Below, one piece after another: positions 1 through 64,000 of a DNA stretch of 64,000 nucleotides (positions are counted from its first letter, which is position 1; each line of letters starts with the position of its first letter). The notes under the pieces are model-generated. The model ran no database searches. It worked only from the letters and a program-made list of their open reading frames with translations, and was not told the DNA's origin. The translations under genes were made by a program, and so were the position numbers. Source of the DNA: Prosthecobacter sp. SYSU 5D2 (GTDB taxonomy: Bacteria; Verrucomicrobiota; Verrucomicrobiia; Verrucomicrobiales; Verrucomicrobiaceae); the NCBI RefSeq assembly GCF_039655865.1, contig NZ_JBBYXL010000008.1, forward strand, positions 124,001 through 188,000, written 5' to 3'.

Positions 1-2
1 GG

Positions 3-1604
3 GTGGTGCGGGCGGAGGCGGGGCAGCCGACGGAGGTGGTGGGGGTCTGGTCCGACATCACCAAACGCCGGCAGGCGGAGGGGGCGCTGAAAGAGAGCGA
101 GGGCCGGTACCGCGAGACGGCGGGACGGCTTTCCGCGCTGCTGGACTCCTCCCTGGACATGATCTGCACACTGGACCGGGAGGGGTGTTTTTTACAGGTG
201 AATGCGGCCTGCCTGCCCATGCTGGGCTACACTCCGCAGGAGTTGCTGGGCACGCTGTACATTGCCAAAGTTCATGAGGCGGACCAGATGAGGACGCTGG
301 AGGAGGCGGCAGCTGTCATCGAAGGCCGGATCAGCCGGAACTTTGAGAACCGCTACGTGCGGAAGGACGAAGAGCTGGCCACGCTGGAATGGTCCGCCCA
401 GTGGTCCGAGGTTGACCAGGTGATGTCCTGCGTGGCCCGTGACATCACCCTGCACAAGAAGCTGGAGCAGCAGTTTTTACGCGCGCAGCGGATGGAGAGC
501 ATCGGCACGCTGGCGGGGGGAATCGCGCATGATCTTAACAATGTGCTGTCGCCCATCATGATGTCCATTGACCTGCTGAAGATGGGGGAAACGGACCCGC
601 AGCGGCTGGGCATCCTCAGAACCATCGAGGGAAGCACGAAACGCGGCGCGGACATGGTGGGGCAGGTGCTGTCCTTCGCCCGGGGCATGGAGGGGCAGCA
701 GGTGGAGGTGCAACTGCGCCCCCTGCTGGAGGAGGTGGAAAAGATCGCCAATGAGACTTTTTTAAAGCACATCGAGGTGGTGGTGAATTCCCAGGAAGAT
801 CTGTGGACGGTGCAGGGAGATCCGACGCAGCTCCACCAGGTGCTCATCAACCTGTGTGTGAATGCGCGGGATGCGATGCCGGACGGCGGAACGCTGACCC
901 TGACCGCCGGCAACCTGGAGCTGGATGCGCACTATGCGGCAATGAACCTGGAGGCCCAGGTGGGCCCGCATGTGGTGCTGCAGGTGGAGGACACAGGCGG
1001 CGGCATGACACCAGGTGTGCAGGAGCGGGTCTTTGAGCCCTTTTACACCACCAAGGAACTGGGCAAGGGAACGGGGCTGGGACTGTCCACCACGCTGGCC
1101 ATCATCAAGAGCCATGGCGGTTTTGTGCGCGTGTACAGTGAGAAGGGCAAGGGCACCCGGTTTGACATCTATCTGCCGGCCCAGACCCGGAGCGGTGATG
1201 AACCGGCCGGGGTCCGGACGGAGGCGCTGCCGAGGGGAAACGGAGAGCTGGTCCTGCTGGTGGATGATGAGGCGGCGGTGCGCCAGATCACCCGGCAGAC
1301 GCTGGAGGCCTTTGGCTACCGGGTGCTGCTGGCGGCAGACGGAGCCGAGGCGACGGCCTATTTCGCCATGCGCAACGCGGAGATCGCGGTGGTGCTGACG
1401 GACATGATGATGCCGGTCATGGACGGGCCGACCATGATCCCGGTGCTGATGCGCATCAACCCGGAGGTGCGCATCATTGCCGCCAGCGGGCTGAATGCCA
1501 ACGGCATGGTGGCCAGGGCGGCGAATGCCGGAGTGAAGCACTTCATCCCGAAACCGTACACGGCGGAGACGTTGCTGAAGACGCTGAGGACCGTGCTGGC
1601 GTGA
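3..1604 (+). CDS. Hybrid sensor histidine kinase with C-terminal receiver (5'-truncated by window edge)
   Basis: The visible 533 residues begin inside a PAS/PAC segment (VVGVWSDITKRR near residues 12-23). The true start therefore lies upstream of the window and the in-frame initiator at base 3 is probably not used. Next comes a second PAS domain (about residues 42-150), then a HisKA domain with the phospho-accepting His in GIAHDLNN (about H176). The HATPase domain shows the N box (NLCVNARDAMPDGG), DTGGGM, EPFYTTK and GKGTGLGL. A CheY-like receiver closes the protein, with the acidic pair VDDE (about 421-423), phospho-acceptor Asp in LTDMMMP (about 467) and Lys in PKPYT. No membrane segment is seen in this part. 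The order PAS-PAS-HisKA-HATPase-REC fits a soluble or tethered hybrid kinase feeding a phosphorelay. The signal sensed cannot be told from sequence, and no output regulator lies alongside. Confidence 0.93.
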   Translation: MVRAEAGQPTEVVGVWSDITKRRQAEGALKESEGRYRETAGRLSALLDSSLDMICTLDREGCFLQVNAACLPMLGYTPQELLGTLYIAKVHEADQMRTLEEAAAVIEGRISRNFENRYVRKDEELATLEWSAQWSEVDQVMSCVARDITLHKKLEQQFLRAQRMESIGTLAGGIAHDLNNVLSPIMMSIDLLKMGETDPQRLGILRTIEGSTKRGADMVGQVLSFARGMEGQQVEVQLRPLLEEVEKIANETFLKHIEVVVNSQEDLWTVQGDPTQLHQVLINLCVNARDAMPDGGTLTLTAGNLELDAHYAAMNLEAQVGPHVVLQVEDTGGGMTPGVQERVFEPFYTTKELGKGTGLGLSTTLAIIKSHGGFVRVYSEKGKGTRFDIYLPAQTRSGDEPAGVRTEALPRGNGELVLLVDDEAAVRQITRQTLEAFGYRVLLAADGAEATAYFAMRNAEIAVVLTDMMMPVMDGPTMIPVLMRINPEVRIIAASGLNANGMVARAANAGVKHFIPKPYTAETLLKTLRTVLA

Positions 1605-1616
1605 GGCGGTAAGAGA

Positions 1617-1799
1617 TCAATGCTTCGCGGCTGGCGCGTGGGCATCCTTTTCACCGTGGGGGGCGGCATGGTCATCACCATGATGCTCTTTGTGCATGCC
1701 TTCATGCAGGGTCTGGGTGGACTCCCATGAATGCTTGTCGCAAGAGGAGGAGGCAAGAACGAAGGCTGCGGCGGCAAAGAAAGCGAGGGCGATTTTCAT
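1617..1799 (-). CDS. Small His-rich lipoprotein
   Basis: A 60-residue protein with a hydrophobic signal peptide ending in a lipobox (VLASSSC, Cys20). The mature part has only about 40 residues and is rich in His and Asp (HKEHHGDDHAAPHGEKDAHAP). This suggests a lipid-anchored peptide that could bind divalent metal, but no family is recognised. The ATG at 1799 was chosen because it places the hydrophobic core directly after MK; longer readings of the same frame add unlikely sequence. It runs convergently towards the histidine kinase, with 12 bp between the two stops. The intergenic run up to 1993 holds no other gene I can support. Confidence 0.6.
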   Translation of the reverse strand: MKIALAFFAAAAFVLASSSCDKHSWESTQTLHEGMHKEHHGDDHAAPHGEKDAHAPAAKH

Positions 1800-1992
1800 G
1801 AAGGTGACTTTGCTGAGCTTAGAGGGAGTTCGCTGGGCTGCAATCGGCTTTTGAGAGCCTCTGAACGGTGTCACCCTCCTGGTGAGATGCTTTCCGGTTG
1901 GCTGCCAGGAGATGCAGAGGATGCTTATGGATGTTGATTGCGGACGTTGGGATGTGGCTTTAGTCTGTTGTTCCCCCATTTCTTGATCTTGC

Positions 1993-2859
1993 ATGCCAGA
2001 CCATACCCTTCGTTTATCTTCGGGCCGCACGCTCGGCTACGCGGAGCATGGTGATCCGGCCGGGGTGCCCTGTTTTTACTTCCACGGGTGGCCCAGCGCG
2101 CGGGTGCAGGGTGCGCTGATGGATGAGGCGGGGAAAAAACATGGCCTGCGGATCATTTCACCTGACCGGCCGGGCATCGGCCTGTCGGACCTGCATGTGG
2201 GCCGCGAGCTGAAGGACTGGCCGGCCCTGCTGGAGGAGCTGGCCGCCCACGTGGGCGCGGAGAAGTTCCACGTCATTGGCTGGTCCGGCGGGGGCCCCTA
2301 TGTGCTGGTGACGGCCAAAACCATGCCGGAGCGCTTGCTCAGCGCCACCATCATGTGCGGAGCGCCGCCTCTGACCTTCCTGGGTTACGAGCACATGTTC
2401 TGGCTGTACCGGCTGATGATCCGGATACGCCATGCCTTTCCAACCATCCTCGGCCTGCTCCTGCGCGTCGGCGAGCAGGTATCCAAAGGCAAGCCGGACC
2501 GCGCACCGCTCAAGTGGCTGCTCAGGATGCTCGGCCCCGCAGACCGCGCCGTGTTGGCACGCCCGGAAATCTTCACCGTCGTCCGCGCCGGCATCCTCGA
2601 GGCACTGCGTCGCGGCCCCAAGGCCGTCATCGCCGATGCAGACATCTACCTTTCCGAGTGGGGTTTTGAAGTAGGTGAAATCGGCATGTTGATCCACTTC
2701 TGGCACGGCAAACAGGACCGCAACATTGACTGGCGCTACACAGAAAAACTCTCCAGCATCATGCCCCACGTCACCACCCGCTGGCTGGAGGAAGAGGGCC
2801 ATTACTCGCTGCCCATCACCCACCTGGATGCGATCCTGAAGCAGGCGCTGGGCAGGTGA
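1993..2859 (+). CDS. Alpha/beta hydrolase
   Basis: A 288-residue alpha/beta-hydrolase-fold protein. The oxyanion-hole loop is FHGWP (about 30-34) and the nucleophile elbow is GWSGG with Ser98. A late acid lies in HGKQDRN, and the catalytic His is in EEGHYSLP near the C-terminus. The DRPGIGLSD segment is typical of the haloperoxidase/esterase-like group. A cap region (about 125-225) is rich in Leu and Arg. No signal peptide is seen, so it is probably cytoplasmic. Substrate cannot be assigned. It stands alone, 193 bp downstream of the divergent lipoprotein gene. Confidence 0.9.
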   Translation: MPDHTLRLSSGRTLGYAEHGDPAGVPCFYFHGWPSARVQGALMDEAGKKHGLRIISPDRPGIGLSDLHVGRELKDWPALLEELAAHVGAEKFHVIGWSGGGPYVLVTAKTMPERLLSATIMCGAPPLTFLGYEHMFWLYRLMIRIRHAFPTILGLLLRVGEQVSKGKPDRAPLKWLLRMLGPADRAVLARPEIFTVVRAGILEALRRGPKAVIADADIYLSEWGFEVGEIGMLIHFWHGKQDRNIDWRYTEKLSSIMPHVTTRWLEEEGHYSLPITHLDAILKQALGR

Positions 2860-2884
2860 GACGTCTCCGCTGAAGGAAGTGCCC

Positions 2885-3439
2885 TCAGTTCAGCTCCACC
2901 CGCTCAGGCGTATTCGCCATGAGGCGGAACACGGGGCCCATCTCGTCCAGAACGGCACTCCACAGGGTGGTGGGCTGCTCCAGGGTCAGGACCACTTTAT
3001 GCGCCGGGGCGATGATCCAGGATTTCCGCTGGATCTCCCCCTCAATCTGGCCGCCGGTCCAGCCGGAGTAACCGACGAAACCGCGCACCTCGTGCCCCAT
3101 GCTCAGCTCATGCATGGCATCCGCCACGGAGAGGTGGGTCTGGCAGCGGAGGGTGCTTCTTTTCCGGTTCCAATGCAGGGAGGCGAAGGCCAGCTTGTCC
3201 GTGGCCACCGGTCCGCCGATGTAAACCGGCACCTGGCCCAATGCGCCCAGGTTCTGATCCGGCAGCAGGTCAGCCACGCGCTGCTCCAGCGGCCGGTTGA
3301 GCACGTAGCCAAAGGCTCCGTCCTCAGCATTGTGCGCCGCCACAAAGATGACGGTGCGCTTGAAATTCGGGTCCCGCATGGAGGGTACAGCCAGCAGCAG
3401 GTTCCCGGCCAGGGGGGATGCATCAGGGGTGGTTGGCAT
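2885..3439 (-). CDS. YqgE/AlgH family protein (UPF0301)
   Basis: A 184-residue protein matching the YqgE/AlgH family over its full usual length. It begins LAGNLLLAVPSMRDPNF and contains FGYVLNRPL, VYIGGPVATDKL, GFVGYSGWTGGQ and a C-terminal SWIIAPA. The family's biochemical function is not settled; AlgH was named from alginate regulation in Pseudomonas. I chose the ATG at 3439 because the family's conserved start (LAGxLLLA) follows within about ten residues; the longer reading to 3487 adds atypical sequence. It faces away from the GT39 gene, across an 80-bp gap that must hold both promoters. It converges on the hydrolase gene. Confidence 0.92.
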   Translation of the reverse strand: MPTTPDASPLAGNLLLAVPSMRDPNFKRTVIFVAAHNAEDGAFGYVLNRPLEQRVADLLPDQNLGALGQVPVYIGGPVATDKLAFASLHWNRKRSTLRCQTHLSVADAMHELSMGHEVRGFVGYSGWTGGQIEGEIQRKSWIIAPAHKVVLTLEQPTTLWSAVLDEMGPVFRLMANTPERVELN

Positions 3440-3519
3440 GATGTTAATTATGACCGCAAAGGTAGGGCCAACGTTGCACTTTTGCATGGAAATTCATCGG
3501 GGCTGAGCCATGCCGCATC

Positions 3520-5106
3520 TTGCCAGCCGTAAATCCCCGCTTTAGCCTGCCACTCTTGACCTCTTTGCCTGATCCTGCCTCTGACGCCCTCTGGACCCGC
3601 CGTTTTGCCGGGTTGCTGGGCGTGGTTTTCCTGTTTCGCATCGCCTTCATGCTGTTTTTCACCGCCCAGGCTGACCTGGCCGGGGACGAGGCCTATTACT
3701 GGGACTGGGGCCGCCAGCCGGACTGGGGCTATTTTAGCAAGCCGCCCATGATCGGCTGGCTCATGGGCCTCGTCGGCTGGGCCACGGGGAATGCAGAATG
3801 GGGCGTGCGCCTGGCACCGCTTCTTTTCGGCACCGCCACGCTGGCCGTCCTGTTTGCCCTGGCACGGCAGCTTTTCGGTGCCGCCACCGCCTATGTGGCG
3901 GCCCTGCTCATCCTGCTGACGCCGGCCAACATGGGGCTGAACCTTTTCTTCACCATTGATGCGCCGCTTCTGCTCTTCTGGTCCCTGGCGCTGCTGCTGT
4001 TCTGGCTGGCTGTGGAAAAACCCGCCTGCCTCTGGCGCTGGGGCGCGCTCGCCCTGACCATCGGCCTGGGCACGTTGAGCAAGCAGATGATGCTGGCTTT
4101 CCCGGCCATGATGGCCGCCTTTGCCATTTTTTCGCCACCTGACCGCCACCTGCTGCGCAACCCGCGAATGTGGGCCAGCATCCTCATCGGCATGGCCTTC
4201 ATCACCCCGGTGCTGTGGTGGAACACCCAGCATGAATGGATCACCCTGGAGCATACCAAACATCATTTTGAAACGCAGAGTCTCAGCTTCACCAAATGGC
4301 TCTCCCGCACCCTGGAGTTCCCGGCAGTGCAAACGCTCGTCTATTCCCCCGTCACCTACGTCGCCCTGCTGGTGGTGCTTTATCTAGGCGCGAAAAACTG
4401 GCGGCTCATGGACCGCCGCGCCCGCTACCTGCTCCTCTGCTCCGCCCCGGCCCTTCTGGGTTTCTTTGCCCTCTCCCTGCGCCAGAAGATCAATCCCAAC
4501 TGGCCGGCGGTCTTCTACGTGCCGGCCTTCATCCTGCTGGCGGCCTGGTTTGCTGGTCAGCTTCCTTTCATCGCGCGCCCTTTTTGGAGGACGTGGACGG
4601 TTCGTGTCGGCGCAGGCCTGGTCATTCTGGCGCACATTGCCCTGCTGGTGATCTTCCTCACGGATTTAAAGGGGCACAAGAAGCTCAATGAAATGCGCGG
4701 CTGGACCGAGACCGGCATCCAGGCCGGCGAGTTCCTGGACCGCGTCCCGCGCCCGGAGAACACTTTTGTCCTGGCCACCGGGTACCGGTACGATGCCGCC
4801 CAGCTCGCCTTCACGATGCCACAGCATCCGCGCACTTACCGCTGGGAACGCTCAGGCCGTGTGCTCTCCCAATACGAGGTCTGGCCAGGGCCGGAGGAGC
4901 GGCTGGGCGATGATGCGCTCATTTTCAAAGGTGGGGATGCCGAGCCTGCCGCCCTTTTCCCCGCCGTGGCGAAAAGATTCGAGAAAGTCGAGCGCCTGGG
5001 GCGTGTCGAGGTCACGCTGGGGCCTAACAACAAGCGTATCTTTGATGTCTTCCTCGGCCACAACCTCCTGTCGTGGGAGAAGCCCGGGCGGGGAGACAAG
5101 AAGTAG
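3520..5106 (+). CDS. ArnT-like membrane glycosyltransferase (GT39 family)
   Basis: A 528-residue polytopic protein of the ArnT/PMT-type glycosyltransferase superfamily. These transfer a sugar from a polyprenyl-phosphate donor on the outer face of the membrane. The first loop carries the acidic motif AGDEAYYWDWG (about 53-63) followed by YFSKPPMIGWL, both hallmarks of the family. About ten hydrophobic helices follow up to residue 400, then a soluble C-terminal domain of roughly 130 residues. The start is uncertain: no ATG occurs before the first transmembrane helix, so the initiator must be TTG (3520 or one further in) or another rare codon. The acceptor (lipid A, protein or glycan) cannot be told. 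Confidence 0.88.
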   Translation: MPAVNPRFSLPLLTSLPDPASDALWTRRFAGLLGVVFLFRIAFMLFFTAQADLAGDEAYYWDWGRQPDWGYFSKPPMIGWLMGLVGWATGNAEWGVRLAPLLFGTATLAVLFALARQLFGAATAYVAALLILLTPANMGLNLFFTIDAPLLLFWSLALLLFWLAVEKPACLWRWGALALTIGLGTLSKQMMLAFPAMMAAFAIFSPPDRHLLRNPRMWASILIGMAFITPVLWWNTQHEWITLEHTKHHFETQSLSFTKWLSRTLEFPAVQTLVYSPVTYVALLVVLYLGAKNWRLMDRRARYLLLCSAPALLGFFALSLRQKINPNWPAVFYVPAFILLAAWFAGQLPFIARPFWRTWTVRVGAGLVILAHIALLVIFLTDLKGHKKLNEMRGWTETGIQAGEFLDRVPRPENTFVLATGYRYDAAQLAFTMPQHPRTYRWERSGRVLSQYEVWPGPEERLGDDALIFKGGDAEPAALFPAVAKRFEKVERLGRVEVTLGPNNKRIFDVFLGHNLLSWEKPGRGDKK

Positions 5107-5128
5107 GGGCGGAATCAGCCAGGTTTTA

Positions 5129-5635
5129 TCAGGGCACTGCCACCCGCTGCCTCAAGGCCACCGCCCTCGGGTCTTTCTGTTCTTCCGCACTCAGCAGATT
5201 CAGGTGCTCCACAGCCTCATCCTTCAAACCCAGATCCAGGAAACCTTCGGCAATGGAAAGCCGGGCTTCCAGATCAATGCGCGCATCCGGGGCCGCTGTC
5301 AGGATGATGCCTTCGAGCCGCTTTGACGGTGTCTCCGCCCCGGCGGCAATGCTGGCAGGATCAGGCTCGGTCTGGGCCAGGTAAACCCAGCCGTCCCCCT
5401 CCTTTTGCATGCGCCACTGGTTCAGGGCGATGACGATGACCAGGCCGATGAGGAAAACAGAAGTTTCCAGAATAAATGGAGTGGCGAGTGCGCCAGCGAT
5501 CATCATGACTGCCTTGGCCAGCACTTCGCGGGCCGTCTCGCTGGACATGCAGACGGCGGTGACGGCAATAATCAGAGCCAGAGTGAAGAGCAGCGGAGAA
5601 ACCCACCAGCGATTTGGGACACGAGCTTCGGTCAT
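5129..5635 (-). CDS. Two-TM protein with short TPR-like C-terminal region
   Basis: A 168-residue protein. Two hydrophobic helices (about residues 13-32 and 44-75, the second long enough to be two) are followed by a soluble tail. That tail contains DLEARLSIAEGFLDLGLKDE and AVEHLNLLSAEE, a pattern like one or two tetratricopeptide helices. The ATG at 5635 was chosen because upstream in-frame sequence overlaps the neighbouring RodZ-like gene and looks non-coding. It starts 8 bp after that gene's stop, so the two are probably co-transcribed. Function unknown; the tail composition suggests protein-protein contact at the cytoplasmic membrane. Confidence 0.75.
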   Translation of the reverse strand: MTEARVPNRWWVSPLLFTLALIIAVTAVCMSSETAREVLAKAVMMIAGALATPFILETSVFLIGLVIVIALNQWRMQKEGDGWVYLAQTEPDPASIAAGAETPSKRLEGIILTAAPDARIDLEARLSIAEGFLDLGLKDEAVEHLNLLSAEEQKDPRAVALRQRVAVP

Positions 5636-5643
5636 GCGCCAGT

Positions 5644-6285
5644 TTAATCCATTCCTGCGGGGATTCCAGCCTGGATTGCTGGCATGGGGCTGGTGATGAC
5701 CAGATTGTGGGCCGGTATGTCTGACCGCGTAGAAACCGCTTGGACCGATTGGGAGGAAGAGATCAGCCCCGTCAGAGGAACCGTCTGATGCGGAGGTCCG
5801 GATGCGGGTGCCGGAGCATGGACCGCCTCTGCGACCCTCTGGATGGAATGAGCCTCCATCACAGCCAAAGACTGCCGTGAAATATGGTAACCCCAAACAC
5901 CCGAGCCCATCAGCAGCAGGACAAAGATAGCCATGCCTGCCGTCATGGGGGAGGCGAGGCCCTTCCGGCGCGTCTCCAATTGGAGATCATCCTGACCGGC
6001 CAGCCACCTTCCCTGGTTTGCGCTCAGGTACCGGCAGCTCTTCACAGGCCGCAACCGTGTGCAGGGCAGCTCCTCCAGTATCTCGCTGGCATCCACGCCC
6101 AGGAAGCGGCTGTAGATTTTCAAAAAGGCGCGCGCATAGGTCAGGCTGCCAAAGGCGGCAAAATTGTCCTCCTCCAGCCACTCCAGCCGCTGCTGCGGGA
6201 TGCGCGTCTTATGGGCGGCATCCTCCAGGCTCAGACCGAGCCGGACGCGAGCCGAACGCAGGTAAGTTCCAGGTAAAGCAGTCAT
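5644..6285 (-). CDS. RodZ-like helix-turn-helix membrane protein
   Basis: A 213-residue protein whose N-terminus is a cytoplasmic RodZ-type HTH (LRSARVRLGLSLEDAAHKT, IPQQRLEWLEEDNFAAF, TYARAFLKIYSRFLGVD). These segments match the HTH_25 domain found in RodZ cytoskeletal adaptors. A basic stretch precedes a single transmembrane helix (about 113-132), followed by about 80 residues rich in Pro, Ser and Ala outside. The C-terminal beta domain of classical RodZ (about 330 residues in E. coli) is missing or reduced. By family it would link MreB to the cell envelope, but the short form and absence of mre genes nearby leave this as inference. ATG at 6285. Confidence 0.8.
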   Translation of the reverse strand: MTALPGTYLRSARVRLGLSLEDAAHKTRIPQQRLEWLEEDNFAAFGSLTYARAFLKIYSRFLGVDASEILEELPCTRLRPVKSCRYLSANQGRWLAGQDDLQLETRRKGLASPMTAGMAIFVLLLMGSGVWGYHISRQSLAVMEAHSIQRVAEAVHAPAPASGPPHQTVPLTGLISSSQSVQAVSTRSDIPAHNLVITSPMPAIQAGIPAGMD

Positions 6286-6412
6286 CGTTGTGAGGGAATC
6301 GGCCCCTCAGACGATGATGGTTCTGTTGAATGAGAAAAAACTCACCCAACCACAAGTGGCCGGATAAAGGATCCCTGTAGATTCCCAAAACCCACCCTCG
6401 CTCCTCGCGCCC

Positions 6413-6727
6413 TCAATCCCCCAAAATGGTCTTGGTGGGCAGTCTGGCCACGCGTTCTTTCAATTCACGCCCGGGTTTGAAGCGGACCACGCAGCGGTCC
6501 GGAATCAGCACTTCATCCTGAGGTTTGTTCGGATTCCGGCCGATCTTCGATTTGGCCACGCAAACCTCAAAGGTGCCAAAGGTGCGGAAAGTCACGTCAT
6601 GCCCGGATTCCACCTTTTTGGCGATAAGCTCCATCAGCCCATCCAGCACCTCGGCGACTTGGTGATGCTTGAGCCCGGTGAGGTCGCTCAATTCCGTGAT
6701 CATATCGCGCTTGGTAACGGTAGTCAT
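6413..6727 (-). CDS. HU/IHF family DNA-binding protein
   Basis: A 104-residue histone-like protein. It contains TKRDMITELSDLTGL at the N-terminus, a dimerisation core with VTFRTFGTFEV, and the DNA-bending arm tip GRNPNKP. The KPGRELKERV C-terminal helix completes a full-length HU/IHF monomer, with a slightly longer tail than E. coli HU. It would bind and bend DNA as a homo- or heterodimer in the nucleoid. ATG at 6727. It is transcribed towards the RodZ-like gene across a 127-bp gap, so its own promoter or readthrough are both possible. Sequence alone does not separate HU from the IHF-alpha/beta subgroup. Confidence 0.93.
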   Translation of the reverse strand: MTTVTKRDMITELSDLTGLKHHQVAEVLDGLMELIAKKVESGHDVTFRTFGTFEVCVAKSKIGRNPNKPQDEVLIPDRCVVRFKPGRELKERVARLPTKTILGD

Positions 6728-6785
6728 GTTCGTGGTGGGAGTAGCAATTTAGATGCCTGACAGATGATTGATTGCAAGTTATTCC

Positions 6786-7745
6786 TTAGGCTGGCTGGGG
6801 AAGGGCTGTGCCGCCTCCTTCTGAATCTGATGAAGAAAGAATTTCGGCTGTGGTTTTGAAGTGCCATTTGGCCACTTTGGCCAGGCCGGCGCTGCCATGG
6901 GCCTGGAGCATCTGCCGGGCACTTGCCTTGACCAGGGCGGAGACGCCTTTTGGCAGGGGAATGCCGGTTTGCAGGCCGGTATCCCGCAGCCAGTGGACAA
7001 ACTTTTCCCGGGCCAGTACGGAGGCGGCCGCGACGGCAGGGTCGGACTCCGCCTTGGTCCGCTGGATGAGTTCAATCTCCCGACCTTTGGCCTGCAGGGC
7101 GCGCTGCAGCACGGCGGGATTGGCAAACTGGTCCGACAGGGCCTGCGGGCAGTCTGGAACGCGCTCCAGCAGCAGCTCGATGACCTTGGCATGACCCCAG
7201 GCGAGCAGGCGGTTCAAGTTACCAAACTTTTCATAGAGGGCATTGTAGCGCTCGGGATTGATCTGCACGATCTCATATCGCAGGCCGGGCACGGAACGGA
7301 TGGCCTGGGCCACCTGCTCGATCTTCGCATCGCTGGTGATGCGCTTGCTGTCCACCGCCCCCGCCTCCCGCAGGTGGCGTGCGGCGGCGGCATCCACATA
7401 CACGCCCGCGATGACCAGCGGGCCAAAAAAATCCCCCTTGCCGCTTTCATCCACACCGATGTGGGGCTGGAACATTTCCGGATGCAGCACCTCCTCATAA
7501 CCCAGCTCTGCCTGGCCCAGGATCTGTGGCTCCAAGACCAGGGTCACGAAATCCTCCGTCTCCTTGCCTTGAACCAGGATCTTCGGCCCCTTTTGATAAA
7601 CGGCCACGTTCACTTTTCCGCGACTGGCCGCGTAGAGGCAGTGGGGCTTGGTTTCAAACTCCCAGCCCTGCTGCATCAGAAGCGCCCGCAGCTTGACGGC
7701 CTGGGCTTCGTTCAGGGGTTTGGTGTAGGAAGTTATGGGTGGCAT
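6786..7745 (-). CDS. rnhC: Ribonuclease HIII
   Basis: A 319-residue type 2 RNase H. The N-terminal 85 residues form the TBP-like substrate-binding domain (DUF3378) that separates RNase HIII from HII. The catalytic domain begins IGVDESGKGDFFGPLVI, with the DESGKGD motif (about 97-103). It continues with VDSKRITSD and ends with AESDPAVAAASVLAR, which carries the later acidic residue. It removes RNA from RNA/DNA hybrids and, in bacteria lacking HI, is important for R-loop clearance. The ATG at 7745 is preferred over an upstream TTG at 7763. It diverges from the NHL gene across a 219-bp gap. Confidence 0.93.
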   Translation of the reverse strand: MPPITSYTKPLNEAQAVKLRALLMQQGWEFETKPHCLYAASRGKVNVAVYQKGPKILVQGKETEDFVTLVLEPQILGQAELGYEEVLHPEMFQPHIGVDESGKGDFFGPLVIAGVYVDAAAARHLREAGAVDSKRITSDAKIEQVAQAIRSVPGLRYEIVQINPERYNALYEKFGNLNRLLAWGHAKVIELLLERVPDCPQALSDQFANPAVLQRALQAKGREIELIQRTKAESDPAVAAASVLAREKFVHWLRDTGLQTGIPLPKGVSALVKASARQMLQAHGSAGLAKVAKWHFKTTAEILSSSDSEGGGTALPQPA

Positions 7746-7964
7746 GGGCGAGCAAGTGATCAACCACAGGTGGCCGGTGATTGCCAGGGCTCTCTGGTTT
7801 CATCACCTTAAAGTTTACTGTTTTTCGGCAAAAGAGTTACATCATTTTATTTTTGTGCCCCTGCTTCAGGACAAATGACACGACATGGAATTTTCCGGCA
7901 CAAAGGCTGTCCAAAAGCTCGTTGATAAGTCCTCTTATTGTTTTGTTCCCACCTTATGCACCCG

Positions 7965-9044
7965 ATGAAATCTTTTGCCGTTGGTCTCTCCCTCATGTTT
8001 GCCCTGGCTGCTCCGGCGGCGGAGTGGACCATCTCCACCTTTGCCGGTACCGGTGAAAAAGGCTTCAGCGGCGACGGAGGTCCTGCCACGCAGGCCAAGA
8101 TGGACAATCCGTTCGGCGTCACCCGCGGGCCGGACGGTGCCCTCTGGTATTGCGAATACACCGGCCAGAAGGTGCGCAAAGTCACGCCAGATGGCATCAT
8201 CCACACCATCGCCGGCACCGGGGAACTGGGCTACACGGGCGACGGCGGCCCGGCCCTGAAGGCCACCTTTAATCTGCCTCACGAAATCCGCTTCGATGCC
8301 GCCGGTGACCTGTACATCGTGGACATGCGCAACCATGCCGTCCGCAAGGTGGACATGAAAACCGGCATCATCAGCACCTTTGCCGGCACCGGCAAGCCCG
8401 GCTACAGCGGTGATGGCGGACCTGCCGCCCAGGCGCAGTTGAAGGACCCCCACAGCATCCAGTTTGGCCCGGATGGTGACCTCTACATCTGTGACATCGG
8501 CAACAACGTCATCCGCAAGGTGGACATGAAGACCGGCACCATCAGCACCTTTGCCGGCACCGGCAAGCCCGGAGCCACGCCCGATGGAGCACCCATCGCA
8601 GGCACCCCTTTGAAGGGCCCCCGCTCACTGGATTTTGACAAGGATGGCAACCTCTGGCTCTGCACCCGTGAAGGGAATCAGGTCTTCAAGTTTGACCTCA
8701 AGGCAGGCAAGATTCACCACATCGCCGGCACGGGCAAAAAAGGTTTCACCGGCCACGGCGGACCTGCCAAGGAAGCCACCCTCAGCGGCCCCAAAGGCAT
8801 CGCGCTGGATGCGGAAGGCAATGCCTGGCTGGCCGATACGGAAAGCCACAGCGTGCGCATGGTGAACGCGAAAACCGGCACCCTGGACCTCATCGCCGGC
8901 AACGGCAAAAAGGGCGACGGTGCCGATGGCGACCCGCTGAAATGTGAGATGGCCCGCCTGCACGGCATCTATGTGGACGCCGACGGTGCCGTCTATATCG
9001 GTGACAGCGAGGCCCATAAAGTCCGCGTCCTGCGCAAGAAATAA
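7965..9044 (+). CDS. Exported NHL-repeat beta-propeller protein (first of tandem pair)
   Basis: A 359-residue protein with a clear signal peptide (MKSFAVGLSLMFALAAPAAE). The rest is about six NHL-type repeats of roughly 55 residues. Each carries a version of STFAGTGKPGYSGDGGPA, then a loop such as LYICDIGNNVIRKVD. The repeats are unusually regular, suggesting recent internal duplication. NHL propellers are binding scaffolds or, in PVC bacteria, parts of exported oxidoreductase-like proteins; no catalytic motif is seen here. ATG at 7965 (MKSF) is chosen; another at 7956 would add three residues. A related propeller gene follows after 36 bp, probably in the same transcript. Confidence 0.85.
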   Translation: MKSFAVGLSLMFALAAPAAEWTISTFAGTGEKGFSGDGGPATQAKMDNPFGVTRGPDGALWYCEYTGQKVRKVTPDGIIHTIAGTGELGYTGDGGPALKATFNLPHEIRFDAAGDLYIVDMRNHAVRKVDMKTGIISTFAGTGKPGYSGDGGPAAQAQLKDPHSIQFGPDGDLYICDIGNNVIRKVDMKTGTISTFAGTGKPGATPDGAPIAGTPLKGPRSLDFDKDGNLWLCTREGNQVFKFDLKAGKIHHIAGTGKKGFTGHGGPAKEATLSGPKGIALDAEGNAWLADTESHSVRMVNAKTGTLDLIAGNGKKGDGADGDPLKCEMARLHGIYVDADGAVYIGDSEAHKVRVLRKK

Positions 9045-9080
9045 ACACGGCTGCCGCCCTCCCCTTACCCACTCCATTTC

Positions 9081-10130
9081 ATGACCTCACTCCGCCTCCT
9101 TCTCCTCACCGCCCTGCTCCCTGGTTATGCCCTGGCGGACCGCATTCATCTGGTGGCTGGCGGCAAGCAGGAATCCGTCGGCATTGATGCCAAGGAAGCC
9201 GTGCTCAAGGAGCCCTTCGGCACCGAGTTTGACCCCGGCGGCCACATGTGGATCATCGAGATGGTCTCCGGCAACCGTCTGCTCCAGGTGGATGGCGGCG
9301 GCATCCTCACGCACGTGGCCGGCCAGTTGACGCCCGGCTACAGCGGCGATGGCGGCCCTGCCATCAAGGCCCAGTTCAACGGCCCGCATAACCTGGCCAT
9401 CCTGCCGGATGGAAAAGTCCTCATTGGCGATACCTGGAACGGCTGCGTGCGGGAAGTGGATGTGAAAGCCGGCCTGGTGAAGACCCTTGAAGGCTGGAAG
9501 GCGCCCAAGGGCAAGGAGCGCGGCAACGGCCCCTACTGCATCACCCTGGACTTCAAAGGTGAAAACCTCTACATCGCCAACCTGCGCCAGGTCCATCGTC
9601 TGGACCTCAAAACCGGCATGTCCAAAGTCATCGCAGGCAATGGTGAAAAAGGCGTACCGGAAGATGGTGCCGTCGCCACAGAAGCCCCGCTGGTGGACCC
9701 CCGCGCCGTCGCTGTGGACCGCCAGGGCAACGTGTACATCCTGGAGCGCAATGGCAATGCCCTGCGCGTCGTGGATCCAGCCGGCCGCATCCGCACCGTC
9801 GTCAATGCCAGCGGCAAAAAAGGCGGTACCGGTGACGGCGGCCCAGCGATCGAAGCCACCATGACCGGCCCCAAGCACCTGTGTGTGGACCAGGACGACA
9901 GCGTCATCATTGCCGATGCCGAAAGCCACCTCATCCGCCGTTACGTGCCCGCCACCGGCAAGATGGAGCGCATCGCCGGCACCGGCACCAAAGGCAGCTC
10001 CGGCGTCGGCGGTGACCCAAAACAGTGCCAGCTCGCCCGCCCTCACGGCGTGACCATCCATCCTCAATCGGGAGAACTGTACATCACCGACAGCTACAAC
10101 AACCGCGTGCTGAAAATCACGAAGGAGTAA
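9081..10130 (+). CDS. Exported NHL-repeat beta-propeller protein (second of tandem pair)
   Basis: A 349-residue paralogue of the upstream gene, with a signal peptide (MTSLRLLLLTALLPGYALA) and five to six NHL-type repeats (YSGDGGPAIKAQFNGPHNLA, TGDGGPAIEATMTGPKHL). The repeats are more diverged than in the first protein, and the first blade lacks the full GDGG motif. The C-terminus ends in a typical propeller-closing strand (LYITDSYNNRVLKI). It lies 36 bp behind the first gene on the same strand, so the two proteins may be made together and act on the same extracytoplasmic target. Function beyond binding is not visible. Downstream DNA holds a large inverted repeat. Confidence 0.84.
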   Translation: MTSLRLLLLTALLPGYALADRIHLVAGGKQESVGIDAKEAVLKEPFGTEFDPGGHMWIIEMVSGNRLLQVDGGGILTHVAGQLTPGYSGDGGPAIKAQFNGPHNLAILPDGKVLIGDTWNGCVREVDVKAGLVKTLEGWKAPKGKERGNGPYCITLDFKGENLYIANLRQVHRLDLKTGMSKVIAGNGEKGVPEDGAVATEAPLVDPRAVAVDRQGNVYILERNGNALRVVDPAGRIRTVVNASGKKGGTGDGGPAIEATMTGPKHLCVDQDDSVIIADAESHLIRRYVPATGKMERIAGTGTKGSSGVGGDPKQCQLARPHGVTIHPQSGELYITDSYNNRVLKITKE

Positions 10131-10159
10131 GCCCTGGAATTGCCGCTCTGCTCCATCCG

Positions 10160-10376
10160 TAGGCCGGATGTGTTCGGCGCGCTGCATCCCTCCGCCCCAC
10201 AATTCCCATCGCCGAATTATCCGGCTATTCTTTGAAGGTGCGGAGTCAAACAGCCATTCGTTTTTTGGCAAAACCGTCGCAAGGAGAAAAGGGCACCGCC
10301 GAAGAAAGCCGGATAGTTCTGCGAACGGCCTGTTTCAGGACCGCGACCTCACCCTGCGCAGAACACATCCAGCCTA
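10160..10376. repeat. 217-bp imperfect inverted-repeat element
   Basis: The 332-bp gap between the second NHL gene and the GDP-fucose synthase gene holds no convincing ORF. It does hold a long imperfect palindrome. The outer arms at 10160-10180 and 10356-10376 are inverted copies over about 21 bp with two mismatches. An inner pair, around 10213-10238 and 10293-10319, shares ATCCGGCT-centred sequence in inverted orientation, and a TTTTGGCAAAA-like self-complementary core sits near 10268. No transposase is present. It could be a MITE-like element or a structured transcript. The remaining 10377-10462 contains only a short CCTGT/ACAGG hairpin. Confidence 0.55.
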
Positions 10377-10462
10377 CTTGCCTCCCTCCTAGTCACCCAT
10401 TTTGTTAGACGGGATTTTTCTAAATCTTGTTAATCCTGTAAAAAACAGGCGCCCGCTTCCCG

Positions 10463-11398
10463 TCATTCCCCCCGCGTCTCACCTTTCTGAAAGTCCGCAT
10501 ACGCCGCCCGCAGGCCTGCTGCCAGCTCCACGCGCGGCTGCCAGCCCAGGCTCATGATGAGGCTGGAATCCAGCAGCTTGCGGGGCGTGCCGTCCGGCTT
10601 GTCCGGATCAAACCGCAGCTCGCCGGCATAGCCCGTTGCCTCCTTCACCGTCTGCGCCAGCGCGCCGATGCTGCATTCCTGGCCGCTGCCGATGTTCACC
10701 CAGTCGGGCGGGTTTTCCAGTTCTAACAGATGCAGGCAGGCGGCGGCGAGGTCATCCACATGCAGGAACTCACGCAAGGGAGTGCCCGTGCCCCAGACGG
10801 TGACCGCAGGGTCCTGCCGGACCTTGGCCTCATGAAAGCGGCGGATCAGGCCGGGAATGACATGGGAGTTCTCCGGGTGGTAGTTATCACCAGGGCCGTA
10901 AAGGTTGGTGGGCATGGCGGAATGAAACAGCACCCCATGCTGGCTGCGATAGTGCTGGCACAGCTTCAGTCCGGCGATCTTGGCCAGCGCATAGGCTTCA
11001 TTGGTGCTTTCCAGCGGGCCGGTCAGCAGACAGTCTTCCGGCATCGGTTGCGGGGCCAGGCGCGGATAGATGCAGGAGCTGCCCAGAAACAGCAGGCGTT
11101 TCACCCCGGCCTTGTAGGAGGCATGGATGACATTGGCGGCCATCATCAGATTGTCATAGATGAAGTCCGCCGGGTAGGTTTTGTTGGCGTGAATGCCACC
11201 CACCCTGGCTGCGGCCAGGATGACGGTATCAGGCCTGTTTTGGCCTAACCAACTTTCCACATCCGCCTGCCGGCACAGGTCCAGCTCCGCATGGGTGGCG
11301 GTGAGGATGTCCGCCCCGCCCATCTCCTGCAATGCGCGCACCAGGGCGCTGCCCACCATGCCGCGATGCCCGGCGATGTAGATGCGTGAAGTCGGCAT
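10463..11398 (-). CDS. fcl: GDP-L-fucose synthase
   Basis: A 311-residue short-chain dehydrogenase/epimerase. The NADP-binding loop is [10 protein letters not shown] (about 9-18), the catalytic Ser region is GSSCIYP, and YALAKIAG carries the Tyr-x-x-x-Lys pair. Fucose-synthase hallmarks follow ([11 protein letters not shown] and EFLHVDDLA). It performs the 3,5-epimerisation and 4-reduction of GDP-4-keto-6-deoxymannose to GDP-L-fucose in the cytoplasm. ATG at 11398 is chosen over an upstream TTG. The gene ends a four-gene minus-strand run of nucleotide-sugar enzymes and lies 23 bp after gmd, whose product it uses. Length matches E. coli Fcl (321) closely. Confidence 0.96.
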
Positions 11399-11421
11399 AG
11401 GGTGTGTCAAATGAGGGGTGG

Positions 11422-12474
11422 TCAGGCCAGCAGGACTTTCTCCTTCTTCGCCAGCTCCCAGTCAGCCTCGGCCATGATCCTGACCAGTTCATGGAAGGTC
11501 ACCTTTGCCTCCCAGCCCAGTTCGCGGCGCGCTTTTTCAGGATTGCCGATCAGCAGTTCCACCTCCGCCGGGCGGTAGTAGTTCGGGTTCACCCTCACAC
11601 GCACGATGCCTTTTTCATCGCGGCCCACCTCATGCTCGCCTTCGCCTTCAAAGGTCAGCGGCAGGTCCACGGCGGCGAAGGTGTGCTCGCAAAATTCCCG
11701 CACCGTGTGTGTCTCGTTCGTCGCGCACACATAGTCTCCCGGCTGTTCCTGCTGCAGGATGCGCCACATCATTTCCGTGTATTCCGGCGCGTAGCCCCAG
11801 TCGCGCTGCGCACTCAGATTGCCCAGGGACACATCCTCCTGCAGCCCCTCGCGGATGCGCCCCGCCGCGCGGGTGATCTTGCGCGTGACAAAGGTCTCCC
11901 CACGGCGCGGGGATTCGTGGTTAAAGAGGATGCCGTTGCTGGCGTGCAGACCGTAAGATTCACGGTAGTTCACGACGATCCAGTAGCCATACAGCTTGGC
12001 CACGCCATACGGTGAGCGGGGATAGAAGGGAGTCTTCTCCGTCTGCGGCACCTCCTGCACCAGGCCGTAAAGCTCACTGGTGGAAGCCTGGTAAAACCGT
12101 GCCCGTTTTTCCAGCCCCACCTCTTTGATGGCATCCAGAAATCGCAGCGTGCCCAGCCCGTCCACCTCGGCCGTGTATTCCGGCACTTCAAAGGAGACCT
12201 TCACATGGCTCTGCGCCGCCAGGTTATAAATTTCGTTAGGCTCCGTCCGGTCCAGCAGGCGGTTCAGGTTGCTGGAGTCCGTCAGGTCCCCATGATGCAG
12301 AAACAACCGTTGATTGTAGATTTCCGGATCATTGAACAGATGCTCGATGCGCTGGGTGTTGAAATTCGATGCCCGGCGGATCATGCCATGAACGGTGTAG
12401 CCTTTGGCGAGGAGCTGCTCGGCAAGGTAGGAGCCGTCCTGGCCGGTGATACCGGTGATGAGTGCGGTGGGCAT
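11422..12474 (-). CDS. gmd: GDP-mannose 4,6-dehydratase
   Basis: A 350-residue extended SDR enzyme. It starts [16 protein letters not shown], the diagnostic Gmd nucleotide-binding loop, followed by [17 protein letters not shown]. The active site carries ASTSELYG and the Tyr-Lys pair in [12 protein letters not shown]. Late motifs [15 protein letters not shown] and [15 protein letters not shown] are characteristic. It converts GDP-D-mannose to GDP-4-keto-6-deoxy-D-mannose, the first step to GDP-L-fucose. ATG at 12474 directly precedes the glycine-rich loop; a longer reading begins in poorly conserved sequence. It sits 50 bp downstream of the UDP-glucose dehydrogenase gene and feeds the Fcl enzyme encoded next. 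Confidence 0.97.
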
Positions 12475-12524
12475 GGATGGAAGTCGAAGTGCGAGGCGGG
12501 GTGTTCTGCCACCCATCTTTACCG

Positions 12525-13889
12525 TTAAGGGACAGGTTTGCCAATGCTGTAAACTTTAAATCCAAGTGCCTCCAGCTTGCTGCGGTCCAGCACATTCCGT
12601 CCGTCAAAGATCCAGGCCGGCTTCAGCATGACCTGATAAATTTGGGCGAAGTCCAGCTCCTTGAAGGCATCCCACTCCGTCAGCACCAGCAGCGCATGCG
12701 CTCCCGTGGCCGCCTCGAGCGCCGTCGCGGCAAAGGTCACCCGCGCATCCCCCTCCTCCAGGGCCAGGTCCGTGCGGATCTGCGCGGGCTTGACCTTGGG
12801 ATCATGGATGGCCAGGTGCGCCCGCTCCTCCAGCAGGTCTTTGCAGACATAAATCGCGGCCGATTCGCGCGTGTCATTCGTGTCCTTCTTGAAGGCGAAA
12901 CCGAGGATCGCAATGCGCTTGCCCGTCACCGTATTGAACAGCGTGCGCACCACCCGCTCAGAGAAGCGGTGCTTCTGCCAGTCGTTCATGCGGATCACGT
13001 GGTCCCAATACGCGGCCACCTCCGGCAGGCCAAAGTGACCGCAGAGATACACCAGGTTCAGCACATCCTTTTGAAAGCAGGACCCGCCAAAGCCCACCGA
13101 CGCCTTCAGAAACTTAGGCCCGATGCGCGAGTCCGTGCCGATGGCGCGGGCCACCTCATCCACATCCGCACCCGTGGCCTCGCACAGCGCGGAGATGCTG
13201 TTGATGGAAGAAATGCGCTGCGCCAGAAAGGCATTGGCCACCAGCTTGGACAGCTCGGAGGACCACAAATTTGTCGTCAGGATGCGCTCACGCGGCACCC
13301 AGTGGGCATACACGCCTACCAGCGTCTCAATCGCAGCCTGCCCCTCGGGCGTCGTCTCGCCTCCGATGAGAATGCGATCCGGATTGCTCAGATCTGCCAC
13401 GGCAGTGCCTTCCGCCAGAAACTCCGGATTCGACAGCACCTGGTGCCGCAGCCCCTTGCCGTTGGAGGCCAGGATGCTGTGGATGGCCTCAGCCGTTTTC
13501 ACCGGGATGGTGCTCTTTTCCACAATGATCTTCGGCTCGTCCACCACCTCCGCAATGGTGCGTGCCACCGCCTCCACATAGCGCAAATCCGCCGCCTTGT
13601 CTGCGCCCACGCCGAAGGTCTTGGTCGGCGTGTTCACACTCACAAAGATGATGTCCGCCGCCCGGATTGCCTCTTCCACGCCTGTCGTGAAAAACAAGTT
13701 TCGTCCGCGCGCCTCGCGCACGATATCATCCAGCCCGGGTTCATAGACCGGCAGCTCGTCTGAATTCCACGCGGCAATGCGCGCCGCATTCAGATCCACG
13801 ACTTCGACCCGGATATCCGGGCACTTCGCCGCGATCATGGCCATCGTAGGACCTCCAACGTAACCGGCACCAATGCAGCAGATGTTCAT
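12525..13889 (-). CDS. ugd: UDP-glucose 6-dehydrogenase
   Basis: A 454-residue NAD-dependent enzyme that oxidises UDP-glucose twice to UDP-glucuronate. The N-terminal Rossmann loop is [12 protein letters not shown]. Catalytic-domain motifs include [28 protein letters not shown] and the active-site Cys in [10 protein letters not shown]. The C-terminal domain has [17 protein letters not shown]. Features such as [14 protein letters not shown] and the length resemble the animal/plant-type UGDH subgroup more than the shorter E. coli enzyme. ATG at 13889. Its product is the substrate of the decarboxylase encoded 66 bp upstream, so the order makes biochemical sense. Confidence 0.96.
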
Positions 13890-13955
13890 GGGAAAAGTAG
13901 AAGCAGAAGGTGGGAAAGCTAAAAGCGGAAATCAGAAACGGATATCTGGATTGTT

Positions 13956-14888
<933 letters not shown>

Positions 14889-14945
14889 GCCGCTCGGTTA
14901 GCCGGGACCGGGGGCGGCGTCAAGGAACGGAATGCGGAAGGTAAA

Positions 14946-15095
14946 ATGACGAATGACGAATGACGAATGACGAATTGAGGTGGGGTGGGCAGATGTTCGG
15001 AATAAATAGGATTTCAATTTTGGATCTTCCTAGCTGTCATCCCATTTGCTTCGCCATTCTGCATTCGTCATTCTGCATTCGTCATTCGTCATTCC
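14946..15095. repeat. Heptamer tandem repeats in inverted arrangement
   Basis: Between the UXS gene and the acetylglutamate synthase gene, four consecutive ATGACGA units run at about 14946-14975. A ladder of ATTCNNN heptamers on the opposite sense (ATTCTGC, ATTCGTC, ATTCGTC, ATTCCTC) runs at about 15054-15095. The two blocks are inverted relative to each other around an AT-richer spacer of about 75 bp. The same ladder appears again at 16737-16760. No ORF is supported in the gap. The blocks could pair in RNA or single-stranded DNA. Confidence 0.7.
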
Positions 15096-15102
15096 TCCCC
15101 CC

Positions 15103-16515
15103 CTACCTCAGCGCCTTCTTCAGCACCTTGGAGTTCCGCCCGCTCCGGTCATATTTCTCCCGGCGTGGGCCGGGCAGTGATTCCGGCGTGGTGACTTGGA
15201 AGCCCATTTTTTCCTCAAAGAACCGGAAAGCCTGCGTGCTCAGCGCCACCAGGACATCGCAGCCACGCAGCCGGGCCACTTCTTCCGCATAGGCCACCAG
15301 TTTCTGGCCATGGCCCCGGTTTTTGTGGCTGCGCCGCACAAACAGGCAGGCCAGTTCCGCAATGTGCAGACCGTTTTCTTCATACCCGTGTACCGCCACG
15401 GAGCCGATGGGGTTGCCGTCCACATCCAGCACGTAAAAGTCCTGGATGCGCGACTGGATCTCCTCACGCGTGCGCGGCACCAGCGCGGAATCATCCATGG
15501 ACTGCTGCATCATGGAAAGCAGTGCCGGAATGTCCGCCGGGTTCGCCGGCCGGATCTGCTGGTAGTCATCCGCATGGATCATCGTACCCACACCTTCATT
15601 GCTGAAGAGCTCGGACAGCAGCGCTTCATCCTGGCTGCCATCCACGATGTGCACCCTGGGCACGCCTTCTTCACAGGCCAGAGCGGCATACCGCAGCTTG
15701 GAAAGCAGGTTGATGTCGTGGCGCGGATCCTTCCGCCGGTAGAGCTCCCGCGCATCCGCCACGGAAAGCTGGGCCAGCCGCGCTCCATCGGGCATGGTCA
15801 GACCGGCTTCGGACACAAAAATCACCTTGGCCGCCCGCAGGGCGATGGCCACCTCCACGGCCACGGCATCGGAATTCAGCCGCAGGCTCGTCCCCCGGCT
15901 GTCATAGCCCAGCGGCGGCAGGACGGGGATGATGTCCGCCTTCAGCAGCACCTGCAGGGTCTCTGTGTCCACCCGCTCGATCCGGCCTGTGAATTCCAGG
16001 TCAATGCCATCCATCACCCCTGCCGGATGTACCGCCAGCGCATTGGACACGGCCACCGGCATCTCCAGCGCCGTCAGGTCCGCCATCAGGGCGCTGGTCT
16101 GCCGCGTGATGGCATCCACCGCCACCTCCAGCGTGGCCGCATCCGTGCGGCCCATGCCGTCATCGCTGCTCAGGGTGACGCCTCTTTTCCCCGCCAGGTA
16201 GCGCAGCTGGGCGCGGGCACCGAAGATGAGCACCACCTCAATATTCAGAGATTGCAAAACGGCCACGTCCTGCAGCAGGCCGGCAAATCCCGGCTGATGC
16301 ATGAGCGCCCCGTCAATGGCAATCACGAAGACACGCTGCCGGAACTGCGGCACGTAACGAAGAACGCCGCGCAAGTCTTCAAAACGCGCGGCGGGTTTGG
16401 TGAGGTCGGTCTCTGGCACCGGACAGTTTCGCGCAAACCCGCTGCTGTGCAAGAGGTGACGGGGGCGGGCAGGCATTCTGCCAGGGAACAGTGACCGCTG
16501 CAGACTGCCATCCAT
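15103..16515 (-). CDS. argA: Amino-acid N-acetyltransferase (N-acetylglutamate synthase, ArgA type)
   Basis: A 470-residue fusion of an amino-acid-kinase-like domain and a GNAT acetyltransferase domain, the arrangement of ArgA. The kinase-like part (about 45-310) contains VFVIAIDGAL, FGARAQLRYLAGKRGV and LNSDAVAVEVAIAL, and probably binds arginine as feedback inhibitor. The GNAT part carries acetyl-CoA-binding HKNRGHGQKLV and ends in FRFFEEKMGF. It makes N-acetylglutamate for arginine synthesis. Two ATGs are possible (16515 and 16476); both leave a poorly conserved leader before ETDLTKPAARF, so the N-terminus is uncertain. No other arg gene is nearby. Confidence 0.9.
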   Translation of the reverse strand: MDGSLQRSLFPGRMPARPRHLLHSSGFARNCPVPETDLTKPAARFEDLRGVLRYVPQFRQRVFVIAIDGALMHQPGFAGLLQDVAVLQSLNIEVVLIFGARAQLRYLAGKRGVTLSSDDGMGRTDAATLEVAVDAITRQTSALMADLTALEMPVAVSNALAVHPAGVMDGIDLEFTGRIERVDTETLQVLLKADIIPVLPPLGYDSRGTSLRLNSDAVAVEVAIALRAAKVIFVSEAGLTMPDGARLAQLSVADARELYRRKDPRHDINLLSKLRYAALACEEGVPRVHIVDGSQDEALLSELFSNEGVGTMIHADDYQQIRPANPADIPALLSMMQQSMDDSALVPRTREEIQSRIQDFYVLDVDGNPIGSVAVHGYEENGLHIAELACLFVRRSHKNRGHGQKLVAYAEEVARLRGCDVLVALSTQAFRFFEEKMGFQVTTPESLPGPRREKYDRSGRNSKVLKKALR

Positions 16516-16561
16516 TCCGTCATTTCAATGCTGCCGAAAAAGTTTACATGGTATGTACTAT

Positions 16562-16579
16562 GCATTTACTCATAAATGC
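16562..16579. promoter_or_regulatory. Short perfect inverted repeat upstream of small membrane peptide gene
   Basis: A 7-bp arm GCATTTA and its complement TAAATGC flank a 4-base loop, 34 bp before the ATG of the 36-residue peptide at 16613. It lies in the AT-rich space between that gene and the divergent argA start. It could be a protein-binding site, but the size and single occurrence make this weak. Confidence 0.25.
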
Positions 16580-16612
16580 GGTATAACCGATCCGAAATTC
16601 AAAAATAAAATC

Positions 16613-16723
16613 ATGAATACGATTCCCACCCCTTCGAAAACCACCACCTCGGTGGCCACGGCGTTTCTTCTGGTAATCATCTTTCTCTTTCTCCTGGCTG
16701 GGGCGCTGCCCGCACCGATGTGA
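16613..16723 (+). CDS. 36-residue single-pass membrane peptide
   Basis: An ATG at 16613 opens a 36-codon frame closed by TGA at 16723. The peptide begins MNTIPTPSKTTTSVATA, a polar Thr/Ser-rich head. One strongly hydrophobic helix follows (FLLVIIFLFLLAGAL), then a short PAPM end. Head-plus-helix organisation is unlikely by chance, and the ATG sits 97 bp from the divergent argA start, in a space that otherwise has no gene. No clear Shine-Dalgarno is seen, but many genes in this window lack one. No family recognised. It converges on the YciI-type gene. Confidence 0.45.
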   Translation: MNTIPTPSKTTTSVATAFLLVIIFLFLLAGALPAPM

Positions 16724-16736
16724 GGCCCCTGCCTGA

Positions 16737-16760
16737 TCATTCGTCATTCTGTATTCTCTT
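16737..16760. repeat. Heptamer repeat ladder overlapping the YciI gene end
   Basis: The run ATTCGTC-ATTCTGT-ATTCTCT is the same ATTCNNN heptamer pattern as at 15054-15095. Here it forms the last codons and stop of the YciI-type gene on the minus strand. It holds three units and is weaker than the other blocks. Confidence 0.55.
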
Positions 16761-17183
16761 CTCCACCTCCCTCCTCAACCTCTCCTCCTGCTCCCGCAGC
16801 TCCTGCGCCATCTCCGGCCCAAAGTCCTCCATCTCATAAAACGGCCGCAGCTCCACCTCACAGTCCTCTCCCGGCATCGGCACCGGGCAGCGCTTCATCC
16901 ATTCCAGCGCTTCTTCCATGGACTTCACCTGCCAGATCCAAAAGCCCGCCACCAGTTCATTGGTCTGCGAAAACGGCCCAGCCATCACCGTCTGCTTCCC
17001 GCCTGAAAACCGCACCCGTTTTCCTTGGCGGCTCGGCTTCAGCCCATCCCCATCCAGCAGCACCCCCGCCGCCACCAGCTCCTCATTAAACCGGCCCATC
17101 TCCGCCATCAACTCCATCGACGGCAGGATACCGTCCTCCGAGTTCTTCGTTGCCTTGACCAAGACCATCACTTTCATCGCCAT
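16737..17183 (-). CDS. YciI/DGPF domain protein
   Basis: A 148-residue protein of the YCII-related (DGPF) family, with MKVMVLVKATKNSE at the start and a dimeric alpha+beta barrel core. GLKPSRQGKRVRFSGGKQ and VMAGPFSQTNELVAGFWIW are typical, as is MEEALEWMKRCPVP. The family is often linked to ECF sigma factors of the SigJ-like group, but none lies here. The Glu/Arg-rich tail ends RIQNDE, and those last codons are part of a heptamer repeat ladder, so the C-terminus may have been set by repeat insertion. An AAAGGG ribosome-binding site lies just upstream of the ATG at 17183. Confidence 0.85.
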   Translation of the reverse strand: MAMKVMVLVKATKNSEDGILPSMELMAEMGRFNEELVAAGVLLDGDGLKPSRQGKRVRFSGGKQTVMAGPFSQTNELVAGFWIWQVKSMEEALEWMKRCPVPMPGEDCEVELRPFYEMEDFGPEMAQELREQEERLRREVEKRIQNDE

Positions 17184-17342
17184 GTCCCTTTCTTTTTATG
17201 TTATAGTTTGTTAACCGCCTGGCAGAAGTCCCGCCGGTCACTCCCGTCAAAATCATGACGAACAAACTCGTCCCAAAAGGACACCCCGGATTTATTTCAT
17301 CAAAAAAAAACAACCCGTCCGGCCTAATACTTCCTCATCACA

Positions 17343-17651
17343 TCACCAAGCCAATGCCTCAGGAGCCGCATCAAAGGCAGCCTGGAGAGCAGGAATAGAC
17401 TGCCTCTGACGGATCATCTCCTTCCACACTGTACGTTGGTGCATGCTCTGAATGGCCTCCTGTCTTTTTTTCAGTTCACCAGTCTCAGCGGCAGCCCGCT
17501 TGAGATCAACGTACGATTGGAGAGTGGCCCAGGCCATCGTCAACGCATTGCTCCAGGCTTTCAGAAGAAGGTCCCGGTTCAGGCTCAGCAGCTCCCGCGT
17601 GTAGCTTGCCCTGCGGCTGGCTTTGGGTGGCAGTCCCAAAACAGGATTCAT
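17343..17651 (-). CDS. Hypothetical protein, 102 residues
   Basis: A 102-residue frame from ATG 17651 ([18 protein letters not shown]) with a helical, Arg/Lys/Gln-rich centre ([19 protein letters not shown]) and an Ala-rich end. No signal peptide, membrane helix or known domain is seen. The composition looks protein-like and no other gene competes for this strand. The frame extends further upstream to 17747, but that part looks less coding-like. It diverges from the fasciclin gene across 232 bp with no other feature I can support. Existence is moderately likely; function unknown. Confidence 0.45.
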
Positions 17652-17883
17652 CCTGAAGGTGCCTTTCAGATCCAACCGGCAAGGTGACAAAATTTTCATC
17701 TTTTTTGTTATTCCAAAGCAGCACGAGAACCGATCGCGGGAACGCATTGTCGAATTTTTTGGATGCCCGGACGGGGCGAATATAAAAATTAAACAACGGC
17801 ACCCAGTGTCTGCCAGGGGCGTTCAACAAACCGAGGTCGCGATACACTGCACCTCTTATCAATATAACCATCCAACGATTCCT

Positions 17884-18366
17884 ATGAAACTGACATCCCT
17901 CTTCGCCACCTGCGCCCTGGCGCTCACCGCCTTCACCAGCCCTCTGTCTGCCGCAGACGACAAAACCATTGTCGGAGTGGCTGCCGGTGCAGGCCAGTTT
18001 AACACCCTCGTCGCTGCCGTGAAGGCTGCCGGTCTGGTGGAAACCCTGAGCGGCGAAGGCCCGTTCACCGTCTTCGCCCCAACGGACGAGGCTTTTGCCA
18101 AACTGCCAGAAGGCACGGTGGAAGGTCTTCTGAAGCCTGAGAACAAGGAAAAGCTCACCGCCATTTTGACCTACCACGTCGTCGCTGGAAAAGTGATGGC
18201 AGCGGATGTGAAGTCAGGCGATGTCAAAACCGTCAATGGCAAGGAAGCCACCATCAAAGTGGCCGATGGCAAGGTCACCATTGGCAGCGCCAATGTCGTG
18301 AAAACCGACATCTCCGCCAGCAATGGTGTGATTCATGTCATTGATAGCGTGCTGATTCCGGAATAA
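17884..18366 (+). CDS. Secreted fasciclin (FAS1) domain protein
   Basis: A 160-residue protein with a signal peptide ([24 protein letters not shown]) and a single FAS1 domain. Family motifs are present in order: [45 protein letters not shown] and [14 protein letters not shown]. Single-domain bacterial fasciclins are periplasmic or secreted and mediate adhesion or surface association. The ATG at 17884 was chosen for its signal peptide; a longer in-frame reading begins in the divergent gene's region. It stands alone, closed by a strong terminator 35 bp after the stop. Confidence 0.93.
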
Positions 18367-18400
18367 TCCCGGCGTCGAAAACAGCCGCTGAATTTTGAGT

Positions 18401-18432
18401 AACAGCCCGTGCCACCGCACGGGCTGTTTTTA
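18401..18432 (+). terminator. Rho-independent terminator after fasciclin gene
   Basis: A perfect 11-bp stem (ACAGCCCGTGC paired with GCACGGGCTGT) with a CACC loop, followed by a T run. It lies 35 bp after the fasciclin stop and insulates the DUF1501 gene behind it. Confidence 0.92.
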
Positions 18433-18501
18433 TAGGTGCATACCGTCTTCACCAGGGCGGAAGAAACAACCCAGGGCTACGATTCGTATAATAAAGGTCC
18501 C

Positions 18502-19950
18502 ATGACCTCCACCCCAGATTCCCTTCAGCAGGCCACCCGCCGTCATTTCTTCAGCCAGTGCGGCATGGGGATCGGCAGTGTGGCGCTGGCATCCATGATG
18601 GCTGAACGGGGGCTGAGTGCCGCCAGCGCCGCGGCCCAGCCAGGACCGGGAGTGCCGGTGAAGGGTAATCACCCGGCGAAGGCAAAGAACGTCATCTTTC
18701 TGTTCATGGCAGGCGGCCCCTCCCAGTTGGAACTGTTTGATTACAAACCGGTGCTGCAAAAGCTCAACGGCCAGCCTATTCCCCAGAGCTACATCGAAGG
18801 GAAGCGGTTCGCCTTCATGGGCACCAGCCACGGGGTGAAGCTGCTGGGCACGCGCAAGGAATTTAAACGTCGCGGCCAAAGCGGCACCTGGGTGAGCGAG
18901 ATGCTGCCCTATACGGCGGGCATTGCGGATGACATCAGCGTGGTGACAACCTGCCAGACGACGCTTTTCAACCACGCCCCGGCCAAGCTTTTCATGAACA
19001 CCGGCAGCGGCCAGTTTGGCCGGCCCAGCATGGGCTCCTGGGTGACTTACGGCATCGGCAGCGAATCCAGCGACCTGCCCGGCTTTGTCGTGCTGCAAAG
19101 CGGACCGCGCGGACCGCGCGGCGGTGCCGTGAACTGGGGCAGCGGATTCCTGCCCACCACCTACCAGGGCGTGCCGCTGCGCAGCCAGGGCGAGCCGATC
19201 CTGAACCTCACCACGCCTGCCAGTGTGAATGCGAGCAGCCAGCGAAAGGTCATCGAAACCGTGCGCGAGATGAATATGAAACGCCTGGTGGCCACCGGCG
19301 ATGATGAGATCCAGACCCGCATCAATGCCTATGAAATGGCCTACCGGATGCAATCCAGCGCGCCGGAGCTCATTGACATCCAGGGCGAGTCCAAGGCCAC
19401 GCTGGACCTGTATGGCGTGGATCCGAGCCAGCCCTCCTTTGCCCGCAACTGCCTGCTGGCCCGCCGCCTGGTGGAGCGCGGCGTGCGCTTTGTGCAGCTC
19501 TACCACACCAACTGGGACAGCCACGGCGGCAAGGGCGAGACGCTGGAAGATGACTTCCCCAAAGTGGTGCATGATGTGGACCAGGGCTGCGCCGCACTGA
19601 TCCATGACCTGAAATCACGCGGCCTGCTGGAAGAAACACTGGTTATCTGGGGCGGTGAATTTGGCCGTACTCCGATGGGCGAGAACCGTGAGAAGACGGG
19701 CCGCAATCATCACATTGACGCCTTCACCATGTGGTTCGCCGGGGGCGGCATCAAACCTGGGCAGACCTATGGCCAGACCGATGAGCTGGGCTTTGACGGA
19801 GTGGAGCAGAAAGCGCATGTGCATGACATCCATGCCACCATCATGCATCTCCTCGGCCTGGATCATGAAAAACTGACTTTCAAATTCCAGGGCCGCGATT
19901 TCCGCCTGACGGATGTGCATGGGGAGATCCTGCATGGGCTGCTGGCTTAG
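18502..19950 (+). CDS. DUF1501 family exported protein
   Basis: A 482-residue DUF1501 protein, a family of the alkaline-phosphatase/sulfatase-like superfamily abundant in Planctomycetes and Verrucomicrobia. A twin-arginine-like leader (ATRRHFFSQCG) precedes the body. Typical motifs are [47 protein letters not shown] and VIWGGEFGRTPMGE, with HHIDAFTMWFAGGGIK before the end. Such genes usually pair with a DUF1549/DUF1553 gene, as happens with the second copy at 46695-48110. Here no partner is adjacent, which is unusual. ATG at 18502 gives the leader. The stop codon touches the left arm of an inverted-repeat element. Confidence 0.92.
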   Translation: MTSTPDSLQQATRRHFFSQCGMGIGSVALASMMAERGLSAASAAAQPGPGVPVKGNHPAKAKNVIFLFMAGGPSQLELFDYKPVLQKLNGQPIPQSYIEGKRFAFMGTSHGVKLLGTRKEFKRRGQSGTWVSEMLPYTAGIADDISVVTTCQTTLFNHAPAKLFMNTGSGQFGRPSMGSWVTYGIGSESSDLPGFVVLQSGPRGPRGGAVNWGSGFLPTTYQGVPLRSQGEPILNLTTPASVNASSQRKVIETVREMNMKRLVATGDDEIQTRINAYEMAYRMQSSAPELIDIQGESKATLDLYGVDPSQPSFARNCLLARRLVERGVRFVQLYHTNWDSHGGKGETLEDDFPKVVHDVDQGCAALIHDLKSRGLLEETLVIWGGEFGRTPMGENREKTGRNHHIDAFTMWFAGGGIKPGQTYGQTDELGFDGVEQKAHVHDIHATIMHLLGLDHEKLTFKFQGRDFRLTDVHGEILHGLLA

Positions 19951-20066
19951 TACAGTACTCCTCACTCTCAGAGTGAGGAGATTTGGGGATCGTTAGCAGG
20001 AGCGGGAGGATGATAAAAATCGTACCTTCAGAGAAACATCACTCGGAGAGTGATGAGTACTGTACT
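19949..20066. repeat. REPIN-like element: paired inverted palindromic arms
   Basis: The left arm (19949-19980) and right arm (20035-20066) are inverted copies over 30 bp with three mismatches, separated by 54 bp. Each arm is made of two palindromes: AGTACAGTACT, and a longer hairpin around CACTCTCAGAGTG (left) or CACTCGGAGAGTG (right). Two of the three differences between the arms are at bases that pair with each other (C-G in one arm, A-T in the other), so pairing is kept. The left arm begins on the DUF1501 stop codon. No transposase is present. There is no T tract, so it is a poor intrinsic terminator. Confidence 0.8.
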
Positions 20067-20110
20067 CTTGGCGGGATTGGGAAGCCGTGCCACAATGAGC
20101 CAAGATCCCC

Positions 20111-21403
20111 ATGCGCTACACTCCCCTGCCCGCTGAGCTTTTCGCCACCAACCGCCAACGCCTGGCGGCACTCCTGCCACCTGGAGCGCTGGTCATCCTG
20201 CATGCCAACGACGTGCTGCCCACCAATGCGGACGGGACGCTGGGGTTTGTACAAAACAGTGATTTATATTATCTGAGTGGAGTGGACCAGGAGGAGACCA
20301 TCCTGCTGCTTTTCCCGGATGCACCGGACCCAAAGATGCGGGAGATGCTCTTCGTCCGGGAGACCAATGAATACATCGCCCTATGGGAGGGGGAAAAGCT
20401 CACCAAAGAGGCGGCGACCGACCGTTCCGGCATCAGCCGGGTGCACTGGCTGCAGGAGTTTGAGACCCTGTTCCGCCAGGTGATGTGCCAGGCCGGGGCC
20501 GTGTATCTGAACTCCAACGAGCATCCTCGTGCGAGCATTGCTGTGGAGACGCGGGAAAACCGCTTCACGCACCGCTGCCTGCGGGAGTATCCGCTGCATG
20601 ACTACCGCCGCCTGGCCCCGCTGATGCATGACCTGCGCTGCGTGAAGCAGGCGGCCGAGGTGGAGGCGCTGAGGGAGGCCATCCGCATCACGGACGAAGG
20701 CTTCCGGCGTGTTTTAAAGTTTGTTAAACCGGGAGTTCATGAATTTGAAATCGAGGCGGAATTCGCCCATGAATTCATCCGCCAGCGTGCTCGCGGATTT
20801 GCCTACACGCCCATCATCGCCAGCGGGGCCAGCGCCTGTGTGCTGCATTACATCACCAACCATGGCCAGTGCCGGGATGGCGAGCTGCTGCTGCTGGATG
20901 TGGCAGCCAACTATGCCAACTACAATGCCGACCTGACCCGCACCATTCCCGTGAACGGCACGTATTCTGCCCGACAGTGCCAGGTGTATTCGGCTGTGTT
21001 ACGCATTTTCCGTGAGGCCTGCCAGATGCTAAGGCCAGGCGTGTTGATCCGGGAATATCAGGAGGAAATTGGCAGGCTGATGACCTCTGAGCTGGTCGGC
21101 CTCGGCCTGCTGGACCGGGATGCCGTGGAAAAACAGGATCCCGACCGGCCGCTTTATAAGAAGTATTTCCCGCATGGAACCAGCCATCTGCTGGGCATTG
21201 ATGTCCACGATGTCGGCCACACCTGGAAACCCATCCAGGCCGGCATGGTCTTCACCGTCGAGCCCGGCATTTACATCCGTGAGGAGGGCATTGGCATCCG
21301 GCTGGAGAACAACCTCCTGATCAGTGAGTATCAGAATACCGATCTGATGGCGGACATCCCGATTGAGGCGGAGGAAATCGAGGAGCTGATGGCCGGGAGG
21401 TAG
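20111..21403 (+). CDS. Xaa-Pro aminopeptidase (aminopeptidase P family, M24B)
   Basis: A 430-residue metallopeptidase with the N-terminal creatinase-like domain (VQNSDLYYLSGVDQEETILLL) and a C-terminal pita-bread domain. The dinuclear metal ligands are visible: Asp in LLLDVAANYANYNADLTRT (two), His in FPHGTSHLLGIDVHD, Glu in FTVEPGIYI and Glu in GIRLENNLL. It removes the N-terminal residue from peptides with proline in second position, in the cytoplasm. Length agrees with E. coli PepP (441). ATG at 20111, 45 bp after the repeat element. It converges on rpsF with a shared terminator between. Confidence 0.93.
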   Translation: MRYTPLPAELFATNRQRLAALLPPGALVILHANDVLPTNADGTLGFVQNSDLYYLSGVDQEETILLLFPDAPDPKMREMLFVRETNEYIALWEGEKLTKEAATDRSGISRVHWLQEFETLFRQVMCQAGAVYLNSNEHPRASIAVETRENRFTHRCLREYPLHDYRRLAPLMHDLRCVKQAAEVEALREAIRITDEGFRRVLKFVKPGVHEFEIEAEFAHEFIRQRARGFAYTPIIASGASACVLHYITNHGQCRDGELLLLDVAANYANYNADLTRTIPVNGTYSARQCQVYSAVLRIFREACQMLRPGVLIREYQEEIGRLMTSELVGLGLLDRDAVEKQDPDRPLYKKYFPHGTSHLLGIDVHDVGHTWKPIQAGMVFTVEPGIYIREEGIGIRLENNLLISEYQNTDLMADIPIEAEEIEELMAGR

Positions 21404-21446
21404 GCCTTCCTGGAACGCACGCGGGACGCGTGCGCTCCACAAACAC

Positions 21447-21477
21447 AAAAAACCCCGGCTTGGGGGCCGGGGTTTTA
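21447..21477. terminator. Bidirectional terminator between aminopeptidase P and rpsF
   Basis: A perfect stem (AAAACCCCGGC with GCCGGGGTTTT) with a short TTGGG-type loop, A-rich on one side and T-rich on the other. It can serve both convergent genes. Confidence 0.9.
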
Positions 21478-21498
21478 AAAGGGTAGCTGCAAGCGCAA

Positions 21499-21783
21499 TT
21501 AGCGGCGCTGATAATACTGCTGATAGACGTTTTCGTTGAGCTTCAGCTTGGCGCGGAGGGAGTCCAGGGCGGGGCCGTCGGCCTCGATCTGGAAGTTCAC
21601 GAAGTAGCCGCTCTCCACGTGACGTGGATTGTAGGGGAACTTGCGTTTACCGATCTGGTCAATCTGCTCGAGCTTGGCACCGGACTGCTCCATGTCACGG
21701 CCAATGCCGCTGACGAGCTGTTCGACGGTTTCTTCTTTGCCCTTCATGTCGAGGACGATCATGGCTTCATATTTGCGCTTCAT
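21499..21783 (-). CDS. rpsF: 30S ribosomal protein S6
   Basis: A 94-residue bS6 protein. It begins MKRKYEAMIVLDMKGKEE and contains GAKLEQIDQIGKRKFPYNPRH and SGYFVNFQIEADG. In the ribosome it pairs with S18 on the 30S platform. Last gene of the minus-strand set prs-rplY-pth-rpsF, 22 bp after pth. The usual rpsF partners (ssb, rpsR) do not follow within the window. ATG at 21783. Confidence 0.96.
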   Translation of the reverse strand: MKRKYEAMIVLDMKGKEETVEQLVSGIGRDMEQSGAKLEQIDQIGKRKFPYNPRHVESGYFVNFQIEADGPALDSLRAKLKLNENVYQQYYQRR

Positions 21784-21805
21784 CTGTGTGTGTTCGGGTG
21801 GAGGT

Positions 21806-22426
21806 TTACGGTTGTTCTTCTTTGCGGTTGAAAAGATTCATGGCCGTCTCAAGGCCGGACTGGCACGCGAGGCGGACTGCATCTGTAGCACGTTGAATGA
21901 TGATGGCGAGTTCTGTACGCTCATCTTCACGAAATTTTCCAAGGACGTGGCCGACGAGCCTTTCGCCAGCGGGCCGCCCTGAGGGGGTGGAGATGCCTAA
22001 CTTTAAACGTGGAAAGGCGTCTGAACCCAGGGAACGGATCATGGATTTGAGGCCGTTGTGACCACCGGCAGAGCCTGAAAGACGCATTCTCATGCGGCCC
22101 AGAGGCAGGTCCACATCATCATAGACGACCAGAGATTCCTGGACCGGAATCTTGTAAAACTGGCTGACGGCCAAAACGGAGCGGCCGCTGTCGTTCATGA
22201 AGGTGGTGGGCTTCAGCAGGATGGCACCAGGAATTTTTGCCACCCAGCCGTGCCAGCGTTTTTCTTCGGTAAAGGAAACGCCTGAAAGCCGCGCCAGCTC
22301 ATCTGCCACCATAAATCCGATGTTGTGACGGGTGTCGCGGTATTCGATTCCGGGATTGCCGAGTCCGATGATGAGCCTGGGTTTCAGGCCGCCATCGGTG
22401 CGGGGAGTTGTTTCATCACCAGGCAC
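21806..22426 (-). CDS. pth: Peptidyl-tRNA hydrolase
   Basis: A 206-residue enzyme that releases tRNA from peptidyl-tRNA dropped off ribosomes. Family motifs: LIIGLGNPGIEYRDTRHNIGF with the catalytic His in RHN, LLKPTTFMNDSG, VVYDDVDLPLG and GSAGGHNGLKS. The start is GTG (22426); no ATG occurs before the conserved GLGNPG, so a rare initiator is needed. Thirteen extra N-terminal residues precede the usual start. It lies between rplY (32 bp upstream) and rpsF, an order common across bacteria and consistent with co-transcription. Confidence 0.95.
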   Translation of the reverse strand: MPGDETTPRTDGGLKPRLIIGLGNPGIEYRDTRHNIGFMVADELARLSGVSFTEEKRWHGWVAKIPGAILLKPTTFMNDSGRSVLAVSQFYKIPVQESLVVYDDVDLPLGRMRMRLSGSAGGHNGLKSMIRSLGSDAFPRLKLGISTPSGRPAGERLVGHVLGKFREDERTELAIIIQRATDAVRLACQSGLETAMNLFNRKEEQP

Positions 22427-22458
22427 CGGCGGCGGCTGAGGTCAGCTCAAACAGGGTT

Positions 22459-23070
22459 TTACTTCTTGGCAGCCTTGGCCTTGGGTGCAGCGGCGGCAGG
22501 GGCTTCTTCAACCACCTTTGGCTCTTCGCACATGATCAGGACGACATCATCAGCCAGCTTGGCACGGACGCCTTCAGGAAGCTTCAGGTCACCCACATGA
22601 ATGCCTTTGCCGGTCTGGAGGTCAGAGATGTCCACTTCGATGGCATCAGGAAGATCCTTCGGCAGGCAGCGCACTTCCAGAGTGTGATGAATGGCTTCGA
22701 TCAGGCCGCCAGCCTTGGCACCCGGGGATTCACCCACAAGGTGAAGAGGAGCATGGGCGTGAATTTCTTCATCCATGGCGATGGCGTGGAAGTCCACGTG
22801 AAGAATGCCGCCACGAAGATGATCATGCTGCACTTCCTGCACCAGGGCGAGCTGCTCCTTGGAATCAATCTTCAGGCTGACCAGGATATTGTCAGAAGCG
22901 CTGCTTTCGATGAGCTTGGTGAAAGACTTGGCGTCCACCTGCACATTCGTAGGCTGGGTCTTGCGGCCATAGATCACCGCTGGGATGGAACCGGCCTTGC
23001 GCAGGCGGTTGACGGAAGCAGTGCCTTCACTGGTTCGGGATTGAGCGATGATATCGAGGATTTTAGCCAT
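22459..23070 (-). CDS. rplY: 50S ribosomal protein L25 (general stress protein Ctc type)
   Basis: A 203-residue bL25/Ctc protein. The N-terminal 5S rRNA-binding domain contains SVNRLRKAGSIPAVIYGRK and VQEVQHDHLRGGILHVDFHAI. It is followed by the C-terminal TL5-type beta domain (EVRCLPKDLPDAIEVDISDL) and an Ala/Lys tail (AAAPKAKAAKK). ATG at 23070 gives the standard MAKILDIIAQSR start; a longer reading is unlikely. It sits 64 bp after prs and before pth, a classic order. Confidence 0.95.
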   Translation of the reverse strand: MAKILDIIAQSRTSEGTASVNRLRKAGSIPAVIYGRKTQPTNVQVDAKSFTKLIESSASDNILVSLKIDSKEQLALVQEVQHDHLRGGILHVDFHAIAMDEEIHAHAPLHLVGESPGAKAGGLIEAIHHTLEVRCLPKDLPDAIEVDISDLQTGKGIHVGDLKLPEGVRAKLADDVVLIMCEEPKVVEEAPAAAAPKAKAAKK

Positions 23071-23134
23071 GGCCGTTAGTTCTTCTGAACAGTATGTTAG
23101 AGGGGAAAAGGGCCGCGAGGATACGCGGCATTTT

Positions 23135-24067
23135 TCAGATGTCAAAGAGAGATGTGACAGACTCGTTGTCGTGAATGCGCCGGATGGCCTGGGCCAGCAG
23201 TGGGGCGATGTCCAAAGTGGTCACCTTATGTCCCTGCGCCTGCGGGGTGGAATTGGTGGAGAAAAGCTCCAAAATGGGCGATTTGGAAATGCGGCTGTGG
23301 CCCTTTTCCCCCAGGACTGCGTGGGAAACGCCGGCGTAGATGGCTTTGGCCCCGTGCTTCAAAAGCAGCTCTGCGGCGGCCGTGAGCGTGCCGGCGGTTT
23401 CGGTGAGGTCATCCACGAGCAGGACATTTTTTCCATTCACATCGCCGATGACATTCAGTGCCTCCACCTCCTCGGCGCTGACGCGGTTTTTGGCGACGAT
23501 GGCCATGGGAGCTTTCAGGGCCTTGGCGTAGGCATGGGTCATTTTAATGCCGCCGACATCCGGTGAAACGACGACGAGATCCTCGATCTGCCGTTCTTTG
23601 ATGGCCTTCATGAGAACTGGACCGGCGTAAAGATGGTCCACCGGAATGTCAAAGAAACCCTGAATCTGCCCGGCGTGCAGATCCACCGTCAGGACGCGGT
23701 TCACGCCGCTGGCGACGAGCAAGTTGGCCACAAGCTTGGCGGTAATGGGCACACGGGGTCGGTCTTTGCGGTCCTGGCGGGCATAACCAAAAAAGGGCAG
23801 CACGGCGGTGATGCGGTGGGCGCTGGCACGGCGCACGGCATCCACCATGATGAGCAGTTCCATCAGGTTCTGGTTGGTAGGCGGACAGGTGGGCTGGACA
23901 ATGAACAGGTCACTGCCCCGGATGTTTTCGTGAATCTGGACAAAAGTCTCCCCGTCAGGGAAAGTGGTGAGCGTGGCCTCACAAAGCTTTGTATCGAGGT
24001 TTTCACAAATCAGGCGCGCCAGTTCGGGATGCGCTGATCCACTCAAAATCTTCAAATTGTCCGTCAT
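23135..24067 (-). CDS. prs: Ribose-phosphate pyrophosphokinase
   Basis: A 310-residue class I PRPP synthase. It contains FPDGETFVQIHENIRG, the ATP/metal region PPTNQNLMELLIM, the flexible loop PFFGYARQDRKDRPR and SPDVGGIKM. The PRPP-binding loop is VLLVDDLTETAGT. It makes PRPP from ribose 5-phosphate and ATP for nucleotide, His and Trp synthesis. ATG at 24067 matches the family start (MTDNLKILSGSAHPELA). First gene of the prs-rplY-pth-rpsF set. It diverges from a CorC-type gene across 149 bp. Confidence 0.97.
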   Translation of the reverse strand: MTDNLKILSGSAHPELARLICENLDTKLCEATLTTFPDGETFVQIHENIRGSDLFIVQPTCPPTNQNLMELLIMVDAVRRASAHRITAVLPFFGYARQDRKDRPRVPITAKLVANLLVASGVNRVLTVDLHAGQIQGFFDIPVDHLYAGPVLMKAIKERQIEDLVVVSPDVGGIKMTHAYAKALKAPMAIVAKNRVSAEEVEALNVIGDVNGKNVLLVDDLTETAGTLTAAAELLLKHGAKAIYAGVSHAVLGEKGHSRISKSPILELFSTNSTPQAQGHKVTTLDIAPLLAQAIRRIHDNESVTSLFDI

Positions 24068-24216
24068 GTGCGCGGAAGTAGGCGTGCTGGCGGGGGAAAT
24101 CAACCTCCGTTCCACAGTACCTTTGATAACTGTGCGGGCCGCCGGTGATGAGGCCGGTTCAGTGGCCGCCCTGCGTCTTGCATCACCTGTTTTCCTCTCT
24201 TAAATGGAAATGCCCC

Positions 24217-25536
24217 ATGTCATCCATTGTAACGGAACTTCTCATCCTTTTTGGTCTTCTGCTGATCAATGGCATCTTTGCCATGGCGGAAACGTCCCTC
24301 ATCTCCGCCCGGCGTACCCGGCTTGAAATGTTGGTCCAGCAGGGGCAGGCCAGCGCTAAGCGAGCCATGGACCTGCAATCCAATCCTGGCATCTTTCTCT
24401 CCACCGTGCAGGTGGGGATCACTTTGGTGGGGATCGTGGCGGGTGCGGCCAGCGGCGCAGGCCTGGCCAGGGAACTCCAGCCCTGGATGGCCATGGTTCC
24501 CTGGCTGGGGCAGTGGGCACCAACGTTGAGCATGGTCATCGTTGTTTCCTTCATCACCTTTATGAGCGTGGTCATGGGCGAGCTGCTGCCGAAGCGCCTG
24601 GCCATCCATGCGCCGGAGCGCTGGGCCGCTGCCCTGGCAGGACCGATGACGCGCATCTCCACCCTTGCCTCCCCCATCGTCCGCCTGCTGGATTTTTCCA
24701 GTGATACGCTGGTACGTCTTTTTGGGGTGAAACCAGGGGATGAACCGGTGATGTCCGAGGAGGAGGTCAGGGCCTACATCATCCAGGGCCATCAGGCGGG
24801 TGCCCTGAAGAGCCACGAAAAGGACATGCTGGAAAGCGTACTGGAGCTGGATGACATGACGGCCTCCGACCTGATGACGCCGAAGCCGCAGATTGTCTGG
24901 ATCAATCTGACAGAGAGTCTGGAAGAAACACGCCGCCAAATGGTCGAAGGGGCGCATTCCTATTACCCGGCATATCAGGGCACACGGGACAATGTGCAGG
25001 GCATGATCTCGGTGAAGGATCTCTGGAAACACAGCGAACCCGGCAAACTGCCCGCGCTGGAACCGCTGCTCATCAAACCGCTTTTTGTACCTGAAAGCAT
25101 GCCTGCGGCGCGCGTCATCGAGCAGTTTCGCAAAAACAACCGGCACCAGGCCTTGGTCATTGATGAATTTGGCGCCATCCAGGGGCTGATCACCATGAAC
25201 GACATGATGGAGGCCATCGTCGGCATCATGCCGGATGATCCCGCAGGGGAGCCGCCTTCGGCCAGGCAGCTGGATGACGGCTCGTGGATCGTGGAGGGAC
25301 AGGCAGAAATGGAAGATGCGGCTGAATTGACCGGCCTGCCACTTCCTGCCACTTTTGATGATGATGATTACCGCACGCTGGCCGGCTTTGTCATGCACAT
25401 GCTGGGCCATGTGCCGGCAGAGGGAGAAAACTTTGACTGGCAGGGATTCAAGGTGGAGGTGATTGATATGGACCGGCAGCGTATTGACAAGGTGCGGGTC
25501 GTTCCGCCTTCCGGCAGCCCGGAATCCGTCGTGTAG
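24217..25536 (+). CDS. CNNM/CorC-HlyC family membrane protein (CBS pair)
   Basis: A 439-residue protein with an N-terminal CNNM (DUF21) membrane domain (about 1-190: MAETSLISARRTRLEMLVQQG, FLSTVQVGITLVGIVAGAASG, GELLPKRLAI). A CBS-domain pair follows (DLMTPKPQIVWI and KNNRHQALVIDEFGAIQGLI), then a C-terminal CorC_HlyC domain (DGSWIVEGQAEMEDA, TLAGFVMHMLGH). Family members are linked to magnesium/cobalt export or resistance; the haemolysin name is historical. ATG at 24217. A second member of the family lies at 56831-58252. It is followed after 142 bp by the phosphate transport pair. Confidence 0.93.
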   Translation: MSSIVTELLILFGLLLINGIFAMAETSLISARRTRLEMLVQQGQASAKRAMDLQSNPGIFLSTVQVGITLVGIVAGAASGAGLARELQPWMAMVPWLGQWAPTLSMVIVVSFITFMSVVMGELLPKRLAIHAPERWAAALAGPMTRISTLASPIVRLLDFSSDTLVRLFGVKPGDEPVMSEEEVRAYIIQGHQAGALKSHEKDMLESVLELDDMTASDLMTPKPQIVWINLTESLEETRRQMVEGAHSYYPAYQGTRDNVQGMISVKDLWKHSEPGKLPALEPLLIKPLFVPESMPAARVIEQFRKNNRHQALVIDEFGAIQGLITMNDMMEAIVGIMPDDPAGEPPSARQLDDGSWIVEGQAEMEDAAELTGLPLPATFDDDDYRTLAGFVMHMLGHVPAEGENFDWQGFKVEVIDMDRQRIDKVRVVPPSGSPESVV

Positions 25537-25605
25537 GAAACCGACGCTACAGCAAACTGATTCCGGAGGTCCTACAAAGAGGGTTTTTTTGGGACAGAGA
25601 GAATG

Positions 25606-25625
25606 TTACAGAATTGACACATTAA
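25606..25625 (+). promoter_or_regulatory. Possible Pho-box-like or promoter motif before DUF47-PiT
   Basis: TTACA, TTGACA and TTAAG follow one another closely about 55-75 bp before the DUF47 gene. They could be a -35 region (TTGACA) or loosely resemble tandem PhoB/PhoP half-sites. No matching -10 was found at 16-18 bp. Weak, noted because of the phosphate-transport gene behind it. Confidence 0.2.
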
Positions 25626-25678
25626 GCCTGCTCTGCTCCATCTGCGTTACCCGCTCAGCGCAGCGGCCTTGACCACCC

Positions 25679-26308
25679 ATGATCTCCCTGCAGAAGCTTT
25701 TTGGAAAAAACGACATCTTCTACGATTTGCTGGAAGCCAGTGCCGCAGAGGCACTGCACAGCGTGCAGGCTCTGGACAAGCTCATCACCCAGCCCGCAGC
25801 TGCCCAAAGCCTGGATGAGCTGATCCTGACCCGCCGGAAGGACAAGAAGATCACCGAGCAGATCAACGAGGCCCTGTGCCGGACTTTTGTGACGGAGCTG
25901 GACCGCGAGGACATTGAAGCGCTTTCCAACGTGCTCTACAAGATCCCCAAAACGGTCGAAAAAATCGCCGAGCGTGTGATCATCACCGAAGGCAGAATCA
26001 AGGATGTGGATTTCAGCCGGCATCTACAGATGATGGAGGAGGCCACCACCACCGTGGTGACCATCGTCAAGGAACTGCGCAAAAAAATGCACCTGGAGCG
26101 TGTGAAGGACCTGAATGCGAAGCTCCAGCACATCGAGGGCGAGGCGGACAAACTCATGATGGAGCTCCTCAAAGAGCTCTATGCCGGCCAGCGTGATCCC
26201 ATCCAGACCATCATCCTGAAGGACCTGTATGAGCTCATGGAAAAGGTCTATGACCGCTGCCGGGATGCCGGTAACGTGGTCTCTCACATTGTGCTGAAGT
26301 ATTCCTGA
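25679..26308 (+). CDS. DUF47 family phosphate transport accessory protein (PhoU-like)
   Basis: A 209-residue all-helical protein of the DUF47/PhoU-like family, matching typical length. It shows DIFYDLLEASAAEALHSVQA, RRKDKKITEQINEALCRTF, DREDIEALSNVLYKIPKTVEKIAER and a helical tail ending MEKVYDRCRDAGNVVSHIV, a family hallmark. These proteins are nearly always encoded with PiT phosphate permeases and are thought to regulate them; they resemble half of PhoU. It lies 12 bp before the PiT gene on the same strand. ATG at 25679. Confidence 0.93.
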   Translation: MISLQKLFGKNDIFYDLLEASAAEALHSVQALDKLITQPAAAQSLDELILTRRKDKKITEQINEALCRTFVTELDREDIEALSNVLYKIPKTVEKIAERVIITEGRIKDVDFSRHLQMMEEATTTVVTIVKELRKKMHLERVKDLNAKLQHIEGEADKLMMELLKELYAGQRDPIQTIILKDLYELMEKVYDRCRDAGNVVSHIVLKYS

Positions 26309-26320
26309 CCGCCCGTCCGC

Positions 26321-27400
26321 ATGACTTCCGCCCTGATTCTGCTCCTTGTGGTGATCTTTGTGGTGCTGGCCTTTGAGTACATCAATGGCTTTCACGACAC
26401 GGCCAACGCCATCGCCACCGTGGTCTCCACCAAGGTGCTAACGCCCCGCCAGGCCATCATCCTGGCCGCCTCGGCGAATCTCGTCGGCGCCCTGTGGGGA
26501 GATGCCGTGGCCAAGACCATCGGCAGCGGCTTGGTGGATACCGCATTCGTCACCACCATGACCATTCTCGCCGCGATGATCGGGGGCATCATCTGGAACC
26601 TGATCACCTGGTACTTCGGCCTGCCCAGCAGCAGCAGCCATGCCCTCATCGGCGGCCTGTGCGGTGCCTCTCTTGCCTCGGCCAAGGGAGACTGGAACGT
26701 CCTCATCTGGGCCAAGGAAAAGGTGAACCCTGAAACCGGTGCCATCACCGTGGATGGCATCTGGCCAAAGGTGGTCGTGCCAATGATCACCTCTCCGGTC
26801 CTGGGTTTTGTGATCGGCTTCATCTTCATGGGGCTGCTGTTCATCCTGATCCGCAACTGGCGCCCAAACCTCATCAACAACATCTTCGGCAAGCTCCAGA
26901 TTGTCAGCGCCGCCTACATGGGATTTGGCCACGGATTTGCCGATGCACAGAAGACCATGGGTATCCTGGCGCTGACGCTTTACACGGCCACCCAGGCAGG
27001 CACCCTGGATGATGCACCGGCCTTCCTGAGCTTTCTGCGCACGCCGGAGTTTGACGTGGCGACCTGGATCAAGATCCTCTGCGCCGTCGTCATGGCTGCG
27101 GGCACATGGGCGGGTGGCTGGCGTATCATCAAGACCCTGGGCCACCGGATGGTGAAAATGAAGCCCGTGCACGGCTTCGCCGCTGAGATGACCGGCGCGA
27201 CCATCCTGGCCGTCACCGGTCACATGGGCATGCCCGTTTCCACCACGCACACGATCACGACTTCCATCATGGGTGTAGGGGCTGCCAAGCGCTTCAATTC
27301 CATCCGCTGGACGCTCGTGGAGCGCATCGTCTGGGCCTGGGTGCTGACCATTCCGATCACGGCGGGGTTGTCGTATGTGATTTTTAAGGCGCTGGATTGA
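26321..27400 (+). CDS. pit: Low-affinity inorganic phosphate transporter (PiT family)
   Basis: A 359-residue polytopic permease. Both PiT signature repeats are present: GFHDTANAIATVVSTKVL near the N-terminus and GHMGMPVSTTHTITTSIM near the C-terminus. FGLPSSSSHALIGGLCGASLA and YMGFGHGFADAQKTMGIL also match. About ten membrane helices are predicted by eye. It takes up metal-phosphate with protons or sodium. It follows the DUF47 gene by 12 bp. ATG at 26321. Downstream, after 98 bp, two convergent AT-rich genes begin. Confidence 0.95.
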   Translation: MTSALILLLVVIFVVLAFEYINGFHDTANAIATVVSTKVLTPRQAIILAASANLVGALWGDAVAKTIGSGLVDTAFVTTMTILAAMIGGIIWNLITWYFGLPSSSSHALIGGLCGASLASAKGDWNVLIWAKEKVNPETGAITVDGIWPKVVVPMITSPVLGFVIGFIFMGLLFILIRNWRPNLINNIFGKLQIVSAAYMGFGHGFADAQKTMGILALTLYTATQAGTLDDAPAFLSFLRTPEFDVATWIKILCAVVMAAGTWAGGWRIIKTLGHRMVKMKPVHGFAAEMTGATILAVTGHMGMPVSTTHTITTSIMGVGAAKRFNSIRWTLVERIVWAWVLTIPITAGLSYVIFKALD

Positions 27401-27498
27401 GGTTCTATAACGAGACTGACTGGAGGCATCTGCGGCCAGTCGCGGGGTTCATTATCTTGTCGTTCCCGGTTAGAAATGGGTTTGGCAGAATAATAAGA

Positions 27499-27969
27499 TC
27501 AGACATCTGCCAACCACTGCCTCATTTTGGCCAAATGCGGACTTCCTGCGGCCTCGCAGGCTGCCAGGTAGCTCAACAGATGCTTCCGATGCTTTTTGGC
27601 GTTTTGATGGAGGCCGGTGTGGTTATCTGGAAGATTGAAGTCCACAGGCCTTACGCCCACTCGCTTTCCAATAAGGTATAACCAAGGTTCCAGATCAGGT
27701 TGAATTTCGATCAGTCGTTTTCCTTGTCCGGGATGCAGGAACAACCGCAAACTCACATGAGGTGCATCTTCGACGAGTTTGAACTCTCTCAGGTAAGGCG
27801 GCGGCGGCTGGCCAGGGTCCTCGTCAATGAGGCCAATATCCTTCGCATTTTCCGATTTGGAAAGCGCGTGTGATACGCGCCCTTTTCCAGCATGATGTGA
27901 CACCTGGGCACGGGATTTTCCCAGCGCCAGAATTAATGTTTCATCGTTGTCGCATTCGAGATGGATCAT
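27499..27969 (-). CDS. Small TOPRIM-like acidic-motif protein, partner of SMC/OLD-type ATPase
   Basis: A 156-residue protein whose ATG overlaps the ATPase stop codon by 4 bp (ATGA), so the two are translationally coupled. The N-terminus reads MIHLECDNDETLILALG and residues 44-53 read DIGLIDEDPG. An early Glu (E5/E10) followed by an Asp-x-Asp after a hydrophobic strand (D49, D51) is the pattern of TOPRIM metal-binding centres. The second half (LFLHPGQGKRLIEIQPDLEPW, HQNAKKHRKHLLSYL) is basic and helical. I recognise no named family. By analogy with OLD/PARIS-like pairs it could be a nuclease or effector held by the ATPase; that is inference. Base composition is poorer in GC than its neighbours. 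Confidence 0.8.
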   Translation of the reverse strand: MIHLECDNDETLILALGKSRAQVSHHAGKGRVSHALSKSENAKDIGLIDEDPGQPPPPYLREFKLVEDAPHVSLRLFLHPGQGKRLIEIQPDLEPWLYLIGKRVGVRPVDFNLPDNHTGLHQNAKKHRKHLLSYLAACEAAGSPHLAKMRQWLADV

Positions 27970-28961
27970 TCTTTCTCTGGCAGCAGCCGGTCAAAGTTGA
28001 AGAACGCATCCATGCTCCATTCCTTGATCTGGTCAATCTGCTCCTGATTGAGAGAATAGGCCTTGGTCTCAAAGTTTTCCATCCGGCAAAGCACCACGTT
28101 CAATTCAGAGGCGGGCGTTTTTGATAGCAGCGAGTCCAGCATGTATGGACTGTGAGTCGTCAGGAAGAACTGATTTCCCCGGTCATCCAGGGCAATCCGC
28201 TCGGCGAGGGTCTTGGTGTAAGGCGGGAATGAGTGAGCCTCGGGTTCGTCGAAGACGAGGACTTGATTGGAGTTGGTCTCCAAGGCCAAACTATAAAAGA
28301 CCATTCGGCGCAAGGTTTCAGATGCAGCCTCATATTGAAACGAAATAAACGTATCATCCACTTCCTTGGCTAGCATGACCTTTCCGAGTGAGCTGTCTAA
28401 GTTCAATTTGAGTCCAGAACCTTGAAAATAGGATGAAGAAATTTGCCGTGCGTTCTTGTTGGAAAGGAGCAACCTAAACAAGTTTGATCCAAATGGACAG
28501 GCTAACCTCTTTTCTTCAACTGATGGCTCACCTGCTTGATTGGAGAATACATAATAGCGCGTCAGTGAATCCAGCCATTCAATCCCGTCCCATTCCTTTG
28601 GATCATAAGGGTCCTCCCACTGCAAATCACTCGTCAAATCGCGCAAGGGTAGCGACTCGCGGGTTTCAGACATGGTCGTCAATGAAGTTGAAGAGCCATT
28701 GTCGGTGAACAGCAATTTTTCGTCATCGAAGCCGATTTCCACAGGGGAACTGAGATCATTATCAAAATGAAGCTGAGAACGCCGCTCCACCCGGATTGTC
28801 TTATTGAGACTTTGAAGTACGGGATAACACCACAGTGCTAGCGCCTCCAAAATATTCGTCTTACCCACATTCGGCTCTCCGATGAATACATTCACCCGGC
28901 GGCAATCCAGTTCGAGGTGCCGGATGGATTTGAAGTTACGGATGGAAAGCTTCTGGATCAT
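27966..28961 (-). CDS. SMC/OLD-like ATPase (AAA_15/AAA_21 type)
   Basis: A 331-residue RecF/SMC-type ATPase. IRNFKSIRHLELDCRRVNVF leads to Walker A GEPNVGKT (28-35). An ABC-signature-like segment lies at SETLRRMVFYSLAL (214-227). Walker B is VLVFDEPEAHS (D238, E239), and the H-loop is FLTTHSPYML (H270). The insertion between the ATPase halves (about 60-200) has no coiled coil and looks like a family-specific lid. No TOPRIM domain is fused, unlike OLD nucleases; the next gene may supply it. ATG at 28961 gives the canonical start MIQKLSIRNFKSI. The gene is clearly AT-richer than its surroundings (23 of 60 bases are G or C at 28381-28440, against 40 of 60 at 26641-26700), suggesting transfer. 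Confidence 0.9.
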   Translation of the reverse strand: MIQKLSIRNFKSIRHLELDCRRVNVFIGEPNVGKTNILEALALWCYPVLQSLNKTIRVERRSQLHFDNDLSSPVEIGFDDEKLLFTDNGSSTSLTTMSETRESLPLRDLTSDLQWEDPYDPKEWDGIEWLDSLTRYYVFSNQAGEPSVEEKRLACPFGSNLFRLLLSNKNARQISSSYFQGSGLKLNLDSSLGKVMLAKEVDDTFISFQYEAASETLRRMVFYSLALETNSNQVLVFDEPEAHSFPPYTKTLAERIALDDRGNQFFLTTHSPYMLDSLLSKTPASELNVVLCRMENFETKAYSLNQEQIDQIKEWSMDAFFNFDRLLPEKE

Positions 28962-29085
28962 GATCTGAAGGCTGGACCGTATTTGACGTGAGAGTCCACG
29001 AAGGAAGGTAACCATTCTGTCCGCCTTTCAGCAAGCGTTTTGCTCGGGCATCGTCTGAGCACAGATAAGAGCATTTCATTTCAAC

Positions 29086-29119
29086 AAAAAATCCCACGGC
29101 TTTGGACCGTGGGATTTTT
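29086..29119 (-). terminator. Rho-independent terminator after aconitase gene
   Basis: A 13-bp stem (AAAAATCCCACGG with CCGTGGGATTTTT) around a short loop, 42 bp beyond the minus-strand aconitase stop. The A run on the plus strand gives U's in the minus-strand transcript. It insulates the ATPase operon that lies further along on the same strand. Confidence 0.9.
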
Positions 29120-29160
29120 GAGTTTTCAGGGATGCGGACGGGGCGTCCGCGCTCCGTTGA

Positions 29161-31962
<2,802 letters not shown>

Positions 31963-32051
31963 CGGGTGATACTCAGGGATAGCGAGCCTAGCACAATTGG
32001 CACCAAAATTTTGCAGGTTTTCAAGCCGATGATGGCGATTTATGGTCCATC

Positions 32052-32678
32052 ATGACTTCCGATAAAATTCTGGACGGTTTAAAACAGATTGCCGCTCAAA
32101 CGGATGCGAATGTCAGATCGCTGCTCCTGGCAGGTCTCGTTTCTGAATTGTTTCGTGAGCGTGGATTTGAACCGGTCGTCGTGGGAGGTTCTGCGATCGA
32201 GTTTTACACCGACGGAGCATATACCTCTGGAGACACGGATATCTGTTGGGCAGGCATCAGCGTCCCAACCCCTTTTGAACGTGCGGAGGTCATGAGTCAG
32301 ATTCCAGGAGTCAGGGCTAACGGAACGAGATCCTGGATCATCGAAAATGCGTGGGTTGATCTTTTGGGGGAGCTCAGATCGTATGGTTCCCGGCCATTCA
32401 CTTCAACGCTGACACCCTTTGGAGAAGTTGTTTTTATTTCCGTCGAGGAAGTCCTGGCCGAGCGCGTGTTCGCCGCACGTCGTTGGGTCGGTTTCAACGC
32501 GGAAGATGATGCCTGTGCCAAAAAACTGATGGCCAGTATTTTAAGAGGCGAGATCTCCTGTGATTGGGAGACGGCGCGGCAAATTGCCGCACTTCCAGCA
32601 TATCGTTGTGAAAAAGAGCTTGAAGATGTAAAAGCGGAAGTCACTTCGGAACTGGAAACACCAAAGAAAAGAGTCTAA
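32052..32678 (+). CDS. Nucleotidyltransferase-fold protein (DUF6036/AbiEii-like)
   Basis: A 208-residue protein with the nucleotidyltransferase motif VVVGGSAIEFYTDGAYTSGD followed by TDICW: a Gly-Gly-Ser turn, then Asp-x-Asp about 16 residues on. A helical C-terminal part contains VEEVLAERVFAARRW and EDDACAKKLMASIL. Such stand-alone folds occur in AbiEii-type toxins, MNT-type antitoxin partners and uncharacterised DUF6036 proteins. No HEPN partner is adjacent. Codon usage is somewhat richer in A/T than in surrounding genes. A 75-residue gene follows after 9 bp. The exact family is uncertain; the fold assignment is fairly firm. ATG at 32052. Confidence 0.75.
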   Translation: MTSDKILDGLKQIAAQTDANVRSLLLAGLVSELFRERGFEPVVVGGSAIEFYTDGAYTSGDTDICWAGISVPTPFERAEVMSQIPGVRANGTRSWIIENAWVDLLGELRSYGSRPFTSTLTPFGEVVFISVEEVLAERVFAARRWVGFNAEDDACAKKLMASILRGEISCDWETARQIAALPAYRCEKELEDVKAEVTSELETPKKRV

Positions 32679-32687
32679 AATTGCCCC

Positions 32688-32915
32688 ATGATCCGCACCA
32701 CACTGCCCGTTGATCCTGAACGCTGCTACACCTGGGAGCAGTGGCAGGCGGGGCGTGCCGCCCGGCGGCGAACAGGGAATCTGGTGGCACCGGCCATCAT
32801 CCGCCGCAAGGAGGGAGCCGACGACAAAAGACTGAGGGCTACCTATGGAGGCGAGCGCGGCCCCCCTTTTAACAAGCCGTTTGATCCTCCCGGCACAGAG
32901 GAACTTGGGAAGTAA
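32688..32915 (+). CDS. Hypothetical small basic protein, 75 residues
   Basis: A 75-residue frame starting ATG at 32688, 9 bp after the nucleotidyltransferase stop and on the same strand. It is rich in Arg, Gly and Pro (WQAGRAARRRTG, GGERGPPFNKPFDPPG), with no membrane helix or known motif. The spacing suggests co-transcription, possibly as a small partner, but the sequence could also be non-coding. I cannot name a family. Confidence 0.45.
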   Translation: MIRTTLPVDPERCYTWEQWQAGRAARRRTGNLVAPAIIRRKEGADDKRLRATYGGERGPPFNKPFDPPGTEELGK

Positions 32916-33003
32916 GGAAACATTCATCCTGCCAGAACTTTCAGGCGTTGTTGAAACAAGCGGGTGCCTGGATTGCGTTTCCTGGTCTCGCTGATTCATC
33001 TTT

Positions 33004-33522
33004 ATGAAAACCCTTGTCACCCTGCTCGCCATGATCACCTTTGCCGCCCCGGCTGCCGACCTTCAGGACATTCCTTTGAAGACCATTGACGGCAAAGACG
33101 CGAGCCTCAAAGACCACGCGGATAAAGTGCTGCTCATCGTCAATGTCGCCTCGGAGTGCGGCTATACCGGCCAGTATTCGGGCCTCCAGGCGCTGCATGA
33201 CAAATATGCGAAGGAGGGTTTCGCAGTGCTGGGATTTCCCTGCAATGACTTTGGCGGGCAGGAACCGGGATCGGAGGCTGAAATCAAAACCTTCTGCACC
33301 AGCCGCTACAATGTGACCTTCCCCATGTTTGCAAAGGTCTCCATCACCGGCACGGACAAGCACCCTCTGTTCGCCGCGCTCACATCCACAGGCGAAGTGC
33401 AGTGGAACTTCGAGAAATTCCTGGTTGGCAAGAATGGCAAGCTCATCGCCCGGTATGGCTCGGATGCGGAACCGGAGGGCGGCGAAATCGAAGCTGCTGT
33501 TAAAAATGCGCTTGGGAAATGA
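33004..33522 (+). CDS. Glutathione peroxidase-like exported protein
   Basis: A 172-residue thioredoxin-fold peroxidase of the GPx/BtuE family, with a hydrophobic leader (MKTLVTLLAMITFAAPAA) suggesting export to the periplasm. The peroxidatic Cys is in NVASECGYTGQY, followed by GFPCNDFGGQEPGS and the Trp-Asn pair in VQWNFEKFLV that completes the active site. Such Cys enzymes usually use thioredoxin-like reductants. It reduces hydroperoxides. It lies 173 bp before an ECF sigma factor gene, which may reflect a shared stress response. ATG at 33004. Confidence 0.92.
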   Translation: MKTLVTLLAMITFAAPAADLQDIPLKTIDGKDASLKDHADKVLLIVNVASECGYTGQYSGLQALHDKYAKEGFAVLGFPCNDFGGQEPGSEAEIKTFCTSRYNVTFPMFAKVSITGTDKHPLFAALTSTGEVQWNFEKFLVGKNGKLIARYGSDAEPEGGEIEAAVKNALGK

Positions 33523-33695
33523 AGCCCAAGAAGGCCTGAGCGGTAGATTTCCGAATCCGCCGCTCTTCACATGACGCAAATGCTTGTGTGAATGCGCTTT
33601 CTTTGACATGGATCCTGCTGATAGCATCCTCAGGTGAGCCCAGGCATATCCTTACCGACAGCAGAATTCATTTCGCCATTGCCCCTCACCAATTC

Positions 33696-34262
33696 ATGAC
33701 TTCACTCGAAATCAGCGATGAAACCCTGGTCCAGCAGGTCGGCCAGGGGGATGTGCGCTCGTTCGAAAAGCTGTATGACCGCTTTTCTCCCCGGCTTTTT
33801 GGGCTGCTGAGGCAGATGCTGGAGGATGAAAAGGAGGCTGAAGATGTGCTCCAGGAGGGGTTCCTTTACCTCTGGGACCATGCGTCCAGTTATAATCCGG
33901 ACCGCAGCCGCGCCTTTACCTGGACGGTGATGATTTTCCGCCACAAGGCCATTGACCGCATGCGGGCCCTGGGAAGACGGGCCCGGGTGATGGAATCCGC
34001 CGCGTGTGAGCTGGCCGTTTTAGAACCCACAGCGGTGACAGCCGGAGAGACAGTGGACATGAAGGAACGGCAAAAACGGGTGCACACTGCCCTGAATGAG
34101 CTGCCCGGGGAACAACGCAAGCTGATCGAATTTGCTTTTTTGAAGGGCCTCACGCATCATGCCATTGCCGAATCACTCAATCTACCTTTAGGCACCGTGA
34201 AAACGAACATCCGGCGCGGCCTCCTGCGGCTGCGCGATTTGATGAAAGGAGGGCAGTCCTAA
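33696..34262 (+). CDS. ECF-type RNA polymerase sigma factor (SigK-like)
   Basis: A 188-residue ECF sigma factor. Region 2 contains FEKLYDRFSPRLFGLL, EDEKEAEDVLQEGFLYLWDHA and RAFTWTVMIFRHKAIDRMR. Region 4 contains LPGEQRKLIEFAFLKGLTHH and LNLPLGTVKTNIRRGLLRLR. The FLKGLTHHAIAESLNLPLGT part resembles the SigK group. ATG at 33696 fits; a longer frame begins in the intergenic region. Its stop overlaps the anti-sigma start by one base (TAATG), so the pair are translationally coupled. The upstream gap has a GAGCGG/CCGCTC hairpin but no convincing promoter. Confidence 0.92.
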   Translation: MTSLEISDETLVQQVGQGDVRSFEKLYDRFSPRLFGLLRQMLEDEKEAEDVLQEGFLYLWDHASSYNPDRSRAFTWTVMIFRHKAIDRMRALGRRARVMESAACELAVLEPTAVTAGETVDMKERQKRVHTALNELPGEQRKLIEFAFLKGLTHHAIAESLNLPLGTVKTNIRRGLLRLRDLMKGGQS

Positions 34263-35173
34263 TGGACGAACAACACGAAGAACTGGCCGCTCTGAATGCG
34301 CTGCATGCTCTGGATGATTCCGAGCAGAGCGCCCTGGAGATCGAGATGGCGCGCGACAGCGAATTGAGCGGCCTCGCCTTTGAACTGGACACCGTGGCCG
34401 CGACCCTGGCTGCCGCTGCGCCTGCCGTGAAGCCGCCGGCAAATGTCAAAGCGGCCCTGGTGGCCCAGGTGAGAGCCCGCAAAGCCACGCAGAAAAAAGA
34501 AAGCCGGAAGGCTGCCCAACCGCCCCGTTTTTATCAAGGGCTGACCTGGGGCATCGCGGCGGTGCTGGCCGCAGGCTGTTTCTGGCTTTGGACGGAGCGC
34601 AGCCACCTGGCCATGCAGGTCCAGGCCATGAGCGAGGTGGAAGAGGAAGCCCGGCGAAAGCTTATCGAGGTCCGCGATGAACGGGATGCCGCTGAGGCCA
34701 AAAATCAATCGGCGGCACAGCAACTGGCCAGGCTGCAAACGGAGCTGGAATCTGCCCGCCAGAGCGGCCAGGTGGCCCAGGAGCAACTGGCCACGCTGAG
34801 CGAGGAAATCGCCCAGCTGCGCCGCAAAGATGCCTTTGCCCAGATGCAAATCGCCACTCTGCAAAGCACCGTGGCCGCCTACAAAGAAGGCGTGGCCGTC
34901 GTCGTCTGGGACAGCGACAAAATGCAGGGCGTGCTGAAACTGGAAAAAATGCCGCCGGTGGAAACGGGCAAGGATTACCAGCTCTGGGTCGTGGATCCAA
35001 AGAATCCAGAGCCGGTGCCAGCAGGCATCGTCCGGGTGGATGCCCAGGGATTTGCCAGCGTGGATTTCAAACCTGCCGAAGTGGTCAGCAGCGCTGGCAA
35101 GTTTGCCCTCAGCATCGAGCGTGAAGGCGGCGTGCCCAAAAACGAAGGCCCGATCATCCTCATCGGCCCTTAG
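34262..35173 (+). CDS. Membrane anti-sigma factor (RskA family) with long coiled coil
   Basis: A 303-residue protein, partner of the ECF sigma factor. The N-terminus (about 1-85: EELAALNALHALDDSEQSALE) is a cytoplasmic sigma-binding domain lacking the His-Cys zinc motif. One membrane helix (about 93-112) follows. Then come some 100 residues of coiled coil (EVEEEARRKLIEVRDERDAA to EIAQLRRKDAFAQMQ), and a C-terminal RskA domain (AVVVWDSDKMQGVLKLEKM, YQLWVVDPKNPEPVPAGIV). In most RskA proteins the linker is short, so the coiled coil is notable. Start overlaps the sigma stop by one base. Confidence 0.92.
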   Translation: MDEQHEELAALNALHALDDSEQSALEIEMARDSELSGLAFELDTVAATLAAAAPAVKPPANVKAALVAQVRARKATQKKESRKAAQPPRFYQGLTWGIAAVLAAGCFWLWTERSHLAMQVQAMSEVEEEARRKLIEVRDERDAAEAKNQSAAQQLARLQTELESARQSGQVAQEQLATLSEEIAQLRRKDAFAQMQIATLQSTVAAYKEGVAVVVWDSDKMQGVLKLEKMPPVETGKDYQLWVVDPKNPEPVPAGIVRVDAQGFASVDFKPAEVVSSAGKFALSIEREGGVPKNEGPIILIGP

Positions 35174-35181
35174 CGAAGCGA

Positions 35182-35216
35182 AAAAGGCGCACCGGACGGA
35201 TGTCCGATGCGCCTTT
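35182..35216. terminator. Bidirectional terminator between anti-sigma and asd genes
   Basis: Stem AAAGGCGCA with TGCGCCTTT, broken by one unpaired position on each side, then CGGAC with GTCCG around a GGAT loop. A-rich and T-rich ends suit the two convergent genes. Confidence 0.87.
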
Positions 35217-35239
35217 GGAGGATGTCTAATCAACCTTGC

Positions 35240-36262
35240 TTACAGGCACTCGGCGATCTGGACGGCATTGAGCGCAGCTCCTTTCAGGAGCTGATCGCCG
35301 ACGACCCAGAAGCTGAGGCCATTACCCAGGGCGCAATCGAGACGCAAGCGGCCGATGGCGCAGTTGTCGCGACCGGCGATGTCCAGGGCCAGGGGATAGA
35401 CCTTGTTGGCGGGGTCGTCCAGCACGTCCAGGCCGGGGGCCTTGGAGAGGACTTCGCGGGCGATGGCGAGGTCCACCGGCTTTTCAAACTCGGCGCTGAT
35501 GGAGATGCTGTGGCTGCGGAAGACCGGGATGCGAACGCAGGTGACGGAGGCGCGGAAGTCCGGGTGGTGCATGATTTTGCGCCCCTCGTTCTCCATTTTC
35601 ATCTCCTCTTTGGTGTAGCCGTTATCCAGGAAGGAATCCACATGCGGGATGGCATTGAAGGCGATCTGATGGGGATACACATGCGGCTTGGAGTCCAGCT
35701 TGGCGGCGTCCCACTCGCGGTTTTCGGAAGCCCATTCGCGGCTCTGCTTTGCGAGTTCTTCGATGGCCTGGGCACCGGTGCCGGAGACGGCCTGGTAGCT
35801 GGAGGCAATAATGCGCTTCACACCAAAGGCCTGATGCAGCGGATACAGTGCCATGAGCGAGATGGCGGTGGTGCAATTCGGATTGGCAATGATGCCCTGG
35901 TGGCCTTTGACGTCCTCGGCATTGATCTCCGGCACCACCAGGGGGACGTTGGGATCCATGCGGAAGTAGGAGGAATTGTCCACCACGACGGCTCCAGCCT
36001 TGACGGCATGCGGGGCGAAGTCGCGGGAGATGCCGCCGCCTGCACTGAACAGGGCGATGTCCACACCGGCGAAGCTTTCTGGGGTCAGTTCCTTGATCGT
36101 CACGTCTTCACCCTTGAATTTCAGGGTCTTGCCGGCGCTTCGGGCGCTGGCGAGAAGGGTTAGCTGGCCGACAGGGAAGTGGCGCTGTTCCAGACAGCGC
36201 AGCATTTCCGCACCCACCGCTCCGGTGGCGCCGACGACTGCGACGTGCTTGAGGTTGCTCAT
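35240..36262 (-). CDS. asd: Aspartate-semialdehyde dehydrogenase
   Basis: A 340-residue enzyme that reduces aspartyl phosphate to aspartate semialdehyde in lysine, threonine and methionine synthesis. Motifs are the Rossmann loop VVGATGAVGAEMLRCL, the family segment FSAGGGISRDFAP, the active-site Cys in IIANPNCTTAISLMAL, SSYQAVSGTGAQA, and the catalytic His region RIPVFRSHSISIS. Length fits the Gram-positive-like Asd group. It stands alone on the minus strand, convergent with the anti-sigma gene and divergent from acs across 143 bp. ATG at 36262. Confidence 0.96.
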   Translation of the reverse strand: MSNLKHVAVVGATGAVGAEMLRCLEQRHFPVGQLTLLASARSAGKTLKFKGEDVTIKELTPESFAGVDIALFSAGGGISRDFAPHAVKAGAVVVDNSSYFRMDPNVPLVVPEINAEDVKGHQGIIANPNCTTAISLMALYPLHQAFGVKRIIASSYQAVSGTGAQAIEELAKQSREWASENREWDAAKLDSKPHVYPHQIAFNAIPHVDSFLDNGYTKEEMKMENEGRKIMHHPDFRASVTCVRIPVFRSHSISISAEFEKPVDLAIAREVLSKAPGLDVLDDPANKVYPLALDIAGRDNCAIGRLRLDCALGNGLSFWVVGDQLLKGAALNAVQIAECL

Positions 36263-36405
36263 GGTTGTGTGTTTTTAGGTTGGGGGAAAGGGGGCAGACA
36301 GGTTAGACCTGATGCGACGGATTGCAACACTCTGCTGTTGCCAGGGCATGTTTGCTGCATGTAGCCTGGATTTTCCTGCGTTTAATCCGTCCGTTTCAAC
36401 CAACC

Positions 36406-38412
<2,007 letters not shown>

Positions 38413-38440
38413 TCTGGCCTAACAGGTTTTAAGTTTATCA

Positions 38441-38477
38441 CAAAAAACCCGCGCAGTCACCTGCGCGGGTTTTTTGT
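38441..38477. terminator. Bidirectional terminator between acs and leuS
   Basis: Perfect 15-bp stem (AAAAAACCCGCGCAG with CTGCGCGGGTTTTTT) and TCAC loop between the convergent acs and leuS stops. Confidence 0.95.
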
Positions 38478-38505
38478 GTGAAAGGCGGGACGCGTTCTCC
38501 TGTGA

Positions 38506-41106
38506 TCAAACCACAATGTTCACCAGCTTGCCGGGGACGACGATGAGCTTTTTGACGGGCTTGCCTTCCATGAACTCCTGCACACGCGGGCTGGCCAGGG
38601 CGATTTTTTCGATCTCCTCCTTGGTGGCCTGGATGGCCACGCGGGCTTTGTCACGCAGCTTGCCGTTCACCTGAAAGACGATTTCGACTTCGTCTTCGAT
38701 GAGGGCCGCCGGGTCATAGACAGGCCAGGTGGTGTCGCTGAGCAGACCGCTCACGGCCAGCTCAGGGAACTTGCTGGCGATGCGGGCATTCAGCTCTTCC
38801 GCGAGGTGCGGGGCAAAGGGGCCAAGCACTTTCAGGAAGGTGACGATGGCGGAGGCGGGTTTCACCGCTGCACCCGTGAAGGCATTTGTGCAGACCATCA
38901 TCTGGGCGATGGCGGTGTTGAAGCTCAGCTTCTCAATGTCCTCGCCGCATTTCTTGATGGTCTCATGCAGGACTTTGGTCACCTGCTTGTCCGCAGGCAC
39001 ATCCTGCAAGGCGGCGGATACGCTCCACTCGCCTTCAGCATTCTGCTCCATGACCAGACGCCACACGCGGGCCAGGAAACGATACACGCCTTCCACGCCC
39101 TTCATGCTCCAGGGTTTCACCTGCTCCAGCGGGCCCATGAACATCTCATACAGACGCAGCGAATCGGCACCGTATTCTTTGACGACGTCATCCGGGTTCA
39201 CCACGTTGCCGCGGCTCTTGGACATCTTCTGGCCGTCCTCGCCCATGATGAGGCCCTGGTTCACCAGACGCTGGAAGGGCTCCGGTGTGCTGACGTAGCC
39301 CAGGTCAAACAGTACCTTGTGCCAGAAGCGCGCATACAGCAGGTGCAGCACGGCATGCTCGGTGCCTCCGACGTAAAGGTCCACACCGCCGGGCTTGCCG
39401 CCGCCCATCCAGTATTTCTCCGCCTCTTCGCTGACGAATCGTTGGTTATTCTGCGCATCGCAATAACGCAGATAGTACCAGCAGGAGCCGGCCCATTGAG
39501 GCATCGTATTCAGCTCGCGCGTGGCAGTTTCAGAATACTTCACCCAGTCGGTGGCCTTGGACAGCGGCGGCTCAGGCGTGCCGGTGGGTTTGAAGTCCTC
39601 CAGCGTCGGCGGCAGCAGCGGCAGCTCCGTCTCCGGAATGGAGCGGTGCTCACCGTTCTCCCAAACGATGGGGAAGGGCTCACCCCAATACCGCTGACGG
39701 CTGAACAACCAGTCGCGCAGTTTGAAGTTCACCATGGCCTTGCCCACGCCTTTTTCTTCCAGCCAGGTGGCCATTTTCTTTTTGGCTTCCTTTGTGGCCA
39801 TTCCATTCAGAAAACCGGAGTTCACGGCGAAGCCTTCGTTGGCAAAACACTCCGCAGGTTCCATCTCACAGACGGCCCCTCCTTCACCGCCCAGCTTCGG
39901 CGCAGAGGCAACGACCTCGCGGATCGGCAGGGCAAACTTCGTGGCAAATTCCCAGTCCCGTTCATCATGTGCAGGAACGGCCATGATGGCACCGGTGCCG
40001 TAGCCCATCATGACGTAGTCGGCGATCCACACCGGGATCTTTTCGTCATTGACGGGATTGATGACGAAGCCGCCAGTGAAGACGCCGGTCTTCTCCTTGG
40101 CCAGCTCGGTGCGCTCCAGGTCGGACTTGGAGCCGACGGCCTTTTGGTAAGCGGCCACAGCTTCTTTCTGCTCCGGTGTGGTGATGGCATCCACCAGCGG
40201 ATGCTCCGGGGCGATGACCATGTAGGTCGCGCCGAACAGGGTGTCTGGACGGGTGGTGAAGACGGTAACGGTCTGGTCATTGCCGACCAGGGAAAACTTC
40301 ACCTCCGCGCCCTCGCTCCGGCCGATCCAGTTGCGCTGCAGCAGGCGGATGCTTTCCGGCCAGTCCAGGCCGTCCAGTTCATCAATCAGGCGCTGGGCAA
40401 AGGCGGTGATGCGCAGCATCCACTGGCGCATGGGGCGGCGCTCCACGGGGAAGCCGCCCACCTCGCTCTTGCCGTCCACCACTTCTTCATTGGCCAGCAC
40501 GGTGCCCAGCTCCGGGCACCAGTTCACCGGGGCCTCGCTCACATAGGCCAGACGACGTGCGTCAATCTCCGCACGGCTCAGACCCTGGGCTTCCAGCTCG
40601 CTGATGGGAGCGGCTTTGCCTGCCTCGTTCACATAACTGTTGTACAGCTTGGTGAAGATCCACTGCGTCCATTTGAAATAATCTGGGTCCGTGGTGTTGA
40701 CCTCGCGGCTCCAGTCATAGGCGAAACCCAGGCGCTTGAGCTGGCCACGGAAGCCATCAATGTTCGCCTCCGTCGTCACGCGCGGATGCTGGCCGGTCTT
40801 GATGGCGTACTGCTCCGCCGGCAGACCGAAGGCGTCCCAGCCCATCGGGTGCAGGACGTTGTGACCCGTCATTTTTTTATACCGGCCGATGATGTCCGTG
40901 GCGGTATAACCTTCCGGGTGGCCCACATGCAGGCCCGCGCCGCTGGGATACGGGAACATGTCGAGCACGTAGTACTTCGGCTTGGACGCATCAAAGTCCG
41001 CGTCCCCCGGATTCGGGGTACGGAAAGCCTGTCTGGCGTCCCACTCGGACTGCCACTTCGGCTCAAATTCAGAAAAGGGGAATGCTTTACGCTGCTCGCT
41101 GCTCAT
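38506..41106 (-). CDS. leuS: Leucyl-tRNA synthetase
   Basis: An 866-residue class I synthetase. The HIGH-type motif is [20 protein letters not shown] and KMSKS appears in [18 protein letters not shown]. The editing (CP1) domain contains [16 protein letters not shown] and [21 protein letters not shown]-terminal anticodon domain follows ([16 protein letters not shown]). It charges tRNA-Leu and hydrolyses mischarged products. ATG at 41106 gives the expected N-terminus ([15 protein letters not shown]). Length matches bacterial LeuRS (about 860). It lies alone on the minus strand. Confidence 0.97.
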
Positions 41107-41203
41107 ACGGGGCGCGCAAGAAGGCGCGCGGGCGGCATTTCGCAACCAGGGAGTTTGACCGCCAAGCAGGCAGATACCGCGACGCGGCACCCATTTTCGC
41201 TCT

Positions 41204-42214
41204 TCACTTCATGCCCACCACCATCGAGTCAGGCCCCACCAGGTGCTGCATACGGCAGTCCTTGAAGCCCGCTTCCTGCATCCAGCCGATGCAGTCCGCG
41301 CCCGTGTAATCAAACCCACCGGGGGTCTCGATCAGCATGTTCAGGCTCATCAGCAGGCCAAAGGCATTTTGCTTCCGCTCGTCGTCAATGATCGCATCAT
41401 ACACCACCACCGCGCCGCCTGGAGGCAGCGCCTCGTAAGCCTTGCGCAGCAGCATCCGCTTCGTCTCCACATCCCAGTCATGCAGGATATGGCCGAACAG
41501 CAGCACCTCCGCCTGTGGCAGATCCTGCTCAAAAAAACTGCCGCCCTGGAAGGTCACCCGCTCCGCCAGCCCATGCTCCGCCACGTAGGACTCAAAAACT
41601 GGGCCCACGGGTGGCAGGTCAAAGCCGATCCCCTGCAAATGCGGGTTCGCCAGCGCAATCTGCGTCACCAGATCCCCCTGTGCCGTGCCGATGTCCGCGC
41701 AGCTTTGATAGTCAGCCCAAGGAAACGTCCTGGCGATAGCGATGTTCGCCCCACGGCTCACGCCCGACATCGCGCGGAGGAACTCACGAAGCCTCTCCGG
41801 CTCCGCATAGATGGCCGCAAAGGGGTCTGGCCCGCCGCCCTTGGCCTCATTTTGAGCCTCTCCTGTGCGCAGCGCGGTCGTCAGATTCCCCCAGAAACCG
41901 TAGAGCCGGTGATTGCACATCTCCAAAATGCCCCCGATGTAGCTCGGTTTTTCGCGGTCCAAAAACATCTCCGTCTCAGGTGCATTTCGATACACGCCCC
42001 CCTCGCAATGCAGAAAACCCAGGGCCACCAGCGCATCCAGGAAATCACGCGCACCCCGCGCATGCAACCCCAGCCGGGCACGTAAAGCCGCCTCATCTCC
42101 AGACTCCCGCGCCAGCGCCGTAAAGACTCCCAGTTCCACCGCCGTCAGCAGAGCTTTCGAAGCCCAAAACCCCATACCAGTCTGAAGAATGCGATCCGGA
42201 GAAAGTGTATCCAT
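41204..42214 (-). CDS. SAM-dependent O-methyltransferase (acetylserotonin/hydroxyneurosporene-type)
   Basis: A 336-residue class I methyltransferase with an N-terminal winged-helix dimerisation domain ([41 protein letters not shown]). Its SAM-binding core contains [20 protein letters not shown] and [21 protein letters not shown]; the His-Asp in ILHDW is a catalytic hallmark of plant-COMT-like enzymes. [15 protein letters not shown] follows. It would methylate a hydroxyl of a small phenolic or polyketide-like substrate, not identifiable here. ATG at 42214. Upstream gap of 101 bp to the metallohydrolase gene. Confidence 0.9.
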
Positions 42215-42315
42215 AGACCTCAACGCTACCAACCTTGCCTATCTTGACAAGTGCCAAGCAGGAAGGATGGCAGGGAATCCACCTGCCATAAACGATGTTG
42301 ACCAGCCCGAACGGT

Positions 42316-43716
42316 TTACAGCTCCACCGTCTGCATGTGCTGGGCCACCTCCACGGTGCCTTCCGGGTGGCGCTCAGCCAGGGCTTTGCTGAAAACCTCG
42401 GACCGCTCGGGCTCGCCGTGGACGAGGAAGACGCGGCGTTTTGGACCTTTGATGCGGTCAAAGTAAGCCAGCAGTTCATTGTGGTCAGCATGGCCGGAAA
42501 AGGAATCCAGGGTTTCGATCTCGGCACGCACCTCAAATTCATCACCCAGGATGTTCACCCGTTTCTGCCCGCTGCGCAGCTTCCAGCCGAGGGTGTTTTC
42601 TGCACAGTAGCCGACAAAGAGGAGGATGTTATCCGGGTTGCCGACGTTGTTGCGCAGGTGGTGCAAAATGCGCCCGCTTTCTGCCATGCCGGACGCGGAA
42701 ATAATGATGCTGGGGCCTTTGAGAAAATTCAGTGCTTTGGATTCATCCACGCTGCGGACCAGGCGCAATCCTTCGAAACCAAACGGATCATCCCGCATGA
42801 AGACCGCATCCCGCACCTCCGGTTTCAGGTCCTCGATGTGCAACCGGAATATCTCAGTGGCACGTACCGCCAGTGGGCTGTCCACAAAGGTGGGCACCGG
42901 GGCGAAGCAATTTTCTGCGCGCAGTTTGTCCAGGGTAAAGAGAAGCTGCTGGGTGCGCTCCACGGCGAAGGCCGGGATGATGAGCCGGGCACGGCGCTGC
43001 TGGACCTCCCGGATGATGTGGCAGATGTGCTCCGAGGTCTCCGCCGGCATCTCATGATGCCGTCCGCCATACGTGCTCTCCATGATGACGTAGTCCACAT
43101 CCGCACAGGGAGCCGCCTCTTCCAGCAGATCATTGCCTGGCCGGCCAACGTCACCACTGAAGAGAATTCGGCATTTTTTCTTTGTGGCGTGGTCTTCCAG
43201 GTCCAGCACCACCTGCGCACTGCCCAGGATGTGCCCGGCATCAATGAAGGTGATTTGCACCCCGTCCGCGATGCGCATCGGCCGGTTATAGCTCAGCGTC
43301 ACAAACTGCCGCATGCAGTTCTCCGCATCCATTTTGGTATAGTTCGGCGTCAGCAGCGGCAGGTCTTCCCGCTTCCGGTGCCGGTTCAGCCAGGCGATGT
43401 CACTCTCATGAATATGCGCCGCATCCGGGAGCATGATGCTGCACAGGTCCCGCGTGGCAGGCGTCGCATAAATGTTGCCATTGAATCCCTTCCGGCACAG
43501 GTGCGGCAAGTTTCCCGTGTGATCAATGTGGGCATGGGAAAGCACCACGCAGTCCACTTTTTCAGGATCAAAAGGGAAGCTGCTGTTCCTTTCCATGGAC
43601 TCCTTGCGGCGCCCCTGAAACAGCCCGCAATCCAGCAGGATGCGGCTTCCGTTGATTTCGATCAAATGCTTGGACCCCGTCGTCGTCCCTGCAGCTCCGC
43701 AAAAGGTGATTTTCAT
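42316..43716 (-). CDS. MBL-fold beta-CASP RNA metallo-hydrolase
   Basis: A 466-residue protein of the CPSF73/YsH1-like group. The metallo-beta-lactamase motifs are FCGAAGTTTGSKHL, LSHAHIDHTG, DAGHILGSAQVV and LFSGDVGRPG. Then comes a beta-CASP domain (VIMESTYGGRHHE, IPAFAVERTQQLLFTLDKL, ASGMAESGRILHHL) and the C-terminal SGHADHNELL with VHGEPERSEVF. These enzymes process RNA as two-zinc endo- or exonucleases, without the KH extension. ATG at 43716. It diverges from the PVC heme-protein gene across 115 bp. Confidence 0.93.
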   Translation of the reverse strand: MKITFCGAAGTTTGSKHLIEINGSRILLDCGLFQGRRKESMERNSSFPFDPEKVDCVVLSHAHIDHTGNLPHLCRKGFNGNIYATPATRDLCSIMLPDAAHIHESDIAWLNRHRKREDLPLLTPNYTKMDAENCMRQFVTLSYNRPMRIADGVQITFIDAGHILGSAQVVLDLEDHATKKKCRILFSGDVGRPGNDLLEEAAPCADVDYVIMESTYGGRHHEMPAETSEHICHIIREVQQRRARLIIPAFAVERTQQLLFTLDKLRAENCFAPVPTFVDSPLAVRATEIFRLHIEDLKPEVRDAVFMRDDPFGFEGLRLVRSVDESKALNFLKGPSIIISASGMAESGRILHHLRNNVGNPDNILLFVGYCAENTLGWKLRSGQKRVNILGDEFEVRAEIETLDSFSGHADHNELLAYFDRIKGPKRRVFLVHGEPERSEVFSKALAERHPEGTVEVAQHMQTVEL

Positions 43717-43831
43717 GTTTGGTTGTACTACCTATCTCAGCGGAGTGTGTGGCAGGTGGCAAGAAGGAAAGCCGCTTTCCTTTTGCGGATCTGTCGCCAG
43801 CATTGTCACGCGAGTCTCTTTCCGCCCTCTC

Positions 43832-46690
43832 ATGCCTTCCACCCTGCGCCGCCTCCTTTGCCTGATCGCCCTGCCTTGCGCCCTGCAGGCTGACTTTCCC
43901 CAGGTATATAACAGTGACCCCGGCGATACGCAGCCCCCGGGTCCGCAGGAAGCCCTGGCCATGCTGAAACTGCCGGAGGGTTTCCAGGCTTCCCTCTTTG
44001 CCGCCGAGCCGGATGTACAAAACCCGGTTGCCCTGGCCTGGGACCAAAAGGGCCGCATGTGGGTGGCGGAAAACTACACCTATGCCGAGCGCAGCATGCG
44101 CTTTGACCTCTCCCTGCGCGACCGCGTCATCATCCTGGAAGACAAGGATAACGACGGCCATGCCGAGACCCGCAAGGTCTTCACCGACACCGTCCAGATG
44201 CTGACCAGTGTGGAAGTGGGCCGGGGTGGCGTGTGGCTGATGTGCCCGCCGCAGGTTCTGTTCATCCCTGATGCCAATGGCGATGACATTCCCGACGGCC
44301 CGCCACAGGTGATGCTGGATGGCTTCACGGTGGCGAAGGACAACTACCACAACTTTGCCAATGGCCTGCGCTGGGGCCCGGATGGCTGGCTTTACGGCCG
44401 CTGTGGCCATTCCTGCCCCGCAAGCCTTGGCGTGCCTGGTACGCCCGATGACCAGCGCATCCCCATGAAGGGCGGCATCTGGCGCTTTCATCCAGAGCGG
44501 AAAACGGTGGAGGTCCTGACCCACGGCACCACCAATCCCTGGGGCCACGACTGGGATAAAAACGGCGAGATGTTTTTCATCAACACCGTCACCGGCCACC
44601 TCTGGCATCTCATCCCCGGTGCGCATCTGCATGATACCTCCCCTTCCCTCAACCCCTATGTCTATGAGCGGCTGGATACCATCGCCGACCATTATCACTT
44701 TGATACCAGCGGCTCCTGGCAGGAAAGCCGGGACGGCAAGGCCAACGACCTCGGCGGCGGCCACGCCCACATCGGCATGATGATCTACCAGGGCGGCCAA
44801 TGGCCTAACCAATACCGCAACAAACTTTTTACCCTCAACATGCATGGCCGCCGGGCCAATGTGGAGCGGCTGGAGCGCCACGGCTCAGGCTACGTCGGCA
44901 AGCACGAACCGGATGTCTTCCTGACCGAGGATGAATGGTTCCGTGGCATCGAGATCAGCACCGGCCCCGACGGCAGCGGATACATTCTTGACTGGAGCGA
45001 TACCGGCGAGTGCCATGACAGCACCGGTGTACATCGCACCAGCGGCCGCATCTTTAAAATCAGTTACGGCAAACCCGGCCCGCCACAGCCCGCCCAGTAT
45101 CCCCGCTGCCTGATGGGAGAAGGCAAGCTGTCCTCTCTCTGGAAGCAATATCAAGAGGGCAAAACCACGACAGATGGACTGATGCAGCACCTCATGGATG
45201 AAGACGAGCACGTCCGCGTCTGGGCCATCCGCCTGCTCACCGACTTCTGGCCGCTGGATACCCTGACCAGCCAGCGTCCCGCCAAGGAGGTGTTTGATGA
45301 AACCATTTACACATCTTTGGTTAGTCTGGCCAGGACTGATCCTTCCAGCCTTGTCCGCCTCACTCTCGCCAGCACATTGCAGCGCCTGCCATTGAAACAT
45401 CGCCCGGCTCTGGCCATGGAACTGGTCAAACACGCCGCTGACGCCCAGGATACATTCCTTCCGTCGCTCGTTTGGTATGGCCTCATTCCCCTATCTGAGA
45501 AAGACCCCATGGCATTGATCAACGTGGCACAAGCGTGCACCTGGCCAGACGCTGTCAGCTGGATCACCCGCGCCCTGGCTTCAAGAATCGAAACGCATCC
45601 TGAGCCGGTGAATGCACTGCTGAGCTCACGGCCAGGCGATGCCGCGATCCTCCAGGGACTCAGCGAAGCCTTCCAAGGCTGGCGCAAAGCCCCGAAACCG
45701 GAGGCTTGGGACAGCTTTATGACTCAAACCTCCGTCGGCAGTGACAAGGCAGTCCGCGAACTCTCCACCCTCTTCGGAGATGGCCGCGCCCTGGATGAAG
45801 TGAAGGCTCTCGCACTTGATCCCAAGGCCCCGATTGAAAACCGCATCGCCGCCCTCAAGACCCTGATTGATGCCCGGCCCGATGACCTCCGCGCCCTCTG
45901 CGAAAAGCTCATCGAAACACGCGGCCTCAATGGCCTCGCCGCCAAAGCCCTCGCCCAGTTTGATGATCCGGCCATTGGCCAGAAGCTGGCGACCAGCTAC
46001 CGTAAGTTCAGTAGCGAGGACCGCCCCGGCATCATCGCGGCCCTTACATCGCGCCCTGCCTTTGCCAAGGTTCTGCTGGACCAGGTCGCCGCTGGCAAGA
46101 TTTCCCGGGCGGACCTGTCCGCCTTCCACGCGCGGCAGATCCGCAGCCTGGGGGATGATGGCCTAACCAACCGTCTGACCGAAGTCTGGGGGGAGCTGCG
46201 AGACTCCGCCGAGGACAAGACGAAGATGATCGAAGATCTCAAAGCCCGCCTCACGCCCGAAGTCCTGGCCAAGGCCGATCTCAGCCAGGGCCGCCTCATG
46301 TATCAAATCTGCTCCGCCTGCCACATCATGTATGGCGAGGGTGGAAAGGTAGGCCCCGACCTCACCGGCTCTGGCCGCAGCAACATTGACTACCTACTAG
46401 AAAACATCATTGACCCTAGCGGCGTGGTCAGCGCCGACTACCGCATGAGCGTCCTCACCCTCAAAGATGGCCGCGTGCTCTCCGGTGTCATCGCCCGGCA
46501 GGATGCCCGCACCCTGACCCTGCGCCTGCTCACCGAGGAGACCACGCTTGAAAAAGCCGAGATCGCCAAACAGGAAACCTCTCCTGTCTCGATGATGCCC
46601 GAAGGCCTGCTCATGGCCTTCCAGCCCGACCAGATCCGCGACCTCATCTCCTACCTCATGCACCCTTCGCAAGTGCCATTGCCAAAGTAG
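43832..46690 (+). CDS. PVC-type heme-binding beta-propeller protein (CxxCH)
   Basis: A 952-residue exported protein with signal peptide LRRLLCLIALPCALQA. The N-terminal half is a sugar/PQQ-dehydrogenase-like propeller (PEGFQASLFAAEPDVQNPVAL, WVAENYTYAE, NGLRWGPDGWLYGRCG, GTTNPWGHDWDKNGEMFFIN). A HEAT-like helical middle follows. A C-terminal cytochrome-c-like segment holds the heme site CSACH (about 827-831), then GPDLTGSGRSNIDYLLENI. This is the TIGR02604/TIGR02603 arrangement typical of Planctomycetes and Verrucomicrobia. Substrate unknown. ATG at 43832 gives the signal peptide. It converges with the DUF1501 gene only 4 bp away. Confidence 0.92.
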   Translation: MPSTLRRLLCLIALPCALQADFPQVYNSDPGDTQPPGPQEALAMLKLPEGFQASLFAAEPDVQNPVALAWDQKGRMWVAENYTYAERSMRFDLSLRDRVIILEDKDNDGHAETRKVFTDTVQMLTSVEVGRGGVWLMCPPQVLFIPDANGDDIPDGPPQVMLDGFTVAKDNYHNFANGLRWGPDGWLYGRCGHSCPASLGVPGTPDDQRIPMKGGIWRFHPERKTVEVLTHGTTNPWGHDWDKNGEMFFINTVTGHLWHLIPGAHLHDTSPSLNPYVYERLDTIADHYHFDTSGSWQESRDGKANDLGGGHAHIGMMIYQGGQWPNQYRNKLFTLNMHGRRANVERLERHGSGYVGKHEPDVFLTEDEWFRGIEISTGPDGSGYILDWSDTGECHDSTGVHRTSGRIFKISYGKPGPPQPAQYPRCLMGEGKLSSLWKQYQEGKTTTDGLMQHLMDEDEHVRVWAIRLLTDFWPLDTLTSQRPAKEVFDETIYTSLVSLARTDPSSLVRLTLASTLQRLPLKHRPALAMELVKHAADAQDTFLPSLVWYGLIPLSEKDPMALINVAQACTWPDAVSWITRALASRIETHPEPVNALLSSRPGDAAILQGLSEAFQGWRKAPKPEAWDSFMTQTSVGSDKAVRELSTLFGDGRALDEVKALALDPKAPIENRIAALKTLIDARPDDLRALCEKLIETRGLNGLAAKALAQFDDPAIGQKLATSYRKFSSEDRPGIIAALTSRPAFAKVLLDQVAAGKISRADLSAFHARQIRSLGDDGLTNRLTEVWGELRDSAEDKTKMIEDLKARLTPEVLAKADLSQGRLMYQICSACHIMYGEGGKVGPDLTGSGRSNIDYLLENIIDPSGVVSADYRMSVLTLKDGRVLSGVIARQDARTLTLRLLTEETTLEKAEIAKQETSPVSMMPEGLLMAFQPDQIRDLISYLMHPSQVPLPK

Positions 46691-46694
46691 TTTG

Positions 46695-48110
46695 TTACGC
46701 CAAAATCTCCTTCATCACATGTCCATGCACATCGGTCAGGCGCACGTTTCTGCCGCTGAAGAGATACGTAAGCTGCTCATGGTCCACACCCATCAGATAC
46801 AATACGGTGGCCCACAGGTCATAAACGGTTTGAGGCTTGTCCACGGCCTTATAACCAAACTCATCCGTCTCGCCCAGAGTCGTGCCTCCCTTGATCCCGC
46901 CGCCGGCCATCCAGATGCTGAAGCCATAAGGGTTGTGATCACGGCCATCAGCACCTTGGGCAAACGGCGTGCGGCCAAACTCCCCGGCCCACACAACCAG
47001 CGTGCTGTCCAGCAGACCGCGTGATTTCAGATCCTTGATCAGGGCGGCGATCGGCTGGTCCACCTGATGCGCCATGTTGCCATGTCCTTTTTTCAAAGCA
47101 CCATGCTGATCCCAGGGGTTCGCCGCCTGACCGCTGCCGATGTTTTGCGCCAGACAGCTCAGCTCCACAAAGCGCACCCCGCGCTCCACCAGCCGCCGTG
47201 CCAGCAGGCACTGCCGCGCATAGCCCGTCCTGGAGTTTTCAGGGCCGTCCATGCCATACATCTTTTTCGTCGCTTCGGACTCGCCACGGATGTCACACAG
47301 CTCCGGCACCGCCGCCTGCATGCGCCAGGCCATCTCATAGTTTTGAATGGCCGCCTCCACCTGGCTGTTCGCCCCCAGTTCACCGAGGAAGTTTTGATCC
47401 ATCTCACCGATGAAATTGAGCCGCTGCCTTTGCAGCATGGCCGCCTCGCGTGGCTGGATGTTCAACACCGGCTCACTGCTGTCCGCCTTGATGATAGAGG
47501 CCTGATGCTGGGCTGGCAGGAAGCCATTGCCAAACAAGCCCACACCGCCATGCGGAGCCGTGGCACCGCCGCTTTGCAGCACCACGTAGCCTGGCAGGTC
47601 CTGCGATTCCGTGCCCAGTCCATAACTGGTCCACGCGCCCGCACTGGGATAACCCACAAAAGGAAAACCTGTGTGCATGAAAAAATTCCCCTGCGCATGC
47701 TCACTGAACTTCGCCGTCATGCTGCGCACCACCGCCAGTTCATCCGCCACACTGGCCATGTGAGGAAACAGATCACTCACCGGCAGCCCGCTCTGGCCAT
47801 ATTGCTTGTATCCCCAGTGGGAAGGCTGGATCACACCGTCATTGTTAAACTGCGTGCGCGCAGTCGCGAAGGGCGGCGGCTTGCCTGCATGTTTCTCCAG
47901 CATCGGTTTGGGATCAAACGAATCCACATGCGACACCCCGCCGCTCATGTAACAAAAGATGACGCTGCGCGCACGCGGCGCAAAACGCCGCGACCGGTCC
48001 ATGCCAACCCCCGCATTGGCCTGCTGAGCCATGAGTCCGCTCAGGGCCGCAAGCCCAAAGCCCGTGGAGGTGCGGGACAGAATCTGACGACGTGTGAGGA
48101 AGGGGTTCAT
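46695..48110 (-). CDS. DUF1501 family exported protein (operon with PSD1 protein)
   Basis: A 471-residue DUF1501 protein with a twin-arginine-type leader ([20 protein letters not shown]). Motifs match the copy at 18502-19950: [71 protein letters not shown] and [20 protein letters not shown]1501 and DUF1549/DUF1553 genes usually travel together in PVC genomes, probably acting on sulfated or complex polymers outside the cytoplasm. ATG at 48110 overlaps the upstream stop by 4 bp (ATGA), so it is translationally coupled. Confidence 0.94.
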
Positions 48111-51100
48111 CTCAGATAAACGAATTCTTTGAGGTTGATGATGGAGAGAGCGAGGCTCTCCCAGCCGGACGTCCCGGGATCCACCCTTTCGGCATTCTCT
48201 GTTAGGCGGTTTAGGGAGCCGATGACTTGGTGCAGCTCGGTTTTGCATTGTTCCAGCTCAGCGAGCTGCGCTTCGCTGAGGGCATTCATGACGTCACGCT
48301 CGGTGACCAAGGTGCTTTCCAGATGCCGGGAAAGGGAGATCTCTTTTTCGCTCAAGGCCCGGTCGTAAAGCCGTGCCCGCAGGATGCGGCCTCGCAGCAT
48401 GCGGTTGCCGCTCGGATTGCCATGGCGACAGCCCAGCAGCACTTCGGCATCTCCGGCGCTGAATTCGCTGACCTCCTTGCTGGCATAGGATTCGCCATAG
48501 CGCACCCCATCGCGATAGCCGGTAACTTTATTCCCCTGATACGTGATGGCCACGTGCACAGGCCGCTTGTCTGCCTCGTCATCAGGCGGTCCGCCAAACT
48601 CCTCGGTGCGCTTATGATTATTGCTGCCAGACAGCCACGCCTGAGGCGAGCGCTCGGCATAAACGATGGCATCAAAGACGCCGCCGCGACGATCCTGCAC
48701 CGTCATGACACCGCCGCCTTTCTGATCCAGCGTGTCAAGCACCACCCAGGCCTCCAAGGTCTTGTCTGCCAGACTTTTTGTTAGTGGCATACTTCTGGCC
48801 AGAGCGGTGCGTCCATCCAGGATCAGGGATCCATCGGCGATCTTGGCAGCTCCTTCGAGCTTCAAGGGCAGGCGCTGAAGCGTATCCGATCCGTCTTTAT
48901 CAAACGTCCACTCGGCATACGGAACGGGCGCATCGGCAGCATACGCCTCAGGCTTTTGACCGGACAGTTTCTCACGCACAGGATTCAGAATTTGAAGAAT
49001 GCGCTTTTGCAAAGTCTCCTGTTTGGCCTCCATCGCCACCACCTCGTCCTGCTGCTGCCGGGCATAGTTGGCGGAGCTTTCCACAAATTTCCGGCTGGCT
49101 TCACGCTCCTTTTCAGCCGCCGGACGGCCCAGGGCCTGCATAAACATGAGGTTGATCCGCGCATCCTCTTCTGGCTCAGACAGTGCACGCCGCGCCCAGT
49201 GGCTGCTCCAGTCCATGATGACCGGATCATTCAGCAACGCCAAGGACTGGGCAGGCACGTTTGTGACATCACGCCGTCCGCGAGTGCTGGAGGGAACCGG
49301 CATGTCAAACGCACTCAAAAAGGGCTCCAGGCTGTTGCGGATGACGCCCACATAAATGCTGCGTCGTCCATCCTTGCCATACACAGGATCACCATACATC
49401 TGGTTATCCAGCTTGCCGGACAGCATAAGGATGCTGTCGCGGATGGCCTCCGCCTCCAGCCTGCGCACGGTCCAATGACTGAGCCATTTGTTTTCCGGGT
49501 CCTTTTGCGAAGCCAGGTCAGAGCCCTGGTCACTGAGCCGGAAGGCCTGGGTGAGCATGAGTGCCTTGATCATCTGCTTCACACTGCCGCCGCTCTTTTG
49601 AAAATGGTCGGCCAGCGCATCCAGCAGTTCCGGGTGGGAGGGCATCTCACCCAGGCGGCCGAAATTATCCGTCGTGCCGACCAGGCCCCGGCCAAACACA
49701 TGATGCCACAAGCGGTTCACCATCACCCGTGAAGTGAGCGGATTGTTTTCATCCGTCAGGCTTTCCGCCAGCTCCAGACGTCCGCTGCCTTTGGTCTGAT
49801 AAGGCGTAGAATCAATGCCATCCAAAAAGCGCCTTGGCACCAGCTCCGCAGGCTGTTTGTGATCTCCGCGAACAAAAAGTGCGGCATCGTAACTGTCCGC
49901 CTCCAGCACACCGGGCGCGCGCGCAGGCTGGGGCAGTTTTCCTTCCACTTCGCGGTAGCGCTTCAGCAGCGCCGCAGCCGCCGGGACCGCAGCCACATCG
50001 TTGGGCAGTTTCTCCTGGCGCAGCAGGGCCCCCAGGAGCTCTGCCTGTGAATCGTTCATTGAATTTGCCCGCCATGCCGCCACGGCCTCACGCGGATCTC
50101 CGCCTGTCAGCACGGCAGGAGGTGTTTCCTCCCCCAGGGTGATAAAGGCCTCCGTGATGCCGAACCACGAGCGCCCGTCCTCAATCGCCTGCACCGGCAT
50201 GTCCGCTACGGTAGCCACCTGGAGAAACAGATCGTCCCCTTTCCAGTATTCGAGGTCCAGTTTATGCCAGCCCAGCACGGCATCCTTGTCCGCTTTCAGC
50301 TCCTTGGCACGATGAACCGTCCCCGTGCGCGGATAGTTCTGCACCACATACCTGGCCACCGCGCCTCCGGCTCCAGAAGTCCGCATCCACAAGGTGCCCC
50401 CTTCATTCCTAAAGCGGGGTGAGATGATCACGGCGCGGTCTTTCGTGGAGATCAGATCACTGAAATAGCCGCTGGGATGGATGCGCGCAATGATCCCCTG
50501 CCCTTCCAATGCGACACTGAATTCGCCAGCTTTTGTCACGCCTTGTTTGATCCCGTTGCCATCGGTGAACCAGGGTTCCTTTTGCAGATCCCAGATTTTG
50601 GCCGCAGGGGGCATCGTTCCCGCTTCCGGCATGGGTTTGGCAGGCATCTTCTCCACCGCCTTGCTCCAGACATCCGCCATTACATGCTTGATCTGCGCCT
50701 TCAGCCGGGTCAATTCTTCACGTTCTGCATCCCCCGTGCCTGGAGCGCTGACATCCACAATCGCCGGTTTCGTGCTGGTGAAGATGCCATACAGCGAATA
50801 AAAATCCGCCTGGCTGATGGCATCAAACTTATGGTTATGGCAGCGGGCACAGGAGACCGTCAATGCCTGAAAAGCCTTCGTCACTGTATCAATCTGGTTG
50901 TCTGTAAAGGTCACCAGTTCATCCAGGGAATCCGTCGGCGAAAAGCCGTGCAACACCATGCGTAGCTGCCCGATGCCCAGGGCACTTTCATTGAGCCCAT
51001 TCTTGATCCGTGGCCTTGACAAAAGATCTCCCGCAATGGCCTCCCGCACTCTTTGCGGATAGGGCACATCCTCATTGAATGAGCGGATCACATAATCGCG

Positions 51101-51928
51101 GTACTTCCAGGCGTAAGGGATGCGGGTATCGCCCTCGCTGCCATGGCTTTCCGCATAACGCACCCAGTCCAGCCAGTGCCTGGCCCAGCGCTCCCCATAG
51201 GCCGGGCTGGCCAGCAGACGGTCTAACAAACTTTCATACACCCCATCTTTCCTGCCAAATTCCGCAACAAAAGCTTCCACCGCCTCCGGTGTCGGGGGCA
51301 GGCCTGTAAGGATAAATGTGGCTCGGCGGATCAGAGTGGCCGCATCGGCCGGCCCTGCGGCGGGCAGGCCCTCCTCCGCAAGTTTCGCCAGCCATTGCCG
51401 GTCAATCTCCGATGCGACTTCCTGAGCAGTCTCCCTGCCTGTCAAATTCCCCGCCTTCACGGGTTGAAAACACCACCACTGCTTGCGCCGCTCCAGCACG
51501 GCGCTCCAGTCCGTTTCCTTGGCCAGTTGTTCTGCCGACGGAGCCGAGTCACGTGGATCATAGGCCCCTTCGGCAATCCACTTTTCAAAATCAGCAATCA
51601 CGGAGTCATCCAGCTTGGCGCCGTTCTTCGGCATCTTGAGGTCCTCATGCTCATGCCTGATGGAAGCCAGCAGCAACGAGGCCGTCAAATTGCCCGGCGT
51701 GATCGCCGCTCCGCTGTCTCCGCCAGCCTGCCAGCCTGGGCGAGAGTCCAGCAGCAGCCCGCCCTTTTGCTTGCCCGCCTCGCTGTGGCATTCATAACAT
51801 TCCTGAGCAAGCACCGGCCGGATGCGGGATTCAAAAAACTCCACCTGCTCAGGCGTGGCGGCAACGGCAGAACCACTGCAAGCAATCAGCATCAGCAGTG
51901 TCGCGAGTAAGGGCGGAAAACGTTTCAT
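48107..51928 (-). CDS. Planctomycete-type cytochrome c / DUF1549 / DUF1553 / LamG protein
   Basis: A 1273-residue exported protein: signal peptide ([20 protein letters not shown]), a PSCyt1 cytochrome domain with heme site CYECH (residues 44-48), then a DUF1549 domain ([35 protein letters not shown]). DUF1553 ([38 protein letters not shown]) follows, and a LamG/concanavalin-like domain (about 1010-1200). This is the PSCyt1-PSCyt2-PSD1 pattern. Its biochemistry is unproven; a redox-coupled extracellular degradation role is an inference. The start overlaps the IclR stop by 4 bp, the end overlaps the DUF1501 start by 4 bp. Confidence 0.94.
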
Positions 51929-52722
51929 GCCAGGAGCCTCCGGGTGATGGTTTCAGCGGCCTCTAAACACATACGCCCCACCTTCTCAAAACGGTCACGC
52001 TTCAGGCGATACGCCGGTGCCATCACGGTGATGGCAGCCACAGGATAACGATATTCATCCATCACCGCCGCGCCCACACACTGGATGCCTTCCAGGCCTT
52101 CGGACAGGTCCAGGGAATAACCGCGTTTGCGTATCTTCACCAGATCTGCCTCCAGAGCTTCGCGTGTGGCCAGCGTCGTCGGGGTGAATTGCTTCAGTGT
52201 CACGGCACTGAAAAACGCTTCCAGCTCCGCTTTGGGCAGATGCGCCAGCACCGCCTTCCCCGGAGCGCAGGAATACATCGGCACTTGCAGGCCCACCGTG
52301 CTGCTGACCTTGATCGGCTGTGTGGAGATGCACTGCTCCACCAGGGTCATTTTATGATTCACCCCCACGAGCAGCTGCACGGTCTCCCCTGTCTCGTCCC
52401 TCAGCCATTTCAGCGACTCCAACGCACACACCACCAGGCTTTTCTCGCGAACTTGTGGTCGGGACAGATCGAAAAGTTTGTTCGTCAAAACGAAACGCTT
52501 GTCATCCTCCCGCCGCTGCAAGTAGCCCCGCGCATGCAAAGTGCCCGCGATGCGAAAGACCGAATTCACCGGCAGCTCCAGATCCCGGGCGATCTCCGTG
52601 AGACTCAGCCCCATGCGATGCCGTCCCAGCAGCTCCAGGATGGCAAGCGTCCGCTCCGTGCCCGGAGCGGCAGAATTGTCGTCGAGCAGGATGGCAGTGT
52701 TCTCGTCGAGTGTGCGTTTCAT
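51925..52722 (-). CDS. IclR family transcriptional regulator
   Basis: A 265-residue IclR-type regulator. The N-terminal winged HTH contains RTLAILELLGRHRMGLSLTE and VNSVFRIAGTLHARGYLQRR. The effector-binding domain contains QLLVGVNHKMTLVEQCIS, YSCAPGKAVLAHLP, RKRGYSLDLSEGLEGIQCVG and AITVMAPAYRLKRDRFE. ATG at 52722 is chosen over an in-frame TTG two codons upstream. It heads the operon IclR-PSD1-DUF1501, so it probably controls that operon and itself. A 36-bp palindrome covers the start codon. An effector, perhaps a sugar acid or aromatic degradation product, cannot be named. Confidence 0.94.
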   Translation of the reverse strand: MKRTLDENTAILLDDNSAAPGTERTLAILELLGRHRMGLSLTEIARDLELPVNSVFRIAGTLHARGYLQRREDDKRFVLTNKLFDLSRPQVREKSLVVCALESLKWLRDETGETVQLLVGVNHKMTLVEQCISTQPIKVSSTVGLQVPMYSCAPGKAVLAHLPKAELEAFFSAVTLKQFTPTTLATREALEADLVKIRKRGYSLDLSEGLEGIQCVGAAVMDEYRYPVAAITVMAPAYRLKRDRFEKVGRMCLEAAETITRRLLA

Positions 52723-52756
52723 TTCCAAATGTAGAAACGATTCTACATTTGGAAAT
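52721..52756. promoter_or_regulatory. 36-bp palindrome covering the IclR start (putative operator)
   Basis: Perfect 16-bp arms, ATTTCCAAATGTAGAA and TTCTACATTTGGAAAT, around an ACGA spacer. It covers the ATG and its likely ribosome-binding GGAA on the minus strand. Bound protein would block both transcription and translation starts. A near-identical copy lies at 54373-54408. IclR dimers are known to bind shorter palindromes, so this could be a tandem site. Confidence 0.72.
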
Positions 52757-52781
52757 CTATCATTCTGACTTTTTTACCATT

Positions 52782-54281
52782 TCAATCTCCCCCGCCGCCG
52801 CAACCACCGCAACCGCTGCTGCCACAACCGGAACTGCCTGCACTTCCACAGCCAGACCCGCTGCTGCAGCCGCTACCGCAACCATGATACCAGGTAACTG
52901 AATTGTCCCGGCGATGCAAAGCTGAGTGCAGCGTGCTGTAGGCTGGCAGATGGAGTGCTGCATAGCCACCCATCGCGACCAGCATGGCCACCTGGGCCGG
53001 ATCCCCCATCAGGCCATTCCTTTCGAACTGGGCAGCCGTCACTGGCGGCTTTTTCCTGAGCTTCTTCCATAGCAGCTCACCGTCCGTCGTACGGTGGGAT
53101 AGTCGTGTTACCCTCCATAGCAAAAACACGAGAGAAATGATCAGGAAGGCGATCAAAAAGGCAATCGGGCGATCCCGCGAGATTCCCACAAACACCTTTG
53201 CGACTCCCAGGAGCATAACCACCAGAACAGGGAGGGCCGCCATCCAGCGCAATCGCCGGAAACTGGAGGCACTTTCCAGCAGTCCTTCACGGGCCAGCCG
53301 GCCATGCATGGAATGAAGCATCAGGCGGGCGGTTTTGCGCACTTGGGCCGGGCTGATACTTATGCTCGCCGGCACGGCTTGCAGTACCCGCGCTTCGACA
53401 TCATGCAGTTCCTCCTGCTCTGAGGATGGAGGTTCAGACCACATTTTAGCAGGGTTTGTACTAGCATCCACCTTTACCCGTTTTCGGCAGTAAAGCGCTG
53501 CCAGGGCCGCATCCACCACACGGTCCACGCCGCCCCCCAGAAAAGCAATGTCAAAACGGTCCGTCACGGATGAAGTTCGCCTGCCCGCACCTGTACGTGC
53601 CATGCGCGGCCACGCGAATGAAGCGATCACGGCCAGGGCAAAACTCACCGAATACCATTTCAAAAAATCGGCACCGCGCTTGTCCATGACCTCCAGCACA
53701 GGCTGGCAGGCGGCCAGAAAAATCGCGCCTAAAGCCATCATCGCGGCGGTCTGCACCGTCGCAGGCCGGGGCCATTTCAGCCATGCCGGCTTTGGCAGCA
53801 GCCAGTGGCGGGAAACGTCCACCCAACGGCTGGTCATCGGCTGAAAACGCTTTTCCGCCGGTGGCCAGATATCCGCGGGTGCGCTCTGTCCAAACAGGCG
53901 CGCATAGCTTTCCAAGGTGCGTTCATACTGCCGGTGAAACTTTGCCCCTTCATCTGGTCCGCCGGCGGTGGGCTCATGATGGAGAGGCCGCCCCAGGATA
54001 TCCCGGCACAATGTTTCCCAGTAGGAACGAGTGTACACCATATGCAGGTGCCAGGCCTGGTCCACTTCCTCAGACGGCGTCACCGGATGCCCGGCGCGCT
54101 GGGTCAGCAGCAAAAAGCGCCTGTATTCAATAATCACCCTTGCTGCAAAGGCGTGGCTCCAGCCATTTTCACGGGCCAGACGGGTGGCAAAATCCAGCAC
54201 CACCGGGTTGGGATGGAACTGGAACCTTTCCAGCTTCTCCCACAGGGCCTGGATCTCAGGCTGACTTTGGATCGGGTTCAT
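52782..54281 (-). CDS. TIGR04222-like membrane protein with GRDP-like N-terminus and Cys/Gly tail
   Basis: A 499-residue protein. The N-terminal 130 residues resemble the glycine-rich-domain-protein-like (GRDP) fold: PVTPSEEVDQAWHLHMVYT and SYWETLCRDILG. A TIGR04222-like region follows, with membrane helices around 176-195 and 208-222, a soluble part (DVEARVLQAVPASISISPAQ), and two helices near 350-395. It ends in about 35 residues of Gly, Ser and Cys with six Cys. Bacterial TIGR04222 proteins share such Cys/Gly tails and are of unknown role. ATG at 54281. It is flanked by the two copies of the palindrome at 52721 and 54373. Confidence 0.8.
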   Translation of the reverse strand: MNPIQSQPEIQALWEKLERFQFHPNPVVLDFATRLARENGWSHAFAARVIIEYRRFLLLTQRAGHPVTPSEEVDQAWHLHMVYTRSYWETLCRDILGRPLHHEPTAGGPDEGAKFHRQYERTLESYARLFGQSAPADIWPPAEKRFQPMTSRWVDVSRHWLLPKPAWLKWPRPATVQTAAMMALGAIFLAACQPVLEVMDKRGADFLKWYSVSFALAVIASFAWPRMARTGAGRRTSSVTDRFDIAFLGGGVDRVVDAALAALYCRKRVKVDASTNPAKMWSEPPSSEQEELHDVEARVLQAVPASISISPAQVRKTARLMLHSMHGRLAREGLLESASSFRRLRWMAALPVLVVMLLGVAKVFVGISRDRPIAFLIAFLIISLVFLLWRVTRLSHRTTDGELLWKKLRKKPPVTAAQFERNGLMGDPAQVAMLVAMGGYAALHLPAYSTLHSALHRRDNSVTWYHGCGSGCSSGSGCGSAGSSGCGSSGCGGCGGGGD

Positions 54282-54372
54282 AAGAATTTGCCCGCATCAT
54301 ATTCACGCCATGGCAAACCAGCACGAAGAATATCCGCCCCATTTTGGAATCCGGATTACACGCCATCTTTTC

Positions 54373-54408
54373 ATTTCCAAATGTAGAAACGCTTCTAAAT
54401 TTGGAAAT
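54373..54408. promoter_or_regulatory. Second copy of the 36-bp palindrome, upstream of the TIGR04222-like gene
   Basis: Arms ATTTCCAAATGTAGAA and TTCTAAATTTGGAAAT (one mismatch) with spacer ACGC. It lies about 92 bp before the ATG of the minus-strand gene at 54281, and just past the vapC stop. Beyond the palindrome, the flanking ATGAAA is also shared with the IclR copy, so duplication of the IclR leader is possible. Confidence 0.68.
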
Positions 54409-54415
54409 CCTTCTA

Positions 54416-54838
54416 TTAACCGCCCTCTTGCCGAAAGCTGCCTCCATACCCCGCCTCATACAAAGTGATTCCCAACACTGGAGCCATCGCCTCGAAGTGC
54501 TTGTCCTGCGCATACACCCGGCATTCCATGCGCTGGGCGATGGTGGCGATGAGCACATCATTGGCCGGGGCCGTGATGCCTGCATCCCGAAGTTTCCAGG
54601 AGTTGCGGACGGCGGCGATGTAGTCCGCCTCAGTTACCCTCACATAAGGAAGGCAGGAAAAGTCGGCATTGAGCATCTTACGCTCTTCTTGGCGTGCCCC
54701 TCCCAAGACTTCCAGCATTACTGGAGAGCACAGGCCTGCTTCATTTTCTGCCAGCAATCCTTCAACGGCCACTTTGACCTCCAGGCTGCCTGTGCGCCTG
54801 GAGGCCTCAATCCAAATGGAGGAATCAACGAGTACCAT
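54416..54838 (-). CDS. vapC: PIN-domain toxin (VapC family)
   Basis: A 140-residue PIN-domain ribonuclease. The four acidic positions are visible: Asp5 in VLVDSSIWIEA, Glu in VMLEVLGGARQ, Asp in APANDVLIATIA and Asp in YAQDKHFEAM. PIN toxins cut RNA, typically tRNA or rRNA, when not held by the antitoxin. ATG at 54838 (MVLVDSS) is preferred over an upstream TTG and starts 6 bp after the vapB stop. It ends next to the second palindrome. Confidence 0.88.
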   Translation of the reverse strand: MVLVDSSIWIEASRRTGSLEVKVAVEGLLAENEAGLCSPVMLEVLGGARQEERKMLNADFSCLPYVRVTEADYIAAVRNSWKLRDAGITAPANDVLIATIAQRMECRVYAQDKHFEAMAPVLGITLYEAGYGGSFRQEGG

Positions 54839-54844
54839 GGCCAA

Positions 54845-55051
54845 TCAGATTTTTTCCAAAGATTCCAGCTCCTCATTGGTCATGGGATAGTCATAATATC
54901 CCTCCCGCAACCGCCTGCCGAATTCCTTGGCCCGCATCCGTTTGACATAATTCTCCACGGCCTTGGCAATGGCGGGGCTTTTGTTTTTTTCTCCCGTTAA
55001 CTCCATGGCAGCCGTGATGATTTCGTCCGCAATTTCGACTGTGATTCTCAT
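54845..55051 (-). CDS. vapB: VapB-type antitoxin
   Basis: A 68-residue protein. The first half is a ribbon-helix-helix-like DNA-binding segment (MRITVEIADEIITAAMELTG, IAKAVENYVKRMR). The tail has tyrosines and acidic residues (EGYYDYPMTNEELESLEKI), as in toxin-binding ends of VapB proteins. Its stop lies 6 bp before the VapC ATG, so the pair form one unit and probably repress their own promoter. ATG at 55051; a longer frame starts in the AT-rich intergenic space. Confidence 0.82.
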   Translation of the reverse strand: MRITVEIADEIITAAMELTGEKNKSPAIAKAVENYVKRMRAKEFGRRLREGYYDYPMTNEELESLEKI

Positions 55052-55103
55052 GACAATTGCTCGATAGCATCTTTCGACGGCCAGATAAACTTCCTTTTGC
55101 ATC

Positions 55104-55111
55104 ATTATAAT
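55104..55111. promoter_or_regulatory. Possible -10 element in the vapB-dehydrogenase divergent region
   Basis: ATTATAAT is self-complementary and contains TATAAT, 22 bp upstream of the dehydrogenase ATG and about 53 bp upstream of vapB on the other strand. The region is much more AT-rich than the genome around it. No good -35 matches either direction. Confidence 0.3.
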
Positions 55112-55132
55112 CAAAAATAATCATCATTTTAC

Positions 55133-56164
55133 ATGAAATCCGTCATCGCTTTGCATCCTGGCCAGATCGAAATCCTCGATACTCCCCTGCCCTCGCCTGG
55201 TCCTTATCAGGCTCTGGTCAAAACTGAATGCGCCTGTGTGTGCAACCGTACAGACAGCGAGCTGCTGCATGGCAACTTCCCTGGCATGGAGGACAAGTTC
55301 CCCTTTGCGCTGGGTCATGAGAGCGTGGGTACCGTCGTCACCGTGGGTGAAAAAGTGCGCCACTTTGCCATCGGTGATCGCGCTGTGAGCGGGCTGAATT
55401 TTGACCTCCAGATGGAAGGCGTGGACTCCGGTTGGGGCGGCTTTGGTGAATACACCCTGGCCAATGACCACGAGGCCATGGTGGCCGATGGCGTGGCAGA
55501 TGAGTCCCACGGCTGGTTCGAGGTCTATGAGATCCAGACGAAGGTGGATGCGGACATCCCGCCGGAGGAGGCCGTCCTGCTCTGCACCTGGCGTGAGGTA
55601 CTGGGCGCCTTCCGCGACTTCCACCTGCAACCGGGTGATGACGTGCTGATCTACGGCGCAGGTCCCGTCGGACTGAGTTTTGTCAAACTGGGCCGCCTCT
55701 TCGGTCTCGGCTGGATCGGCATTGTGGACCGGCATGCCGACAAGCAGGCCAAGGCGCTCGCCTTTGGAGCTGATGCAGTCTTTGCACCGGGCGAGAAGAT
55801 CGAGCGCAGCAAGAAGCTGGATGCCGTCATTGATGCCGTCGGCCACCCGGACATCCTCCAGCAGGGACTGCCCTTGCTGCGTCGTGGTGGTTCCCACTGC
55901 ATCTACGGCGTGCTCAGCCATCCGGTCCTGCACATAGACAAATCGAAGGCGGATTTTAACTTCAACCTCTTCGTCCACCAATGGCCTACCCGGAAGTATG
56001 AAAAGGAAAGCCAGCCCCAGCTCTGCCATTGGATCCGCGAAGGAAAACTGACCTCCGCCGATTTCATCACCCACCGTTTTCCGCTGGATAAAATTGTGGA
56101 AGCCTTCGATGAAATCGCCCGCCGCAAGGTCATCAAGGCCCTCATTGAATACCCGGCAGCCTAA
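55133..56164 (+). CDS. MDR-type alcohol dehydrogenase
   Basis: A 343-residue medium-chain dehydrogenase. The N-terminal GroES-like domain has a CACVCNRTDSELLHG region and GHESVGTVVTVGEKV with the catalytic-metal Glu. The Rossmann domain has DVLIYGAGPVGLSFVKLGRL and an IVDRH region. The structural-zinc lobe with four spaced Cys is absent, so it may be zinc-poor or use one catalytic metal. It would oxidise a polyol or sugar alcohol, not identified. ATG at 55133. Stop lies 15 bp before the convergent guanylate kinase stop. Confidence 0.88.
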   Translation: MKSVIALHPGQIEILDTPLPSPGPYQALVKTECACVCNRTDSELLHGNFPGMEDKFPFALGHESVGTVVTVGEKVRHFAIGDRAVSGLNFDLQMEGVDSGWGGFGEYTLANDHEAMVADGVADESHGWFEVYEIQTKVDADIPPEEAVLLCTWREVLGAFRDFHLQPGDDVLIYGAGPVGLSFVKLGRLFGLGWIGIVDRHADKQAKALAFGADAVFAPGEKIERSKKLDAVIDAVGHPDILQQGLPLLRRGGSHCIYGVLSHPVLHIDKSKADFNFNLFVHQWPTRKYEKESQPQLCHWIREGKLTSADFITHRFPLDKIVEAFDEIARRKVIKALIEYPAA

Positions 56165-56179
56165 TGCAGCCCGCAGTCT

Positions 56180-56785
56180 TCAAATCACCAAACTCGAACG
56201 CAGCTTCTCCCCCACCAGCAGCGCCCGGAAGCGCTCCTCATCACTCTCGCGGGTATCGCTGACCAGGCAGTAGCGGTAGTCGCGCCAGTGCTGGAGCTCC
56301 GCTTCGGCATTGAGCATGCGCAGTTCAAAAGCCTCCGCGCTTTCCGTATTGCGGCCGCTCAGGCGCTGGCGCAGTTCTTCCAGGCTGGGCGGCATCACAA
56401 AGAGGTCCGTCAGGCAGCGCGTGACCAGCTCGTCCTCACACCCGCGCACCTGGATGGCCCCCTGCACGTCAATGTCCATGAAGACATCCACACCCTGGCG
56501 CAGGTAGTCATAAACATAGCTCTTCAGCGTGCCATACCAGCGGTTGTGCACGCGGGCATATTCGAAGAATTCCCCACGGTCCACCCGTGCCAGAAAGTCC
56601 TCCTCAGAAAGGAAAAAATAGTCTTTCCCATCCACCTCACCGGGCCGGGGAGCGCGCGTGGTGCAGGAGACGGAAAACACCGCCGTTTCCCCGTCACATA
56701 CCTTCCGGCATAGCGTCGTCTTGCCCGTGCCCGAAGGGCCGGAAACAACGACAAGCAGACCCAGGCGTGGAGACGAAAGATTCAT
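56180..56785 (-). CDS. gmk: Guanylate kinase
   Basis: A 201-residue P-loop kinase: VVVSGPSGTGKTTLCRKV, SCTTRAPRPGEVDGKDYFF, LARVDRGEFFEYARVHNRWYG, DIDVQGAIQVRG and FVMPPSLEELRQRL. It phosphorylates GMP to GDP. ATG at 56785 (MNLSSPRLG) is the likely start; a longer frame adds 12 residues. Length is standard. It is followed on the same strand by no close gene, and lies 45 bp after the CorC-type gene's stop, on the same strand. Confidence 0.95.
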   Translation of the reverse strand: MNLSSPRLGLLVVVSGPSGTGKTTLCRKVCDGETAVFSVSCTTRAPRPGEVDGKDYFFLSEEDFLARVDRGEFFEYARVHNRWYGTLKSYVYDYLRQGVDVFMDIDVQGAIQVRGCEDELVTRCLTDLFVMPPSLEELRQRLSGRNTESAEAFELRMLNAEAELQHWRDYRYCLVSDTRESDEERFRALLVGEKLRSSLVI

Positions 56786-56830
56786 GCCCCAGCGTTTAGC
56801 GATGCCCATGCCTGCTTGCAACTGAAAGCG

Positions 56831-58252
56831 CTACTCATCGTCCTTGTCCGCAGCCTCTCCTCCCGCACCTTCTTCATCCTTTTGGATGCGCTTGAAGTGC
56901 AGTTGAAGAACACGGCGCAAGTCAGCCTTCGTCGTCGTCACTTCGTAGTCCTCAATGATGACCTGCTCCCCCACCTTGGGCAGATGGCCGAGCAGATGCG
57001 TCACATAACCACCGATGGTCGTCACGTCCTCACTCTCGATCTCCAGCCCCGCCTGATCCGTCAGCTCATAGAGGTTCAGCATCCCCTCCACGATAAATTC
57101 ATCGTCATTCACCCGCCGGAACTCGCTGTTTTCCTGGTCAAATTCGTCCTGGATGTCCCCCACGATCTCCTCCATCACATTGTCCAGGGTGACGACACCC
57201 ACCGTGCCGCCGTACTCATCCACCGCCAGGGCGATGTGCACATGCTTGTCCAGGAAAAAGCGCAGCAGCTTGTCAATAGGCATCATCTCCGGCACCATCG
57301 GCAGATCCCGGCGGATCTTGCGCAGGTCGGCGCTCGGTTTGCCGATCAGCGCCAGGAGATCCTTAATGTGGATGAGTCCGATGCTGTGATCCAGATGCCC
57401 TTCCACCAGCGGATAGCGGGTGTGCTTGCTGTCCACCGCCACCTTCAAATTGGCCTCAAAGGAGTCATCCGCATCCAGGGAGATGACCTGGTTCCGCGGC
57501 GTCATCACATCCCGCACGCAGCGGTCATTCAGCGCCAGCGCATTCAAAAGAATGTCCTTTTCCGTCTCGGTGACTTCGGATTTCTGGCTCTCCGCCACGA
57601 TGTGCCGCAGCTCCTCTTCCGAGTGCGCCAGCTCACTTTCCGAGGCTGGCTCCAGGCGGAAAAGCACCTTGAGAAGCCAGTTGGCCGCCCCGTTGAGCAC
57701 CCAGATGGCTGGCTTGAACATCACATAGAAAAAATGCAGCGGCGCACTGATCACCAGCGCCGTGGCCAGTGAACGGCGGATGGCCAGGGACTTCGGGGTC
57801 AGTTCACCCAGCACCACGTGCAGAAAAGTCACAACACCGAAACCGATACCAATGGAGACAGAGGAGATGACCGCATCATTCTTCACGCCCATCATCCACA
57901 TCAGCGGCTGGATCACGCGGGCCACATACGGCTCCCCCACCATACCCAGGGCGATACTGGCCAGGGTAATGCCTAGTTGAGTCGCTGAAAGATAGCCATC
58001 CAGGTTTTTCAGCGCCTTCCGGGCCACCTTGGCGCTGACATTGCCTTCTTCCACCAGCTCATCCAGCTGGGTGCTGCGCACTTTCACAATGGCAAACTCC
58101 GCCGCCACAAAGAAAGCATTCAGCAGCACGAAAAACATCACCAGCACCGCCGACCACACCACCTCACCCGCCGTCAGGTTCCATTCATGGATCACCTCAT
58201 GGGACCCTCCGCCCATGGCGAAAAGGTGGAGAGAGTGAAAAAAAGGGTTCAT
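56831..58252 (-). CDS. CNNM/CorC-HlyC family membrane protein (second copy)
   Basis: A 473-residue protein with a CNNM (DUF21) domain (FVLLNAFFVAAEFAIVKVRS, GYLSATQLGITLASIALGMV, VVLGELTPKSLAIRRS), a CBS pair (VRDVMTPRNQVISLDADD, IALAVDEYGGTVGVVTLDNV) and the CorC_HlyC domain (FIVEGMLNLYELTD, IGGYVTHLLGH). The acidic tail (DEEGAGGEAADKDDE) is unlike the copy at 24217-25536. Family members affect divalent cation homeostasis. ATG at 58252. It lies upstream of gmk on the same strand. Confidence 0.93.
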   Translation of the reverse strand: MNPFFHSLHLFAMGGGSHEVIHEWNLTAGEVVWSAVLVMFFVLLNAFFVAAEFAIVKVRSTQLDELVEEGNVSAKVARKALKNLDGYLSATQLGITLASIALGMVGEPYVARVIQPLMWMMGVKNDAVISSVSIGIGFGVVTFLHVVLGELTPKSLAIRRSLATALVISAPLHFFYVMFKPAIWVLNGAANWLLKVLFRLEPASESELAHSEEELRHIVAESQKSEVTETEKDILLNALALNDRCVRDVMTPRNQVISLDADDSFEANLKVAVDSKHTRYPLVEGHLDHSIGLIHIKDLLALIGKPSADLRKIRRDLPMVPEMMPIDKLLRFFLDKHVHIALAVDEYGGTVGVVTLDNVMEEIVGDIQDEFDQENSEFRRVNDDEFIVEGMLNLYELTDQAGLEIESEDVTTIGGYVTHLLGHLPKVGEQVIIEDYEVTTTKADLRRVLQLHFKRIQKDEEGAGGEAADKDDE

Positions 58253-58285
58253 GGGGGAGCGCTGACAAGGGAGGCAACAGCAAGA

Positions 58286-58537
58286 TCAGAGCCGTTCATA
58301 GCTGCCATCACAGCGCTTTTCCAAGATGGTAAAGCCCGCTTTTTTAGCGTCCGATGTGGACACGGGCTTGGTGTATTTGGGTGTGGAAAACCCGCTGATG
58401 AGCTTTTTCACCGGATTCCGGCAGAGCGGGCAGTGGGTCAGCGGAGCACGATCCATGGGGCGGCGCAGGTCAAAGCCACGCCGACAGGAGGGACAGCCCT
58501 CCTCAGGATTCTCCGCGATGTAGGAATACGTGGGCAT
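58286..58537 (-). CDS. FmdB-family zinc ribbon protein
   Basis: An 83-residue protein with two CxxC knuckles (EGCPSCRRGFDL and THCPLCRNPVKKLISG) in the FmdB regulatory-protein pattern, which begins MPTYSYIAENPEEGC. The linker between knuckles is about 23 residues long. A short basic tail follows. The role of FmdB-type ribbons is largely unknown; formamidase regulation is documented for one member. ATG at 58537. It lies 66 bp after the rpsN start on the same strand. Confidence 0.85.
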   Translation of the reverse strand: MPTYSYIAENPEEGCPSCRRGFDLRRPMDRAPLTHCPLCRNPVKKLISGFSTPKYTKPVSTSDAKKAGFTILEKRCDGSYERL

Positions 58538-58603
58538 AAATGGATTATCCACGTCTCCCCAGAGCAGGTCCAGAGAGACTTTCCCTGGACAAGCGACGGG
58601 CGC

Positions 58604-58873
58604 TTACCAGCTGGACTTGGTGACTCCGGGAATCAGGCCGGCAAGGGCCATCTCACGGAAGGTCAGACGGGACATCTGGAAACGACGCAGATAAGCGCGA
58701 CGGCGTCCGGAAACGCGGCAGCGGTTGGTCAGGCGGGTCGGGCTGGCATCACGGGGCAGCAGGGCCAGGCCCTGGTGATCACCATTCGCCTTCAACTCCG
58801 CACGGAGTTTTGCGTACTTTTGGACGGTCTTCTGTTTGCGCTTCTCGCGCTCAAGCCAAGCTGTTTTTGCCAT
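58604..58873 (-). CDS. rpsN: 30S ribosomal protein S14, zinc-independent type
   Basis: An 89-residue uS14: [39 protein letters not shown] and [19 protein letters not shown]. It lacks the two CxxC pairs of zinc-binding S14 and matches the short C-minus form (as in B. subtilis YhzA) in length and sequence. Whether it is the main or an alternative S14 depends on genes outside the window. It sits alone rather than in the spc operon. ATG at 58873. A short hairpin (GTCCAG/CTGGAC) lies between its end and the FmdB gene. Confidence 0.95.
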
Positions 58874-58960
58874 AGGGGCCGCGAAGTTGCCTCAAACCGC
58901 ACACTTCGCAAGGAGAAATTTCATTTGTCATGCAGACGGATCATGGCATTTTAGGGCCTC

Positions 58961-59038
58961 ATGATCACTGGAATCCTTGTCGCCGTCGCTTTCCTACTGC
59001 TGGGTGTGTTTGTTTTCGCCTATTTGCAGAAGGCCTGA
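58961..59038 (+). CDS. 25-residue single-pass membrane peptide
   Basis: ATG at 58961 opens a 25-codon frame (MITGILVAVAFLLLGVFVFA then YLQKA) ending in TGA. It is a single hydrophobic helix with a positively charged end. It lies between divergent rpsN and a convergent phosphatase gene and has no other overlapping gene. Very short frames arise by chance, so existence is uncertain; the tight hydrophobic pattern argues for it. No family recognised. Confidence 0.38.
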   Translation: MITGILVAVAFLLLGVFVFAYLQKA

Positions 59039-59057
59039 GCCTCGTTTCGCGAAAAAG

Positions 59058-59636
59058 TCAGTCCTCCCCGTCAGCGCGGGAGATCCCGGCATAAAGCTCT
59101 GGGAAACGACGCTCCAGAGCCTTGGGCGTCACGTAGCCGATGAGTTGCGCCTCCCCCCAGTCGGTCAGCCCCCAGTAAGCATGGGGCAGTGCCAGCAGCA
59201 CCGCCGTGCAGGTGGGCATTTTAGGCACATGCGCCCTCGCCAGGATGCGCTCGGCAAAGTCATGGAGGCCCGGATTGTGGCCAAAAAGCATCACATGCTT
59301 CCATTCCTCATCCAGTTGCCGCACCACATTCAGGATGCGCGGTGCCTCCGCCAAATACAGGGATGAATCCAGGATCAGCGATTCCAGCGGCATGCTCGCC
59401 ACCTCCTGCATGATCCTGGCCGTGGCCAGCGCCCGCGCCGCCGTACTCGTCACCAGCCGCTCCGGCGGTGGAATCAAAGCCTCATTCTCCCCCCCGCCAA
59501 AATACGTGCGGTGCAGAAAAGACGCCATCGCCGGTGCCGCCACCAGTCCGCGCTCATTCAGCGGACGGTCATGATCCGCCAGCCCGGACTGGGTCCAGCT
59601 GGATTTGGCATGACGGACGACGGTGAGGTACTTCAT
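59058..59636 (-). CDS. SixA-like histidine phosphatase
   Basis: A 192-residue histidine-phosphatase family protein. The catalytic RHG-type motif is VVRHAKSSW (His8 region), followed by DRPLNERGLVAAPAMASFL, TSTAARALATARIM and the second His in LFGHNPGLHDF. This set is the SixA subgroup, which removes phosphate from phospho-His proteins such as HPt domains. ATG at 59636; the longer frame adds poorly conserved residues. It could act on the hybrid kinase pathway but no link is shown. Confidence 0.92.
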   Translation of the reverse strand: MKYLTVVRHAKSSWTQSGLADHDRPLNERGLVAAPAMASFLHRTYFGGGENEALIPPPERLVTSTAARALATARIMQEVASMPLESLILDSSLYLAEAPRILNVVRQLDEEWKHVMLFGHNPGLHDFAERILARAHVPKMPTCTAVLLALPHAYWGLTDWGEAQLIGYVTPKALERRFPELYAGISRADGED

Positions 59637-59820
59637 TATTAGATCGTGGCGGGTCCCTCCTCGCATGATGGATGCCAAGTGTCAAATCGCAGCCGCCAGA
59701 TGGAATGGATGTGCTGTCTTCACAGACTCCACCTTTGTAAACATCAGAAAAAAATTCCAGCGGGGAGCCGCGATCTTCTGTCATATTGTGGCCGATTGTC
59801 ATTCAGGTGCCTGTTTTTAC

Positions 59821-61569
59821 ATGTCTTCAGCCTCCGCCACCCTCCTGCTGGCCCGCATTCACGGGCAGATGCTTCGGCATAGGATCTCTCATGGGCTGGC
59901 ATCCAACCGGCTGCTCATCCTCACCATCGGAGGCTTTCTGGGGCTGTATTGTGTGGCGGCGTATGTGCTGGTGGCGCGGGGACTGGAGTTTGTGAACCGG
60001 ATGCCGCTCTTCGGCCCGCTGCTGCTGGAGCGGCTCATCTACCTGCTGTTCTTTTTCTTCTTTGTCATGCTGGTGCTCTCCAATGCCACCATCACGGGCA
60101 TGGGGATGTTCCGCCGCAAAGACATGGACTGGCAGGTGGCCCTGCCCCTGCCCTACCGCAGCCTGGTGCTGTGGAAGACGCTGGAGGGCATGGCCCTGGC
60201 GAGCTGGGGGCTGCTGGTGCTGAGCGCGCCCATCCTGGCGGCGCTGGGAGGGCTTTACCATGTGGGGCCGGCGTTTTACCTGCTGGGAGCCCCGGCGCTT
60301 TTATGCCTGGTGACCATCTCGGCCAACCTGTCCTCCTGGGCCCTGCTCTTCCTGGTGCGGCATGCGCAGCGCTGGTGGTGGAAAATGGCGGCGCTGCTAG
60401 GCCTGTGGATTCTGGGCAGCACTCTCCTGCGCTTTTTCTCTGCTCGCGAGCCTAGGCTGGACGGCCAGGGCGGCAGTGACCTCGTCTCCAGCCTGCACGG
60501 AGTGCTGCAGCATACGGAGATCTGCATGCACCCGCTGCTGCCCAGTTCCTGGGTGGCGGAGGTCATCCTGGCCTCGGGGCGGGGTTTGTATGAACAAGCC
60601 GCCTTTTTTAATTTCGCGCTGCTGGCCAATGCGCTGTTTGCCCTGACCGTTACCGCGCGCCTGGGCGGCCGTTTTTTCTACCCGGCCTGGGACCGGGTGA
60701 TGGCTGCCGTGCCGCTAACCCAGCCTCAGGCGGCCAAGGAAGCCTGGTACCTCCACCCTGAAAAGGCGGCCCGGCGCACCTGGATGCAGCGCATCTGGGG
60801 TCTGGAGCGCGCTGAGCACGCCGCCATCGTCAAGGATGTCCGTACCTTCCTTCGGGAGCCGACGCAGTGGGGGCAGAGCCTGCTCATTTTTGGCCTGCTG
60901 CTGATGTACACCTCCAACTTGCGGCAAATGGGCTACGATCTGCAAAGCCCTTTTTGGATCATCGTCATCAGCCACCTGAACCTGCTGGTCTGCTGCCTAG
61001 CCCTTTCCACCCTGACCACCCGGTTCATCTTTCCGCAGTTCAGCCTGGAGGGGCAGCGGCTGTGGATCCTTGGGCTTTCCCCGCTTTCCCTGGAGCGGGT
61101 GCTGAGCTTGAAACTGCGCCTCAGCGCCGGCGTCATGGGACTGCTCACCACGGCCCTGGTATTCACCTCCAGCCTGTCCCTTTCCCTGCCCTGGCAGCGA
61201 ACGGTCTTTTTCTGCGCAGCGGTGATGATGCTCAGCTACGGGCTGAACGCCCTGGCGCTGTCCCTGGGGGCCCTGTTGCCGAACTTTCGCGAACCGAACC
61301 CGGCGCGCATCATTTCCGGTTTCGGCGGCACGCTTTGTCTCATCAGCAGTTTTTTGTACATTTTGTTCAGTGCCACCGCCCTCGCCCTGCCGGAGGCGAT
61401 GCGCTGGAAGGCCCAGGCAGCAGGAGCTTTCCCTTCACCTCGTTCTGCTTTGATCCAGGATCTCTCCGCTCTGGGTTTCGTCCTGTTTCTCTCGTTACTG
61501 TTCGGAGGATTACCCTATTGGCTGGCAAAAAAACGCACGAAAAGTCTAGATTATTTAAAAGAGCTGTAA
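59821..61569 (+). CDS. ABC exporter-like polytopic membrane protein, no ATPase adjacent
   Basis: A 582-residue protein with about 12-14 hydrophobic helices. LSTLTTRFIFPQFSLEGQRL with WILGLSPLSLERVLSLK resembles the putative ABC exporter/ABC-2-like permease family. LPLPYRSLVLWKTLEGMALA also fits its coupling-loop region. No ATP-binding subunit is encoded next to it, so a partner would be elsewhere. ATG at 59821 was chosen since the upstream frame to 59623 crosses the divergent phosphatase gene. It is followed after 25 bp by a coiled-coil membrane protein gene. Confidence 0.78.
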   Translation: MSSASATLLLARIHGQMLRHRISHGLASNRLLILTIGGFLGLYCVAAYVLVARGLEFVNRMPLFGPLLLERLIYLLFFFFFVMLVLSNATITGMGMFRRKDMDWQVALPLPYRSLVLWKTLEGMALASWGLLVLSAPILAALGGLYHVGPAFYLLGAPALLCLVTISANLSSWALLFLVRHAQRWWWKMAALLGLWILGSTLLRFFSAREPRLDGQGGSDLVSSLHGVLQHTEICMHPLLPSSWVAEVILASGRGLYEQAAFFNFALLANALFALTVTARLGGRFFYPAWDRVMAAVPLTQPQAAKEAWYLHPEKAARRTWMQRIWGLERAEHAAIVKDVRTFLREPTQWGQSLLIFGLLLMYTSNLRQMGYDLQSPFWIIVISHLNLLVCCLALSTLTTRFIFPQFSLEGQRLWILGLSPLSLERVLSLKLRLSAGVMGLLTTALVFTSSLSLSLPWQRTVFFCAAVMMLSYGLNALALSLGALLPNFREPNPARIISGFGGTLCLISSFLYILFSATALALPEAMRWKAQAAGAFPSPRSALIQDLSALGFVLFLSLLFGGLPYWLAKKRTKSLDYLKEL

Positions 61570-61594
61570 TATTACTGAGTCTGAAATAAAACTC

Positions 61595-62302
61595 ATGACA
61601 GCCATGGCCCGCCGCTCTCCCGCTCTCGCTACGGTTCCCGCCGCTGAGGATAACAACATCCTACGCTTCGACGAAGCCCCCGAATTCTCCGTCGGTCATG
61701 CGGAGGAGTCTCCCATGGAAGACATGGATCAGCAGGTCCGCGAGGCCCAGCACCGCCTCACCCGCCTGCGCGCAGAACAGGAAGAGCTGGAGCACCAGCG
61801 CAAGATCCTGGAAAACCTCAAGCAAAAGCAGGAGCGCTTCATCGCAGGACGCAAAGACATCACCGAAAAGCTGGATCGCAGCCTGCGGGTCATCACCGAT
61901 GACCTGGAGGAAGCCCGCCGCCGCGCCGAGGACCTCGCCGCCACCCAGCAGGAATTTCACGACCGTCTGGAAGAACTGAAAGTGTTCTATCCCGAGCGCT
62001 GGCACCGCAACCAGCTCGACCAGGAACTGGACAAGGCCATCTCCGCCCTCATCGAGGCCGAGACCAGCTTTGAAAAAGGCATCCGTCGCGTCACCTCCCA
62101 CCGCGCCGTGGAGAGCGCCCACCACCGCCAGGACCTGGACGAAGCTGGCGGTGAAGGCGAATACAGCGTCACCGGCCGCTTCTCCCAGTCCCTGTCCGGC
62201 AAGGATGACCTCATCACCTGGACCCGTCGCGGCTTTGCCTTCACGCTGCCGCTCATGGTCACCGTCCTGATCGCCGTCATTCTGGCCAAGCTGATGTTTT
62301 AG
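61595..62302 (+). CDS. Coiled-coil protein with C-terminal membrane anchor
   Basis: A 235-residue protein. A short disordered head is followed by a long coiled coil (about 45-130: DQQVREAQHRLTRLRAEQEE to RRRAEDLAATQQEFHDRL), then a linker and one C-terminal membrane helix (TLPLMVTVLIAVILAKLMF). This topology suits a tail-anchored scaffold with its coil in the cytoplasm. No family is recognised. It lies between the exporter-like gene and a basic membrane protein, all on the plus strand with gaps of 25 and 15 bp. Confidence 0.8.
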   Translation: MTAMARRSPALATVPAAEDNNILRFDEAPEFSVGHAEESPMEDMDQQVREAQHRLTRLRAEQEELEHQRKILENLKQKQERFIAGRKDITEKLDRSLRVITDDLEEARRRAEDLAATQQEFHDRLEELKVFYPERWHRNQLDQELDKAISALIEAETSFEKGIRRVTSHRAVESAHHRQDLDEAGGEGEYSVTGRFSQSLSGKDDLITWTRRGFAFTLPLMVTVLIAVILAKLMF

Positions 62303-62317
62303 CACCCTCCCGTCCCT

Positions 62318-62689
62318 ATGAACAAACGCGTCGCCTCCCGTCGTCCGAAAACCGTTCAAACCGCCGCCCAGGAGATCCAGCCTGCCCGGCTCAACCAGTT
62401 GCGCAGCCGCTCCCGTAGCCTGCAGGAGGAGATCCATACCCTGGAGTGCGCCATCGTCGCCGCCCCCAGCGCCATGCGCCGCCGCCGCCTGGCCACCAAG
62501 GACGTGCTACCCGCGCCCGAGCCTCTCTTTTCCAAAAAGTCCCTCCGCTCCCCCCAGCGCATCCCCCTGCACATGCGCAAGGCCGCCAGCCGCCGCCGCA
62601 TGGCTCTCGTCATCGAGTTCGCCGTCGTCGTCGCCACCCTCGCCGCCGCCCTGGGCTGGATGAACCAGTGGTTCAACTGGTGGACGTGA
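62318..62689 (+). CDS. Basic protein with C-terminal membrane helix
   Basis: A 123-residue protein with a strongly basic N-terminal two thirds (RPKTVQTAAQEIQPARLNQL, LHMRKAASRRRM), including a short predicted helix (NQLRSRSRSLQEEIHTLECA). One C-terminal membrane helix (EFAVVVATLAAALGWM) ends in WFNWWT. The tail-anchor layout mirrors the preceding protein. The 15-bp gap suggests joint transcription. Function unknown. ATG at 62318. Confidence 0.72.
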   Translation: MNKRVASRRPKTVQTAAQEIQPARLNQLRSRSRSLQEEIHTLECAIVAAPSAMRRRRLATKDVLPAPEPLFSKKSLRSPQRIPLHMRKAASRRRMALVIEFAVVVATLAAALGWMNQWFNWWT

Positions 62690-62776
62690 ATTGGGGCTAA
62701 CTGATGAGGAATTGATTCGGGGTGAATGATTCCCCGTTGCCGCCGCGCCGTTGCTTTTCACAGTGGGCTTCCACCC

Positions 62777-64000
62777 ATGCCCACGCCCCCTTTTCATTAT
62801 CAGGAACTGTTTGAACTCGGTCAGGATGACACTGAATACCGGCTGCTGACGAAGGACCACGTCAGCGTCAAGGAATTCAATGGCAAAGAGGTGCTTTGCG
62901 TGGAGCCACAGGCGCTGACGCTGCTGGCCAGCCAGGCGTTTCATGACATCAATTTTTTCCTCCGGCCCAAGCACTTGAAACAGGTGGCCGCCATCCTGGA
63001 CGATCCGGAAGCCAGCGAGAATGACCGCATGGTGGCGCTGACTCTGTTGAAAAATGCGGATGTCTCCTCTGCCGGTCTCCTGCCCTTCTGCCAGGACACA
63101 GGCACCGCCATCATCATGGGGAAAAAGGGCCAGCAGGTCTGGACTGGCAGCAGCGATGAAGCCGCCCTGTCCAAAGGCGTGTATGAGGCCTACACCGAGA
63201 ACAATCTGCGCTATTCCCAGAATGCGGCGCTGGACATGTTCACGGAGAAGAATACCGGCACAAACCTGCCCGCCCAGTTCGACCTGTATGCGACGGAGGG
63301 TGAGGCGTATAAGTTCCTCTTCATCTCCAAAGGCGGCGGCTCGGCAAACAAGTCCTATCTCTACCAGGAGACTCGCGCGGTGCTGAATCCGAAGAGCATC
63401 GTCCCTTTCCTCACGGAGAAAATGCTATCCCTGGGCACAGCGGCCTGCCCACCGTATCACCTCAGTTTTGTCATCGGCGGCACCTCCGCCGAGGCGACGA
63501 TGAAGCATGTGAAACTGGCCTCCACCAAGTATTACGACAACCTCCCCACCACAGGCAACGAGCATGGCCGCGCCTTCCGTGATGTGGAGCTGGAAGCACA
63601 GATGCTGGAGGCAGCTCGCACCTGCGGCATCGGCGCGCAGTTTGGCGGCAAATACTTCGCCCTGGATGTCCGCGTCATCCGCCTGCCACGGCATGGGGCC
63701 TCCCTGCCCATCGGCATCGGCGTCTCCTGCTCGGCCGACCGCCAGGCCAAGGCCAAGATCACCCGCGACGGGGTCTTCATTGAAAAGCTGGAGATGAATC
63801 CGCTTCAATACATCCCGGAAGAGCTGCGGCACCGGAAGGATACAAACGCGGTGCGCATTGACCTAAACCAGCCCATGGCCGCCATCCGTGCCGAACTGAG
63901 CAAACACCCGGTCACCACCCGGCTTCTCCTCAACGGCCCCATTGTGGTGGCCCGTGACATTGCCCACGCCAAGCTGAAGGAGCGCCTGGATGCCGGTGAG
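62777..64000 (+). CDS. Fumarate hydratase class I (3'-truncated by window edge)
   Basis: The first 408 residues of a class I (iron-sulfur) fumarase, open to the last base of the window. Motifs include [20 protein letters not shown] with a ligand Cys, [36 protein letters not shown] and [20 protein letters not shown] with a second Cys. [20 protein letters not shown] and [16 protein letters not shown] follow. It hydrates fumarate to malate. ATG at 62777 starts [15 protein letters not shown], close to the E. coli FumA start. Full class I enzymes are about 550 residues, so roughly a quarter is missing. Confidence 0.95.

Follow-up and report, generated by a model that had tools for sequence, protein, structure and literature searches.

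What is the nature of the long imperfect palindrome that lies between an NHL-repeat gene and an epimerase gene in the window, i.e. the whole 64-kb stretch of DNA that was analysed? A reading made from the sequence alone had offered a MITE-like insertion derived from an unknown transposon, or a long structured RNA. We conclude that the palindrome is very probably a REPIN (a REP doublet with its GTAG ends outermost, the unit of a BIME) that is tied to one RAYT lineage, and that would have spread as single-stranded DNA driven by the RAYT.

The palindrome in the window

The palindrome is real. Its outer arms (10159-10180 and 10356-10377) are 91% complementary with two mismatches, and its inner arms (10209-10226 and 10307-10324) are 18 nt in length and 89% complementary. 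The element has the form GTAG...CTAC with limits at 10159 and 10377, one base more on each side than the 10160-10376 of the sequence-only reading, which is correct in essence. That reading had the two mismatches and the inner inverted pair right, but the length of the outer arms is 22 nt rather than 21 bp. Folded as RNA, the palindrome has an energy of -91.8 kcal/mol (z = -5.47), and none of 200 dinucleotide shuffles was equally stable; a transcribed copy would fold strongly. When the 64 kb were searched with a 17-nt outer-arm pattern, allowing up to three mismatches, the two arms were the sole matches (0.16 expected).

The halves also fold singly, pairing outer-left with inner-left and inner-right with outer-right. 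The palindrome consists of two facing GTAG-tagged REP hairpins of 68 and 71 nt that are separated by a spacer (Table 1). Following its GTAG tag the left hairpin has a 15-bp stem with a 2x1 bulge, and a loop of 30 nt. An antisense frame of 394 aa covers the NHL gene and extends over the palindrome's left part. We judge this to be spurious, leaving the palindrome without a credible gene, in agreement with the earlier statement that it holds no open reading frame. Two NHL/teneurin-type beta-propeller genes lie side by side at 7938-10130, and the product of the epimerase gene reads as a putative GDP-fucose synthase-like enzyme.

Table 1. Positions of the palindrome halves and their neighbours in the window, and of the RAYT pieces on contigs C18 and C3 of the same genome
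Feature	Position	Strand	Evidence or remark
NHL-repeat protein gene; end 28 bp short of element	9081..10130	+	Pfam NHL, TEN_NHL
Left REP hairpin; arm of G-type with tag TTCGGCG	10159..10226	+	model R1, 67.5 bits
Spacer, 80 nt; ends partly complementary (TCTTTGAAGGTGC / GGGCACCGCCGAAGA)	10227..10306	.	sequence
Right REP hairpin, inverted, loop of 33 nt; arm of T-type with tag TTCTGCG	10307..10377	-	model R1, 81.7 bits
NAD-dependent epimerase gene, convergent; end 85 bp past element	10463..11410	-	Pfam Epimerase
RAYT of this genome, first part	C18:52384-52632		one base after REPIN C18:52199-52382
RAYT of this genome, last part	C3:587650-588126		near contig C3 end; REPIN 587459-587643 just after

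Dispersed copies and their sites

The genome (5.87 Mb in 26 contigs) contains eight further full-length relatives of the palindrome, found by DNA search at 70-81% identity. The sequence-only reading was to be refuted if the arms occurred nowhere else and were not conserved; they recur within the genome. In the alignment of these copies each has two hairpins, one of the form GTAGGCCGGATGTGTTC[G/T]GCG...CGC[C/A]GAACTATCCGGCT and a second that is its partner in inverted orientation. From 24 halves a covariance model of the half-element, R1, was built. It finds 26 halves in this genome, comprising 12 convergent pairs and two singles; three of the 29 rows in the list are weak opposite-strand matches and are not counted. 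Under stricter filters there are R1 matches in 26 of 56 genomes, i.e. this one and 25 of the 34 further genomes of the genus, and none in the 21 genomes from other genera of the order.

Of 174 halves read, 130 were kept after dropping overlapping and opposite-strand matches; this count omits the duplicate loci L072, L097 and L085, as well as L149, which has the same R1 scores as L107. GTAG is present at the start of 120 of the 130, and 124 have a length of 66-72 nt (a 15-bp stem and a loop of about 30 nt), compared with 20-50 nt in the part of PMC8266576 compared. The 56 neighbour pairs counted comprise 43 in +-, nine in --, two in -+ and two in ++ orientation, and the inverted doublets have GTAG outermost. 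An extra outer arm beyond GTAG in some copies of this genome is weak, and upstream of the long/long arms of relatives there is little information except for C at -1 (0.53 bits).

The copies in this genome are intergenic at the 13 places examined of 14 (by an ORF heuristic; L006 is outside the count), and seven of the 13 lie between convergent genes, again by heuristic choice of ORFs. At the two places that adjoin RAYT pieces, which we read as co-directional, the RAYT frame was overlooked by the heuristic. The convergent placement, together with the very stable fold, is what favours a structured RNA or a bidirectional terminator, domesticated at gene ends, as the primary nature of the element. 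We nevertheless consider this very unlikely. No terminator-like site was found in a scan of 9900-10700, and an Rfam scan of the window gave no match at gathering score; moreover the orthologous loci of relatives are unoccupied, and the linkage to a transposase described below argues against it.

At E ≤ 0.01 there is no R1 match at any of 18 loci of NHL orthologues, nor at any of ten loci of the gene beside another copy in this genome, L009, although contig ends may have truncated some of the flanks. From its protein we take the latter gene to be argS. A weak match is seen in L147 (17 bits, E = 0.027). The sites of these two copies are therefore not shared with the relatives examined. Three flanks were tried in relatives and no exact empty site was obtained; since the relatives keep one neighbour gene and not both, the junction and any duplication cannot be read there. 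As in the sequence-only reading, no target duplication was seen by eye, here in nine full copies printed with their flanks. With a Y1/HUH RAYT, target duplications would not be expected.

The palindrome family is a small DNA repeat with two arms, and is probably mobile. To this extent the earlier 'MITE-like' proposal holds: the repeat is small, non-autonomous and of mobile type, with dispersed copies, positions that are unconserved in the loci examined, and a cognate transposase. The class to which it was assigned is wrong, the ends being GTAG-tagged hairpins and the linked enzyme a Y1/HUH RAYT. A classical MITE has short terminal inverted repeats and is moved in cut-and-paste manner by a DDE transposase, with target duplication. 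The 22-nt inverted ends and the dispersal of copies would suit this, while the lack of a visible duplication in these nine copies, the internal compensation within the terminal hairpins and the proximity of a Y1/HUH RAYT clade make it highly improbable. An IS1380-type gene, which is a DDE element, lies next to a RAYT fragment; DDE transposons with REPIN ends were looked for solely via the half-element search of this genome.

The linked RAYT lineage

There are ten PF01797 matches in this genome, one of which (on C3) is directly beside a REPIN. RAYT matches with at least 50% identity to the C3 protein are found in 12 genomes, including this one. Long halves are present at 11 of these 12 cognate loci, the best E-value per locus being 4.2e-9 or better, compared with none of 22 loci from other Y1/RAYT clades (18 of relatives and four of this genome). 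The twelfth cognate locus, L108, has 32-nt short REPs only (best E = 0.0064). At L119, where a RAYT of another clade is 41% identical, there is a short 32-nt REP near 1936-1967 (E = 0.0041 and 0.0027) that scores as well as that of L108, so that a looser threshold gives 12/12 versus 1/22. The genome of L119 (G031) is itself rich in R1 matches, having 46, and this RAYT may partner the long/short REPIN form of that species.

Among 80 named RAYT-relative loci, found with the clade alignment, the sole R1 match is in the closest, L149 (63%). This is not independent, as its R1 scores equal those of L107, and it appears to come from the same genome. The presence of the repeat correlates only loosely with that of the gene: 15 of the 26 R1-positive genomes have no RAYT at 50% identity or above (many are draft assemblies), and one genome with a RAYT (G022) is R1-negative.

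The MPNH.H motif and the tyrosine of RYIA.NP (residue 209 in the first sequence) are invariant in all 12 RAYTs; the latter is the putative catalytic tyrosine. Four RAYT proteins were compared with family models. All match PF01797, three of them above the cut-off, and all have NCBIfam REP_Tyr_transpos as top family. Their scores with NCBIfam NF047646 are 77.3, 80.9, 73.4 and 67.5 bits, of which one is above the 80-bit cut-off. Of the relatives with a solved structure, 4er8 ('TnpArep') is the best (E = 9.8e-7). The stop codon TAG lies within GTAG in nine of the 11 complete RAYT genes of the clade. An R1 half starts at this GTAG in L101, L103, L104, L107 and L110, and by eye a short REP does so in L106 and L108; in L100 and L105 there is no clear REP at the stop GTAG.

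Could the palindrome belong to an IS200/IS605 insertion sequence rather than to a RAYT? The enzymes are of the same superfamily, and the genome has an IS200-type tnpA (L030; NCBIfam transpos_IS200 69.5 bits, cut-off 55). However, the L030 locus is without a half-element while the long halves adjoin the RAYT clade, and we regard such an association as most improbable. We note further proteins of this kind in the genome. Three similar PF01797-matching proteins of 200-380 aa containing EAQLVGVNAKTAPYPAARSW (L035, L036 and L039, two of them in loci that a contig end truncates) form another repeated Y1-like family. L033 (C11:70674) and L031 (C18:32090) encode RAYT-like proteins with no long half nearby, the latter inside an open frame of 757 aa that we take to be glycosyltransferase-like.

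In the mechanism that we favour for the REPIN, each REP would fold as single-stranded DNA, and the RAYT (HUH/Y1) would bind GTAG, the lower stem and the bulge. The bound RAYT would cut near each folded REP, and would paste the doublet at another site. The RAYT gene of this genome appears to be broken. Its pieces are on two separate contigs (Table 1), and we infer that they were once one gene. The frame on C3 runs into an IS1380-type transposase gene (contig ends L040 and L325), and the RAYT appears to have been split by this other insertion element. Because the gene appears interrupted and the copies have diverged, the REPINs of this genome probably amount to a remnant that is no longer mobile.

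The fold that is kept and the unequal arms

The two halves of a REPIN can form separate hairpins (the 'clover') or pair together as one long hairpin. Covariation supports the clover; energy folding favours the long hairpin instead. In an alignment fitted to the model, 97.8% of the within-half cells hold standard pairs, and 107 cells are compensated on both sides, compared with 25 in shuffles; both-sided changes are found at eight of 16 stem pairs, and slid controls give 28-43%. The alignment of copies from this genome, which was not fitted to the model, gives 95.8% standard pairs, 20 both-sided cells compared with eight, and both-sided changes at three of 15 pairs, with slid controls at 15-47%. 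In 43 REPINs, 1259 of 1290 pairs are standard for separate hairpins, compared with 1164 of 1290 for the long hairpin. By contrast, the energies of the folded DNA favour the long hairpin for 55 of the 62 REPINs and the clover, by the same rule, for none. A figure legend in PMC3116915 suggests that RAYTs recognise the clover and not the stable hairpin, and this is favoured by the covariation in these REPINs.

The arms of a REPIN are mostly unequal. We examined 62 unique long/long REPINs of 15 genomes, out of 119 loci in 25 genomes picked by R1 score; the detector was stricter, recovering ten of the 12 REPINs of this genome and missing L008 and L037. In 54 of the 62 there is a compensated, both-sided difference between the arms at stem positions 16-18. 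An initial count of 43/43 had suggested that all REPINs are unequal-armed, and this was dropped on the larger number of loci. Most of the lower stem is common to both arms, and the upper stem varies. At positions 10 and 11, in the lower stem, 43 and 35% of comparisons between genomes show a difference, and 3 and 0% of those between arms; for position 6 the values are 41 and 11% respectively, while position 17 differs in 55% between genomes and in 69% between the arms of one REPIN. These counts are not independent, since the copies in one genome share descent.

Other species have a long/short form, with a short REP of 30 nt as second arm. A short REP is found beside 47 of 56 long halves in ten genomes, mostly 43-44 nt downstream (G034 has 0/3), compared with two of 440 control windows, a control that is truncated at the borders of its windows and did not pick up the L119 REP. 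REPINs with one REP of about 70 nt and one of 30 nt are seen at L245-L282, L285, L286, L291 and L295-L297. A conserved CGCTCCGGCC foot precedes GTAG in the long/short form only. We note that this foot contains CT, and that CT is given as the cleavage dinucleotide of the E. coli TnpA-REP in the part of PMC8266576 compared.

We tentatively suggest, as something possible rather than probable, that the two arms must stay distinguishable. The RAYT would recognise what the two arms have in common, namely GTAG, lower stem and bulge, and left would be told from right by the upper stem (positions 16-18) or, in the long/short form, by the length of the loop. The base pairs of the tag would be swapped across lineages with the arms kept different and the hairpins intact, so that the clover would be the working substrate and the long hairpin would not. 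A general preference for heterodimers among REPs, with 'no obvious explanation', is described in the part of PMC3733652 compared, where protection from enzymes such as SbcCD is the proposed reason. A difference of one pair that leaves the long hairpin as the energy minimum would fit such protection poorly.

In the parts of the sources compared, GI-GIII of Pseudomonas fluorescens SBW25 (PMC3116915) and the y/z BIMEs of E. coli (PMC8266576) are likewise GTAG-tagged imperfect hairpins, dispersed as inverted pairs with an adjacent cognate RAYT, and the stems are irregular here as in the E. coli REPs (PMC8266576). In the SBW25 GI doublet the two ends carry the same 16-mer (PMC3116915), whereas here the arms are mostly unlike. 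The GTAG-tagged REP families 1-24 of PMC3733652, which include Opitutus terrae of the Verrucomicrobia, have the same tag and form dimers with GTAG outside; in the part compared their stems are 5-13 bp and their loops mostly short, with an inner region of up to 27 bp in Bradyrhizobium. The parts of PMC3733652 compared do not contain this family, which is spread through the genus and has both long/long and long/short pairs, and there was no paper on this REPIN family among the literature matches listed (open-licence PMC papers). REPINs, RAYTs and unequal REP pairs are already known; what is new is the unusually long family.

An unannotated palindrome becomes in this way a repeat family open to annotation in the genomes of the genus. 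Many species of the genus share one RAYT lineage and differ in their arm tags, and so provide natural variants with which the choice between long and separate hairpins, and the reason for the unequal arms, become testable.
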